From positions 1-64,000 of the forward strand of contig VGPU01000008.1 of the NCBI GenBank assembly GCA_016882525.1: a DNA stretch of 64,000 bases, written 5' to 3'. Shown in pieces: positions 1 to 64,000 of the stretch (its first letter is position 1; the number at the start of each line of letters is the position of its first letter). This DNA is from Cyanobacteria bacterium M_surface_10_m2_119. GTDB taxonomy: Bacteria > Cyanobacteriota > Cyanobacteriia > PCC-6307 > Cyanobiaceae. The notes under the pieces are model-generated. The model had not been told where the DNA came from. It saw only the letters and a program-made list of their open reading frames with translations, and searched no databases. Position numbers and translations under genes: made by a program.

Positions 1-1
1 G

Positions 2-259
2 TTCCTGTTCGGTCACCTGGTGTGGGCCACCGGCTTCATGTTCCTGATCTCCTGGCGCGGTTACTGGCAGGAGCTGATCGAGACCATCGTCTGGGCACAC
101 CAGCGCACCCCGCTCGCCAACCTGGTGGGCTGGCGTGACAAGCCTGTGGCGCTCTCGATCGTGCAGGCTCGCGTTGTGGGTCTGGCCCATTTCACGATCG
201 GCTACTTCCTCACCTACGCCGCCTTCCTGATCGCGTCCACCTCCGGCAAGTTCGGCTGA
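2..259 (+). CDS. psaB: Photosystem I P700 apoprotein A2 (C-terminal fragment)
   Basis: This is the last 85 or so residues of PsaB, one of the two large chlorophyll-binding core subunits of photosystem I in the thylakoid membrane; the start lies outside the window. The reading frame is open from base 2. The fragment holds the last transmembrane helices, with the typical stretches [28 protein letters not shown] and the invariant C-terminal end [10 protein letters not shown] strong intrinsic terminator begins 30 bases after the stop, so this closes a psaAB transcript. The identification is by direct recognition of a very conserved protein. Confidence 0.97.
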
Positions 260-289
260 TCCCCGAACCCCTTGAGGGACGACTGTTCA

Positions 290-315
290 CCCCGGCCCCG
301 TGGCCGGGGTTTTTT
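290..315 (+). terminator. Intrinsic terminator after psaB
   Basis: An 8-bp GC-only stem (CCCCGGCC/GGCCGGGG) with a CCGT loop is followed directly by six T. This is a classical Rho-independent terminator for the psaB transcript. Confidence 0.9.
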
Positions 316-429
316 CATGCTGATCTGTTCCAGGAGGTGTGATCTCCATGCTCACCCCTGGAGCTCTCCATGGCCCTCAGGGTGTAGGCGGCCGTGGCTG
401 GGGAGGGTGGAGCAGCGTTGCAGGCTGGC

Positions 430-675
430 TCAGGGCTTCTGCGGTGTCTTGCTGCGCTCCAGGTAGTTCTCCCTCACGTAGCGCCAGTCCTCGCATCGCA
501 GTTCATCACCGTCGGTGATGGCGCGCTCCCCCTGCAGGCAATCGATGGTGGCTGCATGTCCCTGCCGCATCACCTCTTGCATGGCATTGAGATTGCAGGC
601 GCCCAGCCCCAGGGCCAGGCTCGCGAGCAGGGCCAGGCGGCTCAGAACAGACCAGGGGCTTGCCGGGTTGCCCAT
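430..675 (-). CDS. Small putative lipoprotein next to psaL
   Basis: An 81-residue protein of unknown function. The chosen start gives a short positive N-terminus, a hydrophobic segment (LALLASLALGLG) and a lipobox-like end GLGAC at about residue 28, so it is probably an exported lipoprotein with a mature part of about 54 residues. The mature part has two further cysteines (DCLQGE and RCEDW), which may form a disulfide. The frame stays open upstream to about 879, but that part is Pro/Gly-rich, looks non-coding and overlaps psaL, so I use the inner ATG. It lies downstream of psaL on the same strand, behind the psaL terminator. No specific family was recognised. Confidence 0.6.
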   Translation of the reverse strand: MGNPASPWSVLSRLALLASLALGLGACNLNAMQEVMRQGHAATIDCLQGERAITDGDELRCEDWRYVRENYLERSKTPQKP

Positions 676-777
676 CGGTGTGTGGCTCGGATCACTGCCT
701 CCACGATGGCGGCTTGCCCCGGCGACGGCCAGCTCGCCCTCCCCAGTCCAGGGGTTTGGAAACCAAGCACATACGCC

Positions 778-805
778 AAAAAAATGCCCTGCCAGGGGCA
801 GGGCA
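778..805 (-). terminator. Intrinsic terminator after psaL
   Basis: Read on the minus strand, a perfect 9-bp stem (TGCCCTGCC/GGCAGGGCA) with a 3-nt loop is followed by seven T. It lies about 50 bases past the psaL stop and would end the psaI-psaL transcript. Confidence 0.9.
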
Positions 806-856
806 TCGGAGGGAGTTGGGTTTTGAGGGGGGCGCCCCTCGCTGGCTGGCTGGGCC

Positions 857-1348
857 TCAGCCCACGCTCCAGACGCCACCGGCGATGTTCACCAGGGGGC
901 TCACCAGGGCCGTGCCACACAGGAACCAGGCGAAGGCGGCACCACCGCATCCGCCGAGCCAGAAGCCGCTGGCGAACTCAGCCCATCCAGCTTTGGTGAA
1001 CAGATCGGCCGGGGGATTGTTGATCGTGGCGTCGGCCGGTTGCACGCTGGGACCGTTGCCCGCGGTGCCATAGATCGACAGGCAGACGGTGAGGATCGAC
1101 ACCAGGCCGATGGTGGCCAGCAGGCCGGCGGTGCTCGCGTATTCGGTGAGACGCAGGGGGCCTGTGATGGAGAAGGGCCCGTAGAGGAAGAAGCCATGCG
1201 CCATGCCCACTTCCAGCCCCCGGCGGTTGGGGGAGAGGGAGGGGCGGTAGGCCGGCAGGGCGTTCAGGAAGGCCCGGGTGAAATAGCTGCTGTTGACGGG
1301 GGTGGCCAGATTGCCGACGCAGGGGTCGGCCACGGGGGTCACGGTCAT
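857..1348 (-). CDS. psaL: Photosystem I reaction centre subunit XI
   Basis: PsaL (163 aa) is the membrane subunit that forms the trimer interface of cyanobacterial photosystem I. The N-terminal half has the conserved [29 protein letters not shown] and GPLR segments, followed by two or three hydrophobic helices ([19 protein letters not shown] and [14 protein letters not shown]). Length is normal for the family. It lies 50 bases downstream of psaI on the same strand, the usual picocyanobacterial psaI-psaL pair, and is followed by an intrinsic terminator. Confidence 0.96.
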
Positions 1349-1398
1349 GGATGGAGAGAGGGCTGAACGGAGCGGAGGGCGAACGAAGCGACCGGGGC

Positions 1399-1515
1399 TC
1401 AGTCGCGGGCTTCGATCACGTTGAACAGCAGCGCCATGGCCACGGCGGGGCCGAGGATGCCCACCAAGGGCACAAACACCGAGGGCATCCAGGCGGCGGC
1501 GAATTCTCCAGTCAT
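1399..1515 (-). CDS. psaI: Photosystem I reaction centre subunit VIII
   Basis: PsaI is a 38-residue single-helix membrane subunit that contacts PsaL and supports photosystem I trimers. The translation begins [19 protein letters not shown] and ends FNVIEARD, which is diagnostic of PsaI: a short polar N-terminus, one transmembrane helix and a polar tail. It sits just upstream of psaL and is probably cotranscribed with it. It is too short for most automatic ORF cut-offs, so it is easily missed. Confidence 0.93.
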
Positions 1516-1605
1516 GGCGCGGGCCAATAGCAACCGCCGGTACTGTAAGGATCGTCTTCAGGCCAGCCTTTGCGGCCTGCAGGTGGCGACATAAAAGTTC
1601 AATCC

Positions 1606-2124
1606 ATGAACACCCCGATTGTTGGTGGTGCAGCGGCTCTGCTGCTTGTCTGGCTCTGGTTGTCGCGGCAACGGACGCCGCAGCTGCTGCGCTCCACCGA
1701 TGGTGCCGCCATCGCGGCCCTCAATCGTGAGCAGATCGCCGCGCTGCGGATGGAACCGCCGTCCAGCGACAACCCGGAGTGCCTTCCAGTGGTGGATGGA
1801 GCCGCCGATGGCGCTGGCGGCCAACAAGGCACTCCGCCGTCCTTCCCAGCTCCCGGCGATGGTGGTGCTCGCACCCGGTTGCTGCGTGAGTGGTCCCAGG
1901 CCTACGCCACGGTGCCCGCCATGCGCTTGCAGGTGATGCGCCTGGCCCGGGCCTGGGGGCATCCCGCCACGCTCCCCCTGGTGCGCAGGGGCCTGCGTGC
2001 CCCCGATCCCGCCGTTGTGCAGGAGGCTGCCCTGGCAATGGCCCGCTTTCGCGGTGGCGGCCAGGTGGCCGCTCCTCAGGCGGGTCAGCCGCGCTTGCCC
2101 CGCAACGTGGCCCGCACCCGGTAG
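1606..2124 (+). CDS. Conserved hypothetical membrane-anchored protein
   Basis: A protein of about 172 residues, taking the ATG at MNTPIVGG; an in-frame ATG 12 codons earlier is possible. The N-terminus has one hydrophobic segment ([13 protein letters not shown]), most likely a membrane anchor. The C-terminal half is helical and resembles one or two HEAT-like repeats ([19 protein letters not shown], then [17 protein letters not shown]). It is divergent from psaI, and its 3' end overlaps the end of the converging glycosyltransferase gene by 40 bases. Function unknown. The HEAT-like reading is from pattern only. Confidence 0.65.
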
Positions 2125-3110
2125 ATCGGTCGCCCCTGGCTCTCGTGATAGGTGCGCATCTGCAGTTCCGCCAGCAGGCCGAAGCAGAACAGCTGCACCC
2201 CCGCCAGCAGGCTGATCCATCCCGCCAGCAGCAGGGGCCGGTCGCCGATGTCCGCCCCCAGCAGCAGTTTCTCGGCGGTGAGCCAGAGCAGCACGGCCAG
2301 CCCGCTGGCCATGGCCAGCAGACCGCCAAAGCCGAACACGTGCATCGGCCGGGTGAGAAACCGCTTCATGAACCACACCGTGAGCAGGTCCATCAGCACC
2401 CGGAAGGTGCGATCGATGCCGTAATTGCTCTGGCCGAAGCGACGCGGGTGGTGGTTCACCTTCACCTCTGTGATCCGGGCCCCCTCGATGAACGCCAGGG
2501 CCGGCAGGAAGCGGTGCAGTTCGCCGTAGAGGTTGAGGTCGTCGACCACCTCGCGGCGGTAGGCCTTGAGGGAGCAGCCGTAGTCGTGCAGGCGCACGCC
2601 CGTGACCCGGGCAATCAGCCGATTGGCGATGCGGCTCGGGAGCAGCCGGCTCACGGCGGCATCCTGGCGCTGGTGCCGCCAGCCGCTCACCAGGTCGTAG
2701 CCCTCCGCCAGGCTGTCCAGCAGCAGGGGGATGTCGGACGGATCGTTCTGCAGGTCGCCGTCGAGGGTGACGATTACGGCGCCGCGGCTGGCGTCGAAGC
2801 CCGCCGCCATGGCCGCGCTCTGGCCGTAGTTGCGCCGCAGCAGCACCGCCACCAGTTCCGGCACCTGGCCGCTCAACCGCTCCAGGGTCGCCGCCGTGCC
2901 GTCGCGGGAGCCGTCGTCCACCAGCACGAGTTCAAAGGGAATCGCCAGGGGCCGCACGGCTGCGAGTACCTGCTCCACCAGCAGCGGCACGCTGGCTTCC
3001 TCGTTGTAGAGCGGCACCACGACGGACAGCTCCGGGCCCGGATCCTGGGATCCCGGCCGATCCAGGGGGGCGGCTTCTGCAACGCTGCCATCCGCGACGG
3101 TGCGATCCAT
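2085..3110 (-). CDS. Family 2 glycosyltransferase with C-terminal membrane anchor (DPM1/GtrB-like)
   Basis: A 341-residue GT2 enzyme. The catalytic domain (about residues 25-250) shows SVVVPLYNEE, LVDDGSRDGT and the metal-binding TLDGDLQNDP, as in dolichol/undecaprenyl-phosphate sugar transferases. After it come two hydrophobic segments (FGGLLAMASGLAVLLWL and LLLAGWISLLAGVQLF) that would anchor it in the membrane, as in GtrB/ArnC-type proteins. It probably moves a sugar from a nucleotide donor to a polyprenyl phosphate for envelope glycan synthesis. The exact sugar cannot be read from sequence. The next gene upstream is an NlpC/P60 peptidase on the same strand. Confidence 0.85.
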   Translation of the reverse strand: MDRTVADGSVAEAAPLDRPGSQDPGPELSVVVPLYNEEASVPLLVEQVLAAVRPLAIPFELVLVDDGSRDGTAATLERLSGQVPELVAVLLRRNYGQSAAMAAGFDASRGAVIVTLDGDLQNDPSDIPLLLDSLAEGYDLVSGWRHQRQDAAVSRLLPSRIANRLIARVTGVRLHDYGCSLKAYRREVVDDLNLYGELHRFLPALAFIEGARITEVKVNHHPRRFGQSNYGIDRTFRVLMDLLTVWFMKRFLTRPMHVFGFGGLLAMASGLAVLLWLTAEKLLLGADIGDRPLLLAGWISLLAGVQLFCFGLLAELQMRTYHESQGRPIYRVRATLRGKRG

Positions 3111-3146
3111 GGACCGATCCCAGCTCCCGCTGTGCCTGCGGCGAAC

Positions 3147-3860
3147 CTAGGCGGGCAGCGGACTGCCGTCGTGACCATGCATCACCCGCCCGGCCCCGCG
3201 CAGCTCCTGCCGGTAGTGACGCGCCACCGGGTGGGGGTTGTGGGGATGGAGGTCATCGATGCCCAGCCCGTTTCGGCCATGCTCCCGCCCCGAGCTGTGC
3301 AGGTACCGTCCGCCACCGAGATGCAGTCCCACGTGGGTGCAGCGCTGGGGTGTGCCGAAGAAGATCAGGTCCCCCGCTGCCAGCAGCTGGGTTTGCCCCG
3401 GATGCACCGCCACGGGCTGGCAGAAGCGCTCCTGCAGGTAGGCATCGCGCGGCAGCCAGATGCCCGCACTGGCAAAGGCGGCCTGCACCAGGCCCGAGCA
3501 GTCGAAATCGGGGCCGAGGGTGCCGCCCCAGAGGTAGGTGTTCGGCCGCTCCATCCAGCCCAGGGCCAGGGCCAGCACCCCCGGGAGAGCCGCCTCGATC
3601 TGGTGGCGCTGCAGCACCCGGGGCTGGGGCCGCGGCGCAGGTTCCGCCGCGGCGGCTAGAGGACCGGCTTCGGCCCAGCCGGGGTAGCCATCGTCCAGCA
3701 GTCGCACGCGCAGCCGGTTGCCCTGGCGCTCCCCGAGGACCTGCAGAGGGCGGCCCGCAGCGGCCTGGGTGGCCAGGCCCAGGCCCCGCGCACGGCTGTA
3801 GAGGTCGAGCGCCTGCCCCAGCCGCCAGGTGCTGCTGGGGACCATGTCTAATCTCGCCAC
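3147..3860 (-). CDS. NlpC/P60 family cell-wall peptidase
   Basis: A 237-residue protein of the C40 (NlpC/P60) peptidase family, which cuts D-Glu-diaminopimelate bonds in peptidoglycan. An N-terminal SH3-like part (about residues 10-65, RVRLLDDGYPGWAE) precedes the catalytic domain with YLWGG, the Cys at about 121 (DFDCSGLVQ) and the His at about 176 (CTHVGLHLGG). No clear signal peptide is visible. The start chosen lies 17 bases from the divergent hydrolase gene; an inner ATG five codons later is possible. The pairing with a penicillin-binding-type hydrolase suggests a shared cell-wall role. Confidence 0.88.
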   Translation of the reverse strand: MARLDMVPSSTWRLGQALDLYSRARGLGLATQAAAGRPLQVLGERQGNRLRVRLLDDGYPGWAEAGPLAAAAEPAPRPQPRVLQRHQIEAALPGVLALALGWMERPNTYLWGGTLGPDFDCSGLVQAAFASAGIWLPRDAYLQERFCQPVAVHPGQTQLLAAGDLIFFGTPQRCTHVGLHLGGGRYLHSSGREHGRNGLGIDDLHPHNPHPVARHYRQELRGAGRVMHGHDGSPLPA

Positions 3861-3877
3861 AAAGGTTGCCGGCAGTG

Positions 3878-4783
3878 ATGGCGTTCTACAGCCCCGATCC
3901 GGCCATGGCCCAGACCCTGGCGGATCTGGTGCGGGCCCTGGAGCTCGACGGCCGCCCCGGTCTGGCCCAGCAGCTGTCTGTCACCTGGGTGTGTTACGGC
4001 CGCTCTCTCCTCGGGGACGATCCGGAGTGCACCCCCCGCGGCGCCAGCTGGGCCGGCGACCGCCAGCGCTATCCCGCGAGCGTGGTGAAGCTGGTGTATC
4101 TCGTTGCGGCTGAAGCCTGGCTGCAGCAGGGCCTGCTCGAGGACGATCCCGAGTTGCGGCGGGCGATGGAGCTGATGATCCGCGACTCCAGCAATGACGC
4201 GACCGGGTTGGTGGTCGACTTACTCAGCGGCACCACCAGTGGTCCGGCTCTGCCGCCGGAGCGGATGGCGGCCTGGATGGAGCAGCGGCAGCTGGTCAAC
4301 CAATGGCTGGCCGGCCTGGGATGGCCCGATCTCGATGGGGTGAACGCCTGCCAGAAGACCTGGGGTGACGGGCCCTTCGGCCGAGAGCGCATCTTTTACG
4401 GGCCCGAGCTGGAGAACCGCAACCGGCTCAGCACCGACGCCACGGCCCGGTTGCTGGATGCGGTGATGGCCTCCCGCCTCATTTCCCCCCCCGCCTGCCG
4501 GCGCATGCAGGCGGTACTGGAACGCAGTCTGGACCTGGCCGATCGGGCTGCCGATCCGGAGAATCAGGTGGATGGCTTCCTGGGGGAGGGCCTGGCCGCG
4601 GACGCCCGGCTGTGGAGCAAGGCCGGCTGGATGAGCGCGGCCCGCCACGACGCCGCCTATGTGGAGGTCGACGGCCAGCCCCCCCTGCTGCTGGTGGTCT
4701 TCAGCGAGGGGGCCGCCTGCGCCCGCGACGAGGCGCTGCTCCCGGAGATCGCCCGCCGGCTCACCACCCAGGCCTGGTCGTGA
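3878..4783 (+). CDS. Serine hydrolase of the beta-lactamase class A / DD-peptidase fold
   Basis: A 301-residue protein with the three signatures of the penicillin-recognising fold: SxxK at 68-71 (PASVVKL), SxN near 104-106 (SSND) and a KxG box near the end (WSKAGWM, where class A enzymes have KTG). No signal peptide is seen, which is unusual for a beta-lactamase and favours a cyanobacterial family of uncertain substrate. It is transcribed divergently from the NlpC/P60 peptidase with only 17 bases between start codons, so promoters must overlap the coding ends. I would not call antibiotic resistance from this. Confidence 0.82.
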
Positions 4784-4820
4784 CCAGTCTGGTCTCGGTT
4801 CTGTCAACGCGACCTGTCGG

Positions 4821-4985
4821 ATGCCTCATCACGCTGATCGGCCTTCCAAGATCTGTCCGGTCTGTGGCCGCTCCTTTCAGTGGCGGCGCAAGTGGAAGGA
4901 TGTGTGGGATGAGGTGCGTTACTGCTCCGAGCGTTGTGGCCGCCAGCGGCAGTCGCTCAAGTCGCCCGGATCGCCATCCGGGTGA
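4821..4985 (+). CDS. DUF2256 small zinc-finger-like protein
   Basis: A 54-residue basic protein with two CxxC-type pairs, [10 protein letters not shown] and RYCSERCG, separated by [12 protein letters not shown]. This is the DUF2256 pattern, widespread next to photolyase and other genes in proteobacteria and cyanobacteria. It probably binds zinc. It follows the serine hydrolase by 37 bases on the same strand. Function unknown. Confidence 0.88.
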
Positions 4986-5079
4986 TGGCAGCGGGGCCAT
5001 CGGGTGCGGGTTGTCTGGTTGAGAGGGAATCTGTGGTCAAACCTCCAGGTCAAACCTCTGTCCAGCCCATCGAATTCAA

Positions 5080-5168
5080 CGGAGAGGGAGGGATTCGAAC
5101 CCTCGACAGAAGTTGCCTCCTGTAACTCCTTAGCAGGGAGCCGCTTTCAACCACTCAGCCACCTCTCC
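5080..5168 (-). tRNA. tRNA-Ser (GCT)
   Basis: Read on the minus strand, the sequence folds as a class II tRNA: acceptor GGAGAGG/CCTCTCC, anticodon stem GCTCC/GGAGT with loop CTGCTAA (anticodon GCT), a long variable arm of about 20 nt, and a T arm with GGTTCGAATCC. Length 89 nt. CCA is not encoded. It decodes AGC/AGU serine codons. Confidence 0.96.
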
Positions 5169-5215
5169 AGCGGCCAGATGAGCTTATCAGTGCGTCGCGT
5201 CACGGGTGCAACCGA

Positions 5216-6472
5216 TCAGCGGGCCCTCTCCGGATCCGGGGCGAGGGGGGCCGCTTCCACGGCGCTGGCCTCGCTGTCGCTCAGGCGCGGCAGGCGGTGC
5301 TTGAAGCCGCAGAGGATTTCCCAGGGGATGGTGGCGCAGCGCTCACTCCAGTCGGCCGGAGTGATTTCATCGTCGCCGTCCCGTCCCAGCAGGGTTACCA
5401 CATCGCCCACCTCCAGGGTTGGGCAGTCGGTGGCATCGAGGATGAGCTGATCCATGGTGATGGCGCCCACCTGGGGCAGGCGCTGGCCTGCGAACAGCAC
5501 CTCCAGCTGGTTCGACAGCTGACGGGGCACCCCGTCCGCGTAGCCGATGCTCACCACCGCCAGCCGGCTCGGCCGGCTGGTGCGGAAGCGGTGGCCGTAG
5601 CTCACCCCCACACCGCTGCCGACCTCCCGCAGCAGGCTCACCCGGGCCCTCAGGTGCATGGCGGGCTGGAGCAGCAGGTCTTCGCCCAGGTGTCCCGCCG
5701 GCCGATGGCCGTAGAGGGTCAGCCCCACGCGCACCATGTCGTAGTGGAGGTCGGTGCTGCGCAGGGTGCCGGCGGAATTGGCGAGATGGAGGCAGCCGGG
5801 ATCCAGCTGCTGCTGGCGCAGGCTGGAGAGCACGCTCTCGAACCGCCGCTGCTGGCAAGCGGTGAGACCGCCGTCCTCCCCACTGGGGAGATCAGCGCTG
5901 GCCAGGTGGGAGTAGACCCCGGCCAGTTCCACGCATTCCAGCCCCTGGATGGCGGCCACCAGTCGGGGGCCCTCCTGCCAGTCGGCCCCAAGGCGCGCCA
6001 TGCCGGTGTCGAGCTTCAGCTGCAGGGCCATCGGCCGTCCCTGACCCGTCGCGAGGTTCTGGCAGAGCAGGGCTTCGCGCATGCCACTGATCGTCGGCAT
6101 CAGCTGCCATTGCAGACAGCTGCGCAGTTCCTCGGCCTGACTGAGACTTCCCAGCACCAGCACCGGCGCCTCGATGCCGGCCTGGCGCAGTTCGATGCCC
6201 TCGGCCAGAGTCGCCACCCCGAAGCAGTGGGCCCCACCCTCCAGGGCCGCCCGGGCGACGGTGACCGCCCCATGGCCGTAGCCATCGGCCTTCACCACAG
6301 CCATCAACCGGGTCCGGGATTGGAGGCGCCGGACCAGGGTTCGAGCGTTGGCGGCAATGGCATCCGGATCCACCTGCACCCAGGCCCGTTGGCGTTCCAG
6401 ACCCGATGCACCCCAGCACGGCGAGGGGCTGGAGTCGGGGTGGAGCCATCCAGCTTTGGTGGCCTGGGTCAC
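5216..6472 (-). CDS. alr: Alanine racemase
   Basis: A 418-residue PLP enzyme that converts L- to D-alanine for peptidoglycan. The PLP lysine lies at about 61 in AVVKADGYGHG, and the second catalytic base, tyrosine, at about 292 in VSYGHRF. Other family marks are LKLDTGMARLG and the HLANSAGT phosphate-binding region. The N-terminus carries about 28 extra residues before WVQVDPDAIAANA; a later start would need a non-ATG codon. It is divergent from the HNH nuclease gene. Confidence 0.95.
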   Translation of the reverse strand: MTQATKAGWLHPDSSPSPCWGASGLERQRAWVQVDPDAIAANARTLVRRLQSRTRLMAVVKADGYGHGAVTVARAALEGGAHCFGVATLAEGIELRQAGIEAPVLVLGSLSQAEELRSCLQWQLMPTISGMREALLCQNLATGQGRPMALQLKLDTGMARLGADWQEGPRLVAAIQGLECVELAGVYSHLASADLPSGEDGGLTACQQRRFESVLSSLRQQQLDPGCLHLANSAGTLRSTDLHYDMVRVGLTLYGHRPAGHLGEDLLLQPAMHLRARVSLLREVGSGVGVSYGHRFRTSRPSRLAVVSIGYADGVPRQLSNQLEVLFAGQRLPQVGAITMDQLILDATDCPTLEVGDVVTLLGRDGDDEITPADWSERCATIPWEILCGFKHRLPRLSDSEASAVEAAPLAPDPERAR

Positions 6473-6549
6473 GGAGCAGCTGTGAAATTCCCTCTAGCAT
6501 GCCGCCCAGGGCCAGGCTTGGTCCGTTCCCTGCTGTGCTGCAAGGGTGC

Positions 6550-7092
6550 ATGGCTCAGGTTCTCGTCCTCAATGCGTCCTACGAGCCGCTGAACATCACC
6601 ACCTGGCGGCGGGCGGTGGTGTTGGTCCTCAAGGGCAAGGCCGAGGGTCTGGAGCATGCCCCTGGGCGCGCTCTGCGTGATGGCCTGCTGCTACCCACCG
6701 TGATTCGTCTGCGCCAGTTCGTGCGGGTGCCCTACCGCCCCCTGCCCCTCACCCGCCGCAACCTGTTTCAGCGCGATGGGCATCGCTGCCAATACTGCGG
6801 GAGCGCCAACGAGCGGCTCTCCATCGATCACGTGCTCCCCCGCAGCCGGGGCGGCGGTGACACCTGGGAGAACGTGACCACAGCCTGTCTCAGCTGCAAT
6901 GTGCGCAAGGGCAACCGCACGCCTCGGGAGGCAGGCATGGCCCTGCTGCGACCTCCCCATCGCCCCTTGAGCGGCCCTGGATTTGAGGCGACTAGGCTGA
7001 TTCGCACGGGCCGGCACCACGAATGGGCCAAATATGTGATCGGCCTCGACCCGGAAGGGGGTCGGGAGCAGGAGGACCGGCTCATCGCCTGA
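6550..7092 (+). CDS. HNH endonuclease domain protein
   Basis: A 180-residue protein of a small HNH family common in cyanobacteria. The N-terminus is MAQVLVLNASYEPLNITTW. The HNH core is at about residues 75-120: RDGHRCQYCG, then SIDHVLPRSRGGGDTWENVTTACLSCNVRKG, with two zinc CxxC pairs, the catalytic His (DH) and the Asn. It probably cuts or nicks DNA, but no restriction-modification partner lies near, so a housekeeping nuclease role is more likely than defence. The ORF extends upstream into alr; the start at 6550 matches the conserved N-terminus. Confidence 0.9.
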   Translation: MAQVLVLNASYEPLNITTWRRAVVLVLKGKAEGLEHAPGRALRDGLLLPTVIRLRQFVRVPYRPLPLTRRNLFQRDGHRCQYCGSANERLSIDHVLPRSRGGGDTWENVTTACLSCNVRKGNRTPREAGMALLRPPHRPLSGPGFEATRLIRTGRHHEWAKYVIGLDPEGGREQEDRLIA

Positions 7093-7128
7093 TGGGCGGT
7101 GGGTTCCTTGGGTTAGGCCCAGCCGTGC

Positions 7129-8226
7129 TCAGCTCTGCCCCTGGGCTGCCATCTCTTCCAGCTGGTGGTTCTGCTCGGCGGCGATGCAGGCAGCCACCAG
7201 GTCCCCCAGTTCCCCATTGAGGACGGGATCGAGGCTGAAGTTGCGGCCCAGACGGTGATCCGTGGCCCGGTTGTCTTTGACGTTGTAGGTGCGGATCTTT
7301 TCGCTGCGATCGCCGGTGCCCACCTGGGCCAGGCGGGCGGAGCGCTCCTGGGCGTTGGCCGCCGCCAGCTCCCGCTCGTAGAGCTTTGCGCGCAGGATCT
7401 CCATCGCCCGTTCGCGGTTCTGGAGCTGGGAGCGCTCCTGGGTGCAGAACACGCGGATGCCGGTGGGCTTGTGCAGCAGGTCGACTGCTGTCTCCACCTT
7501 GTTCACGTTCTGGCCGCCGGCGCCGCCGGAGCGGGCCGTGCTGATCTCCAGATCGCCCGGATCGATCTGCACCTCCACGGGATCGGCCTCCGGCATCACC
7601 GCCACGGTGGCGGTGGAGGTGTGCACCCGGCCCTGGGATTCGGTGGCCGGCACCCGCTGCACCCGATGCACCCCCGCCTCGAATTTCAGCTGGCTGAACA
7701 CCCCCTCACCCCGGATGGCCAGGATCAGTTCCTTGTAGCCCCCCAGCTCGGCCTCAGAGGCGCTCACCGGTTCCACCCGCCAGCCCTGGCTCTGGGCGTA
7801 GCGCTCGTACATGCGGGCCAGATCACCGGCCCAGATGGCCGCCTCATCCCCCCCGGCACCGGCCCGGATCTCCAGCATCACGCTGCGCTCATCGCGGGGG
7901 TCGCGGGGCAGCAGGGCGAGGGTGAGGCTGTGTTCGAGGCTGGCGATGTCCTGCCCGAGGCGGTTGAGCTCTTCATTGGCGAGCTCCTCCATGGCGCCAT
8001 CGCCGCGGTGGTCGCGCAGCAACTCCCTGGCCTCCCGCTGCTCCTGCTGCAGCTTGCACAGCCGCGCGTGGTCGTGCACAAGGGGCTCCAGCCGCGACCG
8101 TTCGCGGGCGATCGACTGGAGCCGGGCCGGGTCGGCGGTGACGTCCGGATCGGCCAGCTGCCTCTCCAGGCTTGCGAAGGTGCGGCGGGCGGTCTCAAGC
8201 CGCTCGTGCAACAGGGAGGGATCCAT
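7129..8226 (-). CDS. prfA: Peptide chain release factor 1
   Basis: RF1 (365 aa) ends translation at UAA and UAG. The GGQ motif that triggers peptidyl-tRNA hydrolysis is at residues 237-239 ([13 protein letters not shown]), and the anticodon-like loop region precedes it. The ATG at [11 protein letters not shown] is chosen; the frame is open upstream, but that part overlaps rpmE and is not RF1-like. It is the last gene of the ribosomal superoperon and is separated from rpmE by a terminator-like hairpin. Confidence 0.96.
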
Positions 8227-8246
8227 CGGCTGGATGCTGGCACACA

Positions 8247-8276
8247 GAAAAGCCGGATGCTGAGCAGCACCCGGCT
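8247..8276 (-). terminator. Terminator-like hairpin between rpmE and prfA
   Basis: On the minus strand an 11-bp stem with one mismatch (AGCCGG and TGCT arms pairing with AGCA and CCGGCT) precedes four T. It could attenuate transcription from rpmE into prfA. The T-run is short, so termination is probably partial. Confidence 0.6.
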
Positions 8277-8315
8277 CCTTGGGAGTTGCCCTGGCGATTC
8301 CAGGGAGAGTGGTGA

Positions 8316-8558
8316 TCAGCTCTTGGCGTCGTCCTTGCTGGCGCTTGAGGCACCAGCCATGCCGTACTTGCGCATGAAGCGATCCACCCGGCCCTCGGTG
8401 TCGAGGATCTTCTGGGTACCGGTGTAGAAGGGGTGGTTGCCACTCCACACGTCGACGTGGAGTTCGGGATGGGTGGAGCCGGTGGTCATCACCACCTCTC
8501 CGTTGCAGATCACCTTGGCATCGGCGTACCAGGTGGGGTGGATTTCGGCCTTGGGCAT
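8316..8558 (-). CDS. rpmE: 50S ribosomal protein L31
   Basis: 80 residues, with the typical [18 protein letters not shown] start and the C-terminal VDRFMRKYG. The zinc-binding first cysteine of bacterial long-form L31 is absent, so this is a C-minus type. It lies 32 bases downstream of rpsI. Confidence 0.94.
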
Positions 8559-8590
8559 GGCTGGATGGGGCTGAAGGGGCAGCAGCGCAA

Positions 8591-8992
8591 TCAGCGCTTG
8601 GAGAACTGGGGAGCCTTACGGGCTTTCTTGAGGCCGTACTTCCGGCGCTCCTTGGCGCGGGGATCCCGACTGAGGTGGCCCTCGGTCTTCAGGGGCTTGC
8701 GGTTGTCGCCCGAGAGTTCGCACAGGGCCCGGGCTGCACCCTGCTTGATGGCGTCAGCCTGGCCGGTGAGGCCGCCGCCGCGCACATTCACGAGCAGGTC
8801 ATACTCGGTGGCCAGCCCCAGGGTGTTCAGGGGAGCCTTCACCGCCGCCAGGTAGACGGGGTTGTAGTTGAGGTAGTTGTCACCGGGGCGGCCGTTGATG
8901 GTGACCGTGCCGGTCCCGGGAACGAGGCGCACGCGGGCAACGGCGGTCTTGCGGCGACCAGTACCCCAGTAGACGACTTTGGTGGAGCTCAT
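8591..8992 (-). CDS. rpsI: 30S ribosomal protein S9
   Basis: 133 residues with [19 protein letters not shown] near the start and the invariant basic C-terminus ending FSKR, which reaches the P-site tRNA. Its start codon overlaps the rplM stop (ATGA), so the two are translationally coupled. Confidence 0.96.
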
Positions 8993-9441
8993 TGGGCAGC
9001 AGCGGCGGGATCGAGGGCGAGAACCTGGGGTTGTTGGGCGGCGTGGGGATGCTCAGCGCCCTTGTAGACCTTCAGCTTGCGGAAGAGCTGGCGGCCCAGG
9101 GCGTTGTGGGGAAGCATGCCCTTCACGGCCTTCTCCACGATGCGCTCGGGGATCCGGGCCTGCAGGTGGGCGAAGGTCTCGGTCTTCATGCCACCAGGAC
9201 GACCGGAGTGCCGCCGATAGATCTTCTGGGTGGGCTTGTTGCCGCTGACCCGGATCTTGTCAGCGTTGATCACGATGACGAAGTCGCCGGTGTCGAGGTG
9301 CGGCGTGTAGCTGGGCTTGTTCTTGCCACGCAGCACGGATGCCACCTCGCTGGCCAGGCGGCCGAGGGTCTGGTTCTCAGCGTCCACCAGATACCACTGG
9401 CGGTCGAGAGAATCGGTGGAGGGCAGGGAAGTCTTGTTCAT
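8989..9441 (-). CDS. rplM: 50S ribosomal protein L13
   Basis: 150 residues with [18 protein letters not shown] and the [15 protein letters not shown] loop of L13. The last 15 or so residues are an Ala/Gln-rich tail. It is followed by rpsI with a 4-base overlap and lies 94 bases downstream of truA. Confidence 0.96.
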
Positions 9442-9535
9442 ATCGCCTGGTCAGGCACCGGCAGGCCGTAGGGGGCTGGGCTGGTGGTCGCGGGATCGAT
9501 GGGCACCGGTGGCGGAGCATCGGCAGCGATCACGA

Positions 9536-10480
9536 TCAATCGACCCTACCGCTTGGCCGGGTGGGGCCCTGCGGATCGTCGGATGGGCCAGCTTGGGAAT
9601 GGTCCTGGTGATCGCCTGAAGAAACCGGGACCCTTTGGGAACCGGGAGGCTCTGGCGGATCGGAAAAACCCAGCTGAAACCGCGGTTGGCAATCATACCA
9701 GGCGGCATCCGGAAACACCGGTGAGGGGTAGCCCACCCGCAGCAGGCACAGCCCCTGGGGCGGGGCTGCCTCGCGGATGGCCGACCGCTGGCGCTGGCGC
9801 CAGCGCGCTTCAAAGGCATCCAGGCTCAGTCGCTCCTCGGCAACGGCCACCAGTTGGCCCATCACCAGCCGCACCATGCCGTAGAGGAAGCCGCTCGCCT
9901 GCAGCTCCACCTGCAGCAGATCCCCGGTGCGCTCCACCGTCACCGCTTGGAGGTGCGTGCGGGAATGGCTTCGCCGGCTGCCGGCCCGCTGGAAGGCCGC
10001 GAAATCGTGTTCGCCCAGCATCGCCTCCAGAGCCCGTCGCATCAGCGTCTCGTCGAGGTGCACCTGGTAGCGGTGCCAGCTCCAGGGGGCCAGGAACAGG
10101 TTCGGACGCCGCCCGTTGTAGAGCGTGTAGCGGTAGCGCCGGTAGGTCGCCGAAAAGCAGGCGTGCCACTGGCTGGGCACGGCTGCGGCGGCCACCACGC
10201 GCAGCGTTGGCGGCAGCCGGCCATTGAGGGCCTTTGGCCAGCGCCCTGGCGGAATCGGGCCCGCGCAGTCGAAATGCACCACCTGACCAGCGGCATGCAC
10301 ACCGGTGTCGGTGCGCCCGGCGGCCATGACCGTGCCAGGCCCTTGCGGATCGAGGGCCTGGATCGCCTGCTCCAGGATGGCCTGCACGCTCGTGGCATTG
10401 CGTTGGCGCTGCCAGCCGTGGAAGGCGCTGCCGTCGTACTGCAGGCAGAGCGCGATGCGTTGGAGGGGGTGCTCAGTCAT
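9536..10480 (-). CDS. truA: tRNA pseudouridine synthase A
   Basis: TruA (314 aa) makes pseudouridine at positions 38-40 of the tRNA anticodon arm. The catalytic Asp is in [11 protein letters not shown] near residue 58, and the substrate-binding [11 protein letters not shown] and [13 protein letters not shown]-like regions follow. The last 40 residues or so (after VGYPSPVF) are a Pro/Ser-rich tail beyond the conserved domain. It sits between rplQ and rplM, the usual bacterial order, but a terminator-like hairpin separates it from rplQ. Confidence 0.94.
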
Positions 10481-10540
10481 GCCCTTCCCTGGTATGGCTT
10501 GCCTGACCGTGGCTGGAGGGAGGGATCCGCAGGCTCCTCA

Positions 10541-10574
10541 CAACAAAGCCGCGACGGTGGGAACCGCCGCGGCT
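10541..10574 (-). terminator. Terminator-like hairpin after rplQ
   Basis: On the minus strand a 12-bp GC-rich stem with one mismatch (AGCCGCGGCGGT/ACCGTCGCGGCT) and a TCCC loop is followed by TTTGTTGT. It lies 40 bases after the rplQ stop and may end or weaken the alpha-operon transcript before truA. Confidence 0.65.
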
Positions 10575-10615
10575 CTGCAGAGGGGGAGAGGCGGCTGGGC
10601 CGCCCGGCCTCTGGC

Positions 10616-10966
10616 TCACACCAGCTCGATGATGGCCATTTCAGCGTTGTCACCGCGGCGGGGCACGGTGCGGATGATGCGGGTGTAGCCGCCATTCCGG
10701 TCGCCGTAGCGCTCCTGCGCCTTGTCGAACAGGGCGTGCACGAGCTGCTTGTCGTAGATGTAGCCGATGGCGCGGCGGCGGGCGGCCAGGCTGCCCTCCT
10801 TGGCCAGGCTGATCATCCGTTCGGCCTCGTCGCGCAGCGCTTTGGCGCGGGCCTTGGTGGTGGTGACGCGACCTTCGCGGATCAGCTGGGTGGTGAGGCC
10901 ACGCAGCATGGCCTTGCGTTGGTCAGCGGGGCGTCCCAGTTGGGGGACTCGACATTGGTGGCGCAT
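10616..10966 (-). CDS. rplQ: 50S ribosomal protein L17
   Basis: 116 residues beginning [20 protein letters not shown], the classic L17 start, with LVREGRI-type middle ([15 protein letters not shown]). It follows rpoA by 48 bases as in most bacteria. Confidence 0.96.
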
Positions 10967-11014
10967 GGTCTGGTGCTCCTGGTGTGAACGACGGGGAGGG
11001 GTAAGGGCCGCCGA

Positions 11015-11953
11015 TCAGGCGCTGGTGCGGCTCTGGGGCAGGGTGATGCCGATGCGCTCGAGCGCTTCGATCACCTCATCGGCTGACTTGGAGCCGAAGT
11101 TCTTGATCTCCAGCAGATCTTCGTAGCTGAAACCCATCAGGTCACTCACGGAGTTGACCTGGGCGCGCTTCAGGCAGTTGTAGGCACGCACGGAGAGGTT
11201 CAGTTCCTCCACGGGAATCTGGGCCTCAGCGGAGGGCTCGGGCTCATGGCCGGGCTCCTCGGCAGCGGTGAGGCTGGCGAGGGGCTGGAACAGGGCGATC
11301 AGCTGGTTGGCCGCCTGGGCCATGGCGTCATCAGGGGTGATGCTGCCGTTGGTCTCGATTTCGAGGCGGAGGCGCTCGCGGGCCGAGCCACCCTCACCCA
11401 CAGCGGTCTCATCCACGCTGTAGTTCACCCGCTTCACGGGCTTGAAGACCGCATCGATCTGCAGGAGATCGATGGCACTGGTGTCTTCGGTGTGGCGGTC
11501 GACGGGGCGGTAGCCCACGCCGCGCTCCACGTGCACTTCCAGCTCCAGGCTGTGGCCATCGGCCACGGTGGCGATCAGGCGATCGGGGTCGATCACCTGC
11601 ACCTGGGAGGAGAACTGGAGGTCGGCCGCGGTGACGCTGGCCGGTCCGTTCACCACAAGGCGTCCGATCTCCAGCTCGCGGCTGCGGCTGCTCACGGCCA
11701 CCTGCTTGCAGTTGAGCAGGATGTCGAGGACGTCTTCACGCACACCGGGCACGGTGGCGTATTCGTGGTTGACGCCGGCGATGCGCACGGCAGTGATGGC
11801 ACTGCCCTCGAGGGCGCCGATCAACACCCGACGCAGGGCGTTGCCGAGGGTGGTGGCCTGACCGCGATCGAGCGGGCCGATCAGGAACACGCCGGTCTGG
11901 GACCGGTCCTCAGCGACCTGGTGCTCGATGCGATCAATTTGGTAGTGCAGCAC
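11015..11953 (-). CDS. rpoA: DNA-directed RNA polymerase subunit alpha
   Basis: 312 residues. The N-terminal dimerisation domain holds [20 protein letters not shown], and the C-terminal alpha-CTD (about 240-305) holds [19 protein letters not shown] and the [16 protein letters not shown] helix-hairpin-helix that contacts UP elements and activators. It lies between rpsK and rplQ, the usual alpha-operon order. Confidence 0.97.
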
Positions 11954-12006
11954 GGTCTGAAGGCTCGGAAAAATGGCGGGTTGCCCGCAGGGGCGGGAAC
12001 GAGGGA

Positions 12007-12399
12007 TCAGACGCGACGGCGCTTGGGACGGCGGCAGCCGTTGTGCGGCAGCGGAGTGACGTCGCGGATCAGGGTGATTTCCAGGCCGGCCACCTGCAGG
12101 GCACGGATCGCCGTTTCACGACCGGAACCGGGGCCACGCACCAACACTTCGATCTGGCGCATGCCCTGCTCAAGGGCGCGGCGGGCCGCCGCTTCTGCTG
12201 CGGTCTGGGCTGCGAAGGGGGTCCCCTTGCGGGCTCCCTTGAAGCCGCTGGCGCCAGCCGAGCTCCAGGAGATCACCTCACCGGCGGTGTCGGTGATGGA
12301 AACGATCGTGTTGTTGAACGTGCTCTGAATGTGGGCAACGCCGTTGGGCACGTTGCGTTTGGCCTTCTTGGGGCCGGATTTCTTGGCGGGCTTGGCCAT
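12007..12399 (-). CDS. rpsK: 30S ribosomal protein S11
   Basis: 130 residues with [18 protein letters not shown] and the C-terminal [18 protein letters not shown], both diagnostic of S11. A 168-base gap separates it from rpsM upstream, which is the widest spacing inside this part of the operon. Confidence 0.97.
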
Positions 12400-12567
12400 G
12401 GGTTTAGGCCTGCTGATGCAGGCGAGGTGATCGGGAGGCTGATGGACGTTCTGGTGACGCCCCCAGGTGCCGAACCGAAATGGGGCGGCGGAGGAGCGGC
12501 AGAACGGGTGGAGGCAATCCGGCGCTGCGGCCGGCTGGACAGGCAGAGACGCTCGCGAACGCGAGAC

Positions 12568-12933
12568 TCACTTCTTCTTGCCGGCCACGGTCTTGCGGGC
12601 GCCGCGGCGGGTGCGCGCATTGGTGCGGGTTCGCTGGCCGCGCACGGGGAGGCCCATGCGATGGCGGCGACCGCGCAGGCAGCCGATGTCCTGGAGGCGC
12701 TTGAGGGCCATGCCCTCCTGGCGACGCAGGTCGCCTTCGAGGGTGTAGCCCTCAGCAGCGCCGCGCAGCTTCTGCACATCGGCATCACTGAGATCCTTGA
12801 CGCGGGTGTCGGGACTGACACCGGTCTTGGCGAGGATCTTCTGGGCACGGGTCAGACCGATGCCATACACGTAGGTAAGGGCGATCTCAACCCGCTTGTC
12901 GCGAGGGATATCGACGCCGGCAATCCGAGCCAC
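12568..12933 (-). CDS. rpsM: 30S ribosomal protein S13
   Basis: 121 residues beginning [21 protein letters not shown], with the helix-hairpin-helix-like middle and the basic C-terminus [13 protein letters not shown] that contacts tRNA. It follows rpmJ by 78 bases. Confidence 0.97.
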
Positions 12934-13011
12934 GTGGGAAACGATTCAGGGGTCAGGGAAGCCCCCAAGGGGGCGGGAAGGCCGCAGCGGCGCGGCCGTA
13001 GGGTGGGGCGA

Positions 13012-13125
13012 TCAGCCCTGTCGCTGCTTGTGCTTGGGGTTGGTGCAGATGACCATCACCCGGCCGTGGCGGCGGATCACCCGGCACTTGTCGCACATTT
13101 TCTTAACTGAGGCACGCACCTTCAT
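13012..13125 (-). CDS. rpmJ: 50S ribosomal protein L36
   Basis: 37 residues: [19 protein letters not shown] with its zinc ligands (CDKC, then C and H in [13 protein letters not shown]). This is the zinc-binding (C-plus) form. The upstream in-frame extension is not L36-like. It lies between adk and rpsM; infA, found here in some other cyanobacteria, is not present in this window. Confidence 0.96.
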
Positions 13126-13192
13126 GGGCGTTGTGCTCTCCGAATTTGCAAACCGCCAACCTATCACAGGGGGCAATGCCCCCTTGGCGGAG

Positions 13193-13753
13193 TCAGTCGA
13201 GCAGGGCGGTGATCCGGCCGGCAATTTCCTCCACCGTGCCGTCCGCCTCCACGGCCTGCAGCAGGCCCGCCTCGCGGTAGTAGCGGATCAGCGGTGCGGT
13301 CTGCTCCCGGTAGACCTCCAGGCGATGGCGGATCACGGCCTCGTTGTCGTCGGTCCGGCCCCGGCTGAGCAGCCGCTGCAGCAGCACGCCGTCATCGAGT
13401 TCCATCAGCACAACCAGTTCGATCTGCTGCCCCAGGTCGTCGAGCAGCGTCTTCAGGGCATCGGCCTGGGCCACGTTGCGGGGGAAGCCATCCAGCAGCC
13501 AGCCACCAGCACCGACTGCGGCCTGCTGCTCGAGGCGGCTGCGCACGATCGCCAGCACGAGGCTGTCGCTCACCAGTTCGCCCCGGGCCATCACGGCCTC
13601 GGCCTCAAGGCCGAGGGCCGTGCCGGCTGCCACCTCGGCCCGCAGCAGATCGCCGGTGGAGAGGTGCAGGAGCCCGCGGGCCGCCGCCAGCTGCTGGGCC
13701 TGGGTGCCCTTGCCCGCACCGGGGGGGCCAAGGAAGAGGAGGCGCGACGTCAT
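13193..13753 (-). CDS. adk: Adenylate kinase
   Basis: A 186-residue enzyme for AMP + ATP = 2 ADP. The P-loop [13 protein letters not shown] starts at residue 7, followed by HLSTGDLLR and the WLLDGFPRN motif. The insert region is the short LID type without zinc cysteines. It lies between secY and rpmJ, as in many ribosomal superoperons. Confidence 0.96.
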
Positions 13754-13829
13754 GGCAGGGGGTAGCGGAAGGACAGTGGGGGGGCGAGCGGCAGACGGGC
13801 CGGGGCAGGGGACTGGAGCAAAGACGCGC

Positions 13830-15149
13830 CTACTGGCGCACCATCCCCTCGTAGCGCTGGGAAATAACGTAGGTCTGCACCTGTTTGGCGGTGTCGATGG
13901 CGACGCCCACCAGGATCAACAGGGAGGTGGCTCCCAGACCCTGGAAGGTGCGCACCTGGGTGGCGCCCTCCACGGCAGACGGAATGATGGCCACGGCCCC
14001 CAGGAAGAGGGCGCCGAGCAGGGTGAGCCGGTTCTGCACGCCACCGAGATAGGTGGCTGTTGCCGAGCCCGGCCGCACGCCGGGGATGGCCACGCCCCCG
14101 CGCTTGAGGTTGCTGGCCACGTCCACCGGGTTGACCGTGAGGGAGGCGTAGAAGAAGGAGAAGCCGACGATCAGCGCGAAGAACACCAGGGCATAGAGCC
14201 AGGGGGTGCTGCTGTTGGGGTTGAGGTAGCCCGCCAACTGGATCAGCCAGGGGGAGCGGGTGAGGTTGGCGATCGTGAGCGGCAGGAACACCACGGCCGA
14301 GGCGAAGATGATCGGCATCACGCCGCCGGCATTGAGCTTGAGCGGCAGGTAGCTCTGGCGCGCCGCCAGCACCCCGGCGCCCCCCACCTGGCGCTTGGCG
14401 CTCACGATGGGGATGCGGCGGCTGCCCTCCTGCACGAAGATGATGCCCACGATCGTGACCAGGAACACCAGCACGAGCACCACGATCCCGCCCACGGTGG
14501 CCCGGTCGCCGCTCTGGGCCAGTTCGATGGTGGAGCCGAGGGCCTTGGGCAGGGTGGCGACGATGTTCACGAAGATCACCAGGGAGGCGCCCTGGCCGAT
14601 GCCGCGCTCGGTGATCACCTCACTGATCCACATCACCACCATGGAGCCCGTGACCAGGGCCAGGGCCGTCTGAATCACGAACACCGGCTCCGCCAGCCCC
14701 TGGGTGGCGTACTGCCGCAGGATCAGGGCAAACACCGTGCTCTGCAGGATTCCCCAGCCCAGGGCCACATAACGGGTGAGCTGGGCAAGCTTGCGGCGAC
14801 CGGCTTCCCCTTCGTTCTTCTGGAGGTCCTCGAGCTGGGGCAGGGCTGCCGTGAGCAGCTGGATGATGATCGAGGCGTTGATGAACGGCAGGATCCCGAG
14901 GGCGAAGACCCCCAGGGTGGAGAGACCGCCGCCGGTGAAGATGTCAAGGAAGCCGATCAGCTGGCCGCCGCGGGCCAGGAAATCCTGAAAGGCCACCCGA
15001 TCAATCCCGGGTACGGGGATGTAGATGCCCAGGCGCACCAGCAGCAGCAGGCCGAGGGTGGTGAGCACCCGGTCGCGCAGGCTTTTCGACTGAATCAGCT
15101 GGCTGACGATCTCGCCGGCGCTGGGATTGCGTCCCCGACTGACAAGCAT
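13830..15149 (-). CDS. secY: Protein translocase subunit SecY
   Basis: SecY (439 aa) is the channel of the Sec translocon in plasma and thylakoid membranes. About ten hydrophobic helices are visible, with the signature GIYIPVPGID near the start, the plug region, and GSMVVMWISEVITERGIGQGASLVIF in the middle. It lies downstream of rplO, but a strong terminator hairpin separates the two genes, so expression may rely on read-through or on its own promoter. Confidence 0.97.
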   Translation of the reverse strand: MLVSRGRNPSAGEIVSQLIQSKSLRDRVLTTLGLLLLVRLGIYIPVPGIDRVAFQDFLARGGQLIGFLDIFTGGGLSTLGVFALGILPFINASIIIQLLTAALPQLEDLQKNEGEAGRRKLAQLTRYVALGWGILQSTVFALILRQYATQGLAEPVFVIQTALALVTGSMVVMWISEVITERGIGQGASLVIFVNIVATLPKALGSTIELAQSGDRATVGGIVVLVLVFLVTIVGIIFVQEGSRRIPIVSAKRQVGGAGVLAARQSYLPLKLNAGGVMPIIFASAVVFLPLTIANLTRSPWLIQLAGYLNPNSSTPWLYALVFFALIVGFSFFYASLTVNPVDVASNLKRGGVAIPGVRPGSATATYLGGVQNRLTLLGALFLGAVAIIPSAVEGATQVRTFQGLGATSLLILVGVAIDTAKQVQTYVISQRYEGMVRQ

Positions 15150-15215
15150 GGGTGGCTGGTTGGGATGGACAGGGTGGAACGGGCGGCGTCGGCAGGCCCT
15201 CGAGGGCCTGCATGC

Positions 15216-15251
15216 AAAAAGCCGTTCGCCGGGATTGCCAGGCGAACGGCT
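15216..15251 (-). terminator. Intrinsic terminator between rplO and secY
   Basis: On the minus strand a perfect 11-bp stem (AGCCGTTCGCC/GGCGAACGGCT) with a 10-nt loop is followed by TTTTTGC. It lies about 30 bases past the rplO stop and 66 bases before the secY start, inside what is usually one transcript. Confidence 0.82.
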
Positions 15252-15280
15252 CAGACCCTAGGTCGGCACTGACCGCGGGA

Positions 15281-15730
15281 TCAGATGATCTCGCAGGTGC
15301 CGCCGGCGGCTTCGATCTTGGCGCGGGCGCTGGCGGTGAAGGCAGCGGCCTGAACCGTGAGCTTGACGCTGAGTTCGCCGTTGCCGAGCACCTTGAGGGG
15401 GTGCTTCGGACTGGTGACGATGCCGTCCTTGACCAGGCTGTCGAGCGAAACGGTGCTGCCCGCCTTGCAGTCGGCCAGCTTGGCCACGTTGATCACCGTG
15501 AACTCCTTGCGGTTCACCAGCTCAAAGTGCTTGAGCTTGGGGATGCGCCGGTAGAGGGGCATCTGGCCCCCCTCGAAGCCGGGACGGGTGGGGCGACCCG
15601 AACGCGACTTCTGACCGCGCATCCCGAAGCCGCAGCTGGCACCCTGGCCGGCGGCGATGCCCCGGCCCTTGCGCAGCTTGCGGCGGCGGGCGCCGGGATT
15701 GGCTTTGAGGGACTGAAGATTGATCGTCAT
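15281..15730 (-). CDS. rplO: 50S ribosomal protein L15
   Basis: 149 residues with the Gly-rich N-terminal part [20 protein letters not shown] and the [10 protein letters not shown] stretch of L15. It follows rpsE with a 9-base gap and is the last ribosomal gene before the internal terminator. Confidence 0.96.
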
Positions 15731-15739
15731 GGCGAGGCC

Positions 15740-16384
15740 TCAGGAGTAGATCTGCTCGAGGGAGATGCCCCGCTCCTTGGCGGTCTCCTTGTGGGTGCGG
15801 AGGGCGGCCAGGGCCTCCATGGCGGCGCGGGCGTTGTTGAGCGGGGTCTTGGACCCGAGGCGCTTGGCGAGAACGTTCTTGATGCCAGCCAGTTCCAGCA
15901 CCGTGCGGATCGAACCACCCGCGATCACACCGGTACCCGGGGCTGCGGGGCGGATCAGCACGCTGGCGGCACCGTCGCGGCCATTGCTGAGGGTGGGGAT
16001 CGAAGAATGGCGGGTGAGGGGCACCTTCACCAGGTGCTTCTTGCCATCGGCCACGCCCTTGCGAACGGCGCCGATCACATCGCCGGCTTTGCCGACGCCC
16101 ACGCCCACCTGGCCTTTCTCGTTGCCGACGACAACGATGGCCCGGAAGCTCATTTTCTTACCGCCCTTCACGGTCTTGGAGACGCGGCGGATCTGAACCA
16201 CCCGCTCCTGCCATTCGGAATCGCGCTCCTGGCCCCGACGGTTGTCGCGGCCCCGGCCACCGCCGCGGCGGTCGCCCCGGCCTTCGCCCCGGCCGCCCCG
16301 GCGCTCCTGCCCCTCAGCGGCGGCGGGCACATCGGCAGCGCCGGGAATGTCGGTGGACTGAATCTGGTCGTTGGTTTCGGTCAT
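15740..16384 (-). CDS. rpsE: 30S ribosomal protein S5
   Basis: 214 residues. The S5 domain begins around residue 48 ([18 protein letters not shown]) and includes [17 protein letters not shown]. The first 45 residues are a Gly/Arg-rich low-complexity extension ([10 protein letters not shown]-like), longer than in enteric S5 but common in cyanobacteria. rpmD (L30) is absent between rpsE and rplO. Confidence 0.96.
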
Positions 16385-16398
16385 GGTGAGAGCAGGGA

Positions 16399-16764
16399 TC
16401 AGAACTGAAGGCCCGCTTCCCGGGCGGCGTCAGCCAGGGCCTTGACCCGGCCGTGGTACAGGTTGCCGCCGCGATCGAAGACCACCTGGGAGATGCCCTT
16501 GGCGAGGGCACGCTTGGCGACCAACTGGCCGACTGCGACGGAAGCATCGCAGGTGCCACCGGTCGACACGCTGGAGCGGAGCTCCTTGTCGACGGTTGAG
16601 GCCGAGCACAGCGTGCTCTGGGCCGCGTCGTCGATGACCTGGGCGTAGATGTGATTGTTGGAGCGGAAGACCGCCAGGCGCGGACGCTCGGCGGTGCCAT
16701 TGAGATGGCGGCGCAGACGGCGATGGCGCTTTTGGGTCTGCTGCTTGCGAGAAAGGGAAGACAT
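16399..16764 (-). CDS. rplR: 50S ribosomal protein L18
   Basis: 121 residues with [23 protein letters not shown], the 5S rRNA-binding N-terminus, and the C-terminal [26 protein letters not shown] of L18. Confidence 0.97.
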
Positions 16765-16796
16765 GGGGAGTCAGGGTAACGGCGCGCGGGCAGACC

Positions 16797-17336
16797 TCAT
16801 TTCTTGCCGGTCTTACCGGCCTTGCGAAGGATGCGCTCACCTTCGTATTTGATGCCCTTGCCCTTGTACGGCTCGGGCGGACGGATGGCGCGGACCTTGG
16901 CGGCCTCGTTGCCCACCAGCTCCTTGTTGGCCCCGGAGATCAGCACGGTGGTGTTGCCGTCGACGGCGAAGGTGACACCCTCGGGCGGCACCATCTCCAC
17001 CTGGTGGCTGTAGCCGGCGCTGACCACCAGCTTCTTGCCCTGCACGGCGGCGCGGTAGCCCACGCCGACGATCTCCAGCTTGCGGGTGTAGCCCTGACTC
17101 ACGCCCTCGACCATGTTGGCCACGAGGGTGCGGCAGAGGCCGTGGCGCTCGCGGGAGCGACGGCTGTCGCTGGCGGGTGAGACCACCAGGGTGTTGCCCT
17201 CCTGGGTAATGGCCACCCCTTCCGGGAGGGTGCGGCTGAGTTCGCCCTTGGGACCCTTCACGGTGACGTCGAGACCGCTGAGGGTCACCGTGACGCCGCC
17301 GGGAACGGGGATGGGAGCTTTACCGATACGAGACAT
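16797..17336 (-). CDS. rplF: 50S ribosomal protein L6
   Basis: 179 residues starting [18 protein letters not shown]. The two alpha/beta repeats are visible, and the C-terminal [18 protein letters not shown] matches the conserved rRNA-binding segment. The ORF extends 25 codons upstream into the rpsH end; that part is not L6-like. Confidence 0.97.
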
Positions 17337-17352
17337 GGATGGTTCCCCCTGA

Positions 17353-17754
17353 TCAGTAGACGTAGCAGAGCACTTCGCCGCCCACGCCCTGCTTGCGGGC
17401 GTCGCGGTCACTCATCACTCCCTTGGAGGTGGAGATGATGGCCACACCGAGACCGCCCAGCACCTTGGGGAGCTGACGGTTGTTCTTGTAGATGCGCAGG
17501 CCGGGCTTGCTGACGCGCTGCACGGAGCGGATGGTGGGCTGGCGATGCTTGCCGCTGTACTTCAGCTCAAGCACCAGCTCCTTGCTCACGCCCTCGCCCT
17601 CTTCGCTGATGCCAGCGATGAAGCCTTCCTGCTGGAGGACGTTGGCAATGTTGCGCACCAGCCGCGAGGCGGGGATGCGGGTGGTTTCGTGACGCTTCTC
17701 ACTCGCATTGCGAATGCGGGTGAGCATGTCGGAAATAGGGTCGTGGTTGGCCAT
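17353..17754 (-). CDS. rpsH: 30S ribosomal protein S8
   Basis: 133 residues with [18 protein letters not shown] and the C-terminal [31 protein letters not shown], both typical. rpsN (S14), which lies here in many bacteria, is absent from this operon. Confidence 0.97.
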
Positions 17755-17773
17755 GGTCGGGTCCGAAGAGGGC

Positions 17774-18313
17774 TCAGTTGCTGCGGAACGGCATTCCCAT
17801 CTCGCGGAGGAGGGCCCGGCCCTCTTCGTCGTTACGGGCAGTGGTCACGATCGTCACGTCCATGCCACGGATCGCGTCGATCTTGTCGAAGGAGATCTCG
17901 GGGAAGATGATCTGCTCACGGATCCCCAGGGTGTAGTTCCCCCGGCCGTCAAAGCTCTTCGGGCTCACACCGCGGAAGTCGCGGATGCGGGGCAGCGCCA
18001 GGTGGATCAGGCGCTCCAGGAAGGCATACATGCGCTCACCCCGCAGGGTGACGGCCACGCCGATCGGCATGCCCTGGCGGATCTTGAAGCCGGCGATGGC
18101 CTTCTTGGCACGGGTCACCACCACCTTCTGGCCGGTGATGGTCGCCAGTTCCTCGATCGAGGCCTCCAGGGCCTTGGCGTTCTGGGCTGCCTCACCGAGG
18201 CCCCGGTTCACGGTGATCTTCACCACCTTGGGGACTTCGTGGACGTTGGAGAGATTCAGATCCTTGAGGAGCTTGGGTTGAATCGTCTCCCGATAGCGCT
18301 GTTTCAGTGACAT
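17774..18313 (-). CDS. rplE: 50S ribosomal protein L5
   Basis: 179 residues with [23 protein letters not shown] at the start, [19 protein letters not shown] in the middle and the [21 protein letters not shown]-terminal segment. It binds 5S rRNA. Confidence 0.97.
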
Positions 18314-18414
18314 GACGGGGGAAGGGGGGTGCGCTTCTGGGCTGGGTCAGAAGGCGGACAGGGACAGGAGCCGTGGAGGGGGAATCAGGACAGGATCGAG
18401 GGCGATGGGCCCGC

Positions 18415-18771
18415 TCAATCCAGGACTTCTCCGGTCTTCTTGAGGCGACGCTTCTTGGTGCCGTCCTTGTCGACGACGATTTCGACGCGGCTGGCCACCT
18501 TTTTGTCGGTGGAATAGAGCATCACGTTGGAGGCATGCACGGAAGCTTCCTCGGTGACGATCCGGCCGGTCTCGCCTTCCTGGGTGGGCTTGACGTGGCG
18601 GGTGCGCAGGTTGATGCCCTGCACGATCACGCGGTTCTCGGTGGGCAGGGTGCGCAGCACCTCACCGGTTTTGCCCTTGTCCTTGCCGGCGATCACCTGC
18701 ACGGTGTCGCCCTTCTTGATGCGCATCTTGGTGCGCACGGGCGTTTTGGCCTTGGGGGTTGCGGTGGCCAT
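18415..18771 (-). CDS. rplX: 50S ribosomal protein L24
   Basis: 118 residues. The KOW motif is in [21 protein letters not shown], preceded by an Ala/Thr/Lys-rich 17-residue extension. One base separates it from rplN upstream. A gap of 101 bases follows before rplE. Confidence 0.96.
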
Positions 18772-18772
18772 C

Positions 18773-19138
18773 TCAGATCACCTCCGGGGCGAGGGACACG
18801 ATCTTGGTGAAGTTGCGCTCGCGCAGCTCACGGGCGACGGGCCCGAAGACGCGGGTGCCCTTGGGGTTGTTGTCGTTGCCCAGGATCACCGCTGCGTTGT
18901 CGTCGAAGCGGATCGAGTTGCCGGTGTCACGGCGCAGGGTGGCCTTGGTGCGCACCACCACGGCCTTGACCACATCCGACTTCTTCACACCCATGTTGGG
19001 CATGGCGTCCTTGACGGCGGCCACGATCACATCGCCAACGTGGGCATAGCGACGGTTGGTGCCCAGCACCCGGATGCACTGGATGCGCTTGGCGCCGCTG
19101 TTGTCAGCGACGTTGAGGAAGGTTTCCTGTTGAATCAT
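18773..19138 (-). CDS. rplN: 50S ribosomal protein L14
   Basis: 121 residues starting [19 protein letters not shown] with the [15 protein letters not shown] and [23 protein letters not shown] motifs of L14. Confidence 0.97.
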
Positions 19139-19151
19139 CGGTCAGTCCTCC

Positions 19152-19403
19152 TCAGTTGGAGGCGGAGGTGGAAAGCACCTCGGCCACGGTCCAGCGCTTG
19201 GTGCGGCTGAGTGGGCGGGTTTCGGTGATGCGAACCTGGTCGCCCACCTTGCAGCTGTTGGTCTCGTCGTGCGCCTTGTAGCGCTTGGTGCGGCTCACCG
19301 TCTTTTGATAGATGGGGTGAGGGAAGCGGTTTTCAACCGCCACCACCACCGTTTTGTCCATCTTGTCGCTGACGACGGTGCCGACCCGTTCCTTGGTTGC
19401 CAT
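19152..19403 (-). CDS. rpsQ: 30S ribosomal protein S17
   Basis: 83 residues with [21 protein letters not shown] and the OB-fold [26 protein letters not shown] segments. Confidence 0.96.
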
Positions 19404-19431
19404 GGGAAATGCGGGGAATCAGGAGGCTGGA

Positions 19432-19656
19432 TTAGGCCGAAACGGCCGCCGTGCCGCCGGAGCGTTGGCGCTCGTTCTGCACGGTGAGCAGGTGAGCCAG
19501 CTTGATGCGGGCTGCCTTGAACTGGTGGGTGGTTTCCAGGCGACGGGTGGCCTGTTGGAAACGCAGTTGGAACAGCTCACGGCGGGTGGCGTCGATCTGT
19601 TCGCTCAGCGCGCTGTCGGCGAGCGCGCGCACATCGGCGATGGAGGGACGGGCCAT
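19432..19656 (-). CDS. rpmC: 50S ribosomal protein L29
   Basis: 74 residues, two helices, with [19 protein letters not shown], the L29 signature. It lies 2 bases after rplP. Confidence 0.95.
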
Positions 19657-19658
19657 GG

Positions 19659-20117
19659 TCAGGACTCCACGGTGGTGGCCTGGTCGGCCTGGTCAGCGTC
19701 CTGATCCGCCAGGGACAGGAACTTGGTCTTCACGGGCAGCTTGTATTGGGCCAGGCGCATGGCCTCCTTGGCGATCTCGGGGGTGATGTCGGCACCCCCC
19801 ATCTCGAACAGGATGCGACCGGGCTTGATCACGGCCACCCAGAATTCCGGGTTGCCCTTACCGGAACCCATCCGGGTTTCGGCGGGGCGCATGGTGACGG
19901 GTTTGTCGGGGAAGATCCGGATCCAGATCTTGCCGCCCCGCTTCACGTAGCGGGTCATGGCCCGGCGGCTGGCCTCAATCTGGCGGGAGGTGATCCACCC
20001 GCACTCCTGGGCTTGCAGGGCAAACTCACCGAAGGCAATCGTGTTGCCCCGGGTGGCAACGCCGCGCATGCGGCCGCGTTGCTGTTTGCGGAATTTGACG
20101 CGTCTTGGACTCAGCAT
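19659..20117 (-). CDS. rplP: 50S ribosomal protein L16
   Basis: 152 residues with [19 protein letters not shown] at the start and the [23 protein letters not shown] segment near the tRNA site. The C-terminus has a short Asp/Gln tail. Confidence 0.97.
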
Positions 20118-20133
20118 GGTTCAGGCCTCCTGA

Positions 20134-20862
20134 TCACTCCTGGTTGGAGCGGTCTTCGAACTGTTGGGGCTGCCGGCTGGTCCGGCGGCGGGGGGCAGCG
20201 CCCACGGGGGCCTGCTCTTTCTGGCCAGGCAACACCTCGCCCTTGAACACCCACACCTTGATGCCCAGCACGCCGTAGGTGGTGCTGGCCAGCTTGGTGG
20301 CGTAATCGATGTCCGCACGCAGGGTGTGCAGGGGCACACGGCCTTCGCGGGTCCACTCGGTGCGGGCGATCTCGGCGCCGTTGAGGCGGCCGCTCACCTG
20401 GATCTTCAGGCCGAGCACGCCGGCCCGCTGGGCCCGCTGCACGGCCATGCGGATCACGCGGCGGAAGGCCACGCGCTTCTCCAGCTGCTGGGCGATGTAT
20501 TCGGCAAGCAGGTACGCGTCGGCGTCGACGCGCTCCACTTCGACCACGTTGATGCGTACCTGGCGGCTGGCATCACCCACGGTCTTCTGGATTCCGGAGC
20601 GGAGCTCCTCGATGCCGCTGCCCTGGCGGCCGACCAGCACGCCGGGGCGCGCGGTCTTGAGTTCCACCTCGAGCTGGTCAGCCTTGCGGGCGATCAGCAC
20701 GTCCGAAATGCCGGCGGCGCCGTATTTCTTGTGGATGAACTTGCGGATCCGGTCGTCCTCCTGAAGGAGGGTCGGATAGGTCTTGCTGGGGGCATACCAG
20801 CGGGAGCGGTGCTCCTGGGTGATCCCCAGGCGCAGGCCGGTTGGATGGATCTTGTGTCCCAT
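20134..20862 (-). CDS. rpsC: 30S ribosomal protein S3
   Basis: 242 residues starting [22 protein letters not shown]. The KH domain is visible around residue 60-110 ([14 protein letters not shown]) and the C-terminal domain includes [20 protein letters not shown]. The ATG at 20862 is used; 14 codons of upstream frame are not S3-like. A basic Arg/Pro-rich tail follows the conserved end. Confidence 0.97.
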
Positions 20863-20881
20863 CGGGCGGTGTCCTCGGGGG

Positions 20882-21235
20882 TCAGGCGGCAGGAGCCACA
20901 GCAATGCTGATGTGGCAGGTCTTTTTCTGGATCGCGTAGGCGCGACCCTGGGCGCGGGGGCGGTAGCGCTTCATCACCGGGCCCATGTCGGCCGAGGCCT
21001 GGCTGATCACCAGGGTGGCCGGATCGAGGCCGAGGTTGTGCTCAGCATTCGCCACGGCGCTGCGCAGCACCTTGGTGATCGGCCCGGTAGCCCGGTAGGG
21101 CATGAACTCGAGCATGATCAGGGCATCGCGGTAGCTGCGCCCCCGGATCTGATCGAGCACCCGGCGCACCTTGGAGGCCGAACCGCGGATGTAGCGGCCA
21201 TGGGCCTGAGCCTGATTGGCAGGGGTGTTAGCCAT
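20882..21235 (-). CDS. rplV: 50S ribosomal protein L22
   Basis: 117 residues with [18 protein letters not shown] and the tunnel-loop C-terminus ending near [20 protein letters not shown]. Three bases separate it from rpsS. Confidence 0.96.
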
Positions 21236-21238
21236 GGT

Positions 21239-21514
21239 TCAGCGGCCTCCTTTTTTGTCCTTGATGTGGCCCTTGAAGGTGCGCGTGGGGGCGAATTCCC
21301 CCAGCTTGTGGCCCACCATCTGTTCGGTGACATACACAGGCACATGCGATTTGCCGTTGTGCACAGCAATCGTGTGGCCGATCATCATCGGCAGGATGGT
21401 GGAAGCCCGTGACCAGGTCTTGATCACGGATTTGTCGTCGGCGGCGTTCTGCTTTTCAACCTTGCGCAGCAGGCTGTCGGCAACGAACGGACCTTTTTTG
21501 AGTGAGCGTCCCAT
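21239..21514 (-). CDS. rpsS: 30S ribosomal protein S19
   Basis: 91 residues with [20 protein letters not shown] at the start and [27 protein letters not shown], diagnostic of S19. Confidence 0.97.
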
Positions 21515-21549
21515 AGCGGTTTAAACGGCGAGCAAAGCGGTGTGGTTCA

Positions 21550-22413
21550 TCAGGAATCGCGTCCGCCACGGCTCCGCTTGGAGGTGCGGCGACGTTTCCG
21601 GAGCACAAACCGATTGCTGGGCTTGTTCCGCTTGCGGGTCTTGAGGCCAAGGGCTGGCTTGCCCCAGGGGGTGACAGGGCCGGAGCGGCCGATCGGGGCG
21701 CGGCCCTCACCACCACCGTGGGGGTGATCGCAGGGGTTCATCACCGAACCCCGCACCTCGGGCCTACGACCCAGCCAACGCTTGCGGCCGGCCTTGCCGA
21801 GGCTGGTGTTCCGCACCTCGGAGTTGCCCACTTCGCCCAGGGTGGCGTAGCACTCACGGCGCACCAGGCGCACCTCGGTGGAGGGCAGCTTGAGGGCAAC
21901 GTAGTCACCCTCCTTGGCCATCACCTGGGCGCTGGCACCGGCGGTGCGCACCATCTGGCCGCCACGACCGGCATACAGCTCCACGTTGTGAACGCTGGAG
22001 CCGAGGGGAATGGCCGAGAGGGGCAGAGCGTTGCCGGTCTCGATCGGAGCATCGGGACCCGATACCACGGTCTGGCCGATTTCGATGCCGCCCGGAGCCA
22101 GGATGTAGCGCTTCTCGCCATCGGCGTAGAAGAGCAGCGCCAGCCGGGCGTTGCGATGGGGGTCGTAGTGGATGGCGGCCACCTTGGCCACCACGCCGTG
22201 CTTGTCACGGCGGAAATCCACGATGCGATAGAGGCGCTTGTGGCCACCGCCGCGGTGACGGCAGGTGATCACGCCGCGGTTGTTGCGGCCCTTGCGCCGG
22301 TGTTTGGCCACCACCAGGCCCCGCTCGCGCCCGCGGCCGGTGACTTCAGCAAAGTCGCTGGCGACGCGGGTGCGGGTGCCGGGGGTTGTGGGGCGGTAGT
22401 TACGGATTGCCAT
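21550..22413 (-). CDS. rplB: 50S ribosomal protein L2
   Basis: 287 residues with the peptidyl-transferase-supporting region [19 protein letters not shown] near the C-terminus (conserved His in DHPHGGG) and the [13 protein letters not shown]-terminal OB segment. Confidence 0.98.
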
Positions 22414-22427
22414 GTGTCGTTAACCCC

Positions 22428-22730
22428 TCAGGACTCAGGGAACAGCTGGATGGCGCTGCCTTCGGCCAGGCGCACCACGGCTTTCTTCACCTGGGCGCGC
22501 TTGCCGGCGAAGCGGCCGACGCGGCGGGTGCGGCGCGGCGGGTTCATGGTGCTGACGCCGATCACCTTCACATCGAACAGCGACTCCACGGCCGCCTTGA
22601 TGTCGGGCTTGGCAGCCCGGTGATCCACCTCGAAGGTGTACTGGTTCAGCTCGAGGGCACGGGTGGCCTTCTCGGTGATCAGCGGCCGGCGGATCACATC
22701 CGCGAGCCGCCCTTCAAAACGTTCAGCCAT
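22428..22730 (-). CDS. rplW: 50S ribosomal protein L23
   Basis: 100 residues with [24 protein letters not shown], the L23 start, and the [19 protein letters not shown] loop at the tunnel exit. Its start overlaps the rplD end by 8 bases. Confidence 0.97.
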
Positions 22731-23358
22731 CGCCGTAGACCTCCTGAATCTTCGCGAGTGCCGCCTCGCCGACCACCAACTTGTTGGCGTGGAGCAGGTC
22801 GAACACGTTGAGCTGATCGGCGGCGATCAGTTTCACTTTTTCGAGGTTGCGCACCGATTTGCGCACCACCTCGCTGGGGGCATCCAGCACCACCAGCACC
22901 TTGGCTCCACCTTCGATGCCGAGGCGGGCCAGGCCAGCCAGGATCTCGCTGGTCTTCGGAGCAGCCAGGCCGGCACCGAAATCCTTCACCACCACCAGAT
23001 CGTTCACCCGGCTCATCAGGGCGGTGCGCAGGGCCAGGCGACGCTCCTTGCGGTTCATCGCCAGGTTGTAGATGCGCGGCTTGGGCCCGAACACCACGCC
23101 ACCGCCGGGACGCAGGGGGGTGCGGATCGAACCCTGACGGGCGCGGCCGGTGCCCTTCTGCTTGTAGGGCTTGCGGCCACCACCGGCCACTTCGGCACGG
23201 GTGAGGGTGCTGGCGGTGCCCTGACGGGCGTGGGCCAGCTGCCGCACCACGGCGCGATGCACCAGGTCGGTGGCGGAGCTCTCCTTGGCGACCTTCAGGT
23301 CAAGGCTGGCCTTGCCGGCCTCCTTGCCCTGCCAGTCGCGAACAACACAATCAGCCAT
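22723..23358 (-). CDS. rplD: 50S ribosomal protein L4
   Basis: 211 residues with [42 protein letters not shown]-type tunnel loop (read in shorter pieces: [27 protein letters not shown]) and the [16 protein letters not shown] region. In enteric bacteria L4 represses its own operon; no such site is proven here. Confidence 0.97.
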
Positions 23359-23372
23359 TGTTTCGCTCCTCC

Positions 23373-24020
23373 TCAGTTGGCTGCCTTGGCGCCCACCCGG
23401 TTCGCCGGGCGGATGTTGAGCAGGGCGCCGGGCTTGCCGGGCACCGAACCCTTCACCACCAGCAGGTTGCGCTCCACATCCACTTTCAGGATCACGAGGC
23501 CACGGGTGGTGGTCTGCTTGCCGCCGTAGCGGCCAGCCATGCGCTTGCCCGGGTACACGCGACCAGGGGTTGTGCCGGCGCCGGTGGAGCCGGGCTCCCG
23601 GTGGTTCTTCGAGCCGTGGGTCATGGGGCCGCGGCTGAAGCCATGGCGCTTCTGATAGCCCGCGAAGCCGCGGCCCATCGTGTCGCCACTCACATCGACC
23701 TTCTGGCCGGCCTCAAAGGCGGCGACGGTGACGGAGCCACCCAGCTCGAGCCCGTCGAGGCTGTCGACCCGGTATTCCTTGAGATGGCGCAGGACCTCGT
23801 CGCCAGACTTGGCCAGGTGGCCCTGGGCCGGCTTGTTGACCAGTTTCTCGCGGATCTCGCCGAAACCGAGCTGCACGGCGGTGTACCCGTCGGTGCTGCT
23901 GGATTTGAGTTGGGTGATGCGGCAGGGGCCCGCCTCGATCAGGGTGACCGGGATGGACCTGCCCTCGTCGTCGAAGAACTGGGACATGCCCAGTTTCTTC
24001 CCAAGAATGCCGATGGACAT
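23373..24020 (-). CDS. rplC: 50S ribosomal protein L3
   Basis: 215 residues starting [20 protein letters not shown], with [21 protein letters not shown] in the middle. It is the first gene of the superoperon here; rpsJ (S10) is not adjacent, as is usual in cyanobacteria. The leader upstream holds a hairpin at 24126-24154. Confidence 0.98.
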
Positions 24021-24468
24021 AGGAGGGGAATAGGCGCCAGCTGGACAACCGGACATGTCCGGGTGCCGGAGTTGGTCCGGCGGAGCTGAAAGGGGAACTG
24101 AACGTCGTGCCCGGCCGCGGGGGCCGCAGCGGTGCCGGTAGGCAACGCCGCTGCTGTCCAGGGATGAAAAAGTCCGAGGAGCTAGCGGGACGGATCAGGT
24201 TCTGATCAGCGTCGGCTCGGGACTTGGCTGAACCGGACCACCGGGGCGGCGCGTTCAGTCAGTTTCCAGAGACCAGGGCGAGGCCGCCACCACTGGCGAC
24301 CTGGTGCAAAGACCTGGAGGCCCGGCTAGCGGACGGGCGCAGGTTCGAAGCACAGCCAATGACCATAGCGCATGGCCCTCGCGCTCCCCTGTGATCCGAC
24401 CTCAGGGTTGTTCTTGCCGTTCTGTGGTTTTTCCTCCTGTCAGACTTGTTCGAGTTGTTTCCGGCCCC
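24021..24468. other. Divergent intergenic region between rplC and ndhN
   Basis: A 448-base gap, the largest in the window, that must hold the promoters for the ribosomal superoperon (minus) and the ndhN operon (plus). I see no convincing gene or tRNA. It contains a stable hairpin (24126-24154), a smaller palindrome around GATCAGGTTCTGATC near 24193-24208, and a pyrimidine/T-rich stretch just before ndhN. No clear -35/-10 pair could be assigned by eye. Confidence 0.6.
24126..24154 (-). promoter_or_regulatory. Hairpin in the rplC leader
   Basis: Outer stem GCAGCGG/CCGCTGC (7 bp) and inner stem TGCC/GGCA with loop GGTA and a 3-nt bulge. It lies about 105 bases upstream of the rplC start, with no T-run after it on either strand. 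It may be a leader RNA element for ribosomal-protein feedback control, but this is inference from position and fold only. Confidence 0.4.
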
Positions 24469-24924
24469 ATGCCTCTGCTGCTCTCCGGTCGCGGATTCCG
24501 CCAGGAGCTGGAGCGATCTGGGGCCCTGGCTCTCTATTCCCCTCTGGAGGGCGGTGCTGAAACCCGGCTGCTCCGGCGTCTGCGGGCGGCCGGCTACCGG
24601 GCGCAGATGACCTCAGCGCGGGGATTGGGAGACCCGGAGGCCTATCTCCTGCAGTTGCACGGGGTGCGCCCCCCCCATCTCGGCCACCAGAGTGTGGGCC
24701 GCGGAGCGGCCGTGGGTGAGGTGCAGCGGGTGATGCCGATGCTGGGCGCCCTGCTCGATGGCGCGGGGCCGGTGGTGCTCTGGTTGCTGGAAGGCCAGGT
24801 GCTGTCCTCCGCCGAGCTCTCTTCGCTGGTGGCCTTGAGCCAGCGGGAGCCGCGGCTGAAGCTCGTGGTGGAGATGGGTGGTTCCCGGGCCCTGCGCTGG
24901 CAGCCCCTGGCTGAGCTGGTGTGA
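24469..24924 (+). CDS. ndhN: NAD(P)H-quinone oxidoreductase subunit N
   Basis: NdhN (151 aa) is a cyanobacteria/chloroplast-specific subunit of the NDH-1 complex in thylakoids, used for cyclic electron flow and respiration. The start [20 protein letters not shown] and the [15 protein letters not shown] region fit the family, and length is normal. The stop overlaps the GTG start of the histidine kinase gene (GTGA), which implies translational coupling. Confidence 0.94.
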
Positions 24925-27314
24925 GCGAGGCGCCGCTGGCAGCGGCGAGCTGGCGACCGGCCACCTCTCCGGAGCGCGCTTCACGCTGGGCTGAGCTCAG
25001 TGAAAGCATTCCTGTTGGCATCTACGTGATGCAGACAGGGGTGGATGGGACGCCCGCTTTCCTGTTCGCCAGCCGGTGCTGGCTGGCGATGCTCGAGCTT
25101 GAACGCGACGCCTTGCTGGCAGATCCTTCCCTGGCCTTCGCGGCCGTGCACCCGGACGACCGGGATGCCTTCATCCACCTCAATGACCAACGGGTGGCTG
25201 CCGCTCAGGTGTTCCGCTGGGAGGGGCGTCTGCTTGTGCGCGGCCAGGTGCGCTGGGTTCGCATCGAGTCCTGCCCCTCACCCCTGGCTGATGGCGGTCT
25301 CCTCTGGGAGGGGGTCATGGTGGACATTTCCGACCTGAAGCAGCAGGAACTGCAGTTGCAGCGGCGCCAACAGGAACTCAGCCGCATTCTCGACAACCTG
25401 CCGGTGGCCATCGCGGGCAACAGCCTGGATCCGGAGCCGCGGCTGCTGTTCGTCAACGCCCGCTTCGTCGCCACCTTCGGCTATACCCTCAACGATTTGC
25501 CCACGCTGGCGGCGTGGGCTGAGCTCGCCTATCCGGATCCAGAGGACCGCCGGGCCGCCATGGCCACCTGGATGGCTGCCGTGGATCGGGCCCGGGACCG
25601 GGCGGGCACGGTGGAGTCGATGGCCTTCCAGGTGGTGAACAAGGCCGGCGATCGGCTGAATGTGCTCATCGGCGCCATCGTGCTCGAAGACATGCTGCTC
25701 GTGAGCCTCGTCGACGTGACCGAGCAGCGCCGCATGGAAGCGGAGCTCCAGATCGCTCGCCGCAGCTTGGCCGACACCGCCCTGGCGATCACCGAGGCGA
25801 TTCCGGTGGGCACTTACACCATGGTGAAACAGCCCGAGTGCCCGCTGGCCAGCTTCTCGTTCATGAGCGAACGGTTTCTGGAGATCTGTGGGCTGGAGCG
25901 GGAGGCGGCCGCCTCCGATCCGATGTTGGCCTTCGCCTGTGTGCACCCCGACGACTACGACGCCTGGGTCGCTCTCAATGCCCATGTGTTTGCCCACAAG
26001 CTGCCCTTCCGCGGGGAGACGCGCCTGCTGGTCGATGGCCAGGTGCGCTGGATTCTGGCGGAGTCGGTCCCCCGGGATCTGGCTGATGGCAGCACCGTCT
26101 GGGAGGGCGTGATCTCCGATGTGACCGATCGGGTGCTGGCCCAGCAACGTCTGCAGGAGAGCGAGGGGAATCTGATGCGGATTCTCGAGAACCTGCCGAT
26201 TCCCGTGGGCCTGAACCGACTGCAGGGGCCGCAGCCGGGGCTGTTTTTCAATCGCTGTTTCAGCGAGACCTTCGGCTACAGCCTCGACATGCTGCCAGCG
26301 GTGGAGGACTGGTTTGCCCAGGCCTACCCCCATCCGCTCCGGCGCCAGTACTACCGCCAGCGCTGGCAACGGGACCTGGCGGCGGCGATGGCCACCGATG
26401 GCCGCATGCCCCCGCGGCTGTACCGGGTGACCTCCCAGGACGGGCGTCGCCGCCACGTCCTGATCAGCGCGGTGGTGCTCGACGATCTGCTGGTTGCGGC
26501 GTTCCTGGACGTGAGTGAGCGTCGGCGCGCCCAGCTGGAGCTCGCCCTCGCCAGGCGCCGTGAGCGCCAGCTCCGTGTCCGCCAACGCCAGGAGCTGGAG
26601 CGCAAGCTCCGCTCCAGCCTCACGGCAGCCGCGATGGCCCATGAGATCCAGCAGCCGCTGAGCACCTTGCTGATCGGGGCCCGTCTGGCCCTCTCTGCTT
26701 TCGATCAGGCCCCTGAGCCCAGGCCCCCAGCCCTCCGCCACCTGTTGGAGACCCAGCTGGAGCAGGCCCACCAGTTGCAGCTCACCACCGAAAAGATGCG
26801 CTCGCTGCTCCGCAACGTGCAGACGCCCCACCATCCCGTCGACCTGACCCAGGTGGTCGAAAGCAGCCTCCTGTTCCTGCAGCGTGCCCTCGATCAGTCC
26901 GGCATCACTCCGGAGTGCGAGGGGCTGGGCCAGGGCACCTGGATCGCCGGTGATGGAGCCCAGTTGCAGATCGCCGTTGCCAATTTGCTGCGCAATGCGA
27001 TCGAGGCCCTGCTGGATGCCGCGGTGCCCGATCCCCGCATCCGGATCGCGCTGCGGCGGGCGCGGGGAATGGTGGAGCTGCAGGTGGCCGACAACGGCCC
27101 CGGACTGCCCCCCTCCACCCTGGAGGAGGTGCCCCTGGTGAGCACCAAGGATGGGGGCATGGGCATCGGTCTGTTCGTGGTTCGCACCACTGTGGAGAAC
27201 CACGCCGGGAGCCTGACTGTGGCTCGCTCGGCCCTGGGTGGAGCGGCCCTGAGCCTGCGCTTTCCTGCCCTGGCGGCCGGAGAGACAACCGCTTCGCCCC
27301 GTCCTCTGCCGTGA
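24921..27314 (+). CDS. Four-PAS sensor histidine kinase between ndhN and ldpA
   Basis: A soluble-looking 797-residue kinase; no transmembrane helix is seen. The sensor half has four PAS-like units in an A-B-A-B order: A1 about 25-135 (ends [16 protein letters not shown]), B1 about 145-275, A2 about 292-402 (ends [16 protein letters not shown]), B2 about 415-540 (ends [14 protein letters not shown]). The dimerisation domain has the phospho-acceptor His at 574 in [13 protein letters not shown], an HExxQPL box as in FixL/DctB-type kinases. The ATPase domain has [12 protein letters not shown] (about 688), DNGPGLPP and [20 protein letters not shown], so it looks active. No response regulator gene is adjacent. 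It starts on GTG overlapping the ndhN stop, and its stop overlaps the ldpA GTG. Ligand and partner are unknown. Confidence 0.9.
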
Positions 27315-28321
27315 CGGGCGATCCTGCGGAGGCGGCCCTGCGCGCGGGGCGCTGGGTGAAGTGGATCGCCGGGGCCAGCAACCAGGACCTGGCCGCCATC
27401 GAGGATCTGGCGGGCCTGTATGCCCTGGCCGGTGTGCACTGTCTGGACGTGGCGGCTGACCCGGCAGTGGTGGCCGCGGCACGCCGGGGCATGGACTGGG
27501 CCCAGGCGCGGGGAGCCCGTCGCCCCTGGCTGATGGTGAGCCTCAGCGATGGACAGGATCCCCATTTCCGCAAGGCCTGGTTCGCACCGGAGCGCTGTCC
27601 GCCCACCTGTCCCCGGCCCTGTGAGCGGGTGTGTCCGGCTCTTGCGATCGGGCTGTCCGCCACGGGCCGCCCCGGGGTGCTGCCTGAGCGCTGTTATGGC
27701 TGCGGTCGCTGTCTGCCCGCCTGCCCCCTGGGCCTGATTGAGGAGCGCGACCAGGTGCTGGACGCTGACGCTGTTGCCCCGTTGCTGCAGGCGCTCCAGC
27801 CGGATGCCCTGGAACTGCACACCCAGCCCGGCCGCCAGCTGGCCTTTGCGGAGCGCCTCGCGCAGGTCGCGGCCAGCGGGCTCCGCCTGCGCCGACTCGC
27901 GGTGAGTGCGGGAGCCGAGGTGTCGCTGGCCGAACTGTGGCAGCGCTTCGCTGCTCTGCGGCGGTGCGGTCATCGCCCCTTGTGGCAACTGGATGGCCGG
28001 CCGATGAGCGGCGATGTGGGAGACGGCACGGCCCGGGCGGCAGTGACCCTCTTGTCACACCGCCGCCACGGGATGCCGCCGGGCCCTCTGCAGCTGGCCG
28101 GGGGCACCAATGGCCGCAGCCTCTCCCAACTGCGCCGGTCTCCCCAGTTGGAGCGTGCCTGCGCTGGGGTGGCTTTCGGCGGTGTGGCGCGCCGTCAGCT
28201 CCAGCCCCTGTTGCGCGAGGCCCAGGCCAGGGGCCAGCGCCTGCTCGAGGCCCAGGATCTGTGGCCGGAGGCCCTGGCCCTGGCCAGGAACCTGGTGGCG
28301 CCCTGGCTAGAACGGTCCTGA
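27311..28321 (+). CDS. ldpA: Light-dependent period protein LdpA (iron-sulfur protein)
   Basis: A 336-residue protein matching LdpA, which in Synechococcus elongatus is an Fe-S protein that senses redox state for the circadian clock. Two ferredoxin-like Cys clusters are visible: C96, C100, C104, C108 ([16 protein letters not shown]) and C128, C131, C134, C138 ([15 protein letters not shown]), so two 4Fe-4S centres are expected. The start is [27 protein letters not shown] preceded by a short tail. The GTG start overlaps the stop of the PAS kinase gene. LdpA usually follows ndhN directly in related genomes, as I recall. Confidence 0.9.
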
Positions 28322-28341
28322 TCGTCCGACCGCCGCCTTCG

Positions 28342-30021
28342 GTGTCCAGCCCCGAGCTGCAGACCTCCCCTCCCCAGCGGGTCACCGATGACCTTGATCG
28401 CCTGCTGGCGGTGCTGCCTGCCGCCGTGGCCCAGACCCTTGTCGCCGACCCCGTGCGGGAATCGTTGCTCGAGGTGGTGCTGGATCTCGGGCGGGTACCC
28501 GAGGCGCGCTACCCGGGCCGGGCCGTGAATCTGGGACAGGTGCCCGTGGAGCGGGCCGATCTGGCCGCTGTGGTGCAGCAACTGGGCGATTTCGGGGGCG
28601 ATAACCGCGCCGGGATTGAGCGCACCCTGCATCGCATCAGCGCGATCCGCAACCGGCGTGGCGACATCGTGGGGCTGACCTGTCGGGTGGGCAGGGCCGT
28701 GTTCGGCACGGTGGCCATGGTGCGCGACCTGTTGGATTCCGGCGCGTCGCTGCTGCTGATGGGCCGCCCGGGCGTGGGCAAGACCACGGCCCTGCGCGAG
28801 ATCGCCCGGGTGCTGGCCGACGACCTGGCCAAGCGTGTGGTGGTGATCGACACCAGCAATGAGATCGCCGGTGACGGCGACATCCCCCATCCGGCCATCG
28901 GCCGGGCCCGGCGCATGCAGGTGGCGCGCCCCGAATTGCAGCATCAGGTGATGATCGAGGCGGTGGAGAACCACATGCCCGAGGTCATCGTGATCGATGA
29001 AATCGGCACCGAGCTGGAGGCCCAGGCGGCCCGCACCATCGCCGAGCGGGGGGTGATGCTCGTGGCCACCGCCCACGGCAATGCTCTGGCCAACCTGATC
29101 AAGAACCCCACCCTCTCCGATCTGGTGGGAGGGATTCAGTCGGTGACCCTGGGGGATGAGGAGGCCCGCCGCCGCCGCACCCAGAAAACGGTGCTGGAGC
29201 GCGCGGCTGAACCCACTTTCCCGCTGGCGGTGGAGATGCACAGCCGCAGTCGCTGGCTGGTGCACGCCGATGTGGCCGCCACTGTCGATGCCCTGTTGCG
29301 CGGACAGCAGGCGCGCCCCCAGGTGCGCGAGCTCACGGCCGATGGGCAGGTGCGCCTGGAGGACAGCCGTGTCTCCGTGATGCCCCTCGTTCCTCCTGCC
29401 GCAGGCCTGCGACGGCAGGTCCCCCGTCCGCTGCCGGCACCAGGCTCCGCCCCACCGCCTGCAGCGGGCTCCGCCTCACTGCCTGCCAGCACTCCTCCCC
29501 CTGCGACCATCGGCCAGCTGACCGAGCCGCCCGCCCCCCTGCGGGTGTATAGCGTCGGCATCAGCCGCGGCGCCCTCGAGCAGGTGGTGCGGGCCCGTCA
29601 GCTGCCCGTGCAGGTGGTGGGCAGTGTGGAGCTGGCCGATGTGGTGCTCAGCGTGCGCCAGCAGCTCGGCCGGGATCCCCACATGCGCCGGCAGGCCCAG
29701 GAGCTCGGCCTGCCGATCCTGGTGATCAAGAGTGCGGGGCCTCCCCAGCTCCAGCGGGCTCTGGAGCGCCTGGTCCAGCGCCATCGGCCCGCACTGGAGC
29801 TGGCTGACGCCCGAGCGGATGGCGATGACGCCCTGGCCGCTCTCGAGGAGTGCCGGCTGGCGGTGGAACGGGTGGTGCTGGCCCAGGGACAGCCGGTTGA
29901 ACTGCTGCCCCGCAGCGCCGCGGTGCGTCTGCAACAGGCGGAACTGGCCGAGCGCTACCGCCTGCGCTCTGCGGAGTTCGGCCACGGCGACCAGCGGCGT
30001 TTGCGGGTGTTCCCGGCCTGA
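28342..30021 (+). CDS. Ycf45-like AAA ATPase with R3H domain
   Basis: A 559-residue protein related to plastid Ycf45. The ATPase domain has Walker [10 protein letters not shown] at 141-149 and Walker [12 protein letters not shown] around 214-222, with [14 protein letters not shown] after it, as in SpoIIIAA-like ATPases. A Pro/Ala-rich linker of about 50 residues follows (about 345-395). The C-terminus has a second alpha/beta unit and an R3H single-strand nucleic-acid-binding motif ([20 protein letters not shown]). The in-frame GTG at 28342 is chosen because the upstream frame overlaps ldpA and is not protein-like. It lies 20 bases after ldpA, probably in the same operon. Confidence 0.88.
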
Positions 30022-30159
30022 GGGGAGGGCCGCAGCGGGCCTCACCCCCACAAGTTGACGAAGGGCCCGCCGCTATGGGTAACTAACAGGACACCGGAAG
30101 CGCTTCGGCGTCGCTGGTGCGCAGTCCGGTAGCTGACATTCAGCGGTTTTCCGGAGCAT

Positions 30160-30231
30160 TGGGCCGTCGCCAAGCGGTAAGGCAGCGGGTTTTGGTCCCG
30201 CCATTCCTAGGTTCGAATCCTAGCGGCCCAG
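30160..30231 (+). tRNA. tRNA-Gln (TTG)
   Basis: 72 nt: acceptor TGGGCCG/CGGCCCA with G73, D arm GCC/GGC, anticodon stem GCGGG/CCCGC with loop TTTTGGT (anticodon TTG), T arm CTAGG/CCTAG with TTCGAAT. A run of six T follows at once and could serve as a terminator. CCA is not encoded. Confidence 0.97.
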
Positions 30232-30302
30232 TTTTTTCCTTCTGATTTCCCAGGGCTTGGCGTCTTCCCCTGTGTCCTGGTGAGCAGCCTGCTCCCCTAC
30301 CA

Positions 30303-31055
30303 ATGGCCGCCGCTCCCCTCCTGGTCTGCGACTTCGATGGTGTGCTGATCGACGGCATGCCGGAGTACTGGTGGTCGGCGCGCCGCGCCGCCCTGGCCCT
30401 CGACCCCTCCCTGGTGCTGCCGGAGGAGGCGCCCCAGGGCTTTGTCCAGCTCCGCCCCCTGATGCACAAGGGCTGGGAGATGGTGCTGATGGCGGCGGAG
30501 CTTGCCCGGCCAAGCCTTGCCTTTCCGGCCCTCCTGGCGGACTACGGCACGGCTCTCGGCGCGGTGCGCGAGCGCTGGGGCTGGACGGAGGAGCGCCTGC
30601 AGCAGGCCCTTGAGCAGGTGCGCGCCGATGCGATCGCCGCGGACCGCCAGGGCTGGCTCGGGCGCCATCGCTTCTACCCCGGGGTGCTGGAGCGTCTGCG
30701 GCGTCTGGCGGAGGAGGGGGCGAGCTGGGCCGTGCTCACCACCAAGGGAGGGGCCTTCGCCCGCGAGATCCTCTTGGCTGCTGCCCTGGAGCACTGGGCG
30801 GTGTACGGCCATGAGCACGGCAGCAAGCCCCAGGTGCTGGCGCAGTTGCTGCGTGAGCAGCCGCGGCCCCTCTGGTTTCTGGAGGATCGTCGCCCCACGC
30901 TCGAGCAGGTGCGCCGTCAGGGCGAGCTGGAGGCCGTGCGCTGTTTTCTCGTGAGCTGGGGCTATCTGGCGCCGGCCGATCGCCTCGACCTGCCGGCCGG
31001 CATCCACTGGCTGGAGCCCGAGGCGTTCCAGGCCCCCCTGGCGCAATGGCCCTGA
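30303..31055 (+). CDS. HAD-family hydrolase
   Basis: A 250-residue phosphatase of the haloacid dehalogenase superfamily. Motif I is LVCDFDGVLIDG (nucleophile Asp at about 10), motif II is in AVLTTKGG (Thr at about 145), and motif III/IV is PLWFLEDRRPTLE with one acidic pair. The cap is helical, residues about 20-110. It is similar to a cyanobacterial family annotated only as HAD superfamily. The substrate cannot be inferred. The promoter of recA lies just past its stop codon. Confidence 0.85.
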   Translation: MAAAPLLVCDFDGVLIDGMPEYWWSARRAALALDPSLVLPEEAPQGFVQLRPLMHKGWEMVLMAAELARPSLAFPALLADYGTALGAVRERWGWTEERLQQALEQVRADAIAADRQGWLGRHRFYPGVLERLRRLAEEGASWAVLTTKGGAFAREILLAAALEHWAVYGHEHGSKPQVLAQLLREQPRPLWFLEDRRPTLEQVRRQGELEAVRCFLVSWGYLAPADRLDLPAGIHWLEPEAFQAPLAQWP

Positions 31056-31063
31056 TTCGCTAG

Positions 31064-31077
31064 GATACACTTGTACT
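31064..31077 (+). promoter_or_regulatory. LexA-like box upstream of recA
   Basis: The 14-mer GATACACTTGTACT matches the cyanobacterial LexA consensus RGTACNNNDGTWCB at all but one fixed position. It lies about 185 bases before the recA ATG and 8 bases after the HAD gene stop. A possible -10 element, TACACT, overlaps it, which would fit repression. Both assignments are by eye. Confidence 0.6.
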
Positions 31078-31262
31078 AAGCGCGAAGTCGTGTGCGGCCC
31101 TGATCCGGCTCCTGGGCGTGACTGAGACGCCTGTGCCTCCCGGTGGCACTTGTTCCCTGGAGGCCGCACATGCCCCCTGGCGATCTGGGCCCTGCGGGGC
31201 CTGATCCAGGTGCAAATTCCGTAAGGATGGCGCCACGGCCTGTTCCATCGCATTTCTGATCC

Positions 31263-32444
31263 ATGCCTGCTGACCCGAAGGCCGCTGATTCCCGCTCCGC
31301 CGAGCCCCGCACTGCCGAGCCGCGTTCCGTTGCGTCGACGGCGGCCGACGCCAGGGCCGCGGCTGAGCGCGATAAGGCCCTGGGGCTCGTGCTCAACCAG
31401 ATCGAGCGGAACTTCGGCAAGGGCTCGATCATGCGCCTCGGGGACGCCTCGCGCATGCGGGTCGAGACCATTTCCACCGGAGCGCTCACCCTTGATCTGG
31501 CCCTCGGCGGCGGCTATCCCAAGGGACGGGTGGTGGAGGTGTACGGCCCGGAGAGTTCCGGTAAGACCACCCTCACCCTCCATGCCATTGCCGAAGTGCA
31601 GCGGCGTGGAGGCGTGGCGGCCTTCGTCGATGCTGAGCATGCCCTGGATCCGGTCTATGCCGCGGCCCTGGGAGTGGACATCGAGAACCTCCTGGTCTCG
31701 CAGCCCGATACCGGCGAGATGGCTCTGGAGATCGTGGACCAGCTGGTGCGCTCCGCCGCCGTCGACATCGTTGTGGTCGACTCGGTGGCTGCCCTGACTC
31801 CGCGGGCTGAAATTGAGGGGGAGATGGGTGATCTGGCGGTGGGTAGCCAGGCGCGCCTGATGAGCCAGGCCATGCGCAAGATCACCGGCAACATCGGCAA
31901 ATCAGGATGCACGGTGATCTTCCTCAACCAGTTGCGTCAGAAGATCGGTGTCACCTACGGAAACCCCGAAACCACAACGGGTGGTAACGCGCTGAAGTTT
32001 TATGCCTCGGTGCGTCTCGATATCCGTCGAATTCAGACGCTTAAGCGCGGCACTGAGGAATATGGGATCCGGGCCAAGGTGAAGGTGGCCAAGAACAAGG
32101 TCGCACCCCCATTCCGGATCGCCGAGTTCGACATCCTCTTCGGTCGCGGCATCAGCACCCTGGGCTGCCTGTTGGATCTGGCAGAGGAGACTGGCGTGGT
32201 GACCCGCAAGGGCGCCTGGTATAGCTACGACGGTGACAACATCGGCCAGGGGCGTGACAACACGATCGCCTGGTTGGAGCAGAACCCCCAACAGCGCGAT
32301 CAGATTGAGCAATTCACCCGTCAGAAGCTCACGGAAGGGTCGGAGGTGACTGCCAATTCCCTGAAACCCCTGGCGGCTGCGGCGAAAGCTGCTGCCGCGG
32401 AGCCTGTGGCTGCCGTCGCCGACACCCTCGCTGCGGCCGGCTGA
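31263..32444 (+). CDS. recA: Recombinase RecA
   Basis: RecA (393 aa) drives homologous recombination and the SOS response. Walker A GPESSGKT is at 95-102, Walker B in [14 protein letters not shown], and the L2 DNA-binding loop in [22 protein letters not shown]. The N-terminal 35 residues and the C-terminal 25 are Ala/Pro-rich low-complexity tails, longer than in E. coli RecA. A LexA-like box lies upstream and a long inverted repeat follows the stop. Confidence 0.98.
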
Positions 32445-32450
32445 TCGTTG

Positions 32451-32497
32451 CCGAGGCCCAGGTGATCCGGGCTTGAGTGGATCACCTGGGGCCTCGG
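32451..32497. repeat. Long inverted repeat between recA and the DUF1815 gene
   Basis: An 18-19-bp stem (CCGAGGCC then CCAGGTGATCC, paired with its complement, one bulged base) with a 10-nt loop lies 6 bases after the recA stop, between converging genes. There is no T-run on either strand, so if it terminates transcription it is not a typical Rho-independent terminator. Confidence 0.75.
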
Positions 32498-32509
32498 GTT
32501 GGCTCCTGC

Positions 32510-32860
32510 TCAGCCTGCGGCCTTGCCCAGGCGCCCCTGGCTGGCCACGGCGTCCGGGAGCTGAAGCACCTGGGCCACCCGCTGGAGCTCCTGAATCGCT
32601 TCGGCCCCCTCGAGTTTCACCAGTTCATGGCCATCGCGGGATTCCACCCAGCTGATCCCGAAATCGGAGACCAGAAATCGCACCATGTGGTTGGCGCCCA
32701 GGTTGGCCACAAAGGAGGCGCCTTGACCATCGCGGCCATCGCCGCAGGTGTAGCAGGTGGCTGCCAGCCCGCGGTTTTGCAGGCTGCGGGCCAGGGCCTG
32801 CAGGCTCAGCACCAGGTCGTGGACGACGCTGCGGTACTGCTCCGCCAGACGGGGAAACAT
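32510..32860 (-). CDS. DUF1815 family protein
   Basis: A 116-residue cyanobacteria-specific protein of unknown function. Family marks are MFPRLAEQYRSVVHDLVLSLQAL at the start, CYTCGDG, SFVANLGANHMVRFLVSDFGISW and ELVKLEGAEAIQEL. No membrane segment. It converges on recA. Confidence 0.92.
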   Translation of the reverse strand: MFPRLAEQYRSVVHDLVLSLQALARSLQNRGLAATCYTCGDGRDGQGASFVANLGANHMVRFLVSDFGISWVESRDGHELVKLEGAEAIQELQRVAQVLQLPDAVASQGRLGKAAG

Positions 32861-32942
32861 GGCTCGTGATTCTCGGATGAGACAAGCATAAGGTTTCCTT
32901 CAGGTTTCCGTGAGTAGGAATCCCTACGGTTTTGGGCGCGGC

Positions 32943-33197
32943 TCATCCATCGGCCAGGGTCCACCAGCCAGCTGCGGGGCCGATGAAGCGCACCGTGAGC
33001 CAGAAGATCACCAGAGCGGCGATGCCGATCCAGGCCCCCTTGGTGGTGATCGTCACGAACTGATCAGCCTGGTTGCGGCTGAGGGGCAGCCAGCTCGCCA
33101 GCTTGGGCGAGGTGTCCACAGCGTTGCCGGCCGCTTTGCCGGTTTTGGGTTGTCGGGGGGCCAGTCCCTGGATCTGGCGGCGTCGGGCCTCACCCAT
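32943..33197 (-). CDS. DUF2839-like small membrane protein
   Basis: An 84-residue protein. It starts MGEARRRQIQGLAPRQ, the GEA(K/R)RR start seen in DUF2839, and ends with one hydrophobic helix (GIAALVIFWLTVRFIG). It is restricted to cyanobacteria and its function is unknown. The ATG at 33197 is used, since the upstream frame is Pro-rich and not conserved-looking. Confidence 0.75.
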   Translation of the reverse strand: MGEARRRQIQGLAPRQPKTGKAAGNAVDTSPKLASWLPLSRNQADQFVTITTKGAWIGIAALVIFWLTVRFIGPAAGWWTLADG

Positions 33198-33272
33198 CGG
33201 TGTCGCTCGTGGCAGAGGCCAGGGTAGGTCTGCCGGTGGGGAGCCAGGCACCGGGGGCCCAGCCGGCTCCAC

Positions 33273-34715
33273 TCAGTGGGGGAGAAGCCGGTTCAGGGCC
33301 AGCCAGGGTTCCAGGGCCTGCAGCACGTGCCGCCCCCAGCTGCGTCCGCGCAGCCGCCCATCCAGCACTGCCAGTCGTCCGCCCTGGCGCCGGAGGCCGG
33401 CCACGGCCAGTTGCAGGCGGGTGAGGCCGTCCGGGAGAAGACGTTCGCGGAACCAGTCGCGTCCCTGCAGCCGCAGGTGCTGCACCTGGGCGGCGGTGAG
33501 CGGATCCTCCAGGCTCGCGATCGGCAGCAGCGCCACCACGACCTGGTTGGGCAGGGGGAGGCGCACCTGGTGTTCGAGCCACCAGCTCCACCGGCAGCAG
33601 AGCACCCCATTGCTCTCGGGCGCAGTGCATTCCTCCACCACCCGGCTGCCGAATTCGGCGGCCAGGCCGCTCGCCAACCCGCGACGCAGGCCGTCATCGT
33701 CGGCCAGGACCACCGTCAGGCCTGGCTGGCCCAGGACGAGGCGGCGGCTCTGCTCAAGGAGGTGCTCGACATAGCAAGGGGTGTTGGGCAGGGGCTGGCG
33801 CCAGGGGGCATAGAGCGGGAGGGGATCGGCCAGGGGGGGATCGCCCAGGTCCACAGTCACATCCGGTTCCAGGCCCAGGAGTCCGGAGGGTTCGGTGCCA
33901 GCGCCCAGTTGGCCCAGCACCACGGCCCCTCGCTCGTCGAGCAGGCCGGCAACGGCCTGAACCGGGTCGAGGGGTTGGCGATGCAGGCTCCACTGCATCA
34001 GGCGGGAGTGGCGTCGGGCCCAGCTGGTCCAGCTCGGATCCCCGTGGGCGAGCCAGCGACGCCAGGTCGGGGGCAGGCCATCCAGAAGCGCCAGGAGTTG
34101 CCGCAGGGGGGCTTCATCCTCGGGGGCCAGGGCCACCAGGCCGTCAGGGTGGCGCGGTTGGGCCATCACCCGGCGGCTGAGTCGGCCATGCAGCTCCAGC
34201 AGGCTCGACTCGGCCTTGGGATGGGCGCGGCGCAACTGCTCCCAGTCTTCCGCCTCCAGGCAGATCTCCAGCGCCTGCCGGAGCTGGCCATCAAGCAGTT
34301 CGGCCTCCGGAATCACCAGTTGGCGCTCCCCTAGCCGGCCCTGCTGCCAGGCCTTCAGCAGCTCGCCGTGGCTGAGCAGCCACACGCGGGCTCGGCCGGG
34401 GTCTGCCCCCTCCACGCAGGGCAGGGCCAGGGAGGGATCGGCAGCCAGCAGCCTGGGGAGCTCCACCTGCAGAAGGCGCTGCCGCAGTGGGCCACTCACC
34501 ACCACCGCCAGGGGGGCATCACTGAGGGCCAGGGGCACCAGCAGGCTGATCAGCCAGCTTGGATCGCTGCCCGGCACAAGCCGCACAAGGGTGTGATCGC
34601 CACGGCGCAGGCTGCGCGCCACCAGCCGGCTGAGGGTGAGGTGATGGGGCCAGGTCTCGCTGCCCTCCCCCTGCAGAAGGGCCTTGAGCTGGTGGTGGGC
34701 GTGGGCCTCGAGCAT
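33273..34715 (-). CDS. Degenerate DinG/XPD-like helicase relative
   Basis: A 480-residue protein. The C-terminal part (about 395-470) matches the last motifs of DinG-type superfamily 2 helicases: a VALLPIASLEDPL stretch, [22 protein letters not shown] and RSWGRHVLQAL. In contrast, no GxGKT Walker A is present in the N-terminal half, and the place of the DEAH box reads VIPEAELL. No Fe-S cysteines are visible. So it should lack ATPase activity, or bind nucleotide differently. It is divergent from tyrA, a neighbourhood I recall from other picocyanobacteria. Function unknown. Confidence 0.7.
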   Translation of the reverse strand: MLEAHAHHQLKALLQGEGSETWPHHLTLSRLVARSLRRGDHTLVRLVPGSDPSWLISLLVPLALSDAPLAVVVSGPLRQRLLQVELPRLLAADPSLALPCVEGADPGRARVWLLSHGELLKAWQQGRLGERQLVIPEAELLDGQLRQALEICLEAEDWEQLRRAHPKAESSLLELHGRLSRRVMAQPRHPDGLVALAPEDEAPLRQLLALLDGLPPTWRRWLAHGDPSWTSWARRHSRLMQWSLHRQPLDPVQAVAGLLDERGAVVLGQLGAGTEPSGLLGLEPDVTVDLGDPPLADPLPLYAPWRQPLPNTPCYVEHLLEQSRRLVLGQPGLTVVLADDDGLRRGLASGLAAEFGSRVVEECTAPESNGVLCCRWSWWLEHQVRLPLPNQVVVALLPIASLEDPLTAAQVQHLRLQGRDWFRERLLPDGLTRLQLAVAGLRRQGGRLAVLDGRLRGRSWGRHVLQALEPWLALNRLLPH

Positions 34716-34807
34716 CCGCCGTCAGCCGATGGCTTCGAATCGTAGGAAGCTGAGTGGATCGCACTGCAGCAGCGATGACAGCGTCTGCCTCCCCCCCCCG
34801 TTCCGAC

Positions 34808-35686
34808 ATGACTGCCGGCCCATTGCCAGCCTCGCCGGTGGGCCTGGTGGGCTTGGGCCTGATCGGCGGGTCGCTGGGGCTCGACCTGCAGAGGCGGGGA
34901 GTGGCTGTGCGCGCCCTGGTCCATCGACCGCAGACAGCAGAGCGAGCCCGCCAGCGTGGGCTCGCTCAGGAGGTCTCCACCGATCCGGCGGTGCTGGCCG
35001 ACTGCGCCCTGGTGGTGCTGGCACTGCCCCTGGATCGCCTGCTGGAGCCTGATCCCGCCCTGCTGGCGGCCCTCCCCCGCCAGGCGGTCGTCACAGATGT
35101 GGGCTCGGTGAAGCAGCCCGTGCTCCACCGCTGGGAGCCCCTGCATCCCCGTTTCGTGGCCAGTCACCCGATGGCGGGCACGGCCCAGGCGGGCGTGGAG
35201 GCGGGGCAGGTGGATCTGTTTCAAGGATGTCCCTGGGTGGCCACCCCCGGTCCCGGGACAGATCCTGAGGCCCTCGCTGCGGTGCAGATGCTGGCCGAGG
35301 CGGTGGGGGCCCGCTGGCTGTGCTGCGAGGCGGGGGAGCACGACCGGGCGGTGGCGCTCATCTCCCATCTGCCGGTGCTGGCGAGTGCTGCCCTGCTCCA
35401 GACCGCCGACCGCGCGTCGCGTCCGGAGGCCTGTGGCTCTCCCCAGCTGGCTGCTCTGGTGCGGGCGCTGGCGTCGAGCGGCTTCGCCGACACCACCCGC
35501 GTGGGAGGGGGAAACCCCGCCCTCGGCACCCTCATGGCCCGTTGCAACCGCAGCTCCCTGCAGGCAGCGCTGGGGGCCTACCGCGGCCAGCTGGAGCAGC
35601 TTGAAGCGCTGCTGGAGCAGGCCGACTGGCCGGCACTGGAGGCGGAACTGGAGCGTTGCCGGCAGCTGCGCCCCGCCTTTCTCTGA
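34808..35686 (+). CDS. tyrA: Prephenate/arogenate dehydrogenase
   Basis: An enzyme of tyrosine synthesis, 292 residues. The NAD(P)-binding GLVGLGLIGGSLGLDL begins at about residue 12. Later marks are VTDVGSVKQPV, SHPMAGTAQAGVEAG and the conserved His region HDRAVALISHLPVL. Cyanobacterial TyrA proteins generally act on arogenate with NADP. An ATG at 34754 would add 18 polar residues; I prefer the inner ATG because the Rossmann fold begins almost at once. Confidence 0.92.
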   Translation: MTAGPLPASPVGLVGLGLIGGSLGLDLQRRGVAVRALVHRPQTAERARQRGLAQEVSTDPAVLADCALVVLALPLDRLLEPDPALLAALPRQAVVTDVGSVKQPVLHRWEPLHPRFVASHPMAGTAQAGVEAGQVDLFQGCPWVATPGPGTDPEALAAVQMLAEAVGARWLCCEAGEHDRAVALISHLPVLASAALLQTADRASRPEACGSPQLAALVRALASSGFADTTRVGGGNPALGTLMARCNRSSLQAALGAYRGQLEQLEALLEQADWPALEAELERCRQLRPAFL

Positions 35687-35730
35687 GCCGCCCTCCTCAG
35701 CGCTGCAACGTCCCGCGCTGGCCTCGGTGC

Positions 35731-37284
35731 TCAGCCGGTTGCGAGGGTGCCTGGCAGGCCGCGGCGGGCCAGCAGCTGCCGGCAGGCCATCCAGGCCGAG
35801 AGGCTCACCCCCGCGGTGCCCTCTCCGGGGTGGATCGCATCGCCGCAGAGCCAGAGCCCCGGCAGGGGGGTGCGGCTGGCCAGGCCGAAGGGTCCGAAAT
35901 TGCCCGGCCGCTGGCCCAGGCCCCCCACGAATCCATAGGGGCGGCCCGTCCAGCGCGCAAACCCGCGGGGGGTGGCCAGCTCCCGATGGCGCCAGCCGTC
36001 GACCGGGATGCCCAGCCGTTGCTGCAGGCCCCGCAAGATCCCCTGCAGGGCCTGATCCTTGGCGCTTGCGTAGGCCTGGCGGTCGAGGGTGAACCAGCGC
36101 CGTGCCGGGGTGAACACGCTGGCGATCACCGTGGCCTCACCGGCGGGGGCCCGGCCATCGCCCTCCCGACTGATCGATACAAACAGCGGTCCCGGATCCG
36201 CCCAGCTGAATTGCAGGTGGGCGGGCACAGCGGGCGGCAGTTGGTGGCGCTCCACGGCGCCGTAGAGCACCAGGGCGCCGGAGGGATCCGGCAGGGCCTC
36301 CAACCGCCGCCGGTAGGCGGCAGGCAGGCCGTCGCCCAGCAGGGCGGGCAGGGATTGGGGCGGGATGGCCAGCACCAGGTCGCGGGCCTCGAGGCGAAAT
36401 CCCGCTGCCCCGTCTGTCTGCGAACCGCCTGTCCCCGCCCCGCGCGCCTCCCCCTCTACCAGCCAGTCGCCGCTGCCGCGCCGGCTGAGCCGCTGCACCC
36501 GGTGCCCCAGCAGCAGGCGACCCCCTGCCGCGCTCAGGGCCTGTTCCAGGGCCCGGCTCAGCTCCTGCATCGACCCCTGCAGATGCCAGAGCCCCAGGGG
36601 CGCCTGGCCCATGGCCAGCACCGTGGCCCCGTAGAGAGCGGCGGTGCGGTCGGCCGGCTCCTGGGAGTAAAGGCGAAGCTGCAGGTCGAGGAAGCGACGC
36701 AGGCGCTGATCCCCGCCGCAACCGCTCAGGGTCTGCAGGTCGGCCACCGTCGCGGCAGCCAGGGGTGCGCACGCGAGGTTGGCGGGGCCCAGGGCCGCCA
36801 GCAGCTGGGCCAGGTCCCAGCCGTTGCGGGGCGGCAGCACGGGATCGCGGCTGGCGAACGCCCAGTTGGCCTGGTGCAACCACTGGCAGAGCTGCCAGAA
36901 GCGCTCGCTGCCGGGAAACTGCCGGCGCCGCTCCTCCTGCCAGCGTCCAGGCTCCCGCCAGAGGTGCACCGGCGGGCTGCCATCGCCCAGATCCACCACG
37001 CAGGCAGGATCGAGAGGGGTGGCTGCGGGCAGGGGGATCCCCAGGTGCTGAAACAGCCGTGCATGGCTACCTCCCGGTTCCAGGCCGGCCACCTGGGTGG
37101 CTCCCACGTCGAAGATGTAGGGGCCGCGGCGGAAGGTGCCGGCGCAGCCGCCGCTCTGCTGGTGGGCCTCCAGCAGGGTGACCTCCAATCCCGCTCGAGC
37201 CAGCAGGGCGGCGGCAGTGAGCCCGGCGATGCCGGCCCCCACCACCACCACCCGCCCGTGGGGCGGCTGTTGAGGCGCATTCAT
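35731..37284 (-). CDS. crtD: C-3',4' desaturase (carotenoid biosynthesis)
   Basis: A 517-residue FAD enzyme of the phytoene-desaturase superfamily. The dinucleotide-binding motif VVVGAGIAGLTAAALLARAG is near residue 12, and the C-terminal FAD motif LPGLWLCGDAIHPGEGTAG near 480. The middle LYGATVLAMGQAPLGLWHL and GFVGGLGQRPGNFGPFGLA segments resemble CrtD, which acts in myxol-type glycoside synthesis; CrtH-type isomerases are the nearest alternative. The start overlaps nothing and lies 36 bases from the divergent kinase gene. Confidence 0.8.
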   Translation of the reverse strand: MNAPQQPPHGRVVVVGAGIAGLTAAALLARAGLEVTLLEAHQQSGGCAGTFRRGPYIFDVGATQVAGLEPGGSHARLFQHLGIPLPAATPLDPACVVDLGDGSPPVHLWREPGRWQEERRRQFPGSERFWQLCQWLHQANWAFASRDPVLPPRNGWDLAQLLAALGPANLACAPLAAATVADLQTLSGCGGDQRLRRFLDLQLRLYSQEPADRTAALYGATVLAMGQAPLGLWHLQGSMQELSRALEQALSAAGGRLLLGHRVQRLSRRGSGDWLVEGEARGAGTGGSQTDGAAGFRLEARDLVLAIPPQSLPALLGDGLPAAYRRRLEALPDPSGALVLYGAVERHQLPPAVPAHLQFSWADPGPLFVSISREGDGRAPAGEATVIASVFTPARRWFTLDRQAYASAKDQALQGILRGLQQRLGIPVDGWRHRELATPRGFARWTGRPYGFVGGLGQRPGNFGPFGLASRTPLPGLWLCGDAIHPGEGTAGVSLSAWMACRQLLARRGLPGTLATG

Positions 37285-37320
37285 CCCGGCATGCTGGCAG
37301 GGCTCCAGTCGCGGTGCGCC

Positions 37321-38238
37321 ATGGTCGCTGCCCTGCCCGCCCCTGTCCTGGCCTGGCTGGGCACCAGCCTCGGCGCGGAGGTGCGGCACCTTCGGCCCGT
37401 CTCCGGGGGCTGCATTCATCAGAGCTGGCAGGTGCAGCTCGCCGGAGGGGGCGCTGCGTTCCTGAAGACCAACGTCGCCGCGGCCCTGCCGATGCTGGAG
37501 GCGGAGGTGGACGGGCTGCGGGCCCTTGCGGCCTGGGCCCCTCCCGAGCTCCAGATCCCCTCCCCCCTGGCGCTGGTCGAGGTGGACGGACGGGCGCTGC
37601 TGCTCCTCTCCTGGCTCGACCTCGGCCCTGCGGCCAGGGCGGATGGGGAGGGGGGCTGGCGGTCGCTCGGGCAGTCGCTGGCCCAATTGCACCGGGCCAG
37701 CCGGTCGGGCAATGGCGGCCGCGGCTACGGCTTCGCGCAGGACAACTACATCGGATCCGCGCCCCAGCCGAACCGCTGGTGCAGCGACTGGCCGCGCTTC
37801 TTTGCCGAGGCCCGCCTCCAGCCCCAGTTGGAGCGGGCGGCCCGGGTGGGACGCCCCCTGCGCCAGGCGGATCGGCTGCTGGCCCAGTTACCCGCCTGGC
37901 TGGCGGGCAACGGCGCGGAGCCCGTGCTCGTGCACGGGGACCTCTGGAGCGGCAATGCAGGGCTGGTGGCCGGGGGGCAAGGGGCGCTCTTCGATCCGGC
38001 CTGCCACTGGGCCGACCGGGAGGTGGATCTGGCGATGGCCCGCCTGTTTGGAGGGTTTCCGGCCAGCTTCTTCAGCGGCTATGAGCAGGAGTGGCCGTTG
38101 CCGGCGGGCGATCGGCAACGGCGGGACCTCTACAACCTGTATCACCTGCTTAACCACGCCAATCTTTTTGGCGGGTCGTACTGGCAGGCGAGTCAGGCTT
38201 GTATCGACGGGCTCCTGGCCGCCGGACCACCGGGCTGA
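37321..38238 (+). CDS. Fructosamine kinase family protein
   Basis: A 305-residue small-molecule kinase. It has the aminoglycoside-phosphotransferase fold: N-lobe ISGG-like VSGGCIHQSWQV and Lys in FLKTNVAA, then the catalytic VLVHGDLWSGNAGL (Asp of HGD) and metal-binding DREVDLAMARLFGGF. The family phosphorylates protein-bound fructosamine or ribulosamine and so repairs glycation damage. An in-frame ATG at 37291 gives 10 extra residues. It is divergent from crtD. Confidence 0.9.
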   Translation: MVAALPAPVLAWLGTSLGAEVRHLRPVSGGCIHQSWQVQLAGGGAAFLKTNVAAALPMLEAEVDGLRALAAWAPPELQIPSPLALVEVDGRALLLLSWLDLGPAARADGEGGWRSLGQSLAQLHRASRSGNGGRGYGFAQDNYIGSAPQPNRWCSDWPRFFAEARLQPQLERAARVGRPLRQADRLLAQLPAWLAGNGAEPVLVHGDLWSGNAGLVAGGQGALFDPACHWADREVDLAMARLFGGFPASFFSGYEQEWPLPAGDRQRRDLYNLYHLLNHANLFGGSYWQASQACIDGLLAAGPPG

Positions 38239-38274
38239 GCCCCTTGCTGGAGGGCCGCTGGCAGCCCCAGCTCT

Positions 38275-38700
38275 TCAGCCCAGGTACTCCTGGCGCAGGT
38301 GCTGCAGGCGCGACACCACAGCCGAGCGCTTGTCGCCGGTGGTGAGGTTGTCCCAGCTCCAGCGGCCCACCACCACCAGGCCCAGCAGCTCCAGCAGCCC
38401 CGGCACGATCGGCAGCAGATTGATGGTGTCGAGCACGCCCTTGATCAGGATCTGGGCCACGATCACCGCCACCAGGATGCCGACGGACTTACCGATGCGG
38501 CCCATCTGCTGCCAGTCGACCTGGTCCAGGGTCTGATTCACCTTGCCGAGGATCTCGCTGTAGCGCTCGCTGAACGGGGTCTCGGTGGCGGCATTCAACC
38601 CTTCGGTGCCAGCTCCGGCTGCCTGGCTGCCCTGGGTCTCGGTGGCAGCGTCCTGCTCAGCGGTGCCCTGCTCAGCTGTGGTCGCAGTGGTGTCGATCAT
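38275..38700 (-). CDS. CAAD-domain thylakoid protein (CURT1 family)
   Basis: A 141-residue protein. A polar Thr/Ala/Glu-rich N-terminus (about 1-40) is followed by an amphipathic stretch (YSEILGKVNQTLDQV) and two hydrophobic helices (SVGILVAVIVAQILIKGVLD and LLPIVPGLLELLGLVVVGRW), then WDNLTTGDKRSAVVSRLQ. This is the CAAD domain, also found in CURT1 proteins that bend thylakoid membranes. The role here is inferred from the family. Confidence 0.88.
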   Translation of the reverse strand: MIDTTATTAEQGTAEQDAATETQGSQAAGAGTEGLNAATETPFSERYSEILGKVNQTLDQVDWQQMGRIGKSVGILVAVIVAQILIKGVLDTINLLPIVPGLLELLGLVVVGRWSWDNLTTGDKRSAVVSRLQHLRQEYLG

Positions 38701-38744
38701 GGAGCGGGGATTGCTTGCCTGGAATCGCTTCACAAGGTATCGGT

Positions 38745-39182
38745 GTGCCCCTCTCCGCGCCAACTGCGCTGTGTGTTGATCAGCGCCTCCTGATCACCCT
38801 CCGGGGGTTGCTGGAGGTGGCAGACCCCCAGGAGGGATGCGCGCTGCTGCTCGGCAGCCGCCAGGAGCACACCTGGACGCTGGAGCGGCTGTGGCCCTGT
38901 TGCAACGTGTGGCCCGCGGCTGGGGAGCGGCACCACCGCTTTGCGGTGGACCCCCGGGAGCAGTTGGTGGCCCAGCGCTGGGGCCGCGGGCGGGGGCTGG
39001 ATCTGCTGGGGGTGGCCCATCGCCATCCCCGCAGCGCGGCCATCCCCTCCCGGGCCGATTGCCGGCTGTGTGTGCCGCCGGCGCTGATGGTGATCCAGGG
39101 GGAGAACGGTGCGCTGGCGGCCTGGTGGCTGGAGGACGGAACGGCCCAGCCCCGGCCGTTGCCATGGAGAATGGTGGATTGA
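38745..39182 (+). CDS. JAMM/M67 family metallopeptidase
   Basis: A protein of about 145 residues with the JAMM zinc motif: an upstream Glu (DPQEGCALLLG), then HRHPRSAAIPSRAD (HxH, Ser and Asp in the right spacing). Such bacterial JAMM proteins remove small groups or peptides from the C-terminus of ubiquitin-like sulfur carriers. The start is uncertain: GTG at 38745 is used, and a TTG at 38715 is possible. It lies 15 bases before a MoeB-rhodanese gene, which is the typical partner. Confidence 0.83.
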   Translation: MPLSAPTALCVDQRLLITLRGLLEVADPQEGCALLLGSRQEHTWTLERLWPCCNVWPAAGERHHRFAVDPREQLVAQRWGRGRGLDLLGVAHRHPRSAAIPSRADCRLCVPPALMVIQGENGALAAWWLEDGTAQPRPLPWRMVD

Positions 39183-39197
39183 TCGCGCCGGCCGGCC

Positions 39198-40370
39198 TTG
39201 CTTCCTCCCGATATCAGCGGCGTTCAGCTCAGCCCCGATGAGGTGGCCCGCTTCTCGCGCCACCTGATCCTGCCGGAAGTGGGCATGGACGGACAGAAGC
39301 GGCTGAAGGCGGCCTCGGTGCTGTGCGTGGGCACCGGCGGCCTGGGTTCGCCGCTGCTGCTCTATCTGGCCGCCGCCGGCGTGGGCCGGATCGGTATCGT
39401 CGATTTCGACGTGGTGGATCACTCCAACCTGCAGCGGCAGGTGATCCACGGCACCAGCTGGGTGGGCAAGCCGAAGATCGAATCCGCCAAGGCGCGCATC
39501 CTCGAGATCAACCCCCACTGCCAGGTGGATCTCTACGAAACGGCGCTCACCAGTGAGAACGCGCTGGCGATCATCGAGCCCTACGACCTTGTCTGCGACG
39601 GCACCGACAATTTCCCCACCCGTTACCTGGTGAACGACGCCTGCGTGCTGCTGGGCAAGCCCAACGTGTACGGCTCGATCTTCCGGTTTGAGGGCCAGGC
39701 CACGGTGTTCAACCTCGACGCCGAGAGCCCCAACTACCGCGACCTCTTCCCCGAGCCGCCGCCGCCGGGCATGGTGCCCTCCTGCGCCGAGGGCGGTGTG
39801 GTGGGCGTGCTGCCCGGGATCATCGGCGTGATCCAGGCCACCGAGGCCGTGAAGATCATCACCGGCATCGGCACCACCCTCAGCGGCCGGCTGCTGCTGT
39901 TCGATGCCCTGGGCATGAAGTTCCGCGAGTTGAAGCTGCGGCCCAGCCCGGAGCGGCCGGTGATCGACCGGCTGATCGACTACCAGGAGTTCTGCGGCGT
40001 GGGCGGTACTGCCCCTGGGCAGGAGGAGGCGGGAGCCGTGCCCAGCATCACCGTGGCCGAGCTCAAGACCGTGATCGATGGTCAGATCGAGGACATCCTG
40101 CTGCTGGATGTGCGCAACCCCCAGGAGGCCGACATCGCCGTGATTCCTGGCTCGGTGCTCGTGCCGCTGGATCGGATCGAGAGTGGTGAGGCGATCGAGG
40201 ACGTGCGTCAGCTGGCCGCCGGCAAAAAGCTCTACGTGCACTGCAAGCTGGGCGGCCGCAGCGCCAAGGCGCTGATCGCCCTGGGGCGGCACGGCATCGA
40301 GGGCGTGAATGTGAGCGGGGGCATCGACGCCTGGAGCCAGGAGGTCGATCCGAGCGTTCAGCGCTACTGA
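39198..40370 (+). CDS. MoeB/MoeZ-type adenylyltransferase with rhodanese domain
   Basis: A 390-residue E1-like enzyme that adenylates and then sulfurates the C-terminus of small sulfur carriers (MoaD, ThiS type). The ThiF domain has SRHLILPEVGMDGQKRL, the nucleotide motif GTGGLGSP (46-53), and PSCAEGGVVGVLPGIIGVIQATE. The C-terminal rhodanese domain (about 280-390) has an active Cys in VHCKLGGRSAKAL. The two CxxC zinc pairs of E. coli MoeB are replaced (NYRDLFPEP and ERPVIDRLIDY), as I recall for cyanobacterial MoeZ. The start is TTG. Confidence 0.9.
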   Translation: MLPPDISGVQLSPDEVARFSRHLILPEVGMDGQKRLKAASVLCVGTGGLGSPLLLYLAAAGVGRIGIVDFDVVDHSNLQRQVIHGTSWVGKPKIESAKARILEINPHCQVDLYETALTSENALAIIEPYDLVCDGTDNFPTRYLVNDACVLLGKPNVYGSIFRFEGQATVFNLDAESPNYRDLFPEPPPPGMVPSCAEGGVVGVLPGIIGVIQATEAVKIITGIGTTLSGRLLLFDALGMKFRELKLRPSPERPVIDRLIDYQEFCGVGGTAPGQEEAGAVPSITVAELKTVIDGQIEDILLLDVRNPQEADIAVIPGSVLVPLDRIESGEAIEDVRQLAAGKKLYVHCKLGGRSAKALIALGRHGIEGVNVSGGIDAWSQEVDPSVQRY

Positions 40371-40395
40371 GCTTGCCTGCAGTGGGGGGTGTGGC

Positions 40396-41577
40396 TCAGT
40401 AGTCCACCCCCCGCTTGAGGTCGATGCCCCGCTCCGCGTAGTGCTTATGGCACACCATTTCGGAGTGCACTGAGGCCAGGTCGAAGTAGGCGGGGCGGTT
40501 CTTGCAGCGGCCCGTGAGGATCACTTCCGTCTCGGTGGGTTTGCGCAGCAGGGTCTGCACGATCGGCTCCACCGGCAGCAGTTCGAGATCCACGGTGGGG
40601 TTGATCTCATCGAGGATCACCGTTTTGTAGAGGCCGCTGGAGATGGCGGCGCGGGCGATCTCCCAGGCACGCTCGGCCTCCACGTAGTCGATCGGTTGCT
40701 GCTGGCCGCGCCACACGATCGCGTCGCGGCCGGAACGCAGGTGATCCACCAGGTGCGGGTAGCTCTCGCGCAGGGCGGCGATGGCGGCGTCTTCCGTGTA
40801 GCCACTGCCGCCTTTGAGCCACTGCAGGATCAGCACCCGGTGGCTCTTGTCCTGGCTGATGCCACGGCCGATCGCCTGCAGGGCCTTGCCCAGGGCGCTG
40901 GTGCTCTTGCCTTTGCCCTCGCCCGTGTAGATCTCAATGCCATCGAGGCCGAGGGGAATGGCCTCCTCGGCTCCCTGGCCCTCGCGGCGGTGAGCCCGCA
41001 TCTCGGAATGCAGGTCGGCCAGCTGCACCAGTTGCCGCGGCGCGCCCCGGCCGGTGCAGATCACCTCCATCCCCGCCGGTTTGGCGGCCAGGGTGTGGCA
41101 CACCTCGTCGACGTCGAGCAGGCCCAGATCCAGCACCGGGTTGAGCTCGTCAAGCACCACCACGGAATAGAGATCGCTGGCGATGGCACCCCTGGCGATA
41201 TCCCAGCCCCGCTGGGCTTCCTGACGGTCGAACTTGCTGACCTCGTCAGCGGTGAAGAACTCACCGCGGCCGGTGCGCACCTGGTCGATCAGGTGGGGGA
41301 AGCCCTGCTGCAGGGCCTCGATCGCCGCGTCCTCGTCGTAGGCCCGACCAGGCCCCTTCAGGAAGCGCAGCAGCAGCACCCGAGTGCGTCGCTGCTCGCA
41401 GATTCCCAGGCCGATCGTGCGCAGCACGACCCCAAGAGCGGCCTGGCTTTTCCCCTTGCCCTCGCCGTCGTAGACATGCAGCTGACCGTGGGCGCGTTCA
41501 TCGCTGCCGGCGGCCGTGCGAATGCCGATGCCCCGGCCCGTGCCCCGCTGCGGCGTCTGGGTGCTGCTGGGGCTCAT
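40396..41577 (-). CDS. cobO: Duplicated cob(I)alamin/corrinoid adenosyltransferase (CobO family)
   Basis: A 393-residue protein made of two CobO/BtuR domains in tandem. Both keep the P-loop GEGKGKS (38-44 and 219-225), a VVVLDELNPVLDLGLL or VILDEINPTVDLELL segment, and a CTGRGAP or LTGRCKN end. The two copies are diverged. CobO adenosylates corrinoids on the way to coenzyme or pseudo-B12. The N-terminus has about 30 polar residues. It stands alone, convergent with the MoeB gene. Confidence 0.88.
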   Translation of the reverse strand: MSPSSTQTPQRGTGRGIGIRTAAGSDERAHGQLHVYDGEGKGKSQAALGVVLRTIGLGICEQRRTRVLLLRFLKGPGRAYDEDAAIEALQQGFPHLIDQVRTGRGEFFTADEVSKFDRQEAQRGWDIARGAIASDLYSVVVLDELNPVLDLGLLDVDEVCHTLAAKPAGMEVICTGRGAPRQLVQLADLHSEMRAHRREGQGAEEAIPLGLDGIEIYTGEGKGKSTSALGKALQAIGRGISQDKSHRVLILQWLKGGSGYTEDAAIAALRESYPHLVDHLRSGRDAIVWRGQQQPIDYVEAERAWEIARAAISSGLYKTVILDEINPTVDLELLPVEPIVQTLLRKPTETEVILTGRCKNRPAYFDLASVHSEMVCHKHYAERGIDLKRGVDY

Positions 41578-41667
41578 GGAACGGCTGCAGGCTCCCGGAT
41601 GCTACCGAGGCTCGCCACGACAGCATCTCCTGGTGCTTGCCAGGATTCCCCAGCAGTGCTGCGGTGC

Positions 41668-42519
41668 ATGGCCTTCACCCTGCTCGAATCCCTTCCGGTG
41701 GATCTCAGTGTTGCCCTGGCAGCCCTGCGCCGCCAGCTGGCGGCCCTGGATCGGGTGGTCGTGGCCTATTCCGGCGGAGTGGACAGCGCTCTGGTGGCCG
41801 CGATCGCCGTGGAGCAACTGGGTGCGAGCGCTTTGGCCATCACCGGGGTGTCGCCGGCCCTGGCCCCCCACCTGCGCCTTGAGGCGGCGCAGCAGGCCCG
41901 ATGGCTGGGGATTGATCATCGGGAAATTCCCACGGCTGAACTGGCGGATCCCGCCTACGCCAGCAATCCCAGCGATCGCTGCTACGCCTGCAAGCGGGAG
42001 CTCCATCAGCTGCTGGCCCCCATCGCCCGGGCGGCCGGCGCAACGGTGGTGCTTGATGGCGTGAATGCCGATGATCTCTCCGACCACCGGCCTGGGATTC
42101 AGGCGGCACGGGAGTGGGGTGTGCGCTCGCCCCTGGCTGATCAGGGTCTGGCCAAGAGTGGGGTGCGGCAGCTGTCCAGGGCCCTCGGACTGCCGTGGTG
42201 GGACAAGCCGGCCCAGCCCTGTCTCGCCTCCCGTTTCCCCTATGGCGAGGCGATCACGGCCAGCCGGTTGCAGCGGGTGGCGGCGGCGGAGGGCTGGTTG
42301 CGCGAGCAGGGCTGGCAGGAGCTGCGGGTGCGCAGCCAGGGGGAGACCGCCCGCATCGAACTGCCGGCGGCGCGACTGGCGGACGCCCTGGGGTTATGGG
42401 CTGACAGTGATCGCCGCCAGGATCTGGTGGCGGCTTTCCGCCGGCTGGGGTTCACGGCCGTAAGCCTCGACCTGGAGGGCCTGGTGAGCGGGAAGCTCAA
42501 CCGTGCCCTCCAGCCCTGA
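41668..42519 (+). CDS. larE: LarE-type sacrificial sulfur transferase (PP-loop ATPase)
   Basis: A 283-residue ATPase of the PP-loop family with VAYSGGVDSALVA (35-40) and a conserved Cys at 185 in PAQPCLASRFPYG, the position of the sacrificial cysteine in Lactobacillus LarE. CYACKRELH at about 105 adds further cysteines. LarE makes the nickel-pincer cofactor with LarB and LarC, but neither gene is in this window. The cyanobacterial role is not settled. Confidence 0.87.
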   Translation: MAFTLLESLPVDLSVALAALRRQLAALDRVVVAYSGGVDSALVAAIAVEQLGASALAITGVSPALAPHLRLEAAQQARWLGIDHREIPTAELADPAYASNPSDRCYACKRELHQLLAPIARAAGATVVLDGVNADDLSDHRPGIQAAREWGVRSPLADQGLAKSGVRQLSRALGLPWWDKPAQPCLASRFPYGEAITASRLQRVAAAEGWLREQGWQELRVRSQGETARIELPAARLADALGLWADSDRRQDLVAAFRRLGFTAVSLDLEGLVSGKLNRALQP

Positions 42520-42527
42520 GGGTCGCC

Positions 42528-43016
42528 TCAGGCGACGCTGACGGCGGGCTCGCGCTCGCTTTCGGCGATGGCGGAGGGGGTTTCGCGGCGGAAGCTGGTG
42601 AGCTTGTGGTCGCGGGCGCCGAGTTCAGCGGCGAGCACCTGGCAGGCGCGCTCCGGCATGGTGTGATCTCCACAGGTGAACACATCCACGGCGGCGTAGC
42701 CGGATTCCGGCCAGGTGTGGATGGAGATGTGGGATTCGGCCAGGAGGGCCAGCCCGGTCACCCCCTGGGGCTCGAAGCGGTGGGTGATCAGGTTGAGGAG
42801 GGTGGCACCAGCCCGTTTCGCAGCGGAGGTGATGGTGTCCCTGAGGAAAGCTTCGTCGTCGAGCCTGGAGCTGTCGCAGTGATAGAGCTCGAGGATGCAG
42901 TGTTTGCCCACCGTGTCGGAGATCTGGTGCGGCAAGGGGGCAGCGGGTGCGCTGGTGACAGCGGAGGCACCGTCCCATCCCGGATTGGGGTGGAGGCAGG
43001 GCAGGCTCTGGGTCAT
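42528..43016 (-). CDS. speD: S-adenosylmethionine decarboxylase proenzyme
   Basis: A 162-residue proenzyme that makes decarboxylated SAM for polyamine synthesis. The self-cleavage Ser is at 95 in [14 protein letters not shown], which becomes the pyruvoyl group. The proton-donor Cys is in [11 protein letters not shown]. There is a 33-residue N-terminal extension before [12 protein letters not shown]. It converges with larE. Confidence 0.94.
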
Positions 43017-43057
43017 CGAGGAGGCCCAAACAGGTCGCCCACACTACGTGCTGGCGT

Positions 43058-44269
43058 TCACCCCTGCGGTTCCTCCCCACAGATGCGCCCCGCCTGCATC
43101 GTGACCACCTGGGAGTGCTCCCGCCATCCCCTGGTGAAGGCGCCCAGGTGAGTGGTGCTCACCAGACATTGATGGCCTTCCCCCACGGCCTCCAGCAGCA
43201 GCTGCTGACGATGGGGGTCCAGTTCCGCCAGCACGTCGTCCAGCAGCAGCAGGGGGGGCTGCCCCACCACCTGCTCCACCAGTTGCAGCTCCGCCAGCTT
43301 CAAGGCGAGCACCAGGGTGCGTTGCTGGCCGGCTGATCCGTAGCGACGGGCAGGTTCCCCCCCCAGCAGCAGGGCGATCTCGTCACGGTGAGGGCCGACG
43401 CTGCACTGACCGAGCCGCATCTCCTCGCGGCGCTGGGCGGCGAGCTGCTGGAGCAGGGCCGCCCGCCACGGCTCCTCCGCTTCCTGCTCCTCCAGAACGG
43501 TGCCACTGCGGTAGGCCAGCTGGAGGGTTTCACGCTGGCCGCTGAGGCGGCTGTGCCAGGCGCCCGCCAGGGGGGCGAGCCGCTGCAGCGCCCGATGGCG
43601 TCGTCGATGCAGCCGGGTGCCGATCAGGGCCATCTGGATGTCGAAGCTGTCGAGCAGACCATCCAGGTCGGAGCCCCCCAGGCTCCGGCGCAGCAGCTGG
43701 CTGCGCTGGCGCAGCAATCGGCCATAGCGGCTGAGCAGATCGGCGTAGAGCGGTTCCAGTTGAAGCACCACCCGATCGAGCCACTGGCGCCGCAGGGCAG
43801 GTTCGCCCCGCACCAGCTCCAGATCCAGGGTGCTGAAGCCCACGCAGCGCAGGGACCCCAGGAGGTCGTGCTGACGCTCGAGGGGCTTGGCGTTGCGACT
43901 GGCCAGGCGGCCTCCCTGGCGCCGCAATTCCAGTTGCAGGGCGTCGCCTTCAGCGGTTCGAGCCCGCAGCACCGCCCGGCTCTGGCCATGGCGGATCAGG
44001 TCCCGGTCGCTGCCGGTGCGATGGGAGCGCAGGCTGCCCAGCAGCTCCACGGCCTCCAGCAGGTTCGACTTTCCCTCACCGTTGCACCCCACCACCAGCA
44101 CCCGGGGGGCTTCCAGAGTCAGCTCCAGCCGCTCGAGGTTGCGGAACTGCTGCAGGTCGAGGCATTGCAGCCGGATGGGTCTGAGGCAGCGAGCGGTTAA
44201 GGTAGATCCATCGGGCTCTGGCTCGATGCCGTGCCATGCCGGCCGGTGGGGCCCCACAGCAGTGGGCAT
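43058..44269 (-). CDS. recF: DNA replication and repair protein RecF
   Basis: RecF (up to 403 aa) loads RecA at gaps. Walker [10 protein letters not shown] is at 61-69, the signature and Walker B in [19 protein letters not shown] and [19 protein letters not shown]. RecF proteins normally begin just before a segment like [15 protein letters not shown], here at residue 34. The frame has an ATG at 44269, which overlaps the 5' end of the tRNA-Arg gene on the other strand, and a GTG at 44257. No standard start lies closer, so the true start is unresolved. Confidence 0.9.
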
Positions 44270-44337
44270 GTAGCTCAGTTGGATAGAGCATCAGATTCCG
44301 GTTCTGAGTGTCGGGGGTTCGAGTCCCTCCATGCTCG
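44264..44337 (+). tRNA. tRNA-Arg (CCG)
   Basis: 74 nt: acceptor GGGCATG/CATGCTC with one G-T pair, D arm GCTC/GAGC, anticodon stem TCAGA/TCTGA with loop TTCCGGT (anticodon CCG), T stem GGGGG/CCCTC with loop TTCGAGT. CCA is not encoded. It decodes CGG. Confidence 0.96.
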
Positions 44338-44495
44338 TTGAGCGGTCCCATCGTCCCGGTGTCCCGGCCTTCCTGTGGCGGTCTGCCCACAGGACCCTTT
44401 CCTCCCCTCCCACAACGTCCAGGGTCTGGTACCGGCTGAACGTGCGGACGGCCCCCTGCGCGGCGTCTGGTCGCCCTGCTGGGGCCGCGTCTGGC

Positions 44496-44906
44496 TCAGG
44501 ACCCTGACGCCTGGAGCCGGATGCCCATGGCCCGGATGCCGCCTGGATCGATCACGAAGCCACAGTGCTCGAGGGCATCCTGGGCCGCTGGCGGAGCGGA
44601 GAGGGAAATGCTGCAGCCCGGCAGTTCCCGGCGGAGCCGTCCCAGGGCCGCCTGCACCAGCGCCAGCATCAGCTGCCCCTGGGCCGGGTCGCGGTCGTCG
44701 GCCCACAGATCCCAGAGGTTGGCGTTCAGGGCCCGGTCGCTGGTGGCCCGCACGAAACCCACCAGTTCCCCATCGGCCCTGTGGATGCGCAGGTGCCAGA
44801 GGCTGCAGGCCAGCACCCGCTGCCAGCGTTCCGGGGTGCGGGGTTGCTCCCCCGCCTGGCCCAGCAGGTGGTTGAGCGCATCGGGTTGGGGCACACCTTC
44901 GCTCAA
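44496..44906 (-). CDS. GNAT-family acetyltransferase after ppc
   Basis: A GNAT fold protein of at least 136 residues. The acetyl-CoA half shows GELVGFVRATSDRALNANLWDLW (beta4-5) and QGQLMLALVQAALGRLRREL, and the end is DALEHCGFVIDPGGIRAMG. The first standard start is TTG at 44906, but it cuts into the first strand (GYALLSEG). The same frame stays open upstream for 35 codons, straight to the ppc stop at 45012-45014, with only CTG-type start candidates. So the N-terminus is uncertain. Confidence 0.75.
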   Translation of the reverse strand: MSEGVPQPDALNHLLGQAGEQPRTPERWQRVLACSLWHLRIHRADGELVGFVRATSDRALNANLWDLWADDRDPAQGQLMLALVQAALGRLRRELPGCSISLSAPPAAQDALEHCGFVIDPGGIRAMGIRLQASGS

Positions 44907-45011
44907 CAGGGCGTAACCCTGCGGCAGCCGCGGCGGCGGGGTGAGATTGCGGAACGGGAGCAGCAGGGAGCCCAGGGTGACCTCGTGGCGGAAGGGGCCG
45001 GTGCGGGGGAA

Positions 45012-48000
45012 TCAGCCGGTGTTGCGCATACCGGCGGCGATGCCGTTGATGGTGAGCAGGGCCCCGCGGAGCAGCTCGCTGCGGCTGTAGGTGCGCCCAT
45101 CGTGACCCGGTGTGCCGGCGGCCTCGCTCATGGGCGGCTGCCGGTTCTGATCGCGGAGGCGGCGCAGCAGGGCCACCTGCAGGAAGCCCAGGGGCACGAT
45201 CGTGCGGTTGCGCAGGTCCACTGAAAGCTGCAGGGCTGGATCGCTGTCCAGCAGGCGCTGGTGGCCGGTGATCGCCAGCACCAGGTCGCGGGTGAGGGCG
45301 AATTCCGTGGCGATGGTCCCGAAGATGCGCTCGAAGGCCTGCTTGTGATCGCTGCGCCCCAGTGCCTGCACATAGTGGAGGGCCAGATCGATGTCCACTT
45401 TCGAAAGGGTCATCTCCACCTTGGAGATCAGCATGCGGAAGAAGGGCCAGCGCTGATAGAGCAACTGCAGCAGCTCCAGCTGCCCGGGATCCCGGTCGAG
45501 TTCTTCCTGCAGGGCGGCTCCCACGCCAAACCAGCTGGGCAGCAGGAAACGGCTCTGGGTCCAGCCGAACACCCAGGGAATGGCCCGCAGGCTGGAGAGG
45601 TCCTTGGCGCCGCTCTTGCGCCGGGCCGGTCTGCTGGAGATCTGCAGCTTGCTGATCTCCTCGATGGGTGTGCACTGCTGAAAGAACGGCACCAGATCTG
45701 GGTTGTCGTGCACGAGGGCCCGGTAGAAGTCGCGGGAGCGGGCGGCCAGCCGGCCCATCAGGGCGTTCCAGCTGGGCGTCTCATCGACCGGGGTGCTCAC
45801 CAGGCTGTTCTGGATCACCGCCGTGCTCACGGTCTCCAGGTTGTAGAGCGCCAGATCGGGGAGGGAGTACTTGGAGGCCAGCACCTCCCCCTGTTCGGTG
45901 ATCTTGATGCGGCCCTGCAGGGTGCCGCTGGGCTGGGCCAGGATCGCCTGGTAGGCCGGTCCGCCGCCGCGGCCCACCGAGCCCCCGCGGCCGTGGAAGA
46001 TGCGCAGGGCCACCCCATGGCGCGTGGCCAGCTGCTGCAGGGCGATCTGGGCCTTGTGGATCTCCCAGTTGCTGGAGAGGAAGCCGGAGTCTTTGTTGCT
46101 GTCGGAGTAGCCGAGCATCACCTCCTGCAGGGGCTCGCCGCCGCCGCGGGCGCTGAGCAGCTGGCGGTAGGAGGGCTGGCGGAACAGCTCTTCCATCACC
46201 GCCGGTGCTCCCTGCAGGTCTTCGACCGTCTCGAACAGGGGGACCACCAGCAAGGTGGCGTGCTGGGCCACCGGGTCCACCAGCCCGGCCTCCTTGGCCA
46301 GCAGCAGCACCTCCAGCAGGTCGGACACCGTGTGACTCATGGAGATCACATAGGTGTGGCAGATGCGGGTGCCGAATTCCTCCTGCAGCCGCTTCACCAT
46401 GCGCAGCACGGCGAAGGTCTCGGTGGTGGCCTCGCTCCAGCGGGCGGCCGCCGGCGCAAGGGGGCGACGGGTCTGGAGTTCGGCCAGCAGCCAGCCCACC
46501 CGCTCGGCCTCCGTCATCTCGCCGTAGGGCACGGGCAGCTGCAGATAGCGGCTCAGTTCATCGAGGGCGTCGCTGTGGCGGGTGCTCTCCTGGCGGATGT
46601 CGAGGCTGGCCAGGCAGAAGGCGAAGATCTGCACCTGGCTGATCAGGTGCTGGAGCGCTTCGCAGCTCAGCCCGGTGCTCTCCAGGCTGTTGAGCACCAG
46701 TTCCAGATCGGTGCGGAATTCATCCACCGAGCCGTAGTGCAGCTCCTGGCTCGATGGACTGGGGCTGGCACTGAGGTTGCCGCCCGTGAGGGGCACGTTG
46801 GCCATGCCGTCACAGGGGGCTTCCCACCCCGCGTCGGCGAGCACCTGGTTGCGGGCCTGGGTCAGCCGCAGGCGCTCCAGCACGTAGCTGAGCTTGAGGC
46901 GGTAGGGCTCCAGCCGGTAGCGGGCGGCCCGCTCGTCGTAGATCTCCGGAAAGCGCAGCCGGTCCATCTCGAGCGACTCCAGCAGGGCCGGGCTCACCTG
47001 GCTCCACTGCATGGAGATGCTGAGCTGATCGCGGAGATTGCCCACCGAGCGGATGTAGCGCTCGAGCATCAGCTGGCGCTGATAGCAGGCGGTGCGCCAG
47101 GTGATCTCCGGCGTCACCGAGGGGTTGCCATCGCGGTCGGACCCCACCCAGGAGCCGAAGGTGCAGAAGGCGTCGCCGGGGGGCTCCACGTCCGGATAGC
47201 TCTGGGCCAGGGCGGCGCGAATCCGCTGGCGCAGCAGCGGCATCGCCTCGAACAGCACCTGCTGGAAGTAGTGGAGGGCGTAGTCCACCTCGTCGAGCAC
47301 GGTGGGCTTGAACTGGTGCAGTTCATCGGTGCGCCACCACAGCCGGATCTCCTCCTCGAGCTGCTGGCGGAGGTTGTGACGCTCCAGCGCATTGAGGCCA
47401 CTTCCCTGCTCCAGCTTCTGAATCAGGCTGGCGACCCGCCGCTGCTTGTGGCGCACGGTGTGTCGCACGATCTCGGTGGGGTGGGCGGTGAACACCAGCC
47501 GCAGGTCGAGGTGGCGCAGCAGGGTCTCGAGCTGGGCCGGCGGCACGTTGAGGCTGCGCAGGCGCTTGAACAACTGACGGAAGGTGGCCGGTTCCGTCTG
47601 GCTGGCCAGGGGGGGCAGGAAGGGGTCGGTGGCCTCGGGTTCGCTGTGCTGCTTGAGGCTGTCGAGATAGCTGTCTTCCTCGATGTGTTGCTCGAGGATG
47701 TTGACGAGCTGGAAATAGAGGGAAAAGGCGCGGGCGGCGGCAATCGCCTCCACCAGATCCATTTCCCGGATCAACTGCACGATGGCGCTGCTGCTGTCGG
47801 CCCCTTCTCCGGTCTCATCGGGCTCGCCGGGCTCACTCAACTGCTTCAGGCGCAGCAGGCGCTGGGCCTGCTCCGGCGGACATTCGCTGCTCAGCACGGC
47901 CTGCCACAGCTCCTCGACCAGCTCCAGACGTTCACCCAGCAGCCGGGTGGCCCGGGGGGAGGGTTCGGCGACCGGGGGCACGAACTGCCGCATGGGGAGT

Positions 48001-48029
48001 GAACTGGCAGCGCGGGATTGGCTGATCAT
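45012..48029 (-). CDS. ppc: Phosphoenolpyruvate carboxylase
   Basis: A 1005-residue enzyme that fixes bicarbonate on PEP to oxaloacetate, a main anaplerotic step in cyanobacteria. Marks: [14 protein letters not shown] (catalytic His), [19 protein letters not shown] (Arg/His loop), [10 protein letters not shown] and the invariant C-terminus [12 protein letters not shown]. The ATG at 48029 overlaps the gshA stop (ATGA); an ATG 12 codons later is possible. The bicarbonate-binding and inhibitor regions are not degenerate by eye. Confidence 0.97.
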
Positions 48030-49240
48030 CCCAAAGTGTCTGCGCCCGCGTCTGTGTGGCTGATAGCGGACTGGCCGTCGCCGCTTGCGGCGGCCAGCGC
48101 CACCTCCTGCTCGGCCATGCGCTGCGCCTCGGCGCTCACGATGGCGGCAATGGCCTGGCCGCTCTGGTGCAGCTCCAGCCAGCGCATGGCCTGGTTGCCG
48201 TGCCGCAGCACCTCGTGCAGGGGGGCCAGCACGGTGGTGAGCCCCCAGCACTCGGCCAGGGGTGCGAGCTCCCTGAGGGCCAGCTCCAGCCATGTGCGGC
48301 AGCTCAGGCTGCGGCCGTCGCGCCAGTGCACGAGCTTGGCCTCGAGGCTGTGGCGGGCACAGGCCTGGTCATTGCGGTCCGCCAGGGCCGCCAGCTGCCC
48401 GGCCCCCAGCACACTGGCCTGCAGCGGATCCCAGTGATCCGGATCCTGCACCAGCTGGTGCAGACGCAGCTCGGCGAAGGCGGTGATCGCCAGCAGCAGG
48501 GCCGGATCGCTCACCAGATCGCAGATGCGGATCTCCAGCCTGTTGAGGTCGTGGGGGCGATCGTCCCCGTTCGGCCGCACCGACGTCCAGAGATGGCGCA
48601 CGTTCTGCATCGTGCCAGCAGCCAGCTGCTGCTCCATCCAGTCCACATAGTGCGGGTGGCTCTCAAACAGCGGCACCTCGGTGGGGGTGAGGGGGAACTG
48701 CAGCCAGCGCTGGGAGTGGGCCCCGCAGACCTGCCCATCGAGGAAGGGGGAGCTGGCGCTCAGGGCCAGCAGCAGGGAGGCTTCGCAGCGCAGCAGCCGC
48801 AGGCCTGCGAAGAGCATGGCCATGCCCTCGAAACCGCTCCCGGGGGTGAGGCCCAGGTTGATGTGCACGCTCGCGGTGACCACCCGGGTGCCATAAGTGG
48901 TTTCGATGTAGCCGTGGTACGGGTTCAGGGGGTCGGAGCGCTCGAAGCGGTGGCTGTCGCCCGTGCTCAGGGTGCTGCCCGGCAACAGGGTGAGACCCCG
49001 CTCGGCCAGCCAGGGGCGCAGCCGCTGGCGCGGCTCGAGCAGCAGCTGGAGCTGGCGGTCGTAGGCGGCCGCCGGTGGGGTGACGTATTCCAGGTTGCGG
49101 TGGTCGGGCTCGGTGACGAAGCCCGGGAGCGCGGCCGCCACCTCGGCACTGCAACCCACCACCGTGCCGTCGGGCCGGCAGGTGAACAGCTCCACTTCGA
49201 AGCCCTTCAGGAGCTGGGGGGGCATGGCGGAACGGCTCAC
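48026..49240 (-). CDS. gshA: Cyanobacterial-type glutamate-cysteine ligase
   Basis: A 404-residue enzyme of the cyanobacterial GshA family, for the first step of glutathione synthesis. Family marks are [43 protein letters not shown] and [19 protein letters not shown]. It starts either on GTG at 49240, overlapping the trpE stop by 4 bases, or on ATG at 49225. It is tied to ppc by another 4-base overlap. Confidence 0.93.
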
Positions 49241-50763
49241 TGCAGGCAGGCCAGGGCCTTGAGCATGCCCCGGGCCTTGTTGAGGGTTTCCTGGTGCTCG
49301 GCCTCGGGCACCGAATCGGCCACCACACCCGCACCCGCCTGCACCTGCACCCGCCAGCCGCCCTCGGGGTGGGGCAGCACCACCATCGTGCGGATGGTGA
49401 TGGCGGTGTTGAGGGCCCCGGCCAGGTCGACCGCTCCATACACCCCCGAGTAGGGCCCGCGGGCATCGGGCTCCAGCTCATGGATCAGCTGCATGGCCCG
49501 GATCTTTGGCGCACCGCTCACGGTGCCGGCGGGGAAGGAGGCCATCAGCAGGTCCCAGACGCTGCGGCCTGGCGCCAGCCGGCCCTCCACCTGGCTCACG
49601 ATGTGCATCACGTGCGAGTAACGCTCGATCACCATCAGGTCGCTCACGGCCACAGTGCCCGGCTGGCACACCCGGCCCAGGTCGTTGCGGCCCAGGTCCA
49701 CAAGCATCACGTGTTCGGCGCGCTCCTTGGGATCGGCCAGCAGATCGGCCTCCAGCGCCCGATCCTCCGCCTCGTCGGCACCGCGGGGCCGGGTGCCGGC
49801 AATCGGCCGCAGGGAGGCCCTGATGGTGCCGTCCGCGAGCGGATCGGCCTTCACCATCACCTCGGGGCTCGAGCCGATCAGATACCAGCCTCCGAAGTTG
49901 AAGAAGGCCATGTAGGGGGATGGGTTCACCATCCGCAGGCTGCGGTACAGCTCGAAGGGGTCGCGCTGCACGTGGCTCTCCAGTCGCTGGCTCAGCACCA
50001 GCTGGAAGACGTCGCCGGCGGCGATGTGTTCGCGGGCCGTGGCCACCGCTGCCTCGAAGTCGGCCTGGCCTCGGTTGCTCAGTGGCTGCAGCCGCTCCAC
50101 GATCTCGCTCGTGGGGGCGTCTTGCCATTGCAGGGGGGTGACGCCCGGTGGCAGGGGCGCGTGCATCCGGGCCTCCAGGGCGGCAATGCGCGCCTGGGCC
50201 GCGGCATAGGCCGTCTCCGGATCCGCGCCGTTGCTGAGGTCGGCGTAGGCCACCGCCGTGATCTGGCGCTTCACCTGGTCAAACACCAGCAGGCTGTCGG
50301 CCAGCAGCCAGCAGCCATCGGGGGGTGCCCCCGCCGGTGCCGCATGCACCGGCACGCTCGGCTCGATCCAGCGGATCAGCTCGTAGCCCCAGAACCCGAA
50401 CAACTGACCCACCGGCGGCAGGCCCGGCACCGGCGCGCTCCGCAGGGGGGTGAGGCACTCCTGCAGCAGGGCAAAGGGGTTGCCGCTCAGCTCCTCCTGC
50501 TGGCCATCGCGCCAGTGGCGCACGCTCTGATCGCCCCGGGTGGTGAGGGTCCAGAGCGGGTCGGCGACGATGAAGCTCCAGCGGCCGATGCGCTCGCCTC
50601 CCTCCACCGATTCGAGCAGCACGCCATGGCTGCTCTGCGCTCCCACCTTCAGCCAGGCGGTGAGGGGGGTCTCCAGATCGGCAGGCCAGCGCCTCCAGAG
50701 CGGGATGAACGTATGGCCGGCGGCCACCTGGTCGCGGAAGGCCTGATCCTCGAGATGGGGCAT
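49237..50763 (-). CDS. trpE: Anthranilate synthase component I
   Basis: A 508-residue chorismate-using enzyme for the first step of tryptophan synthesis. The C-terminal domain has SPYMAFFNFGGWYLIGSSPEVMV, RPIAGTRPRGADEAED and TVSGAPKIRAMQLIHELEP, and the N-terminal regulatory part holds LLESVEGGERIGRWSF with the LESx feedback site. It is the first gene of trpE-gshA-ppc. The inner ATG at 50763 is used; the frame upstream is not TrpE-like. Confidence 0.96.
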   Translation of the reverse strand: MPHLEDQAFRDQVAAGHTFIPLWRRWPADLETPLTAWLKVGAQSSHGVLLESVEGGERIGRWSFIVADPLWTLTTRGDQSVRHWRDGQQEELSGNPFALLQECLTPLRSAPVPGLPPVGQLFGFWGYELIRWIEPSVPVHAAPAGAPPDGCWLLADSLLVFDQVKRQITAVAYADLSNGADPETAYAAAQARIAALEARMHAPLPPGVTPLQWQDAPTSEIVERLQPLSNRGQADFEAAVATAREHIAAGDVFQLVLSQRLESHVQRDPFELYRSLRMVNPSPYMAFFNFGGWYLIGSSPEVMVKADPLADGTIRASLRPIAGTRPRGADEAEDRALEADLLADPKERAEHVMLVDLGRNDLGRVCQPGTVAVSDLMVIERYSHVMHIVSQVEGRLAPGRSVWDLLMASFPAGTVSGAPKIRAMQLIHELEPDARGPYSGVYGAVDLAGALNTAITIRTMVVLPHPEGGWRVQVQAGAGVVADSVPEAEHQETLNKARGMLKALACLQ

Positions 50764-51001
50764 CGCGGTCGCGATCACTGCGCAGGTGTGCCTGAACTGG
50801 GCCTGGTGGTGCAGGCGGACGGGGGCGATCCGGTCAGAACCTCGGCCTCCGCGGGAGATGGGTGCCGCGGTGGGACAGCTCCATGGGACTGGGCGGCGGA
50901 AACCTGCGCCGGTTGGCTGGATCCTAGCGATGGCCTCTCCGGGCTCCCCTAGCCTTCTTCTCCAACGACCACGCGACCGAGCCCGTCGCCCCCGAGGTTC
51001 C

Positions 51002-51682
51002 ATGACGGTGTCGCCCGACGGCCTGCCCCGTGTAGTCGCCATCGGTTTCAACAAGTGCGCCACCCGCAGCCTGGCGCGCCTGTTTGCCCGCTCCGGGCAT
51101 GCGGCCGTGCACCAGAAGCTGCCCGGACGCTGGCGCCGCAGGCGCAAGCTCGGCGGCATCATGCGGGCCAACCAGGTGGCCGGTCGGCCCGTGTTCAGCG
51201 GTGTGGAGCAGTTCGTCTTCTATGGCGACCTGATCGACAGCAACCGCCGGGGCACCTTCGACGGCAACAGCCTGTTCCGCGAGATCCTGCGCGACTACCC
51301 CGACACGATCCTGCTGCTGAACTGGCGCGACCGGGAAGACTGGATCCGCTCCCGGTTGCGCCATGGTCACGGCGAATTCGCCGCCCGGGAGCAGCGCCTG
51401 CGCGGCCTGGCCAGCCAGGGGGCGCTGTGCGAAGAGTGGCGCCAGGAGTGGGATCACCATCTGGCCGCGGTGCGGGCCTTCATGGCCGACCGTCCCAGCC
51501 AATTGCTGGAGTTCAACATCGACACCGATCCGATTGCCGGCCTGATCGCGCGGCTGCCCGCCTACCGGCTCGAGGCCGCTCACTTTGAGGACATCGGCCG
51601 CAGCCGCGGGCGCCGGCTGCCGGCCTGGATCGAGGCGACCAAGGCCTGGATCGCCCACCACCGCCCTCGCGCCCAGCGCTGA
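51002..51682 (+). CDS. Sulfotransferase-like protein (first of pair)
   Basis: A 226-residue protein with a PAPS-type P-loop, VAIGFNKCATRSLARLF at about residue 12, and a weaker 3'-phosphate region, ILLLNWRDREDWIRSRL, near 100. This is the layout of small bacterial and eukaryotic-like sulfotransferases. No signal or membrane segment is seen, so it would act in the cytoplasm on a carbohydrate or lipid precursor. It is followed 4 bases later by a second sulfotransferase, so the two form an operon. Confidence 0.75.
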   Translation: MTVSPDGLPRVVAIGFNKCATRSLARLFARSGHAAVHQKLPGRWRRRRKLGGIMRANQVAGRPVFSGVEQFVFYGDLIDSNRRGTFDGNSLFREILRDYPDTILLLNWRDREDWIRSRLRHGHGEFAAREQRLRGLASQGALCEEWRQEWDHHLAAVRAFMADRPSQLLEFNIDTDPIAGLIARLPAYRLEAAHFEDIGRSRGRRLPAWIEATKAWIAHHRPRAQR

Positions 51683-51686
51683 TCCG

Positions 51687-52448
51687 ATGATCCTCTCGGA
51701 GCGCCATCAGCTGATCGTGCTGCACGCCCGCAAGGCTGCGGGCAGTTCGCTGTGTGTGTCGCTGGCGCGCAGCCTCGGTGCCGAGGATCTGCAGATCAGT
51801 GCCCTGCCGGAGACGATGGCCCTGGGCATTCCCCTCACGGATCGGGTGCGCCGGGTGGCCCTGCGCCAGAGCCGCCATCTCCTCCCGCTCTGGCGCCTGC
51901 TGGGGCCCGGGGCCTACCGCCGTGCCCTCACCCGGGCCGTCGACCATGCCCACCGGCCCCTGTTGGGTCGCAAGCCCCCCCACGCCCCGGCAGCCCGGGT
52001 TGCTGCGGCCTTCCCCGATGCCTGGAGCCGCTTCCGCAAGCTGGTGATCGTGCGCAATCCCTGGGACAAGACCGTCTCGGACTACTTCTGGCGCATTCAG
52101 AACTGCCGGCGACCGCCCAGCTTCGCCACCTATCTGCAGGCCCTGGCCGCCGGCGATGCTCTGGGCGGCATCGTGCCCCTGGCCTTCCACGACAACTGGC
52201 CGATGTACACGATCGAGGATCGGGTGGTGGCTGACACGGTGGTGCGCTTCGAGCAACTCGAGCCAGGCCTGGGGCAGTTTTTCCGCGAGGCGGGCATCGA
52301 CTGGGATGGCTGGCTGCCCCGCTCCAAGGGCGGGCATCGCCCGCGGGGCGCCGCCGGCGGCTACCGCAGCTACTACAGCCCGGAGCTGGAGCGGCTGGTG
52401 GGCCGGCTCTACGCCCGTGAAATCGACCACTTCGGCTATCGCTTCTGA
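51687..52448 (+). CDS. Sulfotransferase family protein (second of pair)
   Basis: A 253-residue protein of the carbohydrate sulfotransferase-2 type. The 5'-phosphosulfate loop is LIVLHARKAAGSSLCVSLA (about 8-26), and the 3'-phosphate motif is KLVIVRNPWDKTVSDYFW (about 116-133), both well kept. The C-terminus YYSPELERLVGRLYAREIDHFGY is typical for this family. It overlaps nothing and converges with the GT92-like gene, 15 bases away. Together with its neighbours it suggests a sulfated surface glycan. Confidence 0.82.
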   Translation: MILSERHQLIVLHARKAAGSSLCVSLARSLGAEDLQISALPETMALGIPLTDRVRRVALRQSRHLLPLWRLLGPGAYRRALTRAVDHAHRPLLGRKPPHAPAARVAAAFPDAWSRFRKLVIVRNPWDKTVSDYFWRIQNCRRPPSFATYLQALAAGDALGGIVPLAFHDNWPMYTIEDRVVADTVVRFEQLEPGLGQFFREAGIDWDGWLPRSKGGHRPRGAAGGYRSYYSPELERLVGRLYAREIDHFGYRF

Positions 52449-52463
52449 GCGCCCGGCACTCCG

Positions 52464-53318
52464 CTAGGCCTGTCCCACCCGTGCCAGGAAGCGCAGGGCG
52501 CGCTGATCCTCCTGGGTGGCGGTCTCGATGCGGGCCACCGTGCGCATCACCTTGCGGCGGTAGGCGTCCCGTTTGGCGTCGAGGTTGGGGCCGCGGCCGA
52601 TCTTCTCTTCCAGTTCTTCACTGGAGCGGGTGTAGTAGTGATTGAGCTGCAGATGCTCGGCGGCGTAGAAGCTGGCCTGGCGGCGCTGCCTCAGGGGCAC
52701 GGCCTCCCCGCGGTCGTTCCAGGTGAGGGCTGGCCGGCCGGTGTCCATGCTGTGCACCCGCACCGCCCGGAGCCGGCAGGGATCCACCAGGCACTTGAAG
52801 TTCACGCCCTGCATCGGGTCGCTCGCCCGCAGCCGGTAGTTGGCCACCACGCCGCCGCTGGGGGGCTGCTGGTGGCCGCAACGGCCGAACATGTGCCAGG
52901 GCAGGGACACATTCACCACCTCAGGCCCGAGGTGGGCCAGCGCCGCATCCACCGATGCCGCCTGCACCGGCACCAGGAATTCATCGGCGTCGATGCAGGC
53001 CAGCCAGCGGTAGGCCCCCCCGAAGTTGGCGGCGGCATGGGCATAGGCCAGCACCTGGTTGTGGATCGGCCGGCGCAGCTGGCGGTCGCTCAGCCGCTGG
53101 CCCCAGGGGATCACCGTGAGGCGTTCGGCAGACAGCTCACGCCGCAGCTCCGCCACCGTGCCATCGCTGCTGGCATCGTCGTAGGCGATCACATGGCGGA
53201 CTCCTGCGAGCCGGTGAAAGCGGGCCCACTCGCCGATATGCCGCTCCTCGTTGCGCACCACCAGGGCGATGGCCAAGCCGTGGCGATCACACAAAGGCCG
53301 GGGGGGCACAAGCCCCAC
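52464..53318 (-). CDS. GT92/DUF23-like glycosyltransferase
   Basis: A 284-residue GT-A enzyme. Marks: LAIALVVRNEERHIGEWARFH, AYDDASSDGT and CIDADEFLVP (DxD and the acidic pair), and a C-terminal LNHYYTRSSEELEEK, which fits the GT92 / DUF23 pattern. The start is GTG at 53318; the upstream frame is open for 16 more codons but has no standard start before a stop. It lies 48 bases after psaD on the same strand, with no convincing terminator between, so psaD read-through could express it. Confidence 0.82.
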   Translation of the reverse strand: MGLVPPRPLCDRHGLAIALVVRNEERHIGEWARFHRLAGVRHVIAYDDASSDGTVAELRRELSAERLTVIPWGQRLSDRQLRRPIHNQVLAYAHAAANFGGAYRWLACIDADEFLVPVQAASVDAALAHLGPEVVNVSLPWHMFGRCGHQQPPSGGVVANYRLRASDPMQGVNFKCLVDPCRLRAVRVHSMDTGRPALTWNDRGEAVPLRQRRQASFYAAEHLQLNHYYTRSSEELEEKIGRGPNLDAKRDAYRRKVMRTVARIETATQEDQRALRFLARVGQA

Positions 53319-53350
53319 CCGGCCGATCTTGATGCGTTGCAGCAGGGAGT

Positions 53351-53369
53351 TGATCAGGGTGACTGATCA
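53351..53369 (-). promoter_or_regulatory. Hairpin covering the psaD stop codon
   Basis: A 7-bp stem (TGATCAG/CTGATCA) with a 5-nt loop includes the psaD stop codon. No T-run follows on the minus strand, so it is at most a weak terminator or an RNA-stabilising end. Confidence 0.4.
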
Positions 53370-53798
53370 GGCGTCGAAGGTGTTCTTGCCGGAGAACTTG
53401 AGGTTGGCAGGGTTGGGGTTGGCGCCGATCCGGCGGGGGTTGTGGCCCACCATCGCGCGGCCTTCGTTCACCTTTTCAGGGAACACGCCATCTTTGGGGT
53501 GCAGGAACTCGGTATCACCCCCGGGGAAGATCCGGTAGATCTTGTAGTCCTCGATGCGGGGCTTGAACTTGGTGCGCAGCTGGGTGCCGAGGGCCAGGCA
53601 CTGCTCCTTGCGGGCGAAATACATGATGTTTTCGCCTTCGTTCATCTCGGCAGCGCCGCCGGTGGGCAGTTCAAAGGCCTGGGCCTTGCTGCTGGTCCAG
53701 GTGATGGCGTATTTCTCTTCGGTTTCGGCGGCATTCAGCAGGCCGCCCGTGCTGCCGATGTACTTGGGGAGTTGACCGCTCAGCGCCGTTGCTGTCAT
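53367..53798 (-). CDS. psaD: Photosystem I reaction centre subunit II
   Basis: PsaD (143 aa) is the stromal ferredoxin-docking subunit of photosystem I. It has [44 protein letters not shown] and the C-terminal [18 protein letters not shown]. It lies 151 bases downstream of the atypical kinase gene and may have its own promoter in that gap, where a TTGACG stands alone without an obvious -10. Confidence 0.97.
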
Positions 53799-53949
53799 GG
53801 CTAATTCAGGAGTCGGCAGACTGGTTCAGCGGGAAGCTAGCACCGTGTTTTTCGCGCTTTCGTGGGCGGCGTGGGAGTCTTCACACCCGTCAACAAAGCC
53901 GCCTTTCGGGATGCCCCTCCCCCCGGGGTCGTGATTCCGGCTGTCGCGT

Positions 53950-55365
53950 TCAGCAGGTGGGGAAAAACACGGTGAGGTCGCTCCCGCCCCGCTCGGTGAG
54001 ACGGCCACCCAGTCGCCGGAACAGCTGTTGGGTGGCCTGGCGGCTGAGGTGCAGGCTGCCGGTGGTGGGATTCCAGCTGAGCACGGGCCCCACGGCCCGC
54101 CGGGTGGGTCTCTCGCCACTGGCCTGAGCCTCCGTGGATGGACGGCTGGGGGTCTCGGCTTGCCCCCGGTCGCCATTGCTCAGACGCAGTTTCAGTCGGG
54201 AGCCGGCCGGCTGCAGGGCCAGGGTCACGGTGCTGCCGGCGGCCAGTCCGCGACTGAAGCGATCCATCAGCCCGCCCAGCATCGTTTCCAGACGCGCGGG
54301 GTCGCTCAGCACGGGGGGCAGGCCAGGGGCAATCACGAGCTCCAGGTTCAGGCCACGCCGTGCCAGCTGCCGCTGCCACAGGCCCGCCAGCTCCTGCAGC
54401 AGCACGCTGAGGTCGGTGCGGGCCAGCTCGGTTCCTCCGCCCCCGTTGCCGCCCCCCTCGTTTCCCCCTTCACCACCGGCAGGCTGCCGCTGCAGTTCGG
54501 CAGCCAGGAAGATCAGGCCGAAGCGGTCGATCTGTTCACTGCATTCACCATCGATCTGTTCCAGGCGCTGGCGCACCACCGCGGGCAGGTCCTGGCGCCG
54601 CAGCAGAGAGCGGATCAGGATGCGGATGGTGGCCAGGGGCGTGCGCACCTCATGGGTGAGGGCCTCGAGCAGCGCCAGTTCGCCGCTGACCGCGCTGGAG
54701 GTGCTTTCCCCGGGACGCTGTGGCTGGGGCTGCAGCGTCACGCTCGGGGCGATGGCTGCCAGCCGATCCGCCAGCAGCGGCCAGAAGCGCTGCCCCAGCT
54801 GGGGGTCACTCTGAAGGCTGCCGAGGTGCTGGAGCTCCTGCCGCAGGCGTTCGGCCTGCAGGGGCGCCTCCTCAGCCAGGCGCTGGTGGATCAGTCCCAG
54901 GGCCTGGCTGAGGACGGTCGGCTCGAAGCGCACCACCAGGCGGCGCCCGGCGGCTGGACCATCGAGGCACAGCCCGACCTGCACAGCAGAGGTGATCACC
55001 AGCAGCAGGGGATCGCAGCCGTCCTGTTCCCTCAGGCTGAGGCGTTCGAAGGGTGCACCCGGACCGGGGAGCTGGCCTGCCATGGCCGGCAGCAAGGGGG
55101 AGGGGCGGCCCAGCAGATGCTCCACCGATTCAGGTGCCCAGACCCAGCCCTGCAGGTGGTTCAGCAGAGCTGGGGCGTACAGGGCGGGCAGCGGGGACGC
55201 CAGCCAGATGCCCCGTTCGCTGCCCGGCCCCACCAGCAGCTCCTCCTGCAGCACCGACAGGGCGGCCCACCACTGGCGGCGCACAGTGTCATCGTCGCTG
55301 CGGCCTGCCGGGACATCCGCCGTCAGGCAGGCGCGAACCTTGCTGAGATCCGTGGGGCGGGTCAC
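53950..55365 (-). CDS. Atypical sensor histidine kinase, ATP-binding domain degenerate
   Basis: A 471-residue soluble protein. Residues 1-200 form a variable sensor region with no clear PAS or GAF motif. The dimerisation box is intact, with His 238 in ALTHEVRTPLATIRIL. After it lies a Gly/Asn-rich linker (AGGEGGNEGGGNGG, about 300). The ATPase domain looks degenerate: the N-box place reads TMLGGLMDRFSRGL, without the Asn, and no DxGxG is found. So autophosphorylation is doubtful. The GTG start overlaps the rodA stop (GTGA). It lies between rodA and psaD. Confidence 0.82.
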   Translation of the reverse strand: MTRPTDLSKVRACLTADVPAGRSDDDTVRRQWWAALSVLQEELLVGPGSERGIWLASPLPALYAPALLNHLQGWVWAPESVEHLLGRPSPLLPAMAGQLPGPGAPFERLSLREQDGCDPLLLVITSAVQVGLCLDGPAAGRRLVVRFEPTVLSQALGLIHQRLAEEAPLQAERLRQELQHLGSLQSDPQLGQRFWPLLADRLAAIAPSVTLQPQPQRPGESTSSAVSGELALLEALTHEVRTPLATIRILIRSLLRRQDLPAVVRQRLEQIDGECSEQIDRFGLIFLAAELQRQPAGGEGGNEGGGNGGGGTELARTDLSVLLQELAGLWQRQLARRGLNLELVIAPGLPPVLSDPARLETMLGGLMDRFSRGLAAGSTVTLALQPAGSRLKLRLSNGDRGQAETPSRPSTEAQASGERPTRRAVGPVLSWNPTTGSLHLSRQATQQLFRRLGGRLTERGGSDLTVFFPTC

Positions 55366-56651
55366 CGGCGGCCGCCGGGTCCGATGCCACCGACGTGACC
55401 GCGGCGGGCCACCGACGCGCACAGCCCGAGGGCCATGAAGTTCATCAGCATGGCGGAACGGCCGTAGCTCAGGAACGGCAGCGGGATGCCGGTGATCGGT
55501 CCCAGTCCGATCGTCATGTTGATGTTCACCACCACCTGGAACATCAGCATGGCGCCGATGCCCACCACCACCAGGGATTCGAAATCGGTCCGCGCCCGGC
55601 CCGCGATCTGGAGCAGCCGCCAGATCAGGAGCACGAAGCCCACCACCACCAGCACCGAGCCGATGAAGCCGGTCTCCTCGCCGAGGGCACTGAAGATGAA
55701 ATCGGTGTGTTGCTCCGGGATGAAGCGGAGCTTGGTGAGGGCTCCGCGCATCAGCCCGGTGCCCCAGATCTGGCCACTGCCGATCCCCACCGTGCTCTGC
55801 AGCAGGTGGTACCCCCCGCCGAGGGGGTCCTGGCTGGGATCGAGAAACAGGGTGAGCCGGGCCCGCTGGTGGGGGCGAAGGCCGTGTTCCCAGAGCCAGG
55901 GCGTCGCCACGGCGAAGAGGGTCTGGATGCCCACGGCCAGGGCCAGCCCCATCCGTTTCCAGGGCAGGCTGCTCCAGGCCAGCCAGCCCATCAGCGGGAT
56001 CCAGCCGATCAGCAGCCAGGGCCAGGTGCCGGCCGCGATCGCGGCGACCAGCGGCGAGAGCAGGAGCACCACCCACTGGCCGGGCATGCCCGCCCAGTAG
56101 AGCATCACCAGGAGCACTGCTCCGAAGACCAGGGAGCTGCCCAGATCAGGCTCGATGAAGACCAGCAACCAGGGCAGGCCGATCAGGGCCGCGGGGCGCA
56201 CCAGGTCGACCGGTCGCTCCACCGGGTGTCGGTCGAGGACGCCTGCCAGCAGAAGGATGACGCCAAGCTTGGCGAACTCCGAGGGCTGCAGGTAGAAGCC
56301 ACCGATGTTGATCCAGCTCTGGGCGCCCAGGGCACTGGTGCCCACCACCCGCACCGCCAGCAGACCGGCCACGATCAGCCCGTAGATCGGCCAGCGCAGG
56401 CTCTGCAGGCGTTGCAGGGGCATGCGGGCCACCGCCAGAGCGATGCCCAGGCCCACCAGCCCCGTGATCCACTGCTGGTACCAGTCGGCGTAGTCGGCCT
56501 GGCGCTGGGTGCTGGCGATCAGCACCCCGGAGATGGCCACCATCGCCATGGGGATCCCCCACAGCGCCCAGTCCACGTCGGCAAGCGGGCTGCGCCGGGA
56601 GCGGGCTTTCCCGGCAAACATCGATCGACCGCGGCCGGGCAGGGTGAGCAT
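55362..56651 (-). CDS. rodA: Rod-shape-determining SEDS protein RodA
   Basis: A membrane glycan polymerase of the SEDS family for cell elongation, about 429 residues (419 if the second ATG at 56621 is used). About ten hydrophobic helices are visible. SEDS marks: LQPSEFAKLGVILLLA, EPDLGSSLVFG, PHQRARLTLFLDP, and GETGFIGSVLVV followed by PLPFLSYGRSAMLMNF. It lies 4 bases after mrp and overlaps the next gene by 4. Confidence 0.95.
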   Translation of the reverse strand: MLTLPGRGRSMFAGKARSRRSPLADVDWALWGIPMAMVAISGVLIASTQRQADYADWYQQWITGLVGLGIALAVARMPLQRLQSLRWPIYGLIVAGLLAVRVVGTSALGAQSWINIGGFYLQPSEFAKLGVILLLAGVLDRHPVERPVDLVRPAALIGLPWLLVFIEPDLGSSLVFGAVLLVMLYWAGMPGQWVVLLLSPLVAAIAAGTWPWLLIGWIPLMGWLAWSSLPWKRMGLALAVGIQTLFAVATPWLWEHGLRPHQRARLTLFLDPSQDPLGGGYHLLQSTVGIGSGQIWGTGLMRGALTKLRFIPEQHTDFIFSALGEETGFIGSVLVVVGFVLLIWRLLQIAGRARTDFESLVVVGIGAMLMFQVVVNINMTIGLGPITGIPLPFLSYGRSAMLMNFMALGLCASVARRGHVGGIGPGGRR

Positions 56652-56655
56652 TGGC

Positions 56656-57759
56656 TCAGGCTGGAACCGGGCTGGGGCTGGCGATCCGCTCAGCGAGGCT
56701 GGCGAAGGCCTGGGCGGTGGCCGAGCCCGGAGCGGAGAGGACCACGGGTGTGCCACTGTCGCCGCCTTCCCGTACGGGCAATTCCAGGGGCAGCTGGGCC
56801 AGCAGGGGTACGCCCCCCTCCTCGGCGAGCAGGGCGCCGCCACCGCTGCCGAAGATCGGGTAGCGCTTCTCGGGCGCATCGGGGGGGATGAAGGCGCTCA
56901 TGTTCTCCACCACCCCCAGCACCGGCACGCCCATCTGCAGGAACATCGCCAGGCCCCGGCGGGCGTCAGCCAGCGAAACCAGCTGAGGCGTGGTGACGAT
57001 CACCACGCCGGCCATGGGCACGGCCTGGGCGAGGGTGAGCTGGGCATCGCCGGTGCCGGGGGGCAGGTCCACCACCAGCACGTCGCGTTCCCCCCAGTCC
57101 ACCTGGTAAAGGAACTGGCGGATGATGCCGTTGAGCATCGGGCCGCGCCAGACCACCGGTTGATTGGCATCGATCAGCAGGCCCATCGACACCATGGCGA
57201 TGCCGCAGCTCTCGATCGGGGTGAGCACCTGACTGGCCCCCTCCCCCCGCACCTGGGGGGTGCGGTCGGCCACCCCGAGCATGGTGGGGGCATTGGGGCC
57301 GTAGATGTCGGCGTCGAGCAGGCCCACCCGCAGGCCGCGGCGGGCCAGGGCACAGGCCAGGTTCACGGCCACGGTGCTCTTGCCGACGCCCCCTTTGCCG
57401 CTGCTCACGGCGATCACCTGCTTCACACCCAGGATCGGTTGGCGTGGCGGCAGCTGGCCACCGGGGCCAGGGGCAGGACCATGGCCCGCCGCCCCGATCG
57501 GAGCTCCCTGGTGGGCAGGGGCTTGGCCCACCTCGATCTGCACATCACGGATCCCCTCGAGCGCCAACGCGGCCTCCCGGGCCTCCGCGGCAATCCGCCC
57601 TTGCTGGCTCTGGGCGAAGGAGGGAAGGCTGAGACGGAAGATCAGGCGGTCGTCCTGCAACCGCGGCTGCTCGATCCAGCCCAGGTCCAGCAGGCTGCGG
57701 CCGCTGCCGGCGTCACGGAGGGCACCCAGGGCTGCGGTGGCCTGCTCCAGCGTTGCCAT
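56656..57759 (-). CDS. mrp: Iron-sulfur cluster carrier / Mrp family ATPase
   Basis: A 367-residue P-loop ATPase. An N-terminal MIP18-like domain (about 1-78) is joined by a Pro/Gly/His-rich linker (about 80-110) to the ATPase domain, with the deviant Walker A SGKGGVGKSTVAVN at 120-133 and DADIYGPN. The usual CxxC that bridges a cluster between subunits is absent; the place reads ENMSAFIPPDAPEKRY. I recall the same loss in other cyanobacterial Mrp proteins. First gene of the mrp-rodA-kinase run. Confidence 0.92.
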   Translation of the reverse strand: MATLEQATAALGALRDAGSGRSLLDLGWIEQPRLQDDRLIFRLSLPSFAQSQQGRIAAEAREAALALEGIRDVQIEVGQAPAHQGAPIGAAGHGPAPGPGGQLPPRQPILGVKQVIAVSSGKGGVGKSTVAVNLACALARRGLRVGLLDADIYGPNAPTMLGVADRTPQVRGEGASQVLTPIESCGIAMVSMGLLIDANQPVVWRGPMLNGIIRQFLYQVDWGERDVLVVDLPPGTGDAQLTLAQAVPMAGVVIVTTPQLVSLADARRGLAMFLQMGVPVLGVVENMSAFIPPDAPEKRYPIFGSGGGALLAEEGGVPLLAQLPLELPVREGGDSGTPVVLSAPGSATAQAFASLAERIASPSPVPA

Positions 57760-57897
57760 CAGGTCGGTCCAAGGGCCTTCGATCCTAGGGATGGTGATTC
57801 AAGGCAAGTCGGCATGACAGAGCCTCTCGATCGCTTGTGCACGGGCCCGCCGCCCTGAAAAGGTGAGTGGGTTTCGGGCGTCCTGAGGGCGCAGTCG

Positions 57898-58938
57898 TTG
57901 ATGCTCATGGCTCTGGAGGCCCCGCCCACCGACTCCCGCCAGCGGGCCAAGGCCCTGCTCATGGGGCTGCAGGACTCCATCTGCGCCGGTCTGGAGCAGC
58001 TCGACGGTGAGGGCCGCTTCGCCGAGGAGAGCTGGGAGCGGCCTGAGGGAGGCGGCGGTCGCTCGCGGGTGATGAAGGCCGGCCGGGTGTTCGAGCAGGG
58101 CGGCGTGAACTTCTCCGAGGTGGAGGGCAGTGAACTGCCTCCCTCCATCCTCAATCAGCGCCCCGAGGCCAAGGGGCATCGCTGGTTCGCCACCGGCACC
58201 TCGATGGTGCTCCACCCCCGCAACCCCTATATCCCCACCGTTCACCTCAACTACCGCTACTTCGAGGCGGGCCCGGTGTGGTGGTTCGGCGGCGGGGCCG
58301 ACCTCACCCCGTACTACCCCTTCCTGGAGGACGCCCAGCACTTCCACCGCACCCTCAAGGGAGCCTGCGACAGCGTCAATCCCGCTTACTACCAGGTGTT
58401 CAAGCCCTGGTGCGACGAATACTTCTTCCTCAAGCACCGCGGCGAGACCCGCGGCGTGGGCGGCATCTTCTACGACTACCAGGATCCTGGTGGCGTGCTC
58501 TACAAGGGCCAGGATCCCCAGGCGCCGGCGGCTGCCGAGAGCCAGCGCATCGGCCCAGTCCAGCAGAGCTGGGAGCAGCTGTTCGCCCTCGCCAGTGCCT
58601 GCGGCAACGCCTTCCTGCCCAGCTATGTGCCGATCGCCGAGAAGCGCCAGCCCACCCCCTATGGCGAGCGGGAGCGGGAGTTCCAGCTCTACCGCCGCGG
58701 CCGCTACGTGGAGTTCAACCTGGTGTTCGACCGGGGCACGATCTTCGGGCTGCAGACCAACGGCCGCACCGAGTCAATCCTGATGTCGCTGCCGCCCCTG
58801 GTGCGCTGGGAGTATGGCTACAAGGCCGAGGCCGGCAGCCGTGAGGCTCTCCTCACCGACGTGTTCACCCGCCCGCAGGCCTGGCTCACCGACACCACGC
58901 TCAGCGAGCGCTGCGCTCCCCATCAGGCGGTGGGCTGA
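57898..58938 (+). CDS. hemF: Oxygen-dependent coproporphyrinogen III oxidase
   Basis: HemF (346 aa) makes protoporphyrinogen IX for haem and chlorophyll. Marks: [45 protein letters not shown] and [21 protein letters not shown]. Length fits. It is divergent from mrp, and its end overlaps the converging amidase-like gene by 38 bases. Confidence 0.97.
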
Positions 58939-59731
58939 GCGGCGCCTGGGCCGCGGCTGCCACTGGCGCCGAACGTCGCTCCCGGTCCAGACCCCGCTCC
59001 AGGGCCTCCACCACCCGCAGGGCGATGGCCTCGATCGTGGGCTGGCGGCGCTGCGGGTCCCGTAGGGCCGATTCCAGGGACCCTTCGAGCTTGCCGATCT
59101 CAAGGATGGCGATCCCCCGCCGGGGAGCGCCCAGGCCGCCGCGGAAGTTCAGGGGATAGTCGCCGAAGGCGGCCGCGAGGCTTTCATCCAGCTGGCTGGG
59201 AGGGCGGTGCAGCGGGGGGATCAGACCGGAGCCCACGCCGTCGGGGCCGTAGGCGTCGTAGTGGATCTCCAGGGCGTATCCCCCACGACCAGCGTGGGCC
59301 TTGCCCACGCTCCAGTTGGTGCGTGGATCATCGGCGTCGGCGATCGTGCGGACCGGCGGGTCGTAGAAGCGGATCGCCAGCCCCCGCCGCCGGCCCAGGG
59401 CCACCACGGCCTGGGCGGTGAGCAGATTCCAGTGGAGTTCGTCGCGGATGCCGGCCTGCATCGGCGCTGCGCCGCGCAGGTCGACCGCTTCGCCGGCCGT
59501 GCCGGCCCCGGCGATCCCCTGGGAATCGGCATGGCCGGCCATCACCAGGATCTCGGTGTTGGCCGGCAGCGGCCCCTGCCCCACCCAGTCGCGTTCCAGG
59601 CGGCTGCGGGGGCCGGTGAGGGGATCGACGCGTGACAGTTCCGGGCTGCGGGCCGGTACGGCCGGCGCCAGGGAGAGGGCTCCAGCCAGGGTGGCCGCGG
59701 CGATCAGCAGCAGGTGGCGGCGTTGCGCCAT
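58901..59731 (-). CDS. Exported amidase-like (N-acetylmuramoyl-L-alanine amidase fold) protein
   Basis: A 276-residue protein with a signal peptide ([26 protein letters not shown]). The rest matches the amidase_3 layout: [10 protein letters not shown] (metal His), [29 protein letters not shown] (second metal ligands) and [10 protein letters not shown] with the catalytic Glu. It may cut peptidoglycan in the periplasm, but the family is not well studied, and some members lost activity. Confidence 0.7.
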
Positions 59732-59734
59732 GGC

Positions 59735-60286
59735 TCAGATCGGCGAGGAGAGGAGGTTGGCGTCACTGAACAGCCCGAGCCTGGGTCCCAGTTCCAGCTC
59801 CAGGGCAATCAGTTCATCGCGGTGGGCGCGCAGGCGCAGGGCACTGCCGGTGGCGCTGTCGTGGCTGATCAGGCGCAACTCCACCGCCTCTTCCCGCTGC
59901 GCCCGCCGCCGATAGAGCAGTCCCGCCAGCGGCCCGAGCAGGGCCAGGAGCAGGGGCCACCAGCCCAGCTGGGGCCAGAGTTGCCGCAGCACCAGCCCCA
60001 GGCAGGCAGCGCCCACACCGCCCAGCAGGGAGAGCAGCACCGCCAGCACCGGGCTGGAGGCCACGGCGGCGCGGAAGACCAGGTGGCGGCGCTCCGGATC
60101 CCCGCCGGCGGCCTGCCAGCCCCGCGCCTCGAGCCAGCCCGTGAGGGCGGGGAGCACCTCCAGGGGCGGTTTGGAACTGCGCACCTCCACCGTGGTGGTG
60201 CGGTCCTTGCTGGCGGCGCGCAGGAAGAACACCAGTCCCACCGCCAGCAGCAGGGTGAGCAGCAGGGTGGAACCGGACTGGGCCAT
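59735..60286 (-). CDS. Cofactor assembly of complex C subunit B family protein
   Basis: A 183-residue membrane protein matching the CCB/DUF2930 family, which in plastids helps attach haem cn to cytochrome b6. It has an N-terminal hydrophobic helix (LLLTLLLAVGLVFFLRAAS), the SSKPPLEVLPALTGWLEARGW segment and two more helices in the middle (VLAVLLSLLGGVGAACLG and WPLLLALLGPLAGLLY). It lies 3 bases upstream of the amidase-like gene and is probably cotranscribed with it. Confidence 0.85.
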   Translation of the reverse strand: MAQSGSTLLLTLLLAVGLVFFLRAASKDRTTTVEVRSSKPPLEVLPALTGWLEARGWQAAGGDPERRHLVFRAAVASSPVLAVLLSLLGGVGAACLGLVLRQLWPQLGWWPLLLALLGPLAGLLYRRRAQREEAVELRLISHDSATGSALRLRAHRDELIALELELGPRLGLFSDANLLSSPI

Positions 60287-60366
60287 GGCTTGATTCTGAC
60301 CTCTGCCCGGATGCAGCTGCGGGCCGGCTTGTCACGATGGGAGTTCCCCCGGCCTGCACCGCTGCG

Positions 60367-61041
60367 ATGACCGCTGCCCCCACCAGCAATCTGCCCGCCC
60401 CCGCCCGCTTCGCGGTCTTCGACGGTGACCTCGATGCCGAATGGGCGGCGCTCTATGCCGGGGCCCGTGCCCTGGCGGTGGACACCGAGGCCATGGGGCT
60501 CATCCATGGCCGTGATCGCCTCTGTCTGGTGCAGATCTGCGACGACCACGACAACGTGTGCTGCATCCGCCTGGCCCGGGGGCAGAGCGCGGCGCCGCGG
60601 CTCCAGGCCCTGATGGAGAACATCGCCATCGAGAAGGTGTTCCATTTCGCCCGTTTCGACGTGGCGGCCCTGGCCGAGAACCTCGGCATCACCGTGGTGC
60701 CGATCTTCTGCACCAAGGTGGCCAGCCGGCTGGGCCGGACCTACAGCCCCCGCCACGGCCTCAAGGAGGTGGTGCAGGAGCTGGTGGGCGTGGAGCTCGA
60801 CAAGCAGGCCCAGAGTTCCGACTGGGGCCGGGTGGAGGATCTCTCCGACGCCCAGCTGGCCTATGCGGCCGGGGATGTGCGCTACCTGCTGCCGGCGCGG
60901 GATCGCCTGGAGGTGATGCTCAAGCGCGAGGACCGCTGGGAGCTGGCCCAGCGCTGTTTCAGCTGCCTGCCCGTGATGGCGGAACTCGATCGCCAGCGCT
61001 TTCACCTGCTGTTCGAACACTCCAGCGGCGTAAACCGCTGA
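60367..61041 (+). CDS. Ribonuclease D-like 3'-5' exonuclease
   Basis: A 224-residue DEDD-family exonuclease. Motif I is LAVDTEAMGLIHGRDRLCLVQI, motif II FHFARFDVAAL and motif III QLAYAAGDVRYLLPARD. It has no HRDC domains, so it is shorter than E. coli RNase D and typical of the cyanobacterial form. It is divergent from the ccb gene; the two starts are 80 bases apart. Confidence 0.92.
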   Translation: MTAAPTSNLPAPARFAVFDGDLDAEWAALYAGARALAVDTEAMGLIHGRDRLCLVQICDDHDNVCCIRLARGQSAAPRLQALMENIAIEKVFHFARFDVAALAENLGITVVPIFCTKVASRLGRTYSPRHGLKEVVQELVGVELDKQAQSSDWGRVEDLSDAQLAYAAGDVRYLLPARDRLEVMLKREDRWELAQRCFSCLPVMAELDRQRFHLLFEHSSGVNR

Positions 61042-61053
61042 GCATCGCCGGGC

Positions 61054-61311
61054 TCAGTCCTCCACCATGAAGTTCTCGTCGCTGCCCACGGCCTCCAGCA
61101 GCGACGAGAACAGGGCCTGGTTGTCGTGGCCGCTTGCGATGGTCTCGGCCAGGATGGATTCCGCCAGGGCCAGCTTGCCAGCGGGGTCGCGAATGCCTTC
61201 CGCCGCGGCCCGGATCTCCACCCGGCGCCGGGCCGAGGCCAGGCTCACCCCGAGCTGGCTTGCCAGTCGGCCGCACACCGCATTGAACGCCCGATCGGAG
61301 ATGCCTGCCAT
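61054..61311 (-). CDS. Conserved hypothetical small protein
   Basis: An 85-residue mostly helical protein, with no membrane segment. It has SDRAFNAVCGRLASQLGVSLASARRRVEI at the N-terminus and an acidic C-terminus ending ENFMVED. I recall similar small proteins beside RNase D in picocyanobacteria but know no function or Pfam name. Confidence 0.7.
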   Translation of the reverse strand: MAGISDRAFNAVCGRLASQLGVSLASARRRVEIRAAAEGIRDPAGKLALAESILAETIASGHDNQALFSSLLEAVGSDENFMVED

Positions 61312-61339
61312 GGCCGGAGTTCAGCAGCGGATCTGGGCA

Positions 61340-62704
61340 TCATCCCAGTGACGCCGCCTGGGTCACTGCGGGCGCCTGCGGTGGCTGAAGCAGATGCTCC
61401 TCCAGCAGGGCGGCCAGGCGGGCGCTCCCTCCAGGTCGGCCCATCCGCTGCCGGCCCCGCTGGCCCAGCCACCGGCGCTGCTCCGGCTGGCGCAGCAGCG
61501 CCGACAGCCGCCTGGCCAGCTCCGCGGGGCTCCTGCAGGGCAGCACGGCGCCGCCGAGCAGCCGACTCTGGCGGCAGGCGAAGCCGGCCTTGAACTGGGG
61601 GCCAGGCCCTGGCAGGGAGAGGGCCGGGATGCCCAGCCCCACCAGTTGCTCAGTGGCCGTTCCCGCCGTGGCCAGGCCCACCTCCCCCCAGGCGGCCCAG
61701 CGGCTGAACTGCCCGGGGCCGAGCAGCACACGGCAGCAGCCCTGCCGCCAGCTGCCCACCGCCCCGATCGCGGCTGCCTCCCCGTCCAGCCCGTCTGGAT
61801 GCCAGCCCTGGTGTTCGAGCAGGTGGGCCCACGCCGCCAGCCCCGGCTCCCGCCCACAGGCGAGCAACACGGTGATCGTGGTGCCGCTGTGATGGGGGTC
61901 GGTGCCGAGCAGGGGGATCGCGGCCAGCAGGCGCCGGGCATTGCCGAGGGCCTCGGGAACGCGGCTGCCCGGCAGCAGCAGGAGTGGCCTCTGGCCCGCC
62001 AGCCAGATAGGCGGGGGCGGGAGGGCAAAGCCGTCAAGCATTGGGTTGCCCGGGGCCAGTGCCCGCAGCCCATGGCGGCGCAGGCCCCGGGCGGTGAGGC
62101 CATCGCGCACGGCGACCAACCGGCAGCTGCGACTGGCCATGAGGCCCCATTCCCAGGGGTCCCATTCGCTGCCCTTGCAGCGGTGATAGGCATCGGCCGG
62201 ATTCCAGCCCGATCGCCAGCCCTCGGGCGGCGGCGTGCGCCAGGTGTAGTCGCTTTTGGGGGTGCCGATGAAGGCGAACGGGCTGCCGCTGCTCCAGGCG
62301 AAGGCCAGGGGCAGCAGATCCCCCACGGCGAGGATGGGGGCGCCGGTCGCTCCCCAGCGCCGCACCCACCGCCATTGCCGCAGGCTCAGCCCCATGAGGC
62401 CTGCTGCCAGGTCCCGCCCCAGTCCCCGCAGGCTCTGGTTGCTGAAGCCGCCGCTCGGCAGCGCTTGGCGGGGGCCCACCCGCACCAGCTGCCCGCGCGC
62501 TTCGGCGCTGGCATAGGCCTGGCCCTCTCCCACCAGGGGCAGGATCCCCACGTGAAGCTGAGGCTGACGCACCAGCAGGGCCTCCACCACCCGCAGGGCG
62601 ATCTGATCCTCCCCGTGGCCGTTGCTGAGCACCAGCAGCTCCGGCACCTGACCGGCGCAGGGCGGCAGACCATGGCTGATACGATCCGCTCCTGGGATGT
62701 TCAT
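61340..62704 (-). CDS. Lipid-A-disaccharide synthase-related protein
   Basis: A 454-residue GT-B type protein. The N-terminal part holds [21 protein letters not shown] and the C-terminal part the UDP-sugar-binding region WGEVGLATAGTATEQLVGLGIPALSLPGPGPQFKAGFACRQ (cited in pieces: GLATAGTATEQL and PGPGPQFKAGFA). It resembles a cyanobacteria/plant LpxB-like family whose product is not lipid A. Start at 62704 is 8 bases from tRNA-Cys on the other strand. The true substrate is unknown. Confidence 0.8.
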   Translation of the reverse strand: MNIPGADRISHGLPPCAGQVPELLVLSNGHGEDQIALRVVEALLVRQPQLHVGILPLVGEGQAYASAEARGQLVRVGPRQALPSGGFSNQSLRGLGRDLAAGLMGLSLRQWRWVRRWGATGAPILAVGDLLPLAFAWSSGSPFAFIGTPKSDYTWRTPPPEGWRSGWNPADAYHRCKGSEWDPWEWGLMASRSCRLVAVRDGLTARGLRRHGLRALAPGNPMLDGFALPPPPIWLAGQRPLLLLPGSRVPEALGNARRLLAAIPLLGTDPHHSGTTITVLLACGREPGLAAWAHLLEHQGWHPDGLDGEAAAIGAVGSWRQGCCRVLLGPGQFSRWAAWGEVGLATAGTATEQLVGLGIPALSLPGPGPQFKAGFACRQSRLLGGAVLPCRSPAELARRLSALLRQPEQRRWLGQRGRQRMGRPGGSARLAALLEEHLLQPPQAPAVTQAASLG

Positions 62705-62712
62705 CCCGGGCC

Positions 62713-62783
62713 GGCGGCATGGCCAAGTGGTAAGGCAGAGGATTGCAAATCCTTTACCCCCAGTTCGAATCTGGGTGCCGCCT
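62713..62783 (+). tRNA. tRNA-Cys (GCA)
   Basis: 71 nt: acceptor GGCGGCA/TGCCGCC with T73, D arm GCC/GGC, anticodon stem GAGGA/TCCTT with loop TTGCAAA (anticodon GCA), T stem CCCAG/CTGGG with loop TTCGAAT. CCA is not encoded. Confidence 0.97.
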
Positions 62784-62849
62784 CTCTCCCCTCTTCCCTC
62801 CGGGACTCTCGGCTGTGGCGCAGGCGCGCTTCGCCGTGCATGGCTCCGC

Positions 62850-63296
62850 TCACAACTCGGCTTCGGCCAACCATTGTTCGCCGCTGCGGTTGGAAGCCTC
62901 ACAGCGCACACTGCGCCGGCTCAGGGCACAACGGCCCCGCGCCAGGTGGGTGCGGGGGAGCCCCCGGGCCAGCCCGCGATCATCGAAGCGGACGTCAGCC
63001 ACGCTCGCGACGACCAGGCTGGTGGGCCATTGCGGTTCGCACCGCCCGTCCTGGCGGCAGCGCATGGCCGGTTGGTCGGGATCGAGCACCCCGGCAAAGA
63101 GCAGGTGCTCGCGGGCGATCAGGTCGCCCTGGCCGGCGGCGATGAAGCGCACGCTCAGCAGCCCCTCGAGGTTCTGCTCCAGTCTCAGCTCGCTGCAGGG
63201 CTGGGTCAGCCGCGAGGGGGGACGCCGCAGCTCACAGGTCTGGGTTTCCATCTGCCAGCGGCCGTAGCCCTCAGCCCGCGCAGCCAGGGCGACCAT
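62850..63296 (-). CDS. Hypothetical protein, possibly exported or anchored
   Basis: A protein of 148 residues from the first ATG, MVALAARAEGYGRWQ. It has several cysteines (QTCELRR, PCSELRL, RCRQDGRC, GRCALSRRSVRCEAS) which suggest a disulfide-bonded domain. Just upstream in frame lies a hydrophobic stretch (LTLGGLGIGIGMVALAA) that would make a signal or anchor if translation begins at a CTG at 63329, which overlaps the stop of the next gene (CTGA). No family recognised. Confidence 0.55.
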   Translation of the reverse strand: MVALAARAEGYGRWQMETQTCELRRPPSRLTQPCSELRLEQNLEGLLSVRFIAAGQGDLIAREHLLFAGVLDPDQPAMRCRQDGRCEPQWPTSLVVASVADVRFDDRGLARGLPRTHLARGRCALSRRSVRCEASNRSGEQWLAEAEL

Positions 63297-63325
63297 CCCG
63301 ATCCCGATCCCGAGGCCCCCCAGGG

Positions 63326-63508
63326 TCAGTAGCCGGAGTCGGCCACGCAGTAGCCCTCGCAGCTGATGCCATTGCTGGCGGTGCGGCCGCAGTGCTGGCA
63401 GAGCACCGGCTCCGGTGGCGCGGGGGGACGTGGGCAAGGGCTGGCGCTGGGAACAGACGGGGAAGGGAATGGGGCCGGGGGCTGGGATGGCTGGGGAAGC
63501 TCGCCCAT
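63326..63508 (-). CDS. Small Pro-rich protein with a four-Cys C-terminus
   Basis: A 60-residue protein: a Pro/Ser-rich first half (about 1-34) and a compact C-terminal zinc-ribbon-like part LCQHCGRTASNGISCEGYCVADSGY with four Cys. I recall the C-terminal motif from unnamed proteins of Synechococcus. It probably binds a metal. Transcribed divergently from the aldo/keto reductase gene. Confidence 0.6.
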   Translation of the reverse strand: MGELPQPSQPPAPFPSPSVPSASPCPRPPAPPEPVLCQHCGRTASNGISCEGYCVADSGY

Positions 63509-63542
63509 ATTGACTGCGCTGCTGCTGGCGTTCCAGCTCACG

Positions 63543-64000
63543 ATGGCTGATCTCCCCACCTCCCTGCTGCCTGCCAGGGGCCCGGATCCCGGCATCGGCG
63601 TGGGCACCTGGGCCTGGGGCAATCAGTTCCTCTGGGGGTACGACCCCGCCCAGGACGCTGGGTTGCAGGCCACCTTCCGACGGGCCGTCCAGCTGGGGCT
63701 GTGCTTCTTCGACACGGCCGATTCCTATGGGACAGGCCGCTGGAACGGCCGCAGCGAGACCCTGCTGGGGGAATGGGCTGCGGGCCTGTCGCCGGAGCAG
63801 CGCGGCTCTCTCACCGTGGCGACCAAGCTGGCTCCCTTCCCCTGGCGCCTGGGCCGGCGAGGGTTCGCACGGGCTTTCCAGACCTCCCGCAATCGCCTGC
63901 AGGGGCAATTGCAGCGGGTGCAGCTGCACTGGAGCACCGCCCGGTATGCGCCTTGGCAGGAGGGTCCCCTGCTGGATGGGCTGGCTGATCTGGTGCTGGC
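63543..64000 (+). CDS. Aldo/keto reductase (5' part)
   Basis: The first 152 codons of an aldo/keto reductase; the gene runs off the window. Marks: PDPGIGVGTWAWGNQFLWGY near the start (read GVGTWAWGNQ), AVQLGLCFFDTADSYGTGR (catalytic Asp and Tyr) and VATKLAPFPWR (catalytic Lys). The C-terminal half with the NADP site is not in the window. The fragment resembles the cyanobacterial and plant pyridoxal-reductase-like branch, but the substrate is uncertain. Confidence 0.9.
   Translation, partial: MADLPTSLLPARGPDPGIGVGTWAWGNQFLWGYDPAQDAGLQATFRRAVQLGLCFFDTADSYGTGRWNGRSETLLGEWAAGLSPEQRGSLTVATKLAPFPWRLGRRGFARAFQTSRNRLQGQLQRVQLHWSTARYAPWQEGPLLDGLADLVL

Follow-up and report, generated by a model that had tools for sequence, protein, structure and literature searches.

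Gene content of the trpE–psaD locus

The window, i.e., the whole 64,000-nucleotide stretch of DNA analysed here, belongs to a Cyanobium-type genome (G000; 2.62 Mb in 118 contigs) and contains two sulfotransferase genes (ST1 and ST2) and a glycosyltransferase gene (GT92) between trpE and psaD, hereafter called cassette A (Table 1). The three reading frames and the 4-base gap between ST1 and ST2 stood as initially annotated, and the frames were conserved in ten carrier genomes, across which the protein identity was 64–80% (with ST2 frameshifted in one of them, G283). The two sulfotransferase genes are joined by an ATGA overlap in five other species, and ST1 and ST2 make up a tight operon. The flanking psaD was single-copy in all 13 genomes of the genus.

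Table 1. Features of cassette A and its flanks in the window, with one gene of a separate island of genome G007 (locus L214).
Feature	Position	Strand	Description
trpE	49237..50682	-	Left flank, housekeeping; PF00425 E=6.4e-87, PF04715 E=6e-21
trpE/ST1 divergent intergenic region	50683..51001		ST3 position in six other carriers
ST1	51002..51682	+	Sulfotransfer_4-kind sulfotransferase, 226 aa; PF17784 E=6.8e-6
ST2	51687..52448	+	Distant Sulfotransfer_2 relative (carbohydrate sulfotransferase-type), 253 aa
GT92 (DUF23-like) glycosyltransferase	52464..53318	-	284 aa as called; PF01697 E=6.3e-17
psaD stop codon and 9-nt in-frame spacer up to the GT92 CTG	53358..53369	-	
psaD	53367..53798	-	Right flank, same direction as GT92; PF02531 E=1.5e-71
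G007 GT8-Sulfotransfer_4 fusion	L214 11552-12874	-	

The start of GT92 probably lies upstream of the annotated GTG, at a CTG at position 53357, which is in the same frame as psaD and 9 nt past its stop. Homologs begin with MLNAILQR..., the window reads LINSLLQR... from this CTG, and the resulting N-terminal extension, which gives a protein of 297 aa, is conserved in homologs. A terminator of psaD was present in 7 of the 10 carriers and was found by the scan at four of the five empty sites described below; it was absent in the window, G283, and G406. The lost terminator and the 9-nt spacing make co-transcription of GT92 and psaD by read-through likely in the window's genome, an arrangement that is not general among the carriers. 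The 9-nt spacing is common to the window, G283, and G406 (L208 and L209), which the flank-gene tree sets apart. The same scan found no terminator at the convergent GT92/ST2 junction of the window.

Family and fold assignment of the cassette A proteins

ST1 matched the Pfam family Sulfotransfer_4 (PF17784) with 26.5 bits against a cut-off of 22.8, over residues 11–118 only, and its GFNKCxTRS and NWRDRExWxRS motifs were invariant or nearly so across eight species. The GT92 protein matched Glyco_transf_92 (PF01697) with 62.5 bits (cut-off 23), and its DxD-type motif, DADEF, was invariant in eight. Characterised GT92 enzymes add galactose, and those members are eukaryotic. ST2 reached 14.1 bits against Sulfotransfer_2 (PF03567), below the curated cut-off of 22, and was therefore examined by fold; its relative from Sinorhizobium cleared the same cut-off at 63 bits, and ST2 is thus a divergent relative of Sulfotransfer_2. 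For the cassette A proteins, the NCBIfam profile search gave no match and the PDB sequence search no significant match.

An alignment of 17 homologs showed that ST2 carries the 5'-phosphosulfate loop and the 3'-phosphate-binding RxxxxxxxS motif, with K16, G19, S21, R123, P125, and S131 of the PAPS motifs RKAAGSS and VRNPxxxxxS invariant. The AlphaFold2 model of ST2, built with 17 sequences, had a pLDDT of 90.5, and a fold search placed heparan sulfate 2-O-, 6-O-, and N-sulfotransferases on top (Z 9.7–9.0), followed by cytosolic SULTs (8.4). All of the matches listed were of the sulfotransferase fold, including StaL, Teg12, and a retinol dehydratase of that fold. Heparan sulfate 2-O-sulfotransferase (4ndz and 3f5f; Z 9.7, rmsd 3.8 over 178 residues) shares the PAPS sulfotransferase fold with ST2, although it is an animal Golgi enzyme with 12% identity to ST2. 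The modelled fold confirms ST2 as a sulfotransferase and, because the lead of the heparan enzymes over the SULTs is small, no more than hints at a glycan substrate. A grouping of the sulfotransferases with enzymes of known non-glycan substrates, which would have spoken against the initial annotation, did not appear, although the ST2 fold ranking favours glycan enzymes only weakly.

Distribution of cassette A

ST1, ST2, and GT92 were found together in 8 of the 13 genomes of the same genus (Cyanobium), in one order and at the trpE–psaD site throughout. The other five (G002, G003, G006, G007, and G009) had empty sites, with a psaD–trpE distance of 182–212 bp and without convincing cassette remnants. 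Two further carriers (G283 and G406, the latter being Cyanobium usitatum Tous) belong to a second genus and also carry cassette A between trpE and psaD. In a sample of 400 genomes of the family, ST2 was present in 10, and GT92 was present in exactly those ten and in none else. Cassette A is considered accessory because of its whole presence or absence, its fixed site, and the clean empty sites. The expectation that trpE and psaD are neighbours in relatives was thus borne out by the five non-carriers, and the reading of the three genes as an accessory cassette rather than a universal feature of the clade was upheld, all three genes or none being found at one site.

A third sulfotransferase gene, ST3, lies between ST1 and trpE in 6 of the 10 carriers (G004, G008, G011, G012, G283, and G406); ST3 of G004 matched PF03567 with 92.7 bits, and that of G283 is damaged. 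The carriers without ST3, including the corresponding interval of the window, showed no convincing ST3 remnants. The dN/dS ratios of the cassette A genes among carriers were 0.13–0.31 (0.13–0.16 for ST1), similar to those of trpE (0.15–0.23), and therefore purifying selection acts on the cassette A genes. On the flank-gene tree, the presence pattern requires at least three changes, as counted by eye.

A second cassette near mnmG

A second ST2 relative, 32–37% identical, was found in every same-genus carrier and, among non-carriers, only in G007. In the carriers, it is part of a three-gene islet near mnmG (cassette B), which consists of an ST2-like sulfotransferase (ST2b), a glycosyltransferase (GTx), and a sulfotransferase of the Sulfotransfer_3 family (STc). 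Cassette B immediately follows mnmG in G004, G005, G011, and G012 and is one gene further away in G000, G010, and G283. GTx had no Pfam match by sequence; the model of its Albidovulum homolog (AlphaFold2, 84.2) showed a GT8-type fold with LgtC as a match (Z 16.9, rmsd 3.8 over 219 residues), which indicates that GTx is, as modelled, a GT-A-fold enzyme of the LgtC/glycogenin type.

All nine of the 400 family genomes in which GTx was found are cassette A carriers, and the 390 genomes without cassette A yielded no GTx. The tenth carrier, G001, has a GTx that is truncated where its contig ends. The non-carriers lacked cassette B, and G007 has mnmG, the gene after it, and a ubiC-like gene in direct succession. 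The assembly of the window's genome has two mnmG genes: contig C66 carries cassette B and agrees with the relatives of the host, and contig C22 (L333, C22:1-15000) contains a more divergent mnmG-ubiC-ligA region and is probably a contaminating picocyanobacterial contig.

Homologous loci outside Cyanobium

Beyond Cyanobium and the second genus, the closest homologs found were those of the alphaproteobacterium Albidovulum inexpectatum (58, 59, and 59% identity for ST1, ST2, and GT92, respectively). As in cassette A, ST1 and ST2 are adjacent in the same order in this locus (L082) and GT92 is convergent to them. A 46% identical GTx homolog sits between ST2 and GT92, such that the homologs of ST1, ST2, GT92, and GTx lie within 4.2 kb, and a Stf0-type fragment adjoins GT92. 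The upstream genes encode a Poly_export (Wza-type) protein, a Wzx-type flippase, two GT2, and one GT4. The Albidovulum locus thus differs from the cyanobacterial arrangement in that all of these parts are in a single Wza/Wzx-containing locus, whereas cassettes A and B occupy two sites. ST2b and STc had no close counterpart in the Albidovulum locus, and no published function was found for it. Genes for ParA, ParB, and a DnaA_N-containing replication-type protein are nearby, and therefore the contig is suggested to be a plasmid.

On pSymB of Sinorhizobium (L180), a GTx homolog (43%) lies close to a GT92 homolog (46%), and a relative of ST2 (33%) is found approximately 14 kb away in the same locus, which also contains CMP-KDO synthetase, KpsF, lipopolysaccharide (LPS) glycosyltransferases, and a pyruvyl transferase. 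This KDO/LPS-type locus differs from the cassettes in having no ST1 and many extra genes. The GTx family (e.g., L210:6303-7121, L082:11768-12577, and L180:8589-9422) is common on Sinorhizobium pSymB and has relatives in viral contigs. Its members are common in alphaproteobacteria, some of them alone and outside glycan clusters, and the Albidovulum GTx is therefore weaker evidence than the ST1-ST2-GT92 trio. In addition, the non-carrier G006 has an accessory island (L215:2914-12601, G006:C1) with ST1-like, GT92-like, and GT2 genes adjacent to one another.

A proposed two-locus pathway for a sulfated glycan

We propose, with a probability of roughly 0.68, that cassettes A and B together form a two-locus accessory pathway for a sulfated cell-surface or released glycan. 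A single shared pathway is favoured because the two cassettes show exact co-presence and co-absence and because their homologs occur together in Albidovulum and, for GT92 and GTx, side by side in the Sinorhizobium locus. The co-occurrence represents few independent gains or losses: on the flank-gene tree, the two cassettes changed together at least three times, as counted by eye. Each cassette pairs one glycosyltransferase with two or more predicted sulfotransferases (ST1, ST2, and, in some carriers, ST3 in cassette A; ST2b and STc in cassette B). Each glycosyltransferase would act in the cytoplasm and add a sugar to a core glycan or a lipid-linked oligosaccharide, the two of them extending or branching a surface glycan, and the partner sulfotransferases may next transfer sulfate from PAPS onto that glycan. 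An APS kinase, the source of PAPS, is present in the window's genome. Flipping, polymerisation, and export would be handled by the general polysaccharide or LPS machinery of the cell, and no Wzx/Wzy/PCP, flippase, polymerase, or export genes were recognised around cassettes A and B.

The initial annotation had suggested glycan sulfation on a product made elsewhere. The analogous context of the Albidovulum exopolysaccharide-type and Sinorhizobium LPS-type loci, as well as the modelled ST2 fold, lends support to the first part, and the second part is strengthened and made specific because an unlinked second cassette co-occurs. We tentatively suggest, as a possibility somewhat short of even, that the division of the pathway into two unlinked islets at psaD and mnmG, which are gained or lost jointly, ties the expression of a sulfated cell coat to photosystem and housekeeping transcription.

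The acceptor may specifically be LPS, through its core sugars or those linked to lipid A, and not an exopolysaccharide that is released; we regard this as a serious though not the favoured option. The position of the Sinorhizobium homologs beside CMP-KDO synthetase and KpsF is in line with it, as is an analogous island of the cassette-negative G007 (L214:10034-14997; G007:C1:2.954-2.959 Mb), which separates lpxK from the gene for a DUF374 acyltransferase within an MsbA-type/LpxB/LpxK/DUF374 locus and contains ST2-like, Sulfotransfer_1, GT8-Sulfotransfer_4 fusion, GT2_4, and GT4 genes. Sulfated LPS is known in S. meliloti, whose LPS sulfotransferase LpsS belongs to the Stf0 family (PMC12445080), the type of the fragment beside the Albidovulum GT92. 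LpsS itself is not of the family of ST1 or ST2. The G007 island, however, is made of other genes than cassette A (its ST1 part is 23% identical), and by far the closest homologs, those of the Albidovulum locus, are accompanied by Wza and Wzx genes, which are typical of exopolysaccharide.

Ordinary vertical inheritance with repeated loss, with cassettes A and B functionally unlinked, appears improbable. The topology of the flanks was not rejected by the cassette data (AU p=0.108), and recent foreign DNA was rejected by composition, ST1, ST2, and GT92 being equal to their neighbours in GC and GC3. Decay was also observed: ST2 of cassette A is frameshifted in G283 (L208:7939-8696), and ST2b is fragmentary in G406, C. 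usitatum Tous (L325:8875-9283). The best topology of the cassette itself was, however, rejected by the flank data, and from this asymmetry, the cassette may have been inherited vertically and lost in some lineages or may have been exchanged among related genomes, recent transfer within Cyanobium included. The proposed function would be compatible with vertical inheritance, and the link between A and B stands on their exact co-presence and co-absence and on the joint Albidovulum homologs.

Slightly less probable still is that the sulfotransferases modify a non-glycan small molecule or a glycolipid that is glycosylated by GT92. Bacterial sulfotransferases of the same fold act on antibiotics and lipids, as StaL and Teg12 in the ST2 fold search recall, but no biosynthetic genes for such a compound were found near cassette A, the homologs are grouped with polysaccharide genes, and two separate glycosyltransferases take part.

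A phage-derived or currently mobile island is very improbable: despite the fixed insertion site, the trio that is 58–59% identical in another phylum, and the sulfotransferases on many phage contigs, scans of the phage and viral collections gave no ST1 match, the viral ST2 relatives were at most ~32% identical and came from other arrays, no integrase was found among the ORFs of the filled site, and the empty sites consist of a short intergenic stretch only. Four IMG/VR contigs (L156, L160, L161, and L170) have several sulfotransferase-like genes within approximately 16 kb, with six or more in L156 and also a GT92-like match in L161.

Significance and comparison with synechan biosynthesis

The carriers of the proposed two-cassette pathway are some freshwater and soda-lake picocyanobacteria that are close relatives, some of which are isolates; cultured carriers include Cyanobium sp. 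CH-040 and ATX 6A2. What is new here is the strict presence or absence at a fixed site, the co-occurring cassette B, and the locus in another phylum that unites the parts. A pathway that is clustered in one phylum can thus be scattered in another as islets beside housekeeping genes, with co-occurrence still exact. Sulfated bacterial polysaccharides have seldom been traced to genes, and the compact, present-or-absent gene set makes surface sulfation in picocyanobacteria testable, together with any consequences for how phages bind, for grazing and aggregation, and for survival in lakes that are alkaline or saline.

We found nothing relevant on Cyanobium sulfotransferases in the literature, and the main worked cyanobacterial example found was synechan, which is made by the xss cluster of Synechocystis 6803 (eLife 2021, PMC8205485). 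Cyanobacterial sulfotransferases are reported to be mostly located in polysaccharide clusters (PMC8205485), and the islets linked to housekeeping genes therefore represent a different organisation. The xss genes form one large megaplasmid cluster (xssA–xssS) with Wzx/Wzy/PCP genes, regulators, eight glycosyltransferases, and two sulfotransferases, whereas the Cyanobium cassettes, as small islets, occupy two housekeeping sites and lack export genes. In both systems, sulfotransferases of distinct subfamilies (two in xss) work, or in Cyanobium would work, with glycosyltransferases.
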